Origin: a virus
Strand: one strand, 5' to 3'
Length of the DNA: 34,521 nucleotides
Virus record (IMG/VR): IMGVR_UViG_3300036791_000351
Location: 1 to 34,521 of that record
Part shown: positions 1 through 34,521 of the stretch, piece by piece
Layout: every line of letters begins with the position of its first letter
Position numbering within the stretch: position 1 is the first letter of the stretch
Program-made: the position numbers and the translations under genes
Notes under the pieces: generated by a model
Database searches by the model: none
What the model saw: the letters and a program-made list of their open reading frames with translations, nothing else
Told to the model about the DNA's origin: nothing

Positions 1-2282
1 GCGAATACGCGTCGAGCGTGGTTGACGCGCAGATCATCACGGGCTACGACGCCTCGCTGAAGGCGAAGTCGATGGTGCTCTCGTATGCCTATCCCATCGA
101 GACGGGCAGCTTCACCGTGTGGGGACTGGACTGGCTGCAATGCGGGATGCAAGTTCATCTCGTCGAGGAGAACATCGGTATCGACGGCGACTACACGATC
201 ATCGCGCTCACGATGCAATGGGAGGACGCATCGTTCGTGCGCTACGAGGCGCAGTTCGGCGCGGCGAAGCCGGATCTCGAAACGGTCCTGCGGCTGCTCG
301 ATCAGCGGACGAAGTGGGCGACGTCGAACGTTCCCGTGTCCACCGTCACTCCCGGCCCGCCGCCCGCTGGCAGCGTCACCGACGCCAGCATCGCACCGGG
401 AGGTCTTAGCGCAGCGGTAATCAATAGCGTGAACGCAACGACGATTCAGGGGCAGATCAACGCGAATCAGATCGGCGGCGTCAACGCGAACACGATCATC
501 GGCTCGATCACGTCGAATCAGATCGCCAGCGTCAACGCGGGCGCTATCGTCGGCGTGCTCTCGGCGAATCAGATCGGCACCGTGAATGCGGCGGCGATTC
601 AAGGCTCGATCACGGCGGGACAGATCGGCACGGTCAACGCCGGATCAATTCAGGGTGTCATCGTCTCGACGCAACTCGCGAATCAGATCATCGACAATCT
701 CGGCAAATACGCCGACGCGCTGCGGCCCATCCAGATGATCAAGAACGGCGACCCGTGGCCCCCGGTGATGCCGAACGCGAACTTCCCGCCGAACTCGTTT
801 TTCTACTACCAGCCCGACGGCAACTTCTATCAGGTGAACGCGGCGGGCACGGGATGGGCGGTGAACAACAATCCGCAAGGCTCGATGATGTCGTTCTTCA
901 ACATCGGCGCAATGCGGGCGCAGAGCATCGTCGGCCTGATCCTCGCCGCGCAGATCAACACCATCACGGCGGGACAGATCACGGGGCAGATTCAATCGAA
1001 CCAGATCGGCACGGTCAACGCTTCCGCGATCTCTGGCGGCATTCAAGCGAACCAGATCGCGACCGTCAGCGCGAACTCGATTCAGGGCGTGCTCTCGGCG
1101 AATCAGATCGACACGGTCACGGCGGGACAGATCACGGGCACGATTCAGGCGGGCCAGATCGCGAGTGTGAACGCGGGACAGATCACGGGCACGCTAGCGT
1201 ACAACCAGATCGGCTCGATCAATGCGGCGACGATCACCATCGGGCAGTTGAACGATTCGCAGATCAGCGGCATGAGCGGAGCGAAGCTCACTATCGGCAC
1301 AGTCACTTCGGATAAGTTCATCGGCTTCGGAATCGACATTGGCGGCGGCACGAATCTGCCCGCCCGTCTGCGCGTGTTGCAGTCGGGTGTGGTCATGGCG
1401 CAACTGGGTCTTCTCAGCGAAGTCGGCATCGCGGCGTACGGCGGCTGGTTTCAACTGTTCGGCGCGGGCGGCACGAGCTACAGCAACGCGCCGATCTACA
1501 CCGACGCCAGCGGGAATCTCTTCATCCGCTCCGCGAACATGAACGGCTCGACGCTCTCCGGTGCGTCGATGTCGAACCCATCGATCAACGTGTCGGGGCA
1601 GATATACACCAGTCCTTCGACCTTCGATGCGACTTACTCGACGCTGGCGTGGATCAACGAGCAGTCGCCCGATAAGACGAGCTTCATCTCGCGCGGCCTG
1701 GTTTTCTACTACAACAACTCGAAGATCGGTTCCCTCGTGCGCTCTCCCGGTGGCGGCTACGTCGAGATGGAGTTACTCGGCGGTGCGTATGTTCTGATCA
1801 ACGGCTCGAACGGCGTGCGCTCCGACGCGGGCTACTCCGTCGGCGGCACGCGCGTGATCAATTCGTCGGGGCAGTTCACGGGAGGGATCTCGACCAACTC
1901 CAGCATCTTCACGTCGAGCACCGTGCAAGCCAACGGCGGCTACTACGTCGGCGGCACGCAAGTGATCAACTCGTCGGGGCAACTGACGGCGTCGATCAAC
2001 GTGAGCAGCAACATCGTCACGTCGAGCACCGTGCAAGCGAACGGCTACTACATCGGCGGCACGCAAGTGATCAATGGCTCGGCGCAGTTCGTCGGCTCGG
2101 GCGTGATTGTTTCGGGCGGCGTCGGCGCGGCGGGCTTCAACCCGACGGGCTACACGGGCTACACGGGCAACGTGACCTTCCGCGACGGCAACGGCAACGT
2201 GTGCAACGTCTGGATCAACGGCGTCAATCAGGGCGCTTTGCAACTGCATTTTCAGGGCGGCGTCTTCGTCGGCCTTGTGTGA
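1..2282 (+). CDS. Host-contact tail protein with 17-residue repeats (5' end outside window)
   Basis: The reading frame is open to the left edge, so the GTG at 18 is probably internal and the protein is N-terminally truncated here. Residue numbers count from that GTG. Residues 1-110 are globular and resemble the end of a phage tail/baseplate domain. Residues 133-217 and 311-412 form two blocks of a perfect 17-residue period, pattern QIxxVNAxxIxGxIxx, five copies then six, with a degenerate copy at 294-310; the spacer holds an aromatic segment. Residues about 600-700 carry three longer repeats around VGGTQVINSSGQ. Regular hydrophobic spacing suggests a trimeric beta-fibre or beta-helix. Its place at the end of the tail module, before a chaperone-bearing fibre, fits a central tail fibre or adsorption protein. 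The family is not recognised with certainty. Confidence 0.75.
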   Translation, partial: EYASSVVDAQIITGYDASLKAKSMVLSYAYPIETGSFTVWGLDWLQCGMQVHLVEENIGIDGDYTIIALTMQWEDASFVRYEAQFGAAKPDLETVLRLLDQRTKWATSNVPVSTVTPGPPPAGSVTDASIAPGGLSAAVINSVNATTIQGQINANQIGGVNANTIIGSITSNQIASVNAGAIVGVLSANQIGTVNAAAIQGSITAGQIGTVNAGSIQGVIVSTQLANQIIDNLGKYADALRPIQMIKNGDPWPPVMPNANFPPNSFFYYQPDGNFYQVNAAGTGWAVNNNPQGSMMSFFNIGAMRAQSIVGLILAAQINTITAGQITGQIQSNQIGTVNASAISGGIQANQIATVSANSIQGVLSANQIDTVTAGQITGTIQAGQIASVNAGQITGTLAYNQIGSINAATITIGQLNDSQISGMSGAKLTIGTVTSDKFIGFGIDIGGGTNLPARLRVLQSGVVMAQLGLLSEVGIAAYGGWFQLFGAGGTSYSNAPIYTDASGNLFIRSANMNGSTLSGASMSNPSINVSGQIYTSPSTFDATYSTLAWINEQSPDKTSFISRGLVFYYNNSKIGSLVRSPGGGYVEMELLGGAYVLINGSNGVRSDAGYSVGGTRVINSSGQFTGGISTNSSIFTSSTVQANGGYYVGGTQVINSSGQLTASINVSSNIVTSSTVQANGYYIGGTQVINGSAQFVGSGVIVSGGVGAAGFNPTGYTGYTGNVTFRDGNGNVCNVWINGVNQGALQLHFQGGVFVGLV

Positions 2283-2292
2283 GGGAGGGACT

Positions 2293-2523
2293 ATGGAAAA
2301 CGAACAACAGAAACGCGAAGGCGAAGTCGAGAACTATCCGCTCGACGACGCGCTGATCATCATGCTCGGCGAGATCAATCAGCAGATGACCGCCTTGCAA
2401 GCGCAACGGCAAGGTGCGCTCGTGCTCTTCATCCGCCAGCAGAAGCTGGAGGGCAACTGGCAAGTCGCGGAGAACGGGAAGGAACTCGTGAAAGCGCCCG
2501 CGCTTCCGCTCAAGACCGCATAG
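2293..2523 (+). CDS. Small conserved-type tail-region protein, 76 aa
   Basis: The ATG at 2293 follows GGGAGG at 2283-2288, ten bases after the stop of the upstream tail gene; an in-frame TTG at 2275 lies inside that gene and has no ribosome site. The protein is acidic at its N-terminus and mostly helical, with a Gln-rich central segment (residues about 30-50) that could form a short coiled coil. No domain is recognised. The position between two tail fibre genes suggests a fibre assembly or connector role, but this is inferred from context only. Confidence 0.75.
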   Translation: MENEQQKREGEVENYPLDDALIIMLGEINQQMTALQAQRQGALVLFIRQQKLEGNWQVAENGKELVKAPALPLKTA

Positions 2524-2534
2524 GAGGGACAACC

Positions 2535-5500
2535 ATGTCCACGCAACCGAAGCCGCTGAACTATGCCTTTCCGAACTTCATTCCGGGGCGGCATCGCATC
2601 CCGCCGAACTTCAAGCTCTTCCCCGAAGCGTTCTTCCCCGAACTGAAGGCGGCGAGTCTGCCATCGACGCCGCCGATTCCGCCGACGGTGGCGACGGGCG
2701 ACATCATCACGGCGGGACACGAGAACACCGTCACGACCGCTATAAACGATCTCTGGACAAATGAGCAGTGGATCGCCGCGAACATGCTGGCGGACCCAAC
2801 CACGGCGACCGGAGACATCATGGTGAGGGGTTCTAGCGGACTCACTCGACTCCCCGTCGGCGGCAACGGACAGGTGCTCACCGCCGATAGCACCGTGACG
2901 GCTCTCGGCCTCAAGTGGACGGCTCTCAGCGCGGCTTCCATCGGCGCAGTGCCGACGACGCGGCAAGTGATCGCGGGCGCTGGCATGACGGGCGGCGGAT
3001 CGCTGGCTACCGACGTCACGCTGAACGCGAAGCCGATGGCCGCATCGGGTGCCGCGCACTCTCCCGGCATGGTCCCCGACCCCGGCGCGACGGCGGGCGC
3101 GACTCGCTTCCTTCGCGAAGACGCGACATGGACCGTCGTTAGCGCGAGTGCCATCGGCGCGGTCGCGACGAGCTTTCAGGTGATCGCTGGCCCCGGCTTG
3201 ACGGGCGGCGGTGCGCTCACGGGCAGTAGCGTCATGCTCAGTGCGCCCGTGATGATCGCATCCGGCGCATCGCACGCGGCGGGCCTTGCACCCGACCCCG
3301 GCGCGACGGCGGGCATCACGAGGTACTTGCGCGAGGATGCGACGTGGGTAGCTCTCAGCGCGGCCTCTGTCGGCGCAGTGCCGACGACGACCCAAGTGAT
3401 CGCGGGACCGGGACTGAGCGGCGGCGGTGCGCTCTCGGGGAACGTCACGCTCTCCGCGCCCGTGATGATCGCATCGGGGAGCGGACACGCGGCGGGACTC
3501 GTGCCCGATCCCGGCGCGACGGCGGGCGCGGCTCACTATCTGCGCGAGGACGGGACGTGGGCGGTCCCTCCCGGCGCGGGCGGCGGCATGAACGATCCGA
3601 CGACGACGCTCGGCGATCTGATAGTGCATGGCTCGGGCGGGACGACGCGCTTGCCCGTGGGCGGCAACGGACAGGTGCTCACCGCCGATAGCACCGTGGC
3701 CGCGCTCGGCGTCAAGTGGGCGGCTCCGACGGTCGGCATGACGGACCCGACGACGACGAAGGGCGATCTGATCGTGCATGGCACCGTGACGACGCGGATC
3801 GGCGTCGGCGGCGACGGACAGGTGCTCACCGCCGATTCCACGCAGACGCTCGGCGTCAAGTGGGCCACGCCGACGGGCACCGCGAACTACTGGGTCAACG
3901 GCGCACTGATCGGCACGCAGCCCACACTAAATCTGATCGCGGGCAGCAACATCACGATCAGCGGCGTCGTCACCGGGAGCCGCGTCGATGTCACGATCAA
4001 CTCGACCGCAGCGGGCGGTGCGAATCAGACGCCGTGGACGAGCGACATTGACGCCGCCAGCCATATGTTGAGCAACGCGAGTGCTATCGGCGTGGGCACT
4101 GGAGCCAACACCGCATGGCCGCTCTGGCTGGTCATCAACAGTGCAAGCTCGACCGGACAGGCGCAGATGTGGAACAAAGCATCCGGTGGAGCCAGCGGCT
4201 TCCTACTCGCGGCGGAAGGCGGCACGAACGCTGGCGGCATCATGTTCTGCGGCTCCGCATACGCCGCGCCGACCTGGAGCAGCACGCTCTTCGTCTACAC
4301 GCAAGGCGCGAACGATATCGGCTTCGGCACGGCCAACGTCGAGCGGATGCGGATCACGAAAACGGGGTTGGTGGGCATCGGCACCGCAGTGCCAGCGCAG
4401 CGCGTCACCATCGTCGGCGATGCCCAGAATTGGGCCACGCTTACTCAGACGACTATCTCTATCAGCGACACTGACGCAACGGCGAGCGGTGCGAATGGCG
4501 GGCGTCTGCTGCGCATCATGAACCGCCGCAACACGGGCGTGATTTCGCAGAATCTTACCAGCGCGGACGGCACGAATTTTACGCTCGATCAGACCGGGAA
4601 CGGTGGGCTGTGGGCGTCATTTAACAACGCTTCTTTCTCGATTTCTTTCGCGTCAGCGGGAACGAATCCGGTAGCTATTTCGCCAGCGATTCTCACCGCT
4701 GTAGCCACTGGCGTGGGCATCGGCGTGAGCGTCCCACTCAACACCTTCCACGTTCATGCAGCGGCCAATGAAAACTTACTCGTCGGCCAAGCCGTCTCGA
4801 TTAGTGGGGCGGTTTCAGTCAGTGCCGTCAACGATGCGAACTCAGCCAATACTCCTCTCGAAATACGGGCGAATCCTACTGTCTTCATGGTGGGCAACGT
4901 CGGCATCGGAATGAATCCCAGTTATGCGCTTGACGTGAACGGTGGCGCTCGTTGCTCCGGGGCTTTTTTTTGCAACAGCAGTATAACCGCAAGTCAAAAT
5001 GTCTACGCTAGTGGGAGCGTCCTCGCCAGCGGCGTTGGCAGTACGTTCGGTGGGCCAGCGGGCAGCGCAAGCGCCCCTAGCACCGCGAACACGAACATCC
5101 TTCTGTACAACAATTCGACGGTCAACTGGGCCGGAATCGGCGCGGATGGCGGCGGGAACATGTACTTCAAGGTGGGCACATCCGGCTCTCCCGCTGCGGC
5201 GGTGACGATTCTGGCGAGTAATCAGTTCGTCGGCATCGGCACGGGCGCGACGACTCCTGCGAATCAGTTGACCATCATTCCCGTATCTAACTTTGGCTCC
5301 GCAACGATCACCAGTCAACTCGCAATCGGAGAGCAAAGTAATAACGCCGCCTATCGCTTGAATCTCGGCTACTTCAATGACGGCAACTGGAAAGGATTTG
5401 TTCAGACATACATGAACTCGGGGGGCGCTGCGCTCTTACTCAATCCGAACGGCGGCAATGTGGGCGTGAACTCGACGAGTCCCGCATACCCTCTTACCGT

Positions 5501-6284
5501 ACACGGGCAAGTGGCGTTCTATCACGGAACCCAAAGCTGCGCCTTTTTCCAGACCAGTGCCGGGGCTGCTGGATGGCAGATCGGGCGCTCCATCAACGGC
5601 AACGACCAGAACGATTTCTTCATCTACAACCAAGCAAACAGCACGGTGGCCGTCAGCATCGTCAATACCAATGTCGCCATCAACACCACGAACACGACCG
5701 CACGCTTCACGATCAGCACGTCGGGCTATAGCAGTCCTGCGGCGGGACAGAACAGGGCCAGCGTCTACTTCACGCCGGGAACATGGGGCTTGCAGATCGG
5801 TCACTATGCGGCGGGCGACACATGGTTTCAATCGCAGCGCGACGACGGCAACGGCTCGATGTATAACATTCTTCTGCAACCCATCGGCGGCGGCGTCGGC
5901 ATCGGAATGCAGAGCGGGCCAGCCTACAATCTGCAACTGGCGAACGACTCGGCGGGCAAGCCCAGTGCGAACTGGACGGTGACTTCCGACGTGCGCACAA
6001 AGCGCAACATACGGCCCTATCTCGAAGGGCTGAAGACGCTCTTGCGATTGCATCCGACCTCATTCGAGTACAACGGCGAGGCGGAAACGCCGGAAGGACT
6101 GGAGCGCGTCGGGCTGGTAGCGCAAGATGTCGCCGACGTGATTCCCGGCTGCGTGCAAAAGATCGTGGCTCACATACACGGCGAAGAGACGGAAGTCCTC
6201 GCGCTCAACACGAGCGACTTGCAATGGATGATGCTCAACGCGCTGCGCGAGATCGACACGCGTTTGCGCGAAGCGAATTTATAA
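2535..6284 (+). CDS. Long tail fibre with C-terminal S74 intramolecular chaperone
   Basis: The 1249-residue protein starts at ATG 2535 behind AGGAGGGA (2522-2529). The N-terminal 450 residues contain repeated modules: LREDATW boundaries, GPGLTGGGALTG-like segments and a LPVGGNGQVLTADST module in three copies, as in fibre shafts. The middle is low-complexity Gly/Ala/Ser/Asn beta-rich sequence. Residues 1150-1249 match the peptidase S74 (endosialidase-type) chaperone: SDVRTKRNI with Ser1151 and Lys1156, GLVAQDV and a C-terminal helix. In this family the domain drives trimerisation of the fibre and then cleaves itself off just before the conserved Ser using a Ser-Lys dyad, so mature fibre would end near residue 1150. 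It is presumed to bind the host surface. Confidence 0.88.
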   Translation: MSTQPKPLNYAFPNFIPGRHRIPPNFKLFPEAFFPELKAASLPSTPPIPPTVATGDIITAGHENTVTTAINDLWTNEQWIAANMLADPTTATGDIMVRGSSGLTRLPVGGNGQVLTADSTVTALGLKWTALSAASIGAVPTTRQVIAGAGMTGGGSLATDVTLNAKPMAASGAAHSPGMVPDPGATAGATRFLREDATWTVVSASAIGAVATSFQVIAGPGLTGGGALTGSSVMLSAPVMIASGASHAAGLAPDPGATAGITRYLREDATWVALSAASVGAVPTTTQVIAGPGLSGGGALSGNVTLSAPVMIASGSGHAAGLVPDPGATAGAAHYLREDGTWAVPPGAGGGMNDPTTTLGDLIVHGSGGTTRLPVGGNGQVLTADSTVAALGVKWAAPTVGMTDPTTTKGDLIVHGTVTTRIGVGGDGQVLTADSTQTLGVKWATPTGTANYWVNGALIGTQPTLNLIAGSNITISGVVTGSRVDVTINSTAAGGANQTPWTSDIDAASHMLSNASAIGVGTGANTAWPLWLVINSASSTGQAQMWNKASGGASGFLLAAEGGTNAGGIMFCGSAYAAPTWSSTLFVYTQGANDIGFGTANVERMRITKTGLVGIGTAVPAQRVTIVGDAQNWATLTQTTISISDTDATASGANGGRLLRIMNRRNTGVISQNLTSADGTNFTLDQTGNGGLWASFNNASFSISFASAGTNPVAISPAILTAVATGVGIGVSVPLNTFHVHAAANENLLVGQAVSISGAVSVSAVNDANSANTPLEIRANPTVFMVGNVGIGMNPSYALDVNGGARCSGAFFCNSSITASQNVYASGSVLASGVGSTFGGPAGSASAPSTANTNILLYNNSTVNWAGIGADGGGNMYFKVGTSGSPAAAVTILASNQFVGIGTGATTPANQLTIIPVSNFGSATITSQLAIGEQSNNAAYRLNLGYFNDGNWKGFVQTYMNSGGAALLLNPNGGNVGVNSTSPAYPLTVHGQVAFYHGTQSCAFFQTSAGAAGWQIGRSINGNDQNDFFIYNQANSTVAVSIVNTNVAINTTNTTARFTISTSGYSSPAAGQNRASVYFTPGTWGLQIGHYAAGDTWFQSQRDDGNGSMYNILLQPIGGGVGIGMQSGPAYNLQLANDSAGKPSANWTVTSDVRTKRNIRPYLEGLKTLLRLHPTSFEYNGEAETPEGLERVGLVAQDVADVIPGCVQKIVAHIHGEETEVLALNTSDLQWMMLNALREIDTRLREANL
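2859..2897 (+). repeat. 39-bp direct repeat, copy 1, in fibre gene
   Basis: This stretch is identical to 3660-3698, and a diverged third copy lies around 3806-3840. It encodes the GGNGQVLTADSTV module of the fibre. Near-identity at DNA level, including third codon positions, points to recent duplication or gene conversion and offers a site for recombination that would change the length of the fibre shaft. Confidence 0.85.
3660..3698 (+). repeat. 39-bp direct repeat, copy 2, in fibre gene
   Basis: Identical to 2859-2897 and about 800 bases downstream of it, in the same reading frame. Recombination between the two copies would delete or duplicate about 267 residues of the fibre without breaking the frame. 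Confidence 0.85.
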
Positions 6285-6302
6285 GAGGAGGTCAATAAGT
6301 TC

Positions 6303-6590
6303 ATGACTTACGAGGAAAGCGCAGCCCTGATGATAGATCTGGACTTCCGGGGCAGAATCAAGGTATCCGCACTGAAATACGCGGATAGCATCATGGGCGA
6401 AGCGGAAACGACGCCCGCGCATAACACGCGAGTGCGATGGGCGACCAACTGCATGACGAACCCCGACATGACCGCAACGCAACTTCAGCCGCCCGTCTGC
6501 ATGGACGCCGCCGTTCAGGCCGACGGCGCGGAGATCACCGACGAAGCGCTTCAGGGAAGCGTGGAGGCGACTGTCAATAAGTTGTTGTAA
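6303..6590 (+). CDS. Hypothetical phage protein, 95 aa
   Basis: ATG 6303 follows AGAGGAGG at 6285-6292, just after the fibre stop. The protein is a single small alpha/beta-looking unit with no signal peptide or membrane segment, with Met-rich patches and a helical C-terminus ending in VNKLL. The family is not recognised. It closes the tail transcription unit; it could be a fibre accessory protein, but nothing in its sequence shows this. Confidence 0.7.
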   Translation: MTYEESAALMIDLDFRGRIKVSALKYADSIMGEAETTPAHNTRVRWATNCMTNPDMTATQLQPPVCMDAAVQADGAEITDEALQGSVEATVNKLL

Positions 6591-6721
6591 GCTGCCACCG
6601 CTCGACGCATGACAGCAATAACGGAATTTACACAAAAAGAATAACGACTGGTTACATCGTATGGCTGTTTCGTCGTCAGTACATCAATTGCCCCGGCGTA
6701 ACGTTAGGGAGATGTACCGAA

Positions 6722-7081
6722 ATGAACCAGCAGCCGTCCCCGCTGATGACTGCCCGATGCGCTCGGGCGATGCAGTACATGGACGAGCATTTAGAGGAAA
6801 CGATCACGCTGGCGGACCTCGCGAACGCGATGGACGTGAGCAATGATCGGCGCGTGGAAGAGGCATTTCACGCGTGTTTGGGCAAGTCGCCGATGGTCGC
6901 GCTACGCGAGAAGAAGCTGATCAAGATCCGCGAGAAGCTGCTTCATCCAGACCACACCGTCAACGTCAAGGCGGCTCGTTGTAAGTACGGCCTGTTTCAC
7001 GGCGGCGAGTTCGCGCGGTATTACTTCGCACTATTCGGCGAGAAACCATCCGATACGTTGAGGCGCGGCAAGGCCGAATAA
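6722..7081 (+). CDS. AraC-type HTH transcriptional regulator, DNA-binding domain only
   Basis: The 119-residue protein aligns along almost its whole length with the AraC/XylS DNA-binding domain. The first helix-turn-helix covers about residues 28-55 (TLADLANAMDVS..., then AFHACLGKSPMVAL), followed by a linker helix (KLIKIREKLL), a second helix-turn-helix, and the family signature FARYYFALFGEKPSDTLRRG near the C-terminus. There is no N-terminal effector-binding domain, so it would act like single-domain members such as SoxS or MarA, with activity set by its own level. ATG 6722 has GGGAGA at 6708-6713. It lies just before the large control region at 7082-7554 and may act there. The first HTH is divergent (SNDRRVEEAF). 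Confidence 0.82.
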   Translation: MNQQPSPLMTARCARAMQYMDEHLEETITLADLANAMDVSNDRRVEEAFHACLGKSPMVALREKKLIKIREKLLHPDHTVNVKAARCKYGLFHGGEFARYYFALFGEKPSDTLRRGKAE

Positions 7082-7093
7082 AAAGAATTAGTA

Positions 7094-7105
7094 TCGGAAT
7101 TCCGA
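7094..7105. promoter_or_regulatory. 12-bp palindrome, candidate operator copy 1
   Basis: TCGGAATTCCGA is a perfect palindrome. The same 12 bases occur at 16984-16995, the other main control region. Including flanks, the match extends to TATCGGAATTCCGAC with the second copy read on the opposite strand. A dimeric repressor or activator site is the simplest reading. Confidence 0.5.
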
Positions 7106-7128
7106 CAGTCCGCATTGACGGTTTTCCG

Positions 7129-7176
7129 CTATGAATTGCCCTATCGAATCCGTAAATTTTCGGATACGATTCATAG
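7129..7176. promoter_or_regulatory. Imperfect inverted repeat
   Basis: CTATGAAT (7129-7136) pairs with ATTCATAG (7169-7176), and inside it ATCCG (7148-7152) pairs with CGGAT (7161-7165) around an A/T-rich loop. The left arm has about eight extra bases. It could be a pair of protein-binding half-sites or a structured RNA; no coding explanation was found. Confidence 0.35.
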
Positions 7177-7387
7177 CGTCATGTGCGCGGTAGTCGAGCG
7201 CGGTCCCCCCGGCATACGAACGGATGCATGTAGCGGATTTGTGGGCCTTTCGGCAATTCTCCCCCATCCCCACCACAAAGCGCGACATCGCACCCGTTAA
7301 CACATCACTGCATCAGCAACCCAATTACTAACATCACTCCGCGGATCTGCACCGCTACAAGTGTGCCTACACGAAGCGCATTAGTCA

Positions 7388-7421
7388 CTTAGTGGCAAGT
7401 ATCTGAAAGCACGCCACTAAG
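7388..7421. promoter_or_regulatory. 9-bp inverted repeat next to early promoter
   Basis: CTTAGTGGC (7388-7396) and GCCACTAAG (7413-7421) are exact reverse complements with 16 bases between them. The right arm ends three bases before the -35 hexamer of the early promoter, a typical position for an operator bound by a dimer or by two dimers. Confidence 0.5.
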
Positions 7422-7424
7422 CGC

Positions 7425-7453
7425 TTGACGCGTTTTTCGCGCGAGTGTATATT
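7425..7453 (+). promoter_or_regulatory. Sigma70-like promoter of the early operon
   Basis: TTGACG (7425-7430) and TATATT (7448-7453) are separated by exactly 17 bases. It points into the early genes starting at 7555, leaving a leader of roughly 95 bases. This is the best promoter match I found in the window; it abuts an inverted repeat that could repress or activate it. Confidence 0.65.
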
Positions 7454-7554
7454 CGCAATTTCAAGGGGATCGCACCGAAGACGGCAACCCACTTCACGGC
7501 GCGAGGATGACCCCCAAACCGCAGCCGCAGGACTAACTCAGGAGACGTGTGCCA

Positions 7555-7851
7555 ATGGCCCGACTTATTATCGAAGACTCCGAAAAATTTCCTCGGGTGA
7601 ATACCCGGATCACGCGGGAGACGCTGGCCCGATTGAACTATGCGTGCCAGATGCGCGAGAAGCAAGAGCCGCGCACTTGTCCGCAAGGTACGATTCTGGC
7701 CGAACTCATCATGGAGCATCTGCCGCCCGCTCCCGACGGAGAGTTCGCGGAGGTGCCGACGCCGCGCAAGAAAGCACCGAAGAGCGTCAAGCGCGGACGC
7801 CCGCCGAAGGCAGAGAAGGCGGCGGCGGCGACGGAGAAGCTCACGGCATGA
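7555..7851 (+). CDS. Small RHH-like / AT-hook-like protein, first gene of early operon
   Basis: The 98-residue protein begins at ATG 7555 with CAGGAG at 7539-7544; an in-frame GTG at 7549 is too close to that site. Residues 14-57 look like a ribbon-helix-helix unit: a short strand (RVNTRI), a helix (TRETLARLNYACQMRE) and a second helix (TILAELIMEHL), as in CopG/Arc-type dimeric DNA-binding proteins. The C-terminus is basic and includes KRGRPPKA (residues 79-86), resembling an AT-hook. It is directly downstream of the early promoter, so autoregulation of that promoter is plausible. The assignment rests on pattern recognition only. Confidence 0.7.
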   Translation: MARLIIEDSEKFPRVNTRITRETLARLNYACQMREKQEPRTCPQGTILAELIMEHLPPAPDGEFAEVPTPRKKAPKSVKRGRPPKAEKAAAATEKLTA

Positions 7852-8057
7852 CGGGACGCATCCAGAGCGCGTTCGAGCGGGAACTCTTCGGCGTGCGCTG
7901 CGATCAGTGCCGAAGGGTTCCCGGCGTGCGGCTCTTCGACGGCGTGTGGGTCTGCAACGAGTGCGCCGTCGTTCTGTCGGATCGACTGACGGCGGAACAG
8001 CTAGGGATCAGCAAATTAAAGGGGAGGAGAGGCAATGGATCAAATCATCCGAAATAG
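7848..8057 (+). CDS. Small zinc-ribbon protein, 69 aa
   Basis: ATG 7848 overlaps the preceding stop in an ATGA junction, and the 3' end overlaps the next gene by 23 bases. Two CxxC pairs, Cys19/Cys22 and Cys36/Cys39, enclose a short beta hairpin, which is the layout of a zinc ribbon. It sits immediately before the recombination exonuclease. A nucleic-acid or protein-binding role is likely, but the specific function is unknown. Confidence 0.7.
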   Translation: MTGRIQSAFERELFGVRCDQCRRVPGVRLFDGVWVCNECAVVLSDRLTAEQLGISKLKGRRGNGSNHPK

Positions 8058-9018
8058 TCTGATGACCGGATCGCGTGCGCCCGCGATCTTCGACGTGCAT
8101 CCGTTCATGACCGCGTTCGATGTCTGGAATCACTACAAAGGCGGCGTCGAGGTCGAGAGTGAGCCGAACGCACACATGATTCTGGGCACATGCCTGGAGC
8201 CGGGAATCATCGAGGCGACGGGGCGAATTCTCGGATGCGAGATCGTGCCGAACCGCGCCACGTTGCGGCACCCGACGCTCCCGCTCGTCGGCGGCACGCC
8301 CGACGGATGGGTCAAGGGCGAGGACACCGTCGTCGAGGTGAAGGTCGTCGGCGCGGATCGCTGGAAGGACTGGGGCCACGAAGCAGACGAGATCCCGCTC
8401 TTCGTGCAGCTTCAGTGCATCTGGTACATGCTGCTGCTCAACTTCAGCAAGTGCATCGTCGCCGCGCTCGTCGGCGGCTGGCTGCGCTTCTACACGCTCA
8501 CGCGCGACGAGGAAGTCGAGGGGGTCATGGTGAAGCGCGTCGAGGAATGGTGGGAGCGGTACATCGTCGGCGACGAGCAACCCGCAATGGGGAGCAGCCG
8601 CGAAGCCGCCCAGTGGCTCCAGCGGATGCACCCGATGCATCATCCGCCGATCCGCGAGGCGACCGCCGAAGAAGCGCAACTGCTCAACGCTTACGTTGTG
8701 GTGCGGATCGCGGAGAAGAAGCTCGCCACGGAGCGCGACACGTTCGAGAATCTGATCAAGCAAGCCATCGGCGACGACGAGGGGCTGCGCTGGAACGACC
8801 GGGGCCGCTTCACTTGGCGCAAGCCGAAGGACTCGAACGTCATCGACTACAAGCCGATGGCGATCGCGCTGCTCCACAACTTCGTGAAGGACACGAAGAC
8901 GCGCGACGACTGGTACGAACTCTACACGCACTCGAAGCCGAACGTGCGCCGTATCCACGTCAGCCATCCGTCACTCGCCGAAGCGATGGAAGCCGCGAAG
9001 GAGGTCACCGCCGTATGA
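8035..9018 (+). CDS. YqaJ-type recombination exonuclease
   Basis: This 327-residue protein fits the YqaJ / lambda-exonuclease branch of the PD-(D/E)XK nucleases, which degrade one strand of double-stranded DNA ends for single-strand annealing. The motifs are GTCLEPGII with Glu55, GGTPDGW with Asp90, EVKVVG with Glu101 and Lys103, and VQLQCIWYM with Gln125, in the usual order. ATG 8035 is preceded by GGGGAGGAGAGG (8020-8031). The gene overlaps the recT-like gene by four bases, the classic exonuclease/annealing pair of phage recombination systems. Residues 200-327 are a helical extension. Confidence 0.88.
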   Translation: MDQIIRNSLMTGSRAPAIFDVHPFMTAFDVWNHYKGGVEVESEPNAHMILGTCLEPGIIEATGRILGCEIVPNRATLRHPTLPLVGGTPDGWVKGEDTVVEVKVVGADRWKDWGHEADEIPLFVQLQCIWYMLLLNFSKCIVAALVGGWLRFYTLTRDEEVEGVMVKRVEEWWERYIVGDEQPAMGSSREAAQWLQRMHPMHHPPIREATAEEAQLLNAYVVVRIAEKKLATERDTFENLIKQAIGDDEGLRWNDRGRFTWRKPKDSNVIDYKPMAIALLHNFVKDTKTRDDWYELYTHSKPNVRRIHVSHPSLAEAMEAAKEVTAV

Positions 9019-9971
9019 ATCCGCAAGCACCGATCACCGATCCCGGCGTGAAGAAGGAACTCATCGACGCCGCGACGGAGCAACTCGCCCGCCAGCCGCG
9101 CACGCTGCGCGATCTGATTCAGGGGCCGGAATTCAAGGGGGCGTTGAAGGCCGTGTTGCCGCGCACGATCACGCCGGAACGCTTCGTGCGCGTCACGCTC
9201 ACGGCCATGCTGCGGACGCCCGCTCTCGCCGACTGCTCGAAGGAGAGCGTGTTCCGGTGTCTGCTCGATCTCAGCGCGTTCGGCCTCGAACCCGACGGGC
9301 GGCGGGCGCATCTGATCCCGTTCAAGCAAAACAAAATGTGCCAATGCGGGCATGAGATGGACACGCACAAGGGCCAGCAGTGCAGCAAGTGCGAGTGTAA
9401 GCAGCGGCGGACGTTGGTCGAATGCACGCTGATCATCGACTACAAGGGATTGGCTGAACTCGTGCGTCGATCCGGCGACGTGAGCTACATTCACGCCGAC
9501 GTCGTTTACGACAAGGACGAATGGAGCTACAGCTACGGCACCGACGCGCATCTGAAGCACAAGATCGGCGTGGATCGCGGCACGAAGAAGATCGCGTATT
9601 ACAGCTTCGTCAAGCTGAAGGACGGGAGCGAAGACTTCATCGTGCTCACGCCGACCGAAGTCGAGAAGATCCGCCGGCGGAGCAAGTCGCCGGATAACGG
9701 CCCGTGGGCGACCGACTACGACGAGATGGGTAAGAAGAGCGCATTCCGCCGCCACTCGAAGTGGTTGCCGCTCTCGCCGGAAGTGCGCGATGCGGTCGAG
9801 CGCGACGACGAAGCCGTCGATATCAGCGGCTGGAGCGAACTGATGACGGGCGACGAGCCGCAGAAGCGTCTCACCGCGCGGGACACGATCATGAACGCGC
9901 CCAGTTTCGCGCACGATGCCGGGGCCGATCCGGTGCAGCCCGCCGACGAACCGACAACCAAGCAGGAGTAA
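9015..9971 (+). CDS. recT: RecT-family single-strand annealing protein with zinc-knuckle insertion
   Basis: The 318-residue protein is recognisable as RecT: LPRTITPERFVRV near residue 50, LDLSAFGLEPDGRRAHLIPF near 88-107, then ECTLIIDYKGLAELVRRSGDV, and a C-terminal KKSAFRRHSKWLPLS segment. It anneals complementary strands exposed by the neighbouring exonuclease. Odd feature: between AHLIPF and LIIDYKG, where ordinary RecT has a short loop, there is a Cys/His-rich insert with Cys109, Cys111, His113, His118, Cys123, Cys126 and Cys128, typical of a small zinc-binding knuckle. ATG 9015 overlaps the preceding stop. The Asp/Glu-rich tail after residue 270 is probably disordered. Confidence 0.9.
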   Translation: MNPQAPITDPGVKKELIDAATEQLARQPRTLRDLIQGPEFKGALKAVLPRTITPERFVRVTLTAMLRTPALADCSKESVFRCLLDLSAFGLEPDGRRAHLIPFKQNKMCQCGHEMDTHKGQQCSKCECKQRRTLVECTLIIDYKGLAELVRRSGDVSYIHADVVYDKDEWSYSYGTDAHLKHKIGVDRGTKKIAYYSFVKLKDGSEDFIVLTPTEVEKIRRRSKSPDNGPWATDYDEMGKKSAFRRHSKWLPLSPEVRDAVERDDEAVDISGWSELMTGDEPQKRLTARDTIMNAPSFAHDAGADPVQPADEPTTKQE

Positions 9972-9976
9972 CGGTC

Positions 9977-10216
9977 ATGCGATACGTCCGAATGGGGCGG
10001 AAGCTCGTCCCGTCGTTTCTCACTGAACCGCTGCTCAATCCGCCAAAGGGGGCGTGTACGCGTTGTGGCGGCTCAGGTTCGATCCCCGAGAGCATCGACG
10101 AGGATCTGCCCGACGAGATGGTGCCGTGCTTCATGTGCCAGGAGTACTGCAAGACGTGCGCCGACTGGAAGAAGAAGGGTCACGAGTGCAAGGGAAAGGA
10201 GAAGAGCCATGCCTGA
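9977..10216 (+). CDS. Small zinc-finger protein, CxxCGGSG type
   Basis: The 79-residue protein contains a CTRCGGSG motif (Cys27, Cys30), as in DnaJ-type zinc fingers, then Cys51, Cys54, Cys58 and Cys61, and a Lys-rich tail. ATG 9977 lies five bases after the recT stop with AGGAG at 9963-9967. It belongs to a run of small Cys-pair proteins in the early operon. Its function is unknown; the basic C-terminus would suit nucleic-acid contact. Confidence 0.72.
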   Translation: MRYVRMGRKLVPSFLTEPLLNPPKGACTRCGGSGSIPESIDEDLPDEMVPCFMCQEYCKTCADWKKKGHECKGKEKSHA

Positions 10217-10397
10217 TCTACAGGAAGGAAGAATCTACGACTGGCGGAATACCGCGCTGGCGGCAGTCGCCGACATCAACGCCGCTTGCGCGAAGCCGCA
10301 GAGCGGCAACGTGACCGTCGAGCATCTGCGCGACGGCATCCGCAACCTGGAACAGGCCATCGAGCAGATCGAGCACAACGTGCTTTGGGGTGGTTGA
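10209..10397 (+). CDS. Small helical protein, 62 aa
   Basis: ATG 10209 overlaps the previous gene by eight bases, with AAGGAGAAGAG (10196-10206) as ribosome site. The sequence predicts two helices, the second amphipathic (residues 36-58, HLRDGIRNLEQAIEQIEHNV), suitable for dimerisation. No cysteines, no membrane segment and no recognised family. Its place in the early operon suggests an accessory host-takeover or recombination role, without direct evidence. Confidence 0.6.
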   Translation: MPDLQEGRIYDWRNTALAAVADINAACAKPQSGNVTVEHLRDGIRNLEQAIEQIEHNVLWGG

Positions 10398-10399
10398 CG

Positions 10400-10609
10400 A
10401 TGTTGAGGATCAGCAAAGAGAAGCGACTGAGGCGCGAGACGCTGGCGACGGATCGCACGCGCCCGATCATCGTCGAGCTATTCCCGTTCTACTGTGGCGT
10501 GCGCGTCTTCGGCACGCGGGAATTTTATGCCGTGCCGTGGGACGCGATCCTCGATCTGGGCCGGAAGCTCGACGCCCGCGAGAAGCTGGCGGCGAAGAGG
10601 GGCGCATGA
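10400..10609 (+). CDS. Small basic protein, 69 aa
   Basis: ATG 10400 is two bases after the preceding stop and the gene ends in an ATGA overlap with the next. The N-terminus is strongly basic (KEKRLRRETL), the middle is a beta-like segment (PIIVELFPFYCGVRVFGTREFYAVPW) and the C-terminus is a charged helix. The alpha/beta pattern is consistent with a small nucleic-acid-binding fold, but the family is not recognised. Confidence 0.6.
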   Translation: MLRISKEKRLRRETLATDRTRPIIVELFPFYCGVRVFGTREFYAVPWDAILDLGRKLDAREKLAAKRGA

Positions 10610-10866
10610 CGCTACCGGAACAGCGGCTCCAGGAAGCGCGGGATGCGCTTCGCGCCATCGATCAGGGCATGAACGCTGTGCCGCTCTACGTGGCTTCGGG
10701 CGAGGACCCGTATACGGCCCTGCAAAAGATTCGTGATTACCTCGCGGGATTCATCGACGGCAACAGCGGCGGCATCGCGCTCGGCGTGGCGTGTCTGGAG
10801 CGCGTGATCTTCACGCTGCACGAGTACGAGGCGCGGACGGTTTACGAGAGGAAGCGAGGCGCGTGA
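10606..10866 (+). CDS. Small helical hypothetical protein, 86 aa
   Basis: ATG 10606 overlaps the preceding stop codon (ATGA). The protein is almost entirely helical, with an acidic/basic amphipathic pattern in residues 1-25 and a hydrophobic helix around GGIALGVACLERVIFTL that is too charged at its ends for a clear membrane span. No motif or family is recognised. Dense coupling to its neighbours supports its being real. Confidence 0.62.
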   Translation: MTLPEQRLQEARDALRAIDQGMNAVPLYVASGEDPYTALQKIRDYLAGFIDGNSGGIALGVACLERVIFTLHEYEARTVYERKRGA

Positions 10867-11027
10867 TGCATCAGTGGACCTTCACGGCGCGTAGTCCTAC
10901 TTGCACGGTTTCGACGTGCGAGAAGTGCGGACTCTTGCGCATCGAGACGTTAAGCGGCGAATACTACTTCACGCGCATCGACGCGCAGCACGCGCAATGC
11001 CCGTCGCCATATCGGGAGATGACATGA
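10866..11027 (+). CDS. Small Cys-pair protein, 53 aa
   Basis: ATG 10866 shares one base with the preceding TGA (TGATG). Residues Cys13, Cys18, Cys21 and Cys45 with a beta-rich centre (LLRIETLSGEYYF) resemble the compact zinc-ribbon proteins common in phage early operons, in which WxxxxxxxxxCxKCGLxR precedes a beta hairpin. It ends in ATGA overlap with the next gene. Function unknown. Confidence 0.65.
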   Translation: MHQWTFTARSPTCTVSTCEKCGLLRIETLSGEYYFTRIDAQHAQCPSPYREMT

Positions 11028-11266
11028 AGCTGATCGAGACGCAGTGGAACGAATTCCGGCGGAAAGTGCTTCCGAAGGAAGCGGGCGACGTGCAGCTAAC
11101 CGAGATGCGGCGTGCGTTCTTCGCGGGCGCATGGGCGTATTACTCGCTTGTGATGAGCATTCTCGATGTGGGGGAGGAAGCGACCGCAAGAGATCTCGAC
11201 ATAATGGCCGCGCTCGACGCCGAGATGCGCGAGTTCGCCGAACGCGTCAAGAAAGGATGGGCATGA
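11024..11266 (+). CDS. Helical hypothetical phage protein, 80 aa
   Basis: ATG 11024 overlaps the preceding stop. The sequence has the pattern common in small phage proteins of about this size: a basic N-terminal helix, RRAFFAGAWAYYSLVMSILDVG, then an acidic helix ending in EFAERVKKGWA. This type is frequently seen in phage early regions and has no known function. The central Ala/Tyr-rich helix is amphipathic rather than transmembrane. Confidence 0.7.
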   Translation: MKLIETQWNEFRRKVLPKEAGDVQLTEMRRAFFAGAWAYYSLVMSILDVGEEATARDLDIMAALDAEMREFAERVKKGWA

Positions 11267-11469
11267 GAACGGAACGAACGATACGACGCGTCGAGAGCGG
11301 CGACACGGGCGTGTGCCGCTGCGGGCTGCGGCGGGCGTACATCGCGCTCGTGACATCCGCGCGGGAGAATCGCTTCGGCCTTCTGCGTCCGGTGACGATG
11401 CACCGTTCGCTCTGCACGCAGCACGCGAAGAGCTACGCGGCCCAGTTCCATCTGGAGATGCCGAAATGA
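11263..11469 (+). CDS. Small Cys-containing protein, 68 aa
   Basis: ATG 11263 overlaps the preceding stop (ATGA). The protein is basic, with Cys18 and Cys20 (VCRCG) and a distant Cys51 (RSLCTQH) near His55, which together could form one zinc site. No family is recognised. Coupled translation with both neighbours supports expression as part of the early operon. Confidence 0.6.
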   Translation: MRTERTIRRVESGDTGVCRCGLRRAYIALVTSARENRFGLLRPVTMHRSLCTQHAKSYAAQFHLEMPK

Positions 11470-11702
11470 AGCGGTTGTCACTGTCGGCGGCGAGACGATG
11501 CGAGACGGCGGCAACCAACCGTTGCAAGTGCCGATGCGGCGGGCTGCTGCACGGCAAGCTACGCGGCGACGACGCGGAGTTCTTCACGGGCTTGCCGCGC
11601 GACGATCCACATCACGCGAAGCCGAAGCGCGTATCGAAGCCGCGCGTGCTGAAGCGCGACCGCGTGCCGCCGCTGTTCGAGGGATTGGAGGGCAATGAAT
11701 GA
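11466..11702 (+). CDS. Small basic Cys-rich protein, 78 aa
   Basis: ATG 11466 overlaps the preceding stop. Cys12, Cys20, Cys22 and Cys24 cluster in the N-terminal third (NRCKCRCGG), followed by a long basic Lys/Arg/Pro-rich segment that looks disordered and well suited to contact nucleic acid. It resembles short phage proteins in which an RCxCxCGG motif follows an N-terminal helix, function unknown. Confidence 0.6.
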   Translation: MKRLSLSAARRCETAATNRCKCRCGGLLHGKLRGDDAEFFTGLPRDDPHHAKPKRVSKPRVLKRDRVPPLFEGLEGNE

Positions 11703-12178
11703 GCATCACGGTCACACTCACATGGTTTGAGCACGAGCTTGCCGCATTCTGCGGCGTCATGCGAATAGTCGAATCGCTACGCATGGGCTTGAAGCATCTC
11801 GACTGGAGCGGCGATCAGAATCTCAACGACATCCAGTCGGCGGGCGCGGAAATGGCCGTCGCTAAAGTTCTCAACCGCTACTGGTGCGCGGGCGTCAACG
11901 CGTTTAAAGACCCGGATGTCGGTCGCAACATCGAGGTGCGTTGCACGAAGTACGCCAACGGAAAGCTGGCGATTCGCGAACGCGACAACAATGATCGGCC
12001 CTTCGTGCTCGTGCGCGGATCACTTCCCACCTTCGAGGTCGTGGGCTGGATCTACGCGCGGGACGCGAAGCAAGAGCAATGGAAGAACGATCCCAATGGC
12101 GACGGCGAAGTGTATATGGTGCCGGAAACGGCTCTGCGGTCGTTCCCGCTGAAGCCGAACGGGGAGCCGACTCTATGA
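11699..12178 (+). CDS. PD-(D/E)XK nuclease-like protein
   Basis: The 159-residue protein has the arrangement of a restriction-endonuclease-like fold: a helix with Glu51 (QSAGAEMAVAKVL), then DVGRNIEVRCTKY, in which Asp73 and Glu79 with a basic residue (Arg81 or Lys84) could form the metal-binding triad, followed by a core strand (RPFVLVRG) and a strand/helix (FEVVGWIYARDAK). The usual ExK is ExR here, so activity is uncertain. Proteins with this layout are common in phage early operons and are probably small DNA nucleases. ATG 11699 overlaps the preceding stop and the 3' end overlaps the next gene. Confidence 0.62.
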   Translation: MSITVTLTWFEHELAAFCGVMRIVESLRMGLKHLDWSGDQNLNDIQSAGAEMAVAKVLNRYWCAGVNAFKDPDVGRNIEVRCTKYANGKLAIRERDNNDRPFVLVRGSLPTFEVVGWIYARDAKQEQWKNDPNGDGEVYMVPETALRSFPLKPNGEPTL

Positions 12179-12558
12179 CCGACGACAGGAGACTTTATGA
12201 GCAAATTCGGCGCGTTTTTACCGATGAGGAAATCCGTAAGCTCGGCGAGGATCTCGCGCAGCAGACCCAGAGCCTCATCGACCTTCGAGTGCAGAAGAGC
12301 AGCACGCTTGCTGCGCTCTCGGCGCAGATCAAAAGCGTCGAGCAGTGCGTCGGCGAACTGACGGGCAAGATCAACAACCGATGCGAGATGATCGCCGTCG
12401 AGGTGATCGCGATGCTCGACAATCCGCGTCCCGGCATGAAGGCACTCGTGCGCGTCGATAACAACGAGGTCGTGCGCTTCGAGGCAATGACGAGCGCGGA
12501 GATGCAAGGTAGTTTCGGCTTCAAAGTGGACGACGAGCCGGAAGACGACAAGAGGTGA
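12175..12558 (+). CDS. Coiled-coil hypothetical protein, 127 aa
   Basis: ATG 12175 overlaps the previous stop. Residues 15-70 form a long helical, heptad-like segment (DLAQQTQSLIDLRVQKSSTLAALSAQIKSVE in part), followed by a short beta-rich region with VRVDNNEVVRFEAMT and a very acidic C-terminus. The architecture of coiled coil followed by small beta domain is common in phage accessory proteins. No specific function can be given. Confidence 0.66.
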   Translation: MTDDRRLYEQIRRVFTDEEIRKLGEDLAQQTQSLIDLRVQKSSTLAALSAQIKSVEQCVGELTGKINNRCEMIAVEVIAMLDNPRPGMKALVRVDNNEVVRFEAMTSAEMQGSFGFKVDDEPEDDKR

Positions 12559-12562
12559 ACGA

Positions 12563-12934
12563 ATGAGCGCAACAAACAATACACGGCCAACGGTAGTCTG
12601 CCTCTGCGGCTCGAACCGCTTCTGGCGCGACTACATCGAGCAGAACATTATCCTCACGCTGGCGGGATGCATCGTGATCACCGTCGGCGGCTTCATCACC
12701 GACGACGTCGCCGTGCCGCCTTACATGCGCGTCGAGGCGAGTAGGGAGCAGAAGCAGAAGCTCGACGATCTGCACTTGCGCAAGATCGACATCGCCGACG
12801 AGGTGCTGATCTTGAACCGGGGAACGTACATCGGCGAGAGCACGCGGGCGGAACTGAAGTATGCGCGAGAGCAGCGCAAGCTCGTGCGCTTTCTGGAACC
12901 GCCGAAGCCGGAAGATTGGGAGATTCCGCGCTGA
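12563..12934 (+). CDS. Nucleoside 2-deoxyribosyltransferase-like protein
   Basis: This 123-residue Rossmann-like protein has VVCLCGSNRF (residues 11-20) at the first strand, a basic helix, then KIDIADEVLILN (73-85) and GTYIGESTRAELKYA (87-101), ending in VRFLEPP. This order matches small nucleoside 2-deoxyribosyltransferase-like proteins found in phages, where the Asp/Glu and the GES/E motif line the base/sugar site. Such enzymes exchange or remove bases on deoxynucleosides; the exact activity here is open, and a nucleotide-sensing role is also possible. ATG 12563 follows AGAGGTGAACG, four bases after the preceding gene. Confidence 0.72.
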   Translation: MSATNNTRPTVVCLCGSNRFWRDYIEQNIILTLAGCIVITVGGFITDDVAVPPYMRVEASREQKQKLDDLHLRKIDIADEVLILNRGTYIGESTRAELKYAREQRKLVRFLEPPKPEDWEIPR

Positions 12935-13083
12935 TGTTCGATCCCAAATGCGAGGAACTCGCGCGTCACTTTCTCGTCGAGCACGGCGCGAACGAGTTAC
13001 AGATACAGGCCCTCGCCGACGAGATTCAGGATGCGATAGAGACGTGGATGTTCGCGCATGGCATCGAGGAGGGGGTCGAGTGA
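12934..13083 (+). CDS. Small acidic helical protein, 49 aa
   Basis: A short gene starting at ATG 12934 in a TGATG junction with the previous stop. The 49 residues are helical and acidic (CEELARHFLVEHG..., then ADEIQDAIETWMF). Tight coupling, good third-position G/C and a length typical of the neighbourhood support it. Function unknown. It is the last gene of the first early block; a nine-codon ORF follows and was not taken as a gene. Confidence 0.6.
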   Translation: MFDPKCEELARHFLVEHGANELQIQALADEIQDAIETWMFAHGIEEGVE

Positions 13084-13145
13084 TGGTAAAGCACGCCGGA
13101 TCAGGCGTTTAGGCGTTGTTGAAACTATGATAAACTTGACAGTAC

Positions 13146-13574
13146 ATGAACACACTGAAGAAAACAGCGACCCGGAGCACGAAGCGCACCGGATCGCCCA
13201 CGAAGAACATGAGCGGCCTCCCCTACGGGACGGGGTCGATCCAGAAGAGAGGGCGCGTTTATTGGATGATCTATCGCAACGTGAACGGCGACGTCGTCGC
13301 CGCCAACACCGGAACCGACAATCGCGCGGATGCGCAACGCATTCTCGCGCAGCAAGCGCTCGTCACGCTGAGAGCGCGGATGCACGCGCTCGTCGCCATC
13401 ATCGAGAGCGGCAATGAAGCCACGTCGCAAGCGAGTGCAGAAGCCGCCGATCAAAGCGGACACGAAGCTCGGCACGGTGACGAACCCGGATCTCGCCGTC
13501 GATCTGTTCGCGACGATGCTCCAGAGCGTCGAGATCGAGCGGCAAAGGCAACCGCGAAAGGGGGACGCCGCTAA
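13146..13574 (+). CDS. Short protein upstream of recombinase; 3' part possibly out of frame
   Basis: Residues 1-90 look genuinely coded: a basic tail, then GTGSIQKRGRVYWMIYR and a helix with ADAQRILAQQALVTLRAR. This N-terminal pattern resembles the arm-binding domain that opens many tyrosine integrases, here without a catalytic domain. After about 13410 the frame becomes Arg/Glu/Ala-rich with poor codon use while the +1 frame (13414-13641) becomes well coded. The ORF ends in a TAATG junction with the recombinase. Either two genes overlap by 161 bases, or a frameshift joins them. It may help the recombinase as a DNA-binding accessory protein; this is inference. Confidence 0.5.
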   Translation: MNTLKKTATRSTKRTGSPTKNMSGLPYGTGSIQKRGRVYWMIYRNVNGDVVAANTGTDNRADAQRILAQQALVTLRARMHALVAIIESGNEATSQASAEAADQSGHEARHGDEPGSRRRSVRDDAPERRDRAAKATAKGGRR

Positions 13575-13641
13575 TGTCCGCGCCGATGATGAAAGCAAAT
13601 CTGCTCGACGTGCTCGAACTCCAGCGCGTGAGCACGAATAA
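13414..13641 (+). CDS. Small basic protein overlapping recombinase start
   Basis: The 75-residue frame from ATG 13414 has strong G/C third positions up to about 13560 and encodes a basic N-terminus (KPRRKRVQKPP) followed by NPDLAVDLFATMLQSVEIERQRQ, a plausible helix. It then runs 68 bases into the recombinase gene, where its sequence degenerates into Arg/Ala-rich shadow. It could be a separate small gene or the true continuation of the 13146 gene after a +1 shift. Confidence 0.42.
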   Translation: MKPRRKRVQKPPIKADTKLGTVTNPDLAVDLFATMLQSVEIERQRQPRKGDAANVRADDESKSARRARTPAREHE

Positions 13642-15172
13642 GCAAGACCTGAAACGGCAAGAGTACGATCTCGCCGTGAACCGCAAAGAGTACGGCCTGA
13701 ATGCCGTTCGCACGTTCAAGATCAAAGAGAGCGGAGAGAAAGTACTCTCCACCGACGAAGTCGCCGAGATCGTCGCCGCGCTTCCGCGCGTAGCGGGCAT
13801 CAACGTCTCCGCAGTTGACCGCATCGCGCGACCGCAAGGGTTCAGCGATCTCGGCTTCTTCCAGATTTTCGTCGATCTGAAAAAGACGATTTGGAGCAAG
13901 CGCGAAGGCATGATCGAGCCGTGGACGCCGCGCGGACGCAAGACGCTAATGTCGGCCCTCATGCAAGCCGGGAACGAACTGAGCGACTTGAAAGATCGCA
14001 TCGCGTCGAACCGCTACAAGATGCATGAAGAGCGCAAGATGTGCAACCCGACGCCGCCGTACGCGCTGATCTACATCGACAAGTACCTCCGCGATCAAGA
14101 CGGGAAGTATCACTTCGACGCCAAGCCGCAGAGCTTCATCGAAGACCCCATCGAGTCGAGCGTCCCCGGCCTGACGAAGCAACAAGTCGTCATCAACGTG
14201 TTCAATTGGCGCTATCACAATCGCCTGAAGATCTCGAAAATTCTGAAGCGGTTGAACACGAGCGGCGTCCTCACCAACGGAAAGAAGGGGCAGTTCGAGC
14301 CGGGGTTGTGGAGCCGCACCACCATCCAGCAGATGCTCCGCAACAAGCACTACATCGGCGAACACTGGGAGAACGGCGTGCTCGTGTCGTCGGACTGCCC
14401 GCAACTGATCAGCCGCGAAGTCTTCGACGGCGTGCAAGAGATGTCCGCCGCAATGAAGCGCGAGTCGAACGGACGCAACACGACGAAGAACCTCCTGTGC
14501 GGCTTCCTCAAGTGCAAGCATTGCGGACGCAACTACCGCACCACATCGGGGCGCTATCCCGCGTACGTGTGCGGCAACTTCGACTACAAGCGCGGCACGC
14601 AGATCTGCCGCGCGAACGCGCAGATCCGCACCACGAAAATTGAGAACGTCGTATGGGCCGCGATCTGGGCGTTTCTCACGCAGCCCGATCTTCTGCTTGC
14701 CAACGCGAAGGCGTATTATGATGCCTTGCCGACGCCAGCCGGAACCGCCAAGCTCGAAGCCGAAGCCGCCGCGCTCAACGCGAACATCGAGCGCACGCAG
14801 ATGATGACGCAACTCGGCACTTGCGATTTCAAGAAAGGGAACGCCGACATCCTCGCGTGGATGCTGCGCGTGAAGCAGATCGAAGCCGAACTGAAAGCAT
14901 CGGGGCGCGTGATGACGTTGCCCGCCGCGAGTCTGATCGAAGCCGGATGCCGGATGATCGCCGACGCGCAGTTCGAGCCGTCGAAGTTCGACACGCGCCG
15001 ACCGATCCTAGAGAAGCTCGTCGATCTGAAGTTCACCTACGACAACGGAGTCGTAGAAATCGAGGGGAAAGTGCCCGTCGCCGAAAAAGCACGAAAGTGC
15101 GATAGGCGTGTTCACGGCGATATCACTTCCGTGCTGTACATCCCCTTCTATCTAAAGGAACGGGTTGCGTGA
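13574..15172 (+). CDS. Large serine recombinase, probable phage integrase
   Basis: The 532-residue protein has the serine resolvase/invertase catalytic domain at residues 9-145 with LQRVSTNKQDLKRQ (nucleophile Ser20, Arg18) and AVDRIARP (Arg83), then the recombinase domain (about 150-300, with IYIDKYLRD and RTTIQQMLRNKHYIGEHWENG), a zinc ribbon with Cys314, Cys317, Cys333 and Cys345, and a C-terminal coiled-coil region. This is the layout of large serine integrases, which recombine attP and attB. It suggests a temperate phage. ATG 13574 has GGGGG at 13560-13564; ATG 13586 or 13589 are alternatives. A strong terminator follows directly. No attachment site could be recognised. Confidence 0.88.
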   Translation: MSAPMMKANLLDVLELQRVSTNKQDLKRQEYDLAVNRKEYGLNAVRTFKIKESGEKVLSTDEVAEIVAALPRVAGINVSAVDRIARPQGFSDLGFFQIFVDLKKTIWSKREGMIEPWTPRGRKTLMSALMQAGNELSDLKDRIASNRYKMHEERKMCNPTPPYALIYIDKYLRDQDGKYHFDAKPQSFIEDPIESSVPGLTKQQVVINVFNWRYHNRLKISKILKRLNTSGVLTNGKKGQFEPGLWSRTTIQQMLRNKHYIGEHWENGVLVSSDCPQLISREVFDGVQEMSAAMKRESNGRNTTKNLLCGFLKCKHCGRNYRTTSGRYPAYVCGNFDYKRGTQICRANAQIRTTKIENVVWAAIWAFLTQPDLLLANAKAYYDALPTPAGTAKLEAEAAALNANIERTQMMTQLGTCDFKKGNADILAWMLRVKQIEAELKASGRVMTLPAASLIEAGCRMIADAQFEPSKFDTRRPILEKLVDLKFTYDNGVVEIEGKVPVAEKARKCDRRVHGDITSVLYIPFYLKERVA

Positions 15173-15192
15173 CGGACCTGTTCTCAGCACCG

Positions 15193-15218
15193 GGGGCCGC
15201 TCTGCGGCCCCTTTTTTT
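15193..15218 (+). terminator. Rho-independent terminator after recombinase
   Basis: GGGGCCGC (15193-15200) pairs perfectly with GCGGCCCC (15204-15211) across a three-base loop and is followed by seven T residues (15212-15218). It closes the recombinase transcription unit just ahead of the next gene's ribosome site. Confidence 0.92.
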
Positions 15219-15228
15219 AGGAGCACCC

Positions 15229-15570
15229 ATGAAATGCCCGACGTGTTCGCGCGACATTCCGAACGGCAAGCTCGCTTGCATCTACTGCTTGCAAGAGCGC
15301 AACCACGGAGCCGCGCTCAACCTTCAGCTTTACCCGTTGCAGCAGATGAAGGCGCACCGCTCCATGCTCACCGTGCGTCACTTCGACGGCGTCCGCCACG
15401 CGCAGATGGTCGGCGTCGAGCGCACGTTCTGCTACCAGCCCGTCGAGACGTACCACCGACGCGGAGCCACGCCGCTCGACAACTATCTCGCGTACGACGA
15501 GCGCGTGTGCGAGAAGTGCCAGCACCAGATCGCCGCGCTCTTGCAGGAGGTCGCCAAATGTTCCGCGTGA
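15229..15570 (+). CDS. Zinc-ribbon protein, 113 aa
   Basis: ATG 15229 has TAGGAG at 15218-15223, directly after the terminator, so it needs read-through or its own promoter, which I could not identify. Cys3/Cys6 and Cys17/Cys20 (CPTC...CIYC) make an N-terminal zinc ribbon; Cys94/Cys97 (VCEKC) could form a second half-site with Cys68. The middle is beta-rich with several histidines. No family recognised; the double ribbon suggests contact with nucleic acid or a polymerase subunit. Confidence 0.7.
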   Translation: MKCPTCSRDIPNGKLACIYCLQERNHGAALNLQLYPLQQMKAHRSMLTVRHFDGVRHAQMVGVERTFCYQPVETYHRRGATPLDNYLAYDERVCEKCQHQIAALLQEVAKCSA

Positions 15571-15764
15571 CGCTGAAGAAGACGCAAGTCGTCGCCGGAT
15601 CGCTGCACTATCATCTGGTTCTCTGGAGCTTTCGCGAGGGCCATTGGTCCGCGTGCGGCGTGCTCATTCTGTACGAGGCGGAATGGGTCGAGCTTCTTCG
15701 TATTTGCGAAGGCTTCCATATCGAGGTGGTCATCGGTGAGGCACTTCCGACTGCATCCGCCTAA
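15558..15764 (+). CDS. Small hypothetical protein, 68 aa
   Basis: ATG 15558 lies inside the end of the previous gene (13-base overlap) with GGAGG at 15546-15550. The sequence is beta-rich and aromatic (VVAGSLHYHLVLWSF, then ACGVLILYEAEWVELLRI). No recognised family, no signal peptide and no clear membrane span. Overlap with the downstream nuclease gene suggests coupled translation. Confidence 0.6.
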   Translation: MFRVTLKKTQVVAGSLHYHLVLWSFREGHWSACGVLILYEAEWVELLRICEGFHIEVVIGEALPTASA

Positions 15765-16101
15765 TCCGCGTCTCGTCGAGAACGACGTCGAGCATCAGTG
15801 TCTCGATCTGCTCCGCTTAAAGCGCTACCGACCGGAGCGTCTGCACGCGGGCCTGTTCAAGTCGCTCGACTATCGCCGCTTCATTAAGGGACACCCGAAG
15901 GGCACGCCCGACTACATCGTCGCGCATCCGACGTTCCCGGCGTTTTATCTGGAGGTCAAGCGCCCCGGCGAGACGGCTTCGCCAGAGCAAGAGCAGAAAC
16001 ACGTCGAGCTTCAGCTATGCGGCTTCGCCGTCGCGACCGTCGATAGCATCGACGCGCTCGTCGCGTGGCTCGACATCAACCGAAAGGCATCGCCATGCTG
16101 A
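15736..16101 (+). CDS. VRR-NUC domain nuclease
   Basis: The 121-residue protein is a stand-alone VRR-NUC nuclease of the PD-(D/E)XK type. Signatures are ENDVEHQC near residue 16, KGHPKGTPDYIV with Asp59, FYLEVKRPG with Glu73 and Lys75, SPEQEQ with Gln85, and a C-terminal FAVATVDSIDALVAWL strand-helix. Stand-alone phage VRR-NUC proteins are DNA nucleases thought to act on branched replication or recombination intermediates. It starts at GTG 15736, overlapping the previous gene by 29 bases; GAGG at 15723-15726 is the likely ribosome site. It overlaps the replication gene by seven bases. Confidence 0.82.
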   Translation: MRHFRLHPPNPRLVENDVEHQCLDLLRLKRYRPERLHAGLFKSLDYRRFIKGHPKGTPDYIVAHPTFPAFYLEVKRPGETASPEQEQKHVELQLCGFAVATVDSIDALVAWLDINRKASPC

Positions 16102-16964
16102 GAACCCGACAAATCAAACCTGGAATCGTGACGAATGAAGAACTGTGTGCGCTCGGCCCCTTCGCCTACATTCTGTTCACTGGCCTCTGGATGCTGGCCG
16201 ACAAAGAGGGCCGCTTCGAGTGGCGACCGAAACGGATCAAGGCGCTGCTCATGCCGATGTGGGACGAGATTTCCTCAGAGGTTGTGGAAAAACTTCTGGA
16301 AAAACTGTGGGAGAGTGGCTTCATTTCGCGCTATGACGTCGATTCGCACTTGTACGGAACAATCCTAAACTTCGGAAAACACCAACATATTCATCCGAAC
16401 GAGGCAAAATCCGACTTGCCCGCGCCGACTGTGAGGGGAAGCAGAAACGGCCAGGAATCAGCGACTTCCGAACGCCAGGAAATTACCGGGAATTACCGGG
16501 AATTACCGGAAAAGGCGCTCTTGCCTTCTAGTGTCTTGCCTTCTAGTCGGCGAACGCGCGTAAACCCTCCGGGGGAAGTTTTGCACACCGACTCGAAAAA
16601 CTCGCCGCCGACCCCTTCGGGGCAACGCAAAACATCAACGCCGGAACGCAAGCCGCCAGCACGGGAACAGGACGGTCCCCGAGAAGCCGCGCCGAAAGCA
16701 AGGGCCGCGCCGACGGACTTCTGGCCCCACAAGCCGGAAGACGTGAGCATCCTTCGCGAGTCGCTCGGCGAACTCGGCAAGCAATGCGGACTACCGCCGC
16801 CCGACGACGCGATCATTCGGCAGATCCTCGATGCAGGACGGGGCGCGGACGGTCGAGCAATACACGATCTGCTCGTCGCGCTCTCGCATCGGCAGAAGTT
16901 CAGGGACATGCGTTCGTGGGGGCTGGTGCCGCTGCTCGTGAAGCAACACTCCCATGCTGCATGA
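16095..16964 (+). CDS. Phage replication initiator-like protein with N-terminal winged helix
   Basis: The 289-residue protein begins at ATG 16095, seven bases inside the previous gene. Residues 1-100 form the winged-helix domain typical of phage replication proteins: LRTRQIKPGIVTNEEL, GPFAYILFTGLWMLADKEGRFEWRPKRIKALLMP, then a basic helix and TILNFGKHQHIHPNE. Residues 115-220 are a low-complexity linker, and the C-terminal 70 residues form a helical domain (DFWPHKPEDVSILRESL to VPLLVKQ). As in lambda O, a direct-repeat cluster that may be the replication origin lies inside the linker-coding part (16481-16547). No helicase gene is recognised nearby, so host helicase recruitment is likely. Confidence 0.78.
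   Translation: MLRTRQIKPGIVTNEELCALGPFAYILFTGLWMLADKEGRFEWRPKRIKALLMPMWDEISSEVVEKLLEKLWESGFISRYDVDSHLYGTILNFGKHQHIHPNEAKSDLPAPTVRGSRNGQESATSERQEITGNYRELPEKALLPSSVLPSSRRTRVNPPGEVLHTDSKNSPPTPSGQRKTSTPERKPPAREQDGPREAAPKARAAPTDFWPHKPEDVSILRESLGELGKQCGLPPPDDAIIRQILDAGRGADGRAIHDLLVALSHRQKFRDMRSWGLVPLLVKQHSHAA
16481..16547. repeat. Tandem direct repeats, candidate replication origin
   Basis: Three head-to-tail 10-bp units (AATTACCGGG, AATTACCGGG, AATTACCGGA at 16481-16510) are followed by two copies of TCTTGCCTTCTAGT (16519-16532 and 16534-16547, period 15). A 10-bp period changes the reading frame each time, so the repeats are conserved as DNA, not as protein. They lie in the linker-coding part of the initiator gene, where lambdoid phages keep origin iterons. 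Confidence 0.6.
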
Positions 16965-16983
16965 ACGCTTAGGCACAAATGCG

Positions 16984-16995
16984 TCGGAATTCCGA
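16984..16995. promoter_or_regulatory. 12-bp palindrome, candidate operator copy 2
   Basis: TCGGAATTCCGA, identical to 7094-7105, lies in the 129-base gap between the replication gene and the next operon. The flanks match the first copy better when this one is read on the opposite strand. No clear -35/-10 pair is seen downstream, so an activated promoter is possible. Confidence 0.5.
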
Positions 16996-17041
16996 TATCA
17001 TTTGCGTGAAGTCGCTGTATTGAGTTCATGTAGCTTAAATA

Positions 17042-17076
17042 CAACGTGCTTGTGGCAAGAAATACAAGACACGTTG
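17042..17076 (+). promoter_or_regulatory. Leader hairpin before 17094 gene
   Basis: CAACGTGCTTGT (17042-17053) pairs with ACAAGACACGTTG (17064-17076) with one bulged base and a ten-base loop. It ends only a few bases before the AAGGAG ribosome site (17079-17084). It may be an RNA structure affecting translation or stability, or a protein-binding inverted repeat. No T-run follows, so it is not a typical terminator. Confidence 0.45.
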
Positions 17077-17093
17077 CTAAGGAGACTAAACGA

Positions 17094-17588
17094 ATGATGA
17101 AGCGAGACGAAGAAACGACGAGCTACGCAAAGATGGGAGTCGCCGCGCTCTTGCCGGGGATGAACTTCATGCTTGAGAAAATGCAGCAACAAATCGACGA
17201 GATGAAGACGATGCTCGGCATCTTGCAAGAACAGCCGACCGTACTTGAAGGTAAGCGTTCAGTCGGACGTCCGCGCAAGATCAAGAGCAGTTGGTCGGAC
17301 GATCCCGAAGAGCGCAAGCTCGAAATGCAGCGACGGATGAAGATTCGAGAGCAGAAGCGAGTGGCTCACATTCCCGTGTCGAGCAAAGCTCATCCCGATC
17401 ACGCGAAGTGGATTGAGAAGATTACTCGGCAAAGAAAGCGCGAGTGGGCGGCACTGTCGCCACAGAAACGCCGGGAACGTCTCGCGAGGATGGAAGCGGG
17501 CAGAGCGAAGCAGAGGGCGGCAGCAAAGAAGCCGAAGAAGCCGCTCGTCAAGCTTCAAGTTAAAGCGAATCAGGAGGTGGCTGCATGA
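17094..17588 (+). CDS. Basic coiled-coil protein with AT-hook-like motif
   Basis: The start is ATG 17094 with AAGGAGA at 17079-17085; the ORF can be extended to 17046, but that would place the leader hairpin inside the gene. Of 164 residues, 22-46 form a Met/Gln-rich coiled coil, followed by SVGRPRKI (residues 56-63), an AT-hook-like core, a linker, and a strongly basic C-terminal half (SPQKRRERLARME..., then AAAKKPKKP). A dimerisation helix followed by minor-groove and basic contacts resembles the logic of nucleoid-associated proteins, but no homology to H-NS is claimed. It heads the operon after the second palindrome. Confidence 0.7.
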   Translation: MMKRDEETTSYAKMGVAALLPGMNFMLEKMQQQIDEMKTMLGILQEQPTVLEGKRSVGRPRKIKSSWSDDPEERKLEMQRRMKIREQKRVAHIPVSSKAHPDHAKWIEKITRQRKREWAALSPQKRRERLARMEAGRAKQRAAAKKPKKPLVKLQVKANQEVAA

Positions 17589-17905
17589 CGCGACTGAGCA
17601 ACCGACAATACCCGATGCTCCGAATGCTTTATGACAACGACACGAAGGGCTACATGACTATCGAAGACGCTCAACAGTGGGATCAGCGGCCTTTCCGCTC
17701 GATGCTCATGCGGCGTTGGTGCGCGTATCGACCGAAGTACGGCTTCCACATCACGAAAGAAGGCAAGGCAGCACTGCACGAGTTCCTAACGACGGACATT
17801 GCTCGGAAGAACCCGACCTTGCCACTGACGGCTTACTTCGACGCGACTGCCTACGACTTAAAGCCAAAACGCGTCGTTCACGAGATGGCGCATGGAGCCG
17901 CGTGA
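17585..17905 (+). CDS. Small winged-helix-like protein, 106 aa
   Basis: ATG 17585 overlaps the preceding stop with GGAGG at 17573-17577. Residues 8-68 look like a winged helix: helix (QYPMLRMLYD), helix (TIEDAQQWDQ), recognition-like helix (PFRSMLMRRWCAYR) and wing (KYGFHITKEGKAALHEFL). The last part, GFHITKEGKAAL, is a pattern common at the wing of MarR/PadR-like small DNA-binding proteins. A regulatory role is plausible but not shown. Confidence 0.65.
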   Translation: MTRLSNRQYPMLRMLYDNDTKGYMTIEDAQQWDQRPFRSMLMRRWCAYRPKYGFHITKEGKAALHEFLTTDIARKNPTLPLTAYFDATAYDLKPKRVVHEMAHGAA

Positions 17906-18117
17906 TGCCTGTTCTCGACGATCTAAGCGCGGCTCACCTGATCTCGCTTGCTCATCTGCATCGAGCGTGCGGCGACTGTGGTCGGCACACCGCGCTCGAC
18001 TACTGTCGCTCGTGCGACGAGTTCTATTGGCTGCATGAGCCGGGATGCGCAATGCACGAGAATCACGAGGGACATCGACTAACCATCGTGCCCTTCGTCG
18101 AGGATCGCTCGAAATGA
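17905..18117 (+). CDS. B-box-like zinc-finger protein, 70 aa
   Basis: ATG 17905 shares a base with the preceding TGA. Potential metal ligands are Cys22, Cys25, His28, Cys34, Cys37, His44, Cys48, His51, His54 and His57. The segment DYCRSCDEFYWLHEP...HENHEGHRLTIVP resembles the B-box zinc finger (LxLYCxxCxxxxC...HxxHRLVP), better known from eukaryotic TRIM proteins but with bacterial members. A protein-protein binding role would be expected. The similarity is by eye. Confidence 0.66.
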   Translation: MPVLDDLSAAHLISLAHLHRACGDCGRHTALDYCRSCDEFYWLHEPGCAMHENHEGHRLTIVPFVEDRSK

Positions 18118-18422
18118 CGATCTACTGTCCAAAATGCGACGGCGAGATCAACGGCCTCGTTTCGACGCCGTGGGGCAAGCCGACTAAAGGGGCGGAAGCT
18201 CTACGCTTCGCGCCGTATCTCTGCGGCTGGTGCGCGAGTCTGCTAATCATCGACTTCGACGCGAAGCGGCTCTGCACTCTCGAAGCAATCGACAAACTTA
18301 CCGGAGGGGACATTCTCGCCGTGATGATTGAGAATGCCGCGCTCTGGAGCGAGATCACGCAAGCGCAAAAGCGCATTCTCGCGCTACCTAATCGGCGCAA
18401 AGTGAAGGAGTGTGTCAATTGA
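18114..18422 (+). CDS. Zinc-ribbon hypothetical protein, 102 aa
   Basis: ATG 18114 overlaps the preceding stop (ATGA). Cys5/Cys8 (YCPKCDG) and Cys37/Cys40 (LCGWC) with aromatic and beta-rich residues between them form a probable zinc ribbon at the N-terminus; residues 55-95 are helical. The 3' end overlaps the TTG start of the next gene. Function unknown. Confidence 0.66.
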   Translation: MTIYCPKCDGEINGLVSTPWGKPTKGAEALRFAPYLCGWCASLLIIDFDAKRLCTLEAIDKLTGGDILAVMIENAALWSEITQAQKRILALPNRRKVKECVN

Positions 18423-18697
18423 GCACGCTTCAATTTCAGTTCGGCGTGATCACGGCGACTCCCGCCGCTCTGCTTGCGCTTTCCGTCAGTGGCGACGAGG
18501 CGACCGTGTTCATTCGCCGTCACCTCACGGGCGACTGGGGCGATCTCGACGCGCACGATAAACGTCTCAACGATGTCGCGCTCAAGAACGGCGGGCGTCT
18601 GTTCTCGACGTATCATCTCGCCGACGGCACGAAGATCTACATCATCACTGAGGCGGATCGCTCGGCGACGACGATCTTGCTACCGGAGGATTACTGA
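18419..18697 (+). CDS. Conserved small hypothetical protein, 92 aa, TTG start
   Basis: This belongs to a very widespread family of about 100-residue proteins in phages, plasmids and islands with the signature HxxGDWGDLxxxDxxxNDxAL..GGRLxSxYxLxDGTKIxIITEADRSxTTxLLPExY; all these positions are visible here. Members are often mislabelled as restriction-system subunits; their function is unknown. TTG 18419 is chosen because AAGGAG at 18405-18410 is eight bases upstream; the in-frame GTG at 18410 overlaps that site. Confidence 0.8.
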   Translation: MSTLQFQFGVITATPAALLALSVSGDEATVFIRRHLTGDWGDLDAHDKRLNDVALKNGGRLFSTYHLADGTKIYIITEADRSATTILLPEDY

Positions 18698-18699
18698 AC

Positions 18700-18912
18700 A
18701 TGAAGACGGGCTGTTGGTTCTACGGCTATTCGATGTTCGTCAACATGTCGCGCGATGGGCCGTCTTATCCGTTCATGCTGATCCCGACGCACGGCAACCA
18801 ATGCGGCATCGTCACGGGGTCGCACTCGCCGTGCCGGATGAAGATCGAGGGACTCGAACCCGACATGTCCGCGTGTCCGCTGCTTCGAGACATTCGGCTG
18901 GAGGACCGATGA
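18700..18912 (+). CDS. Small Cys-containing protein, 70 aa
   Basis: ATG 18700 is two bases after the previous stop, with GGAGG at 18684-18688. Cys5, Cys35, Cys45 and Cys59 are spread along a compact sequence with many aromatics and Met, which could coordinate one metal ion or simply be buried. No signal peptide. Family not recognised. It ends in ATGA overlap with the following gene. Confidence 0.62.
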   Translation: MKTGCWFYGYSMFVNMSRDGPSYPFMLIPTHGNQCGIVTGSHSPCRMKIEGLEPDMSACPLLRDIRLEDR

Positions 18913-19553
18913 CAATGCTCGAATCACTACGCGGCCAGTTGGAGTTCTTCGTTAGCTTCCAGCGCAAGTCGAAGCCTCTCGACTGGCCGTATCCGTTCGT
19001 CTCAATCGAAGACTTCGTGCTGCGTCACGGGATCGTTTTCGAGCGATCTCGTGAGCAGCCGCCGATTCCGCCGATTCCGAAAGCGTGCTTCTACCAGTCC
19101 TACGTTTTGAGCCAGCGCATCAGACGCTGGATCTATTGCGAAGGCTATGCGCTTACTTCGCACTCTCTCGGAATCGCAGTTCATCACGCGTGGGTCGTCC
19201 GCGACGACGATCCGACGCAAGCCGTCGATCTCGCGTGGGAGGATGGCACGCGAGACGACACAACGTATCTCGGAATTCCGTTCCGGCCCGACTTCGTCCG
19301 CTCCACGTACAAAGCCAGCGGGCGACGGAGGCTCTACAACGTGCTCGACACGCCGTGGGTGAACTATCCGCTGCTCACGGGCGAGACGCGCATCGAGGAT
19401 GTCATTTGGACAAACGACCATGAGAATAAAAACGACAACAAGGCCCGACCGCTGCATTCACTGCGGCGACACAAAAAAGAATCACAAGCGCGGACGCGGA
19501 GCGTGGAGGTGCAAAACGCGAATCCGCGAGACGACTTGGCACGGCTGGCGTGA
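18909..19553 (+). CDS. Conserved phage protein with Cys-His-Asp pattern
   Basis: The core (residues 55-170) resembles a family found in many phages and islands: KACFYQSY with Cys60, IYCEGYAL, IAVHHAWVV with His92/93, AVDLAW with Asp107, YLGIPF and a final LLTGETR segment. The order Cys, His, Asp in such contexts is seen in papain/transglutaminase-like folds, so a thiol enzyme is possible; this is inference. ATG 18909 overlaps the previous stop. The last 36 residues (after about 19445) look unlike the family and overlap a better-coded zinc-finger frame, so the natural C-terminus may once have been near 19430. Confidence 0.72.
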   Translation: MTMLESLRGQLEFFVSFQRKSKPLDWPYPFVSIEDFVLRHGIVFERSREQPPIPPIPKACFYQSYVLSQRIRRWIYCEGYALTSHSLGIAVHHAWVVRDDDPTQAVDLAWEDGTRDDTTYLGIPFRPDFVRSTYKASGRRRLYNVLDTPWVNYPLLTGETRIEDVIWTNDHENKNDNKARPLHSLRRHKKESQARTRSVEVQNANPRDDLARLA

Positions 19554-19599
19554 AGGAAAGTGTCTCTGCGAATTCTGCGCGAGGCTCGATGCGGCATGA
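19420..19599 (+). CDS. Small Cys-rich zinc-finger protein overlapping previous gene
   Basis: In the frame from ATG 19420 the 59 residues hold CIHCGDTKKNH (Cys12, Cys15), Cys31, and CLCEFC (Cys48, Cys50, Cys53) with basic residues between, a convincing zinc-binding layout. It overlaps the preceding gene by 134 bases in a different frame, and its codons look more natural than those of the overlapped tail. An in-frame ATG at 19399 is a possible longer start. No strong ribosome site is visible. Confidence 0.55.
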   Translation: MRIKTTTRPDRCIHCGDTKKNHKRGRGAWRCKTRIRETTWHGWREGKCLCEFCARLDAA

Positions 19600-19681
19600 A
19601 GATCGCGCTTCCCTGACGACGGCGACGGATGATAGGCTGAAAGCGGTCAACTTCGGTTTGCAGACTCGATGCCCTTCGAGT

Positions 19682-19713
19682 GCCGCATCCTCCGCACGGG
19701 ATGCGGCTTTTTT
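19682..19713 (+). terminator. Rho-independent terminator
   Basis: GCCGCATCC (19682-19690) pairs with GGATGCGGC (19699-19707) across an eight-base loop and is followed by six T residues. It closes the operon of small genes and isolates the signal-peptide gene that follows. Confidence 0.9.
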
Positions 19714-19767
19714 CATTTCACGTCATGGCCGCAACGGAAACGAAAGCTCACATCGTCGAATCAAAAT

Positions 19768-20211
19768 ATGAAACTCTTCGTTTTCTTCGCAATCCTCGCA
19801 AGCGCAATCGCGCAGTCGCCGACGCCGACGATCAAGATCCGCACGGGCTTCGACAAAAAGCACAAGCCGCTGTATGCGACCGCAGAAGTGCGCAGCGGCT
19901 ACATTCTGACGGCGAGTAAGGGCAAGGGCGACTCGCAATTCATCTACAGCCACGGCACGGTGCCCGAAGTGCAAATCCCCTTCGCCGCTTACTCGATCTG
20001 CGGCGTCGAGGCCACCTACGCCGTCGGCCAAGCTCGGCCTACGCGCGTTTGGGAAGCACGCTCCGACGTGAGCTACGCGGTGTTGGGGCAGAAGCTGTAC
20101 CTGATTCCGCCGACCGCGCTTGCAGCGGGCACGCTCGACGATGCTCCGCTCGACATCCTGAGCCAGTCGGCACCAATGCCGAATCTCGACGCGCTCAGAC
20201 AGGGCAAGTAA
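19768..20211 (+). CDS. Exported protein with signal peptide, moron-like
   Basis: The start at ATG 19768 is chosen because residues 1-15 form a clear signal peptide: Lys2, a hydrophobic core (LFVFFAILASA) and an AIA cleavage motif before Gln16. The mature part (about 132 residues) is beta-rich, with Lys-rich and Tyr-rich stretches (FDKKHKPLYATAEVRSGYILTA) and a single Cys in YSICGVE. No lipobox and no second membrane span, so a periplasmic or secreted protein is expected. The gene lies between two terminators, the hallmark of a moron. I see neither a good ribosome site nor a good promoter. Family not recognised. Confidence 0.68.
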   Translation: MKLFVFFAILASAIAQSPTPTIKIRTGFDKKHKPLYATAEVRSGYILTASKGKGDSQFIYSHGTVPEVQIPFAAYSICGVEATYAVGQARPTRVWEARSDVSYAVLGQKLYLIPPTALAAGTLDDAPLDILSQSAPMPNLDALRQGK

Positions 20212-20237
20212 GCCAAATCCCGTTTCGCCGCATCACC

Positions 20238-20270
20238 GCCGCGTCTTCCTTCGGGGAGCGCGGCTTTTTT
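20238..20270 (+). terminator. Rho-independent terminator with UUCG tetraloop
   Basis: GCCGCG (20238-20243) pairs with CGCGGC (20259-20264); inside, CTTCC pairs with GGGAG (one G-T pair) around a TTCG loop, which is exceptionally stable in RNA as C(UUCG)G. Six T residues (20265-20270) follow. It ends the signal-peptide gene. Confidence 0.88.
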
Positions 20271-20596
20271 GCGTCTGGGGCCGTTTTCCGGCGCGTTTCC
20301 ACGCGCGGACGGGTCTGGATGCGCTGTAGCCCGCCAAACCGCCGAGAATCGGCATTCTACGGGCCGTCGCCAGTCGAGAATTTACACTCCAGGCTCTTCC
20401 GGTGAGCTACCCCAGTCCGAAGCGGGCTTTCCGGCACACTTGCCAGCCACCACGGGCGCGGGTATCATGAGTCGGCAACCCTTCGAGCCGTGTGGGACAG
20501 GCTCTGAAAGCAAGCGATAGCATCCCGCCTACCTTTTGCGCGTGCCATCAGTGCGCGTGAACACATCGTTAGTTCAACTCGCGAGGAACAACACGA
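20271..20596. other. Non-coding stretch before the Pro-rich gene
   Basis: About 325 bases without a supported gene. Small hairpins are visible (GCCGA-GAA-TCGGC at 20341-20353; GAGCC/GGCTC at 20485-20504). An open frame crosses part of it but has no ribosome site and shadow-like composition. A promoter for the packaging/head genes would be expected here, but I cannot point to a consensus one. A structured RNA is possible. Confidence 0.4.
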
Positions 20597-21250
20597 ATGC
20601 AGAATGCAGTTTTCGGACTATTCGTCCCGATCTCTGGCGGTGGTGGTGGCGGTGAAGTTATGCCGCCGATCTACTATCCGCCGCACCCGTGGTTTCCGGG
20701 GCATCGCCCGCCGCACGTCGGCGGTGGTCCGATGCCGCCGCAGCAGCCTGTCGATCCGGGTTACGGCGTGCCCGCGCCACCGCTCGGTTTCTGGGGCGGC
20801 ACTCCACCGGACTACATCGGCGGCGGGCCAATGCCGGGATGGCCGGGGCATCCGGCGCACCCGATCTACCCGACGCGGCCTGTCGATCCGGGTTACGGCG
20901 TGCCCGCGCCACCGCTCGGTTTCTGGGGCGGGCTTCCGCCCGATTACATCGGCGGTGGTCCGATGCCGGGACGCCCGCCGCACGTCGGCGGTGGTCCGAT
21001 GCCGGGAAATCCGCCCGTCGCTGGCTGGCCCCCGGTCGCAATGCCGCCCATCTATCTGCCGCCCCCGTCGTCTGGTGGCCCGCCCGCGCCAGATCCTCCC
21101 GTGCAGATATCTTTACCGATTGTCGTAGGCTGGACGCTTCAATTCATTCCCGGCATCGGTTGGGTGTTGGTCCCGCCGACTCCCGGCGCAGAGCCGCCCG
21201 CGCATGTTGGGGGTCAGCCGCCCACACCAGAGCCGAAGACCACCTTCTAG
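20597..21250 (+). CDS. Pro/Gly-rich repeat protein
   Basis: The 217-residue protein begins at ATG 20597 with CGAGGAA at 20582-20588. It is dominated by Pro and Gly, with repeated phrases HVGGGPMP and two copies of a 44-residue unit starting PVDPGYGVPAPPLGFWGG (residues 51 and 95) and PPDYIGGGPMPG. The last 50 residues are more hydrophobic (SLPIVVGWTLQFIPGIGWVLVPP) and may fold. Proline-rich proteins of this general kind occur near the packaging genes of some phages; their role is unknown. It may be an extended structural or host-interaction protein. Confidence 0.72.
   Translation: MQNAVFGLFVPISGGGGGGEVMPPIYYPPHPWFPGHRPPHVGGGPMPPQQPVDPGYGVPAPPLGFWGGTPPDYIGGGPMPGWPGHPAHPIYPTRPVDPGYGVPAPPLGFWGGLPPDYIGGGPMPGRPPHVGGGPMPGNPPVAGWPPVAMPPIYLPPPSSGGPPAPDPPVQISLPIVVGWTLQFIPGIGWVLVPPTPGAEPPAHVGGQPPTPEPKTTF
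20746..20931 (+). repeat. 54-bp exact direct repeat pair, 132-bp period
   Basis: 20746-20799 and 20878-20931 are identical over 54 bases, inside the Pro-rich gene; similarity continues at lower level to the end of each 132-bp unit. The period is a multiple of three, so unequal recombination would lengthen or shorten the protein in frame. Confidence 0.85.
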
Positions 21251-21253
21251 CAA

Positions 21254-21556
21254 GTGAGTCGAGCATTTCATCAACGTGTTGCGCTCATGACGACGACGGG
21301 TGAGCATCTGCGCTACGTCCCTAGCGCAATGGCGCAAGCCCTCGTCGTCACTGGCGCGGCATCTCTCGACCAATCCGTTGGCCGCGTACGGGGAATTTTA
21401 TTGTCCCGTCCCGCTGCATCTTTCGCGCAGCGCATCGGCCCGCCCACCGACGGCGGTCTGAGCGTGCGCTTCACGCGCTGGCAGCGGCTCGACGATAGCG
21501 CGTGCCGCGTGATCGAGCATCACCCACGATGCACGTATGACCGCAGCAGTGAGTAG
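21254..21556 (+). CDS. Doubtful ORF, about 100 aa
   Basis: The frame is open from GTG 21254 (or ATG 21287) to 21556 between the Pro-rich gene and the HNH gene. Its second half has good third-position G/C and a plausible strand (GGLSVRFTRWQRLDD); the first half is weak. Neither start has a ribosome site. It resembles no family I know. It may be a real small gene or a gene remnant; included because it fills a gap of over 300 bases. Confidence 0.35.
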   Translation: MSRAFHQRVALMTTTGEHLRYVPSAMAQALVVTGAASLDQSVGRVRGILLSRPAASFAQRIGPPTDGGLSVRFTRWQRLDDSACRVIEHHPRCTYDRSSE

Positions 21557-21568
21557 CACGAGGACGAG

Positions 21569-21916
21569 ATGCCGGAAGGCGCACACCGTGAATGCTCTCA
21601 TCCAACTTGCCGCGAGTATGCAACGCATGGCGGATTCTGCGCAGCGCACAACGCACGCACTGCACGGCCTGAGTTTCTTAGCGCAGATCGCACGGTCAAC
21701 CCCACGGGCGCACGCTTCCGGCGACTGCGCCACTCCTTCCTCGTGCGCCATCCGGTGTGCAATATGTGCAAGCGCGAAGAGAGCACCATTCTCGATCACG
21801 TCATTCCGCATCGCGGCATCGCGTTGCTGTTCTGGAATCAGCGCAACTGGCAAGGCTTGTGCGTTCACTGTCACGCCGTCAAGACCCATCGCGAAGTGCT
21901 CGGTCATGACGCGTAG
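21569..21916 (+). CDS. HNH endonuclease
   Basis: This 115-residue protein is a typical phage HNH nuclease from the packaging region. An N-terminal Cys-rich finger (CSHPTCREYATHGGFCAAH) is followed by HPVCNMC (Cys64, Cys67), LDHVIPHRGIALLFWNQRNWQGLC with Asp76, His77, His81 and Asn93, and CHAVKT (Cys101, His102). In HK97-like phages the equivalent protein, encoded beside the terminase, stimulates specific cos cleavage by the terminase complex. ATG 21569 follows a weak GACGAG site. Here it is separated from the small terminase by the 22223-25323 cassette. Confidence 0.88.
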   Translation: MPEGAHRECSHPTCREYATHGGFCAAHNARTARPEFLSADRTVNPTGARFRRLRHSFLVRHPVCNMCKREESTILDHVIPHRGIALLFWNQRNWQGLCVHCHAVKTHREVLGHDA

Positions 21917-22222
21917 CATTCCGGCGACAGATCGGGAAATTTCTAGTCTCCCCCTCTTTTCGTATCCGGTGCCGATAGCATCACCGCTCTTGCCGCACGA
22001 TGCGCTTGCTCTGTCGCGGTCGTCGGCAATGCTTCCTGTCAGGCGCACAGTTGCCGTCATCGCAGGACAGGATCGAGCGCGGCGGGCTTCATCCGCTTGC
22101 CGCGCTCTTCAGATTCTCGCCGTCTGCCCCGGTAGGGGGACGTCCAAAACATTCCAACGAACCGCCGGGAGGCGTGCGCGGAAGAATTTTTGCGCCCGCC
22201 AGAAAAACTCAGGGAGACGTCT
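21917..22222. other. Non-coding stretch; candidate packaging-site element
   Basis: No convincing gene. The end (about 22126-22220) has a GCCCC..GGGGG tract, then ACGTCCAAAACATTCC, a G/C-rich patch, and a run of T before AGAAAAACTCAGGGAG. A G-rich run followed by a patch of this sort between an HNH gene and the small terminase is a pattern I recall from other siphophages and could be the cos region. This is recollection and inference; no cleavage site can be identified. Confidence 0.35.
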
Positions 22223-22864
22223 GTGAGCCGCGCGGCCCGTTTCACCGCTCAAACACTCGAACCGATGCCGACCAACCCAGTGGTGAGCCGTTTACCCGTG
22301 AATGGCGGCACTTCTGACGGCATTCTGCGCGTCGAGCTTTGGGCCATCACGCGCGTGATCCCGTACGCGAGGAACGCGCGGAAGATTCCGCCCGCCGCCG
22401 TCGCGAAGGTTGCGGCATCGCTGCGCGAATTCGGATGGCGGCAACCGATTGTGGTCGATGCCGACGGCGTGATCGTGTGCGGGCACGCGCGGCTTCTCGC
22501 CGCGCAGCAACTCGGCATGATCGAAGTCCCCGTGCATGTGGCTCACGATCTGTCGCCCGCGCAGATCAAGGCGTATCGGCTGATGGACAATCGCTCTCAC
22601 CTCGAAGCCGAATGGGACGACGCGCTTCTGGCCGTCGAGGTCGGCGAATTGAAGGGCATCGTCGATCTGTCGTTGACGGGGTTCGACGCCGCCGAGATCG
22701 ACCGACTGATGCGCAGCGATCCGCTGGCCGCGCCGGGAGACGCGCCCGTCGAGGAAGCGAGAATCGCCTTCGGCGTGATCATCGAGTGCGCCGACGAGAC
22801 GGAGCAAATCGGACTCCTGAAGGAATTCGCCACGCGAGGACTGCAATGCCGCGCACTCATGTAA
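22223..22864 (+). CDS. ParB-like domain protein
   Basis: The 213-residue protein starts at GTG 22223, five bases after AGGGAGA (22211-22217); ATG 22265 is an alternative. Residues 36-125 form a ParB/sulfiredoxin-like domain: VIPYARNARKIPPAAVAKVAASLREFGWRQP in part, IVVDADGVIVCGHARLLAAQQLG with the GHxR motif (residues 87-90), and LSPAQIKAYRLMDNR. Residues 145-213 are an extra C-terminal region. Phage proteins of this type are DNA-binding or nucleotide-hydrolysing factors and are often fused to or encoded beside DNA methyltransferases. It opens the unusual cassette and overlaps the next gene by 19 bases. Confidence 0.85.
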   Translation: MSRAARFTAQTLEPMPTNPVVSRLPVNGGTSDGILRVELWAITRVIPYARNARKIPPAAVAKVAASLREFGWRQPIVVDADGVIVCGHARLLAAQQLGMIEVPVHVAHDLSPAQIKAYRLMDNRSHLEAEWDDALLAVEVGELKGIVDLSLTGFDAAEIDRLMRSDPLAAPGDAPVEEARIAFGVIIECADETEQIGLLKEFATRGLQCRALM

Positions 22865-23997
22865 TCCGCGAGACGACGCTGATGCGCTCTCCGCGCGTGA
22901 TGCAACTGTCGGCGCTCTTCGACATCGCGCCCGAGAAGCACATGCGGCTCGAATGGGACGCCGATCTGCCCATCGAGCAGCGCGACTGGAACGTCGGCCT
23001 GATCGTGGGTCCGTCGGGCTGCGGCAAGACGAGCATCGCGGGCGAACTCTTCGGCGTGTCGATGGTCGCGGGCTACGACTGGCCGCGCGATCATTCGGTG
23101 CTCGACAGCTTCCCCGAAGCGATGCCCGTGCGCGATGTCGTCGAAGCGCTTTCGAGCGTGGGCTTCAACTCGCCGCCCGCATGGCTGCGTCCGTTCCATG
23201 TGTTGTCGAACGGCGAACAGTTCCGCGTGACGTGCGCCCGCGCCCTCGCCGAGAATCCCGCGCTCGTGGTGCTCGACGAGTTCACGAGCGTGGTCGATAG
23301 GCAAGTCGCGAAGGTGGCCGCGCACGCGATCCAGAAGACCATCCGCCGACGCGGACGGCAGTTCATCGCCGTCTCGTGCCACTTCGACATCGTCGATTGG
23401 TTACAGCCCGACTGGGTCTACGAGCCAGCCACGGGCGCGTTCCAGTGGAGGGAGCTTCAGCGGCACCCGGAACTTTGCTTCGAGGTCCGCGAATGCACTC
23501 GCGAACTCTGGCCGATGTTTAGGAGCCATCACTATCTGAGCACCGAACTACAGAGCGCGGCCAAGTGCTTCGTCGCGTGCATCGACGGCCAGCCGATTGC
23601 GTTCAACTCAGTGCTGCATCTGCCCCACGCGTACACCCGGAACATCAAGATGGGTCACCGTCTGGTCGTTCTGCCCGACTGGCAAGGCGTCGGACTCGGC
23701 GGGCGCTTCGACGACTTCATCGGGCAGTGGCTGCACGAGCGCGGCTACCGCTACCACAACACGGTGGCGCATCCGGCGATCATCGCGTACTATCTGCGCT
23801 CTCCGCGCTGGCGGCGTCTCTACGCGGATCACACGAGCGGCAACGGACGGCCCGCGATCCGCGCGGGCAAGGGCGCGAACAAAGGGCGGGCGCACGCGCA
23901 ATTGCAGACGCGGCGGCTCAACACATTGAGCTTCGAGTACTGTCCGGTGGCTGCTTCAGTGAAGCCGCTGAACCAGATGCAGGAGGTAATCGCATGA
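22846..23997 (+). CDS. ABC-type ATPase fused to GNAT acyltransferase
   Basis: The 383-residue protein has an ABC ATPase domain at about 10-205: Walker A GPSGCGKTS (55-63), signature LSNGEQFR (120-127), Walker B VVLDEF (141-146) and a switch His179. No membrane partner is encoded, so it is not a transporter. Residues 210-335 are a GNAT domain: HHYLS, then RLVVLPDWQGVGLGGR (272-287) with the acyl-CoA-binding QGxGxG motif. The combination is found in other phages; the GNAT part recalls Mu Mom, which modifies adenine in DNA. A DNA-translocating or clamping ATPase that positions an acyltransferase is a reasonable model. ATG 22846 has GAGGA at 22835-22839 and lies inside the end of the ParB-like gene. 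Confidence 0.85.
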   Translation: MPRTHVIRETTLMRSPRVMQLSALFDIAPEKHMRLEWDADLPIEQRDWNVGLIVGPSGCGKTSIAGELFGVSMVAGYDWPRDHSVLDSFPEAMPVRDVVEALSSVGFNSPPAWLRPFHVLSNGEQFRVTCARALAENPALVVLDEFTSVVDRQVAKVAAHAIQKTIRRRGRQFIAVSCHFDIVDWLQPDWVYEPATGAFQWRELQRHPELCFEVRECTRELWPMFRSHHYLSTELQSAAKCFVACIDGQPIAFNSVLHLPHAYTRNIKMGHRLVVLPDWQGVGLGGRFDDFIGQWLHERGYRYHNTVAHPAIIAYYLRSPRWRRLYADHTSGNGRPAIRAGKGANKGRAHAQLQTRRLNTLSFEYCPVAASVKPLNQMQEVIA

Positions 23998-24395
23998 AGA
24001 CGTTTCTCTGCGGCAAGATTCACGGGCTGCGCGTCACCGACAAGAGCGTCGAGTACCACGGCTCCGTCGGCGTCTCGCCCGAACTGCTCGAAGCGGCGGG
24101 CATGGAACCGTTCGAGCGCGTGCTCGTCGCGAATCTGAACAACGGTCAGCGATGGTGGACGTACATCATCGTCGGCGTGGCGGGCGAGTTCCGCCTGAAC
24201 GGCGCAGCCGCGCGGCTCGGCGAGGTGGGCGACCGCTGCTTGCTGATGACCTTCGAGACGGCGCATCGACGCCCGAAGACACGCGTGGTTCACGTCAACG
24301 AGTCGAACCAGATAACGAACTGCGAGGCGATCAACGGGCATGGCGATATCGACCTGAAGATCTTCATGCCGACCGACGATCTGGTGTTGCCGTGA
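23994..24395 (+). CDS. PanD-like aspartate 1-decarboxylase homologue
   Basis: The 133-residue protein aligns by eye with bacterial aspartate 1-decarboxylase over its first 90 residues. Matches to E. coli PanD: Lys8 and His10 (GKIH), Tyr21, the self-cleavage pair Gly23-Ser24 that makes the pyruvoyl cofactor, Arg53, Thr56 and Tyr57 (GQRWWTY), Asn69 (NGAAA) and VGD. All are one to three positions from the E. coli numbering. PanD converts L-aspartate to beta-alanine, a precursor of pantothenate and CoA. The C-terminal 40 residues differ from PanD. It overlaps both neighbours by four bases (ATGA/GTGA). Substrate here is unknown; another amino acid or an attached moiety is possible. Confidence 0.82.
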   Translation: MKTFLCGKIHGLRVTDKSVEYHGSVGVSPELLEAAGMEPFERVLVANLNNGQRWWTYIIVGVAGEFRLNGAAARLGEVGDRCLLMTFETAHRRPKTRVVHVNESNQITNCEAINGHGDIDLKIFMPTDDLVLP

Positions 24396-25078
24396 GAATT
24401 CTCGAACTGGGCAACTACGTGGTGCCAGCCTACGCGGGCATGATTCTCGCGGAGCAAGGGCACGAGATCGTGAAGTGGGTCGGCGACGTCGATCCGATCC
24501 AGACGCTGAATCACGGGGACGCGCTCTGGGCCTGGATCAATCAGGGGAAGACGCTGGTCAAGCGCGGTGCGCGATTCGCGCCCGAAGTGCTCGATCAGTT
24601 CGACGCCGTGATCGACAATTTCCGGCCCGCAACGCTGGAACGCTTCGGCCTCGATCCGGCGCGACTCGCCGCGACCTACGGCGTGCGATGGGTGAGTATG
24701 CGGGCCGACGTGGGCGAGGTGAGCTTCGACGCGCTGGCGCAGATGCGGGCGTGGGGCGATCACGCGCCCTACATGCCGTTCTACATCGGCGACACGAGCG
24801 CGGGCTTGTGGCTGGCCTTCAAGCTGCTCGCCAGCCGGGAGTGCGGGCACTTCACGCTCTTCCAGGCGACGTGTCTCGCGAAGCTGGTCGAGGGCGAGAT
24901 GGTCGTCGCCGTCGAACGCGATGGCAAGCGCGTGCCGTGGGACCGCGATCTCTACGACTACACCGAAGAGGACGGCGTCGTCATCGAGTACCGCGACGTG
25001 GTCTACCGGGAGACGCCGCGCGACGATGCATGGCGGGCAGAGCATCTGCGGCATCGCGACGGGCGCTACGTGATTTGA
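24392..25078 (+). CDS. Compact CaiB/BaiF-type CoA-transferase homologue
   Basis: The 228-residue protein begins at GTG 24392, overlapping the previous stop. The N-terminal half follows the class III CoA-transferase pattern: ILELGNYVVPAYAGMILAEQGHEIVKW, DPIQTLN, WINQGKT, VIDNFRPATLERFGLDPARLAATY and VRWVSMR. The family's catalytic Asp, which carries the acyl group in formyl-CoA transferase, is matched by Asp134 in YIGDTSAGLW. Family members are usually about 400 residues, so this one is roughly half size and lacks most of the usual second domain. It would move CoA between carboxylic acids; its partner may be the acyltransferase two genes upstream. The 3' end overlaps the convergent ASCH gene by 13 bases. 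Confidence 0.82.
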   Translation: MRILELGNYVVPAYAGMILAEQGHEIVKWVGDVDPIQTLNHGDALWAWINQGKTLVKRGARFAPEVLDQFDAVIDNFRPATLERFGLDPARLAATYGVRWVSMRADVGEVSFDALAQMRAWGDHAPYMPFYIGDTSAGLWLAFKLLASRECGHFTLFQATCLAKLVEGEMVVAVERDGKRVPWDRDLYDYTEEDGVVIEYRDVVYRETPRDDAWRAEHLRHRDGRYVI

Positions 25079-25323
25079 GGGCCGAGATGAAACACGAAGA
25101 ACGGACCCGGATGATCGGCGGCGTAGCAGTCGGAGCAGTCTTCGGGCAGTTGCTCCATGCGCGTGAACTCTTCGACGCGCAGAACCGGGAAGCGGGCGCG
25201 TCCGTTGAGGCTCAATCGGTCCCCGGCCTTGATGTTCCGGTAGCGCGATCCGGCGCGGATCTCGTAGGTCTTCGTGCCCGCCACGATCTGATTGAAGTAC
25301 TTCTGCTTGATCAAGAGCAGCAT
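25066..25323 (-). CDS. ASCH-domain protein, convergent to cassette
   Basis: The 85-residue protein is the only confident minus-strand gene. LIKQKYFNQIVAGTKTYEIR followed by IKAGDRLSLNG is the ASCH signature (a PUA-like fold that binds nucleic acid or modified bases). Lys18 in AGTKT corresponds to the catalytic Lys of the E. coli ASCH enzyme YqfB, which removes acetyl from N4-acetylcytidine; the adjacent YqfB Thr is replaced by Glu21, as in most ASCH proteins. The C-terminus (SDCYAADHPGPFFVFHL) completes the barrel. Its tail-to-tail placement with the CoA-transferase-like gene suggests a reader or eraser of the modification made by the cassette; this is inference. Confidence 0.8.
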   Translation of the reverse strand: MLLLIKQKYFNQIVAGTKTYEIRAGSRYRNIKAGDRLSLNGRARFPVLRVEEFTRMEQLPEDCSDCYAADHPGPFFVFHLGPQIT

Positions 25324-25349
25324 CCCATCCAGAGTAGCGCGAGGACAGC

Positions 25350-25814
25350 ATGAGGGGAATGAAGCCGACGCCGACGCCGATCAAGATTCTGCGGGCGGGC
25401 GCGAAGCAAGCCGAGAAGCTGAAGAAGAAAATCATCCCGACTCCCGGCGACTTATTCGAGCCGCCCGACTGGTTCAGCGCGGATCAGAAAGAAGCCTGGA
25501 GCTACGCCATCGAGAACGCACCGCGCGGCGTGCTGCGGCGGATCGACAAGGCCGTGCTGGCCGCGTTCATCATCGCGCAAGACGTGCATCAGAAGGCGTC
25601 GGTGGCGATGCAGCAGACCACGCTCTTGGTCAAAAGCCCGAAGCAGGATTTGCCGATGCAGAATCCGTATCTGCCCATCGTCAATCGGCAGTACCAACTC
25701 ATGTTGCGCGGTGCGTCGGAACTCGGCTTCACGCCGTGCAGCCGCGCCCGCATCGAGAGCGGCAATGTGCCGCAAGCCCCGGCTGGCGACTGGGAGGATG
25801 TCGAGAGCGCATGA
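25350..25814 (+). CDS. terS: Small terminase subunit, P27 family
   Basis: The 154-residue protein matches the P27-type small terminase: a basic N-terminus, PTPGDLFEPPDWFSADQKEAW, a helical core (VLRRIDKAVLAAFIIAQDVHQKA), LVKSPKQDLPMQNPYLPIVNRQ and a final helix ELGFTPCSRARI. It recognises phage DNA and hands it to the large subunit. ATG 25350 has GAGG at 25341-25344; ATG 25359 is an alternative. The large subunit follows after three small genes rather than directly. Confidence 0.86.
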   Translation: MRGMKPTPTPIKILRAGAKQAEKLKKKIIPTPGDLFEPPDWFSADQKEAWSYAIENAPRGVLRRIDKAVLAAFIIAQDVHQKASVAMQQTTLLVKSPKQDLPMQNPYLPIVNRQYQLMLRGASELGFTPCSRARIESGNVPQAPAGDWEDVESA

Positions 25815-25826
25815 AAGGGGAAACGC

Positions 25827-25964
25827 ATGATTAGCCTGAAGCTGGTTCTGATGATCCTGGCGCTGGTCTGTTTTCTGATCGCCGCGCTGAACGTCTCGTG
25901 GACGCACGGCAATCTGATCGCGGCTGGCCTGTTTCTGGTGACACTCGCGATGATGATCGCGTGA
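25827..25964 (+). CDS. Tiny membrane protein, 45 aa, two spans
   Basis: ATG 25827 has GGGG at 25817-25820. Nearly all residues are hydrophobic: span 1 is about residues 5-22 and span 2 about 29-45, joined by a short polar loop (NVSWTHGN). The size and two-span shape resemble small phage membrane proteins found between terminase genes; a holin-like role is conceivable but there is no endolysin beside it. It is missing from simple length-filtered gene calls. Confidence 0.6.
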   Translation: MISLKLVLMILALVCFLIAALNVSWTHGNLIAAGLFLVTLAMMIA

Positions 25965-25974
25965 CGGAGGAAGC

Positions 25975-26124
25975 ATGAAAGTCAAAGCTCTGCATGACGT
26001 CGTCGTCGGCGTCGAGGAATACAAAGAGGGCGAGATCTTCCAGTGCTCGACGGAGGATGGACAATCGCTGATCGAGCAGGAACTCGCCGTCGCCGTCGAG
26101 GAAGAAAGCGAGGACGAAGCATGA
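25975..26124 (+). CDS. Small acidic protein, 49 aa
   Basis: ATG 25975 follows GGAGGA at 25966-25971. A short beta-like segment (MKVKALHDVVVGVEEYKEGEIF) resembles the first strands of small phage capsid-decorating or head-tail proteins beginning MKVKAL, and the N-terminal part of the connector at 31477 has a similar layout. The C-terminus is very acidic. It overlaps the next ATG (ATGA). Function unknown. Confidence 0.62.
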   Translation: MKVKALHDVVVGVEEYKEGEIFQCSTEDGQSLIEQELAVAVEEESEDEA

Positions 26125-26429
26125 CGCCGCAGCAGACCTATCGACCCAGTCGGTGCAACTACATCTACGCGTCGTACATCGGCAGCAACGGCGTCTACGA
26201 AATGGGGCCGGATGATTGGTCGGTTGAGCGCACCGCTTCCGGCGTGTATGTCATCACGCACAATCTCGGCCACGCGCACTACGTCGCGGTGGTCGCGGGA
26301 CTCACGGGCGCGAATCTGTCGGAAGGCGCGATCCAGAGCTACGACGAGAACACGATCACGGTCGGCATGTTCACCGCCGGATCAGTCGCCGACGCCCGAT
26401 TCTCGCTGATTGTGTTCGCCGTGGACTGA
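26121..26429 (+). CDS. Beta-rich hypothetical structural-type protein, 102 aa
   Basis: ATG 26121 overlaps the preceding stop and the TGA shares one base with the large terminase start. The sequence alternates short beta strands (GVYVITHNLG, HYVAVVAGL, NTITVGMFTAG, FSLIVFAVD), a pattern seen in small phage fibre-tip or head decoration proteins. No family is recognised. Its position between terminase subunits is unusual for a structural protein. Confidence 0.65.
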   Translation: MTPQQTYRPSRCNYIYASYIGSNGVYEMGPDDWSVERTASGVYVITHNLGHAHYVAVVAGLTGANLSEGAIQSYDENTITVGMFTAGSVADARFSLIVFAVD

Positions 26430-28135
26430 TGTCGAAGATCGCCGCGCCGACATTGCCGTTCGTCGAGCGTGCGCTAGAGTATGCCCGCGCCGTCGTCGCC
26501 GACCAGATTCCAGCGTGCCTCTGGGTCCGCCGCGCGTGCCAGCGGCATCTCGACGATCTGGAGCGCTTCAAGGGAAAGGACTCGCCGTACTACTTCGACG
26601 CCGCGCAAGCGAATCGCGTGTGCGACATCGTGCAGCGCTTCCCGCACATCCGGGGCGTCTGGGCGAACGCGCGGAAGCGGCTCGAATTGGAGCCGTGGCA
26701 GTGCTTCATCATCGTGGTCGTCTTCGGCTGGCAATGCACGGCGACGAAGACGCGGCGGTTCCGCATCGTCTACATCGAGATTCCGCGCAAGAACGCGAAA
26801 TCCACACTCACGAGCGCGATTGGTCTGTATCTGCTGGCGTGCGACGGGGAGCAAGGGGCGCACATCGTGAGCGCGGCGAGTGCGCTCCATCAGGCGAAGG
26901 TGATCTTCACCGACGCGCAACTGATGGCGAGGCGCGAGGCGGGCTACCGTTCGCGCTTCGGCGTCGAGGTTCTCGCGCATGTGATCGCGGTGCCCGAAAC
27001 GGCCAGCAAGTTCGAGGCGTTGAGTGCGGAGTATTCGAGCCTCGACGGCCTGAACATTCACGCCGCGCTGATCGACGAGCTTCACGCACACCCCAGTCGG
27101 CAACTCTGGGACGTGCTCCAGACGGCGACCGGATCGCGGGCGCAGCCGCTCATCTGGGCGATCACCACGGCGGGCCTGAACCGCGCGGGCATCTGCTACG
27201 ACCAGCGCGGGCATGTGATCGACATCCTCAACGGCTCAGTCGAAGACGACACGTACTTCGGAATCATCTACACGCGCGACGACGACGACGACCCGTTCGA
27301 CGAGAGCACCTGGATCAAGGCCAACCCGAACTACGGCGTCTCGATCTACCCGGAGAGTTTGCGCAGCGTGGCGAAACGCGCGATGCAAATGCCGTCGGAG
27401 CAGAGCGCGTTTTTCAACAAGCACCTGAACATCTGGGTCAACGCCGCGATTACGTGGCTTCCGGCTGGCGTGTGGGACAAGTGCGCCGATCCGAAGCTCG
27501 ACATCGCCGACTTCGCGGGTCAGGAGTGCTACATCGGGATCGACCTCGCGCTGCGCAACGACATCGCCGCGCTCGTGATCGCGTTCCCGCCCGAAGGCAA
27601 GCGCGACTGGTGGGCGTGCTTCGGACGCTACTATCTGCCCGAAGACACGGTCAACCGCGCCGAGAACGGGCACTACCAAGCGTGGGAAGCGGCGGGCCGA
27701 CTGACGGCGACACCCGGAGTGATCACCGACTTCGACTACATCATCGCCGCGCTCGGCGACTTCGCCGCGCAGTTCGACACGCGCGAGGTCGCGCTCGATC
27801 CGTTCGACGCGGGACCGCTGATCGTGGACATCGAGAAGGCGGGACTGCGCAAGCCCGTCGAAGTGCGGCAGACCGCGCCGAACATGTCGCCCGCGATGGT
27901 CGAACTGGAGGGCCTGGCCCTTTCGGGCAAGATCCGGCATGATGGCGATCCCGTTCTCGCGTGGATGATGTCGAACGTCAAGGTGCAGCGGTCGGGCGAT
28001 CTGATCAAACCGACGAAGGACTCCGACGAGAAGAAGATCGACGGCGTCGTCGCGCTGCTCATGTGCATTCACCGGGGCATGTACCGCTCTGGCCCCAGAG
28101 CCGATTACGAGAACCGTGGCTTATGGTCGATCTGA
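26429..28135 (+). CDS. terL: Large terminase subunit
   Basis: The 568-residue protein is the ATP-driven DNA packaging motor of the HK97-like terminase type. The ATPase domain has a Walker A variant IPRKNAKST (118-126) and Walker B ALIDELHAHP with Asp216 and Glu217, followed by WAITTAG, the coupling motif. The nuclease domain starts near 366 with CYIGIDLALRNDIAAL (Asp372), continues with ALDPFDAG, and has Asp in KKIDGVVALLMC near the C-terminus. The last residues overlap the portal gene by 13 bases. ATG 26429 is in a TGATG junction. Confidence 0.94.
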   Translation: MSKIAAPTLPFVERALEYARAVVADQIPACLWVRRACQRHLDDLERFKGKDSPYYFDAAQANRVCDIVQRFPHIRGVWANARKRLELEPWQCFIIVVVFGWQCTATKTRRFRIVYIEIPRKNAKSTLTSAIGLYLLACDGEQGAHIVSAASALHQAKVIFTDAQLMARREAGYRSRFGVEVLAHVIAVPETASKFEALSAEYSSLDGLNIHAALIDELHAHPSRQLWDVLQTATGSRAQPLIWAITTAGLNRAGICYDQRGHVIDILNGSVEDDTYFGIIYTRDDDDDPFDESTWIKANPNYGVSIYPESLRSVAKRAMQMPSEQSAFFNKHLNIWVNAAITWLPAGVWDKCADPKLDIADFAGQECYIGIDLALRNDIAALVIAFPPEGKRDWWACFGRYYLPEDTVNRAENGHYQAWEAAGRLTATPGVITDFDYIIAALGDFAAQFDTREVALDPFDAGPLIVDIEKAGLRKPVEVRQTAPNMSPAMVELEGLALSGKIRHDGDPVLAWMMSNVKVQRSGDLIKPTKDSDEKKIDGVVALLMCIHRGMYRSGPRADYENRGLWSI

Positions 28136-29454
28136 TTCAGCGCTTCTTCCCGAAGTTGCCGATGCGTTTCGGGCGCGGCGGCAAGGGCGGCAATAACGGC
28201 AACAACGGCACGCACGAACCGGGAGTGCTGAAGGCGATTCACGGCACGCCGATTCAGACGACGGGCGATAGCGGCTTCCGCGCGGCGGGCACGCCCGTGA
28301 ACACGATGCCGGGAGTCGTCGGCATCTCGCCCGCCGCGAATGCGGCCCTCGCCAGCGCGGCGGTGTGGGCCTGTTGCCGACTGATCTCGACGTCGCTCTC
28401 GGCCTTGCCGACATCGCTCTTCAAGATCACGCCCGACGGCAAGGTGCCCGACCTCGATCATCCGCTCTTCGGTCTGCTCACGCAGTCGCCGAATCCGATG
28501 ATGACCATGCAGCAGTGGCTCCAGCCGTCGCTGCTCGGCCTCTTGCTCTACGGCAACGGCTACACATGGGTGGATCGGCTCAACGGCGAAGTGGTCGGCG
28601 TCTGGCCGCTCAATCCGGCACGCGTGTCGATGGTGCTCAATCTCGACGGCACGTTCAGCTACTACTACTCGGACTTTCGCGGCAGGTTCAACGTGTTCAG
28701 CGAAGCCGACATCATCCACTTTCGCGTGTTCACGATGGACGGCTACTTCGGTCTGCCCGTGCTGATCTATCACCAGACGACCATCGGACTCGCCAACGCA
28801 TCGACGACCTACGCGACCGCGCTCTACAACAACGGCGGGCAACCGTCGGGCGTGCTCGAATACCCCGGCGTGTTGAAGCAGCCGCAAGTGGATCGCATCC
28901 GGCAATCGTGGTACGACCAGCACGCTGGTCCCAGTAACGCGGGACGCATCTCGGTTCTCGAAGAGGGCACGAAGTACACGCCCATCGGCATTCCGCCCGA
29001 ACAGCTTCAATACATCCAAGAGCAGCGCTTCAGCGTCGAGCAGATCGCCCGCATCTTCGGCGTGCCGCCGCATCTGATCGGCGCGATGGACAAACCGACG
29101 TATGCGTCCGTAGAGCAGCAGTCCATCGAGTTCGTGCGCTACACGTTGTATCCCTACGTGCGCGTGCTGGAGCAAGCCGTCGATAAGGCGCTGCTCGATC
29201 CGCAGAATCAATGGCGCTTCAATCTCGACGCCTTCGAGCGCGGCGATATCGCATCGCGTTACGCGGCGTACGCCATCGGTCGTCAGTGGGGCTGGCTCTC
29301 CGCAAACGACATCCGCACGAAGGAAGACCTCAACACTTTCGAGGGCGGCGACGATTATCTCTCGCCGCTCAACATGGTCGCGGTTCCGGTGGGGCAAGTG
29401 CCGCCGCCGCCGATGCCGCCGAAGCCCGCGCCCGTGAGCACGGGGAAGGAGTAG
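28123..29454 (+). CDS. Portal protein, HK97 family
   Basis: The 443-residue protein matches the HK97-type portal: SAAVWACCRLISTSLSALP near 80, HPLFGLLTQSPNPMMTMQQWLQ, LLYGNGYTWVDR, PLNPARVSM, and DIIHFR leading to GLPVLIYHQTTIGLANA, then RISVLEEGTKYTPIGIPPEQLQY in parts and RIFGVPPHLIGAMDKPTYASVEQQ. It forms the dodecameric ring through which DNA enters the head. The Gly/Asn-rich N-terminus and Pro-rich C-terminus (PPPPMPPKPAP) are flexible. ATG 28123 is inside the end of the terminase gene. Confidence 0.94.
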   Translation: MVDLIQRFFPKLPMRFGRGGKGGNNGNNGTHEPGVLKAIHGTPIQTTGDSGFRAAGTPVNTMPGVVGISPAANAALASAAVWACCRLISTSLSALPTSLFKITPDGKVPDLDHPLFGLLTQSPNPMMTMQQWLQPSLLGLLLYGNGYTWVDRLNGEVVGVWPLNPARVSMVLNLDGTFSYYYSDFRGRFNVFSEADIIHFRVFTMDGYFGLPVLIYHQTTIGLANASTTYATALYNNGGQPSGVLEYPGVLKQPQVDRIRQSWYDQHAGPSNAGRISVLEEGTKYTPIGIPPEQLQYIQEQRFSVEQIARIFGVPPHLIGAMDKPTYASVEQQSIEFVRYTLYPYVRVLEQAVDKALLDPQNQWRFNLDAFERGDIASRYAAYAIGRQWGWLSANDIRTKEDLNTFEGGDDYLSPLNMVAVPVGQVPPPPMPPKPAPVSTGKE

Positions 29455-29460
29455 CTAACG

Positions 29461-30111
29461 ATGCCAGCGATTCATTTGGAGCGGGAGCACAAGACGTTCC
29501 CGTTGCTCGATCTGAAAGCCGACGACGGCAAGACGGGCGCGTTCAGCGGCTACGCGTCGGCGTACGCGAAGGATCTGCAAGGCGATCAGATCGCGCCGGG
29601 AGCGTTCGCACAGTCCATCAAAGATCGGCGCGGCAAGGTGCCGATCCTGATGAACCACGATCCCGATCAGATGGTCGGCTTCTCGACGTCACTCGCGGAG
29701 GACGGAAAGGGGCTGATGCTCAACGGGCAACTGGCGACGAGCACGTCGGCGGGCAACGACATGTACCAGCTTCTGCAAGCCGCCGCCGACGCCGACTTCC
29801 GCATGGGCATGAGCATCGGCTTCGACGCGCTCGATTGGGACTGGGGCGACGACGGGCGCACGATCAAGGAAATCAATTTGTGGGAAGTGTCGATCACGCC
29901 CTTTCCGGCACAACCAAAGGCTTACATCGCGGACGTGAAAACGTTTCGCGATTTCGAGAAGTATCTGCGGGAGGCAGAGAACTTCTCACGGGCCGATGCG
30001 AAGCGCATTCTGCGCTGCGTTGCCAGCCTGAATCTGTCGCCGTGCGGGATGCCCGACGACGCCAACGGTAACAGACTGCTGCGCGGCCTACTCGCGCAGA
30101 CGGAGAAATAA
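29461..30111 (+). CDS. Prohead maturation protease, HK97 type
   Basis: The 216-residue protein belongs to the U35/S78 prohead proteases. FSGYASAYAKDLQGDQIAPGAF (partly), PILMNHDP with catalytic His66, GMSIGF with Ser118 and EINLWEVSITPFPA follow in the family order. It removes the scaffold-like N-terminal domain of the capsid protein during head maturation. ATG 29461 is six bases after the portal stop with AAGGAG at 29446-29451, and the capsid gene starts three bases after its end. Confidence 0.93.
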   Translation: MPAIHLEREHKTFPLLDLKADDGKTGAFSGYASAYAKDLQGDQIAPGAFAQSIKDRRGKVPILMNHDPDQMVGFSTSLAEDGKGLMLNGQLATSTSAGNDMYQLLQAAADADFRMGMSIGFDALDWDWGDDGRTIKEINLWEVSITPFPAQPKAYIADVKTFRDFEKYLREAENFSRADAKRILRCVASLNLSPCGMPDDANGNRLLRGLLAQTEK

Positions 30112-30114
30112 GCA

Positions 30115-31470
30115 ATGGCTGCACAACCGCAGATGACGCCGGAAGATAAGGCGCTCATCCAGCAACTTCGCACCGAATGGATCGACACGGTCAAACAGGG
30201 CATCGCCACGCGCGACAAGGACGGCTACGTCGATTCCGACTGCCGGGAAAAAGTCGAGAAGCTCGACGTGGCGATGAACAAAAAGTTCGACGACAAGTTC
30301 GCCGACGTGATGACGCAACTAACGGCCATCGCGCAGCGCACGTCCCGGCTACCTGGAAGCGGCGGTCCCGGCGTGCCCGAAATCAAAACGCTGGCGCATC
30401 AGATCATCGAAGCCGACACCTTCAAGAACTGCTCGTTTAACGGGCGCTTCAACATGCAGACCACGGTGAAGGGGCGCTTCCGTCCCGACGTGTTGAAGGC
30501 GGCGACGACCATCATCGAGGGCGGGCCGACCGTGATCACGCCGCCCGTCGGCAACTATCCGATCTTCCCGTATCGCGTCGGCCTGATCCCGCAGCGCTTC
30601 GCTCCGCTCGTGATGCGCGACGTGGTGCCCGTGATCCCTTTGGACGGAACCAACGCCGTCGAGTACGTTAGCGAAGTCTGGACCGCGCCGACGGCGGACT
30701 ATCAGGTGCTCGAAGGCGACCGAAAGCTACAGACGGGCGTCACCTACACCGATCACACGGCGAACGTCCGCACCATCGCGAACTTCGTGAAAGTGTCGCG
30801 GCAAATGGCGCAGGATGTCGCGTTCATCATGGCGACCATCGAGCAGAGACTGAGCCAGTTCGTGTTGCTGAAAGAGGACCGGGAGATTCTCTACGGCGAC
30901 AACACGGCGGGACATCTCTTCGGCCTGATGCCGCAAGCGACGAAGATCGCGACCTTCTGGACGCCACCGGGAACGGGCAACACCTTCACGTCGATTGACG
31001 AATTGAACATCGCGGCGACTCACATCGAGAACCTGTTCTACTACCCGACCGCGATCATCCTCAACCCGACGGACGAAGCCAAGATCGAAATGCTGAAGAC
31101 GACGTATGGCAGCTACGTGCTGGCCGACCGCTCTCCGCGCGAGGATGGTCTGCTGCGGCTCTGGGGCTTGCCCGTCATCACCACGCCGAACATCACCGTC
31201 GGCGACTTTCTGGTCGGCGCATTCCCCGGCCAGTGCGCGTTGTTCGACCGCGAGACGGTGACCGTAGAGATCGCCTTCCAGAACGAAGACGACTTCGTGC
31301 GCAATCTCGTCACGCTGCGCGGTGAAGAGCGCGTTGCCTTCGCCGTCTTCGTGCCGACCGCGTTCGTGTGCGGCCCGTTCCAGTGCCCGCCGTGCGCGGG
31401 CGGTGGTCCGTTCCTCGTCGGCGCAAGCGGCGGCACAACGCCGGGAGCCGCAACGCCCGCGAAGAAGTAA
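30115..31470 (+). CDS. Major capsid protein, HK97 fold
   Basis: The 451-residue protein has a charged helical N-terminus (residues 1-90, the probable delta domain cut off by the protease), a linker (SRLPGSGGPGVPEIKT), and an HK97-fold body: VIPLDGTNAVEYVSE, TANVRTIANFVKVSRQMAQDV, REILYGDNTAGHLFGLM, AIILNPTDEAKIEML, LWGLPVITTPNITVGDFLVGAF, and a final VTLRGEERVAFAVFVPTAFV. An extra Cys/Pro/Gly-rich tail (CGPFQCPPCAGGG...) follows the fold and is atypical; it could cap or decorate the shell. Confidence 0.93.
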   Translation: MAAQPQMTPEDKALIQQLRTEWIDTVKQGIATRDKDGYVDSDCREKVEKLDVAMNKKFDDKFADVMTQLTAIAQRTSRLPGSGGPGVPEIKTLAHQIIEADTFKNCSFNGRFNMQTTVKGRFRPDVLKAATTIIEGGPTVITPPVGNYPIFPYRVGLIPQRFAPLVMRDVVPVIPLDGTNAVEYVSEVWTAPTADYQVLEGDRKLQTGVTYTDHTANVRTIANFVKVSRQMAQDVAFIMATIEQRLSQFVLLKEDREILYGDNTAGHLFGLMPQATKIATFWTPPGTGNTFTSIDELNIAATHIENLFYYPTAIILNPTDEAKIEMLKTTYGSYVLADRSPREDGLLRLWGLPVITTPNITVGDFLVGAFPGQCALFDRETVTVEIAFQNEDDFVRNLVTLRGEERVAFAVFVPTAFVCGPFQCPPCAGGGPFLVGASGGTTPGAATPAKK

Positions 31471-31476
31471 ATCGCC

Positions 31477-32175
31477 ATGATCATCCAGACACTCAAAGAC
31501 ATCGAGTTCCCCGGTGGTAGCCGCGTCCGCGCCGGGGCGGTGTTGAGCGTGCCGGATGCCGTCGGAGCCGCGCTCATCGAGCAAGGTGCAGCGCGGCTCC
31601 GCAACTTACCGGGACCGATGGAGAAGAAAGTCGATCCGACGCTCAACCCCGGCGACCCGTTGCCGCCGCAAGTGCCCTTCGTGCGCGTGCCGACCGATCC
31701 GTTCCCGGCGCGGGCCTTCGAGCCGGGGGGATACGAGGATCAGGACAACTTCATCACCAATCAAGTGACGCTCCGCGCGATGTTCGACTCGACGAGCGCG
31801 TGGGACTGGGCGAATCAGCAGGACGCATCTTCGCCGCCGCCGCCCGTCACGCCGTCGCCATCCGCAGAGAGCCGCCCGCCCGTGCTCATGCTCGACGAGA
31901 TCAAGCTGCAATGCAAGATCGAGCCGGATCAGACCGCCGACGACACGCTGCTGGAACAGTACGAAATGGCCGCGCGGCTGCACACCGAAAACTATCTGCG
32001 CTACCAAATCGACGACGCGATGGGCGAGAACATCAAACAGGCGATGCTCATGCTGATCGCGCATTGGTATCGCAATCGCGAAGCGGTGACCACGGGCAAG
32101 ACGAGCGTCGGCGTCGAGATGCCTCTCGCCTATCAAGTGCTGCTCTCTGGCGAACGCGACTATCCGATCTACTGA
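31477..32175 (+). CDS. Head-tail connector, gp6-like, with N-terminal extension
   Basis: The C-terminal half (residues 135-232) matches the HK97 gp6 head-tail connector: LDEIKLQCKIEPDQTADDTLLEQY, a helix around ARLHTENYLRY, and KQAMLMLIAHWYRNREAVT, with a final PLAYQVLLSGER. These form a ring under the portal. The N-terminal 45 residues (MIIQTLKDIEFPGGSRVRAGAVLSV in part) are a separate beta-rich segment like those in small head-associated proteins, and the middle is Pro-rich, so two functions may be joined. ATG 31477 follows AAGAAG weakly. Confidence 0.82.
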   Translation: MIIQTLKDIEFPGGSRVRAGAVLSVPDAVGAALIEQGAARLRNLPGPMEKKVDPTLNPGDPLPPQVPFVRVPTDPFPARAFEPGGYEDQDNFITNQVTLRAMFDSTSAWDWANQQDASSPPPPVTPSPSAESRPPVLMLDEIKLQCKIEPDQTADDTLLEQYEMAARLHTENYLRYQIDDAMGENIKQAMLMLIAHWYRNREAVTTGKTSVGVEMPLAYQVLLSGERDYPIY

Positions 32176-32176
32176 C

Positions 32177-32512
32177 ATGCCACGGAAAGCGGACCCCACA
32201 CTCGGCGCGGGCGATCTCGACAAACGGGTGACACTGATGCAGCCGCTCTACAACTTGACCGACGACGAGATCACCGGATATCAGGCCGTCTCCGACGTGT
32301 GGGCTGCGGTCGATCCCGGCTTCAGCCAGGAGATCAACGAGGGCGGGCGCACCGTCGCGACGAAGCTGGTCGAGATCACGATCCGCTACCGCACCGACGT
32401 CGATTCGCGATGGCAGATCGTCGATCACGAGCACACGTATCAGATCCGGGGCATAGCGGACATCGCGCGTCGGCGCGTGCAGCTTCTACTCACTTGCGAA
32501 GAGGTCGTATGA
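32177..32512 (+). CDS. Head closure / head-tail adaptor protein, gp16-like
   Basis: The 111-residue protein fits the phage head-tail adaptor family (SPP1 gp16 type): AGDLDKRVTLMQP at the start, GYQAVSDVWAAVDP, a strand TKLVEITIRYRTDVD, WQIVDHEHTYQIRGIADI and LLLTCEEVV at the end. It closes the connector after packaging and docks the tail. It begins two bases after the previous stop and ends in an ATGA overlap. Confidence 0.86.
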   Translation: MPRKADPTLGAGDLDKRVTLMQPLYNLTDDEITGYQAVSDVWAAVDPGFSQEINEGGRTVATKLVEITIRYRTDVDSRWQIVDHEHTYQIRGIADIARRRVQLLLTCEEVV

Positions 32513-32970
32513 CACCACCCAAAACGAGAGCAATGACCAACGATCCGCAGCCCGTCTTCGACGCGCTCGACACGTACATCGCGGGCACGAGCTACACCAC
32601 GTCGAACGCCAGCGTCACGCTCGACGGAAGCGGCACCACGCACACGATGAACTGCCAGGACAAGCAAGGCAACAGCTTCACGTATACGGAACGTGAAGCG
32701 GGCGTGCGTGTGTCCATCACTCCGGTGACGGCATCGCTCGGTCCCGGCGAGACGCAGCAGTTCGCGGCGACGGCGACGAATCCCGACGGAAGCGCAGTCG
32801 CCTCGCCGACGTTCGACTGGAGCTTGAGCGGCGGATCGCTCGGCATAGTGAGTTCGACCGGACTCTATACCGCGCCCGCGACCATCGCGGCGGGATCGAC
32901 CGATCTGTTGACCGCGACGTTGAGCGGGCAGCAAGCATGGGCGACGGTCAACATCAGTCTGCACACGTAG
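32509..32970 (+). CDS. Ig-like domain protein in the head-tail joining block
   Basis: The 153-residue protein starts at ATG 32509 in overlap with the previous stop. Residues 1-65 are a small beta-rich unit (TSYTTSNASVTLDGSG). Residues 68-150 look like a bacterial Ig-like fold: VSITPVTASLGPGETQQFAATATNPDG in part, FDWSLSGGSLGIVSSTGLYTAPA, and LTATLSGQQAWATVNI. Ig-like domains on phage particles are thought to bind host surface sugars weakly. A stand-alone copy at this point in the joining block is less usual than fusion to capsid or tail tube. Confidence 0.78.
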   Translation: MTPPKTRAMTNDPQPVFDALDTYIAGTSYTTSNASVTLDGSGTTHTMNCQDKQGNSFTYTEREAGVRVSITPVTASLGPGETQQFAATATNPDGSAVASPTFDWSLSGGSLGIVSSTGLYTAPATIAAGSTDLLTATLSGQQAWATVNISLHT

Positions 32971-32975
32971 GGCAA

Positions 32976-33437
32976 ATGGCACGCGGACCAAAGGTCGGCT
33001 TCAAGTGGGAAGGCATCGCGGAACTCAAAAAGACTCTTGCGTCGGCGGGCATCAAGCTCGACGACACAGACCCGGAGATCAAAGCGGCGATTCTGAAACC
33101 CGCGTCGGCGATGGTTGCGAACGCGCAGAATCTCGCGCCCGTCGCGCGGGAGGTCGAGGGCAAGGCTGCGGCGAAGTATCCACCGGGAACGCTGAAGCGC
33201 AGCATGATCGCAACTGTCGGTCCCGCCAAGCAGCGCGGCGTCTTCATCGTGGCGCGGAAGCGCATCGCGCCCTACGCGGCGTGGGTCGAATTCGGCACGT
33301 CGAAGATGTCGCCGAAGCCGTTCTTCCGGCCCGCGCTCTTGCAATTCATGAGCACCTACGTGAACGACATCGCGCCCGACGTGAAGCGGATTGTCGAGAC
33401 GGCCGTGAGCGCGAACGCCTATCATCCGCCGACATAA
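32976..33437 (+). CDS. Tail completion protein, HK97 gp10-like
   Basis: The 153-residue protein matches HK97 gp10-type tail components: GFKWEGIAELKKTLASAG, a helix with ILKPASAMVANAQNLAPV, GTLKRSMIATVGP, IAPYAAWVEFGTSKMSPKPFFRPAL and a C-terminal helix. ATG 32976 is five bases after the previous stop. It acts in joining or completing the tail. Confidence 0.9.
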   Translation: MARGPKVGFKWEGIAELKKTLASAGIKLDDTDPEIKAAILKPASAMVANAQNLAPVAREVEGKAAAKYPPGTLKRSMIATVGPAKQRGVFIVARKRIAPYAAWVEFGTSKMSPKPFFRPALLQFMSTYVNDIAPDVKRIVETAVSANAYHPPT

Positions 33438-33438
33438 C

Positions 33439-33918
33439 ATGGTGATCTTCGAGCAGACATTCCGCGATCTGTTAATCCAGACGAACCTCGTCGCGGATCG
33501 CGTCTTCCTGATGCGTGCGCCACAGGTGCCGAACACGAAGGCAACGATTCCCTACATCGTGTTTTTCATGGTCGCGCCCGTCGCGCCGATTCTCTTGAAG
33601 ACGCAGACGGGGCCGCTCGATCAGGTCGAACGGCTGTATCAGGTTTCCGTCTTCGATACGTCGCAGTCCCGCGCTCTCGCCATCGGCGATTCGCTGCGCA
33701 TGTACCTCGACACGCTTTCCGGCGACTTCGAGAACGTCCACATCGGGCACGCGTTCTACATGACGCAGACGTGGGCGTGGGAGAGCGACACGCTGCTCTA
33801 TCAAGTGATTCAAGAGTATCAGGTCATGTTCAACTACTTGAATCCCGCACCACCACCCGTAACACCAACAACCGCAAGACGACTCGCAAGACAACCCGTA
33901 AGGAGTAATGCAATATGA
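33439..33918 (+). CDS. Tail terminator / tail completion protein
   Basis: The 159-residue protein lies where siphophages encode the tail terminator. FEQTFRDLLIQTNLVADRVFLMRAPQ (part), IPYIVFFMVAP, ERLYQVSVFDTSQSRALAIGDSLRMYLD and a final YQVIQEYQVMFNYL give the alpha/beta pattern of DUF3168-like and lambda gpU-like proteins, which form the ring ending the tail tube. The last 25 residues are Pro/Thr-rich and flexible. It overlaps the tail tube gene by four bases. Confidence 0.76.
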   Translation: MVIFEQTFRDLLIQTNLVADRVFLMRAPQVPNTKATIPYIVFFMVAPVAPILLKTQTGPLDQVERLYQVSVFDTSQSRALAIGDSLRMYLDTLSGDFENVHIGHAFYMTQTWAWESDTLLYQVIQEYQVMFNYLNPAPPPVTPTTARRLARQPVRSNAI

Positions 33919-34521
33919 CGCCGACCACGCACACCACGCCGAAAGCAGCGGCGGGAGTAACGATTGATGGCATCCCGGCATTCGGGACGCTCATTCAGGT
34001 TCTATCCGGCTCGACGCCCACTGAATCCTACACGACCATCGAGGGCGTGGGCGACATCACTGGTCCGTCGAATGCGATGGCGGAGGTCGATGTGACCTCG
34101 CATTCTTCCGGTGCGCCGATCAAGCGCACCGTTCCCGGCCTGATCGACTTGGGCGATCTCGCCTTCCCGTGTTTCTGGAATCCCGCCGATCCCACGCAGA
34201 ACATCAACTCGCCGTACGGCATGGAGTATCTGTTCTTCAACCGCGTAGTGACGAAGTTTCAGTTGGTCATGCCCGACGTCACGCACCGCACGCGCCAGTT
34301 TCAGGGCTTCGTGAAGACGATGGGCGAGGACTACAAAGTCGCGGGCGTCTGCACGCGCAACGTCGCCATCCGCATCACGTCGCCAATGCTCGACGTCGCT
34401 TCGCCGATCAAGCTCACGCCAGCGCAGGATCTGAACGTACCGAACGCGGGCGCACCGACGGGCACCTTCGCCGTCGCGGCGGGCGGCGATCAAGCGCCGT
34501 GGAGTCCGGTTCGGTACGTTC
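33915..34521 (+). CDS. Major tail tube protein (3' end outside window)
   Basis: The frame from ATG 33915 is open to the right edge (202 codons seen). AGGAG at 33901-33905 is the ribosome site, and ATGA overlap with the previous stop couples them. VTIDGIPAFGTLIQVLSG, then TTIEGVGDITGPSNAMAEVDVTSHSS, PIKRTVPGLIDLGDLAF, FQLVMPDV and RQFQGFVKTMGEDYKVAGVCTRNVAIRIT are typical of lambda gpV-like tail tube proteins, which stack as hexamers around the tape measure. From about residue 160 a Pro/Gly-rich linker begins that may lead to an extra C-terminal domain. Confidence 0.85.
   Translation, partial: MTPTTHTTPKAAAGVTIDGIPAFGTLIQVLSGSTPTESYTTIEGVGDITGPSNAMAEVDVTSHSSGAPIKRTVPGLIDLGDLAFPCFWNPADPTQNINSPYGMEYLFFNRVVTKFQLVMPDVTHRTRQFQGFVKTMGEDYKVAGVCTRNVAIRITSPMLDVASPIKLTPAQDLNVPNAGAPTGTFAVAAGGDQAPWSPVRYV

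Follow-up and report, generated by a model that had tools for sequence, protein, structure and literature searches.

Phage proteins that pair an ABC ATPase with a GNAT acyltransferase domain (ABC-GNAT) were predicted by Aravind's group (Iyer et al. 2013) to be acyl modifiers of a DNA base, the acyl group being uncharacterised in the account given in PMC7824862. Another phage protein of the GNAT superfamily that has been connected with DNA modification is Mom of phage Mu, known for the N6-carbamoylmethyl-adenine modification, and the ASCH protein YqfB of E. coli is an amidohydrolase acting on N4-acylcytosines (PMC6972931). The window, i.e. the whole stretch of DNA analysed here (34,521 nucleotides), comes from IMG/VR as a virus record of 34.5 kb; its gene content is that of a temperate tailed phage, and it likewise codes for an ABC ATPase fused with GNAT. 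On balance, we lean towards reading the surrounding locus as a phage acyl-modification cassette, in which a ParB/ABC-GNAT core is combined with an acyl-CoA supply arm and a DNA base is the putative acceptor.

All five genes that the sequence-only reading had placed between 22223 and 25323 were recovered with the strands and domains it gave (Table 1), and the overlaps it had claimed for the four + strand genes were seen to comprise a few bases. The ParB-like gene was assigned a GTG start at 22223 with a Shine-Dalgarno sequence, an ATG at 22265 being the alternative, the PanD gene is preceded by a strong Shine-Dalgarno sequence (aggaggtaatcgcATG) and the ASCH gene overlaps the end of the half-CaiB gene by 13 bp. 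PADLOC returned generic matches only. The window also encodes a RecT-like protein, a portal, a head protease and a major head protein.

Table 1. Genes of the cassette and of its context, with positions in the window and the matches on which their assignment is based.
Feature	Position	Strand	Role	Matches
Integrase	13574-15172		temperate-phage context	
ParB/Srx-like protein	22223-22864	+	core gene 1	phrog_620, E 5e-47; Pfam ParB_N, E 1.6e-4 (sub-threshold)
ABC ATPase-GNAT fusion	22846-23997	+	core gene 2	ABC_tran, 2.5e-8; Acetyltransf_7, 3.9e-6; phrog_11143, 1.7e-103
PanD-like pyruvoyl-dependent aspartate decarboxylase	23994-24395	+	supply gene 1	PF02261, E 2.1e-29
Half-CaiB (half-size class III CoA-transferase)	24392-25078	+	supply gene 2	PF02515, E 8.4e-10
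ASCH-domain protein	25066-25323	-	convergent with half-CaiB	PF04266, 22.3 bits (cut-off 21.2)
TerS (terminase small subunit)	25350-25814	+	context	PF05119, E 3e-11
TerL (terminase large subunit)	26429-28135	+	context	TerL_nuclease, E 7e-48; TerL_ATPase, E 3e-27

A search for PanD-like and CaiB-like genes together with ABC-GNAT genes in other phages, which had been suggested as a check, was strongly favourable and revealed a conserved unit that includes the convergent ASCH gene. By tblastn against GenBank phages, PanD and half-CaiB were found together beside ABC-GNAT only in the cultured Rhodococcus phage Jace, where the order ParB-like, ABC-GNAT, PanD-like, half-CaiB is kept as gp85-gp88 and TerS sits a few genes beyond gp88. 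A half-CaiB profile search yielded 24 IMG/VR loci and five contigs of metagenome-assembled genomes, a PanD profile added further loci, and removal of near copies left a non-redundant set of 28 half-CaiB loci, mostly metagenomic fragments with mechanical ORFs as gene calls. Wherever the contig was long enough, ABC-GNAT was located upstream of half-CaiB (25/25) and ParB directly upstream of ABC-GNAT (23/23), and half-CaiB was never found without ABC-GNAT wherever the contig would show it. PanD was present in 23 of the 28 loci. Five had none: one of these is truncated, and in the remaining four no PanD was found beside the cassette or elsewhere in those records. Since it is dispensable in these four loci, PanD has to be regarded as a supply enzyme and not as an obligate partner.

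The cassette order recurs in unrelated phages at about 50% protein identity, and its conservation in 28 loci led us to reject a chance neighbourhood. Protein distances of ABC-GNAT and half-CaiB are correlated (rho 0.66, with 0/1000 permutations reaching the observed value), and those of ABC-GNAT, ParB and half-CaiB are mutually correlated across the loci (again 0/1000 permutations). PanD distances follow these weakly (rho 0.19 with ABC-GNAT), as if PanD could be lost or swapped. Evidently, the cassette and its gene order are conserved and half-CaiB is co-inherited with ABC-GNAT. Searches of open-licence papers turned up no account of phages that combine ABC-GNAT with PanD or CaiB.

ParB and ABC-GNAT constitute a widespread core, to which PanD and half-CaiB are an add-on. 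At least 592 ABC-GNAT relatives were found in IMG/VR by profile search, and where half-CaiB is absent the ParB gene lies directly upstream of ABC-GNAT in 75 of 81 non-redundant loci; PanD was found in none of these 81 loci in the stretch searched. Among the 80 ABC-GNAT loci kept, which lie nearest to the window and are not a random selection, only three carry PanD and half-CaiB. Elsewhere in related phages without the pair neither gene was found, the half-CaiB search being one without a positive control; one candidate PanD was a false match. The half-CaiB-linked members cluster in a tree of 106 ABC-GNATs, with 22 of them in one clade of 33 plus two further placements, and 8 changes (half-CaiB and PanD) were counted versus 19.4 for shuffled labels. 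The position next to the terminase, which had been pointed out for the window, is common for the ABC-GNAT core, and the genes downstream of ABC-GNAT are otherwise often TerS (judged by sequence and position, some by family search). Furthermore, in three cultured phages with unrelated hosts (Pseudomonas, Gordonia and Porphyromonas) ABC-GNAT is directly followed by a formyltransferase-fold protein, phrog_9240, and the ABC-GNATs of these phages form a monophyletic, fully supported clade of their own. Gordonia phage AnClar carries this variant. This gene occupies the supply position, which suggests that enzymes beside ABC-GNAT tune the transferred group. Formyl transfer by the three phrog_9240 proteins is itself uncertain, since inspection showed that they have not retained the Asn of N-x-H, a motif of formyltransferases.

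In the ABC-GNAT protein, Walker A (G55-x-SG-x-GK61), the signature (L120S-x-G123), Walker B (D144E145), H179 and the GNAT acyl-CoA motif Q280-x-x-G283 are invariant in 42 homologues, and these conserved motifs support ATP hydrolysis and acyl-CoA binding. For the full AF2 model (pLDDT 89.5) Foldseek listed only ABC proteins, so that the GNAT domain is left without a structural neighbour. A homology of the GNAT domain to Mom was considered and rejected, as hhalign against Mu Mom (phrog_1384) gave no significant similarity (E 0.88); phrog_1384 was not among the profile matches of the protein.

The PanD-like protein shares all pyruvoyl-processing and active-site residues with bacterial PanD: the processing site G23-S24 as well as R53, T56, Y57 and N69 are invariant, and K8 is nearly invariant, among 18 phage homologues and E. 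coli PanD. Unlike bacterial PanD it lies in a phage operon and scores 77.7 bits with NCBIfam TIGR00223 (panD equivalog), below the cut-off of 106, while the Pfam cut-off is exceeded. The intact catalytic residues support the decarboxylase role proposed for PanD; an obligate place in the route is contradicted by the four loci from which PanD is absent.

Half-CaiB is 222-238 aa long in 23/23 aligned members, which excludes a frameshifted or truncated full-length gene, whereas known class III CoA-transferases (CaiB, formyl-CoA transferase, Rv3272) have 345-430 aa. It has the fold, the N-terminal motifs and the catalytic Asp in common with these enzymes and lacks their C-terminal half. The PF02515 alignment is confined to profile positions 4-109 of 366, and in the 23 sequences D134 of GDT-x-x-GL is invariant and the SFD motif is conserved. 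In an hhalign comparison with one full-length class III enzyme, half-CaiB residues 2-154 were covered, D134 was placed in the class III Asp motif, and the GYD motif was matched by F112-D113; in the full-length enzyme (427 residues) the alignment stops near residue 224. In known class III enzymes the Asp matched by D134 is the catalytic one. The model (pLDDT 85.4) displays a class III fold and retrieved class III enzymes with Foldseek (E 3.8e-9), no convincing relative being found in the viral library; residues ~165-195, where the small domain would start, are of low confidence. Thus, the N-terminal CoA-binding fold and the catalytic Asp are present and the small domain and C-terminal part are missing, and because these parts complete the interlocked class III dimer, CoA-transferase activity is not assured.

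An ASCH gene was found at most 2 kb downstream of half-CaiB in 15/28 loci (13 convergent, 12 of those within 300 bp) versus 16/76 ABC-GNAT loci without half-CaiB (Fisher p 0.003; upstream 1/72), these counts being derived from a Pfam ASCH search of the records and profiles built in this analysis and including a third ASCH-like type (seeds L042, L058, L107 and L130) recognised by motif and a weak phrog_625 match, not by Pfam. This weak match is common to the third type and the window ASCH, which occupies the same slot as most of its neighbours and belongs to a different subfamily; its best PHROG match is phrog_986, annotated as RNA-binding. The ASCH gene belongs to the cassette; an assessment of it as unrelated, for which its detection by tblastn in near relatives only had spoken, was overturned by the Pfam search and the profile survey. 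Phage ASCH has the fold and the K-x-x-E/T-x-R signature in common with YqfB, but the YqfB triad Lys21-Thr24-Glu74 is incomplete, with Glu at the Thr24 position in the window ASCH and the aligned neighbours. As Glu takes the place of the nucleophile, these proteins are not expected to hydrolyse substrates in the way YqfB does; of the two roles originally offered for ASCH, reader or eraser, the former fits better and the latter is disfavoured by this Glu.

We infer the following for the substrate, the acyl-CoA and the product, for DNA being the acceptor, and for the timing and the function of ASCH. PanD would convert aspartate, or a close analogue, to beta-alanine, onto which half-CaiB may move CoA by means of its catalytic Asp, giving probably beta-alanyl-CoA or else a related aminoacyl-CoA. 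The ABC-ATPase-GNAT, helped by the ParB-like protein, would bind phage DNA in an ATP-dependent manner, and the GNAT domain would acylate a base at an exocyclic amine, roughly when packaging takes place. ASCH, encoded convergently, could then bind the altered base and serve as its reader, regulator or shield. The conserved active sites agree with the earlier order of decarboxylation, CoA loading and acyl transfer. Within this scheme the acceptor is the weakest point; phage DNA bases are the most likely candidates and are favoured by the ParB partner, the terminase proximity and the published prediction (PMC7824862). Against the mechanism speak the absence of PanD from four loci and its weak tracking of ABC-GNAT, the absence of ASCH from about half of the loci, the lack of significant Mom similarity and the missing small and C-terminal parts of half-CaiB.

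The same parts can be read differently. TmcA, an ATPase/GNAT fusion, acetylates the N4 of tRNA cytosine, so the fusion logic is known for tRNA, and ABC-GNAT might acylate RNA in a TmcA-like manner, or a host or phage protein, with ASCH as an RNA-binding partner. ASCH/PUA domains often bind RNA, the phrog_986 annotation agrees with this, and YqfB demonstrates ASCH proteins acting on N4-acylcytosines (PMC6972931); the ParB-like partner and the frequent terminase adjacency, however, fit DNA better, and the window yielded no tRNA gene, so that we regard an RNA or protein acceptor as unlikely. An adaptor role of half-CaiB, which as a non-enzyme would bind CoA or acyl-CoA and hand acyl-CoA over to the GNAT domain, would accommodate its missing C-terminal half and the low-confidence residues at the expected start of the small domain, but is opposed by the conservation of the catalytic Asp and of the SFD and GDT-x-x-GL motifs in the 23 sequences and appears improbable.

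It is similarly doubtful that PanD and half-CaiB merely feed the host CoA pool or an unrelated small-molecule pathway, sharing with ABC-GNAT a need for CoA and no dedicated acyl group. PanD does catalyse the beta-alanine step of CoA biosynthesis, and the four loci without PanD indicate that a host pool can serve; yet gene order and overlap have stayed the same across widely diverged loci, half-CaiB occurs in ABC-GNAT loci only, and a non-exhaustive look beside the cassette revealed no other pantothenate or CoA genes. Finally, the GNAT-fold protein PanZ activates PanD in E. coli, and by this precedent the GNAT domain could be PanZ/PanM-like, promoting PanD maturation or regulating PanD, with the locus as a regulated decarboxylase. 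We consider this very improbable and reject it because ABC-GNAT mostly occurs without PanD, as in the 81 loci described above; it also occurs in four half-CaiB loci on records without PanD.

Returning to the acyl-modification cassette, a broader version can be offered tentatively: base acylation could be modular, with a shared ParB/ABC-GNAT writer, interchangeable supply or tailoring enzymes and ASCH readers. PanD and a minimal CoA-transferase would then provide a beta-alanyl group, and the formyltransferase-fold enzyme another group; if true, amino-acylated DNA bases of a kind not previously seen would result. For the cassette itself, if the reading is true, a chemical route from amino acid via acyl-CoA to base would be named for a widespread phage system whose modification had been predicted with an uncharacterised acyl group. 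Phages would have a means of DNA disguise that has not been described before, CoA-derived acylation would enlarge the small set of known hypermodification chemistries, and half-CaiB would represent a class III CoA-transferase in minimal form. The proposed route is directly testable in Jace, a phage cultured on Rhodococcus erythropolis.

Compared with Mom, in which H48-Y49 lines up with H229-Y230 of ABC-GNAT, the window protein differs in having the canonical acyl-CoA motif Q-x-x-G-x-G and an ABC ATPase fused to the GNAT domain. With the predicted ABC-ATPase and GNAT system, as presented in PMC7824862, the locus has the same pairing in common, and one of the phages named there, Tenacibaculum phage pT24, was also matched here. 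What the window has beyond that presentation is PanD and half-CaiB, a candidate supply arm, together with the convergent ASCH gene. We therefore judge DNA-base acylation by ABC-GNAT as already predicted, and the PanD/half-CaiB supply arm and ASCH as what is added here.

Three phages whose hosts are unrelated (L039, L040 and L050, see the table below) carry a formyltransferase-fold gene (phrog_9240) immediately behind the gene for the ABC ATPase-GNAT fusion (ABC-GNAT), and the ABC-GNATs of these three loci form a single clade. The copy of Gordonia phage AnClar is annotated as a tRNA-methyltransferase. In virus locus L024 (878-4138) and likewise in its locus group, PanD and half-CaiB are flanked by two ABC-GNAT genes. 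L014 carries a GNAT-only second copy.

Features at or near the cassette in the window and in compared virus loci
Feature	Locus	Position	Strand	Remark
Formyltransferase-fold gene (phrog_9240)	L039, Pseudomonas phage Komp_PAO1_1	6074-6691		immediately 3' of ABC-GNAT
Formyltransferase-fold gene (phrog_9240)	L040, Gordonia phage AnClar	2312-2962		immediately 3' of ABC-GNAT
Formyltransferase-fold gene (phrog_9240)	L050, Porphyromonas phage	6128-6601		immediately 3' of ABC-GNAT
GNAT-only second copy	L014	6275-6898	+	after ParB, before full ABC-GNAT
Convergent ASCH protein	L174	5002-6261	-	N-terminal region with weak radical SAM match (E 0.0025)
HNH endonuclease	window	21569-21916	+	PF01844, phrog_144; 5' of cassette
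Unassigned ORF, 128 aa	window	26043-26429	+	in the TerS-TerL interval; nothing matched in Pfam
ORF, repetitive, rich in proline and glycine	window	20597-21250	+	no Pfam or PHROG match

PanD homologues also occur in virus contigs without ABC-GNAT. In L190 and L193 the gene (at 4001) adjoins TauD-type dioxygenases and a fatty acid desaturase, the family assignment having been checked for L190, with L193 similar in appearance. In L185 and L186 the phage PanD (at 4001) lies beside predicted amidoligases (PF12224), and this adjacency is a further hint at conjugation as a use of PanD products by phages.
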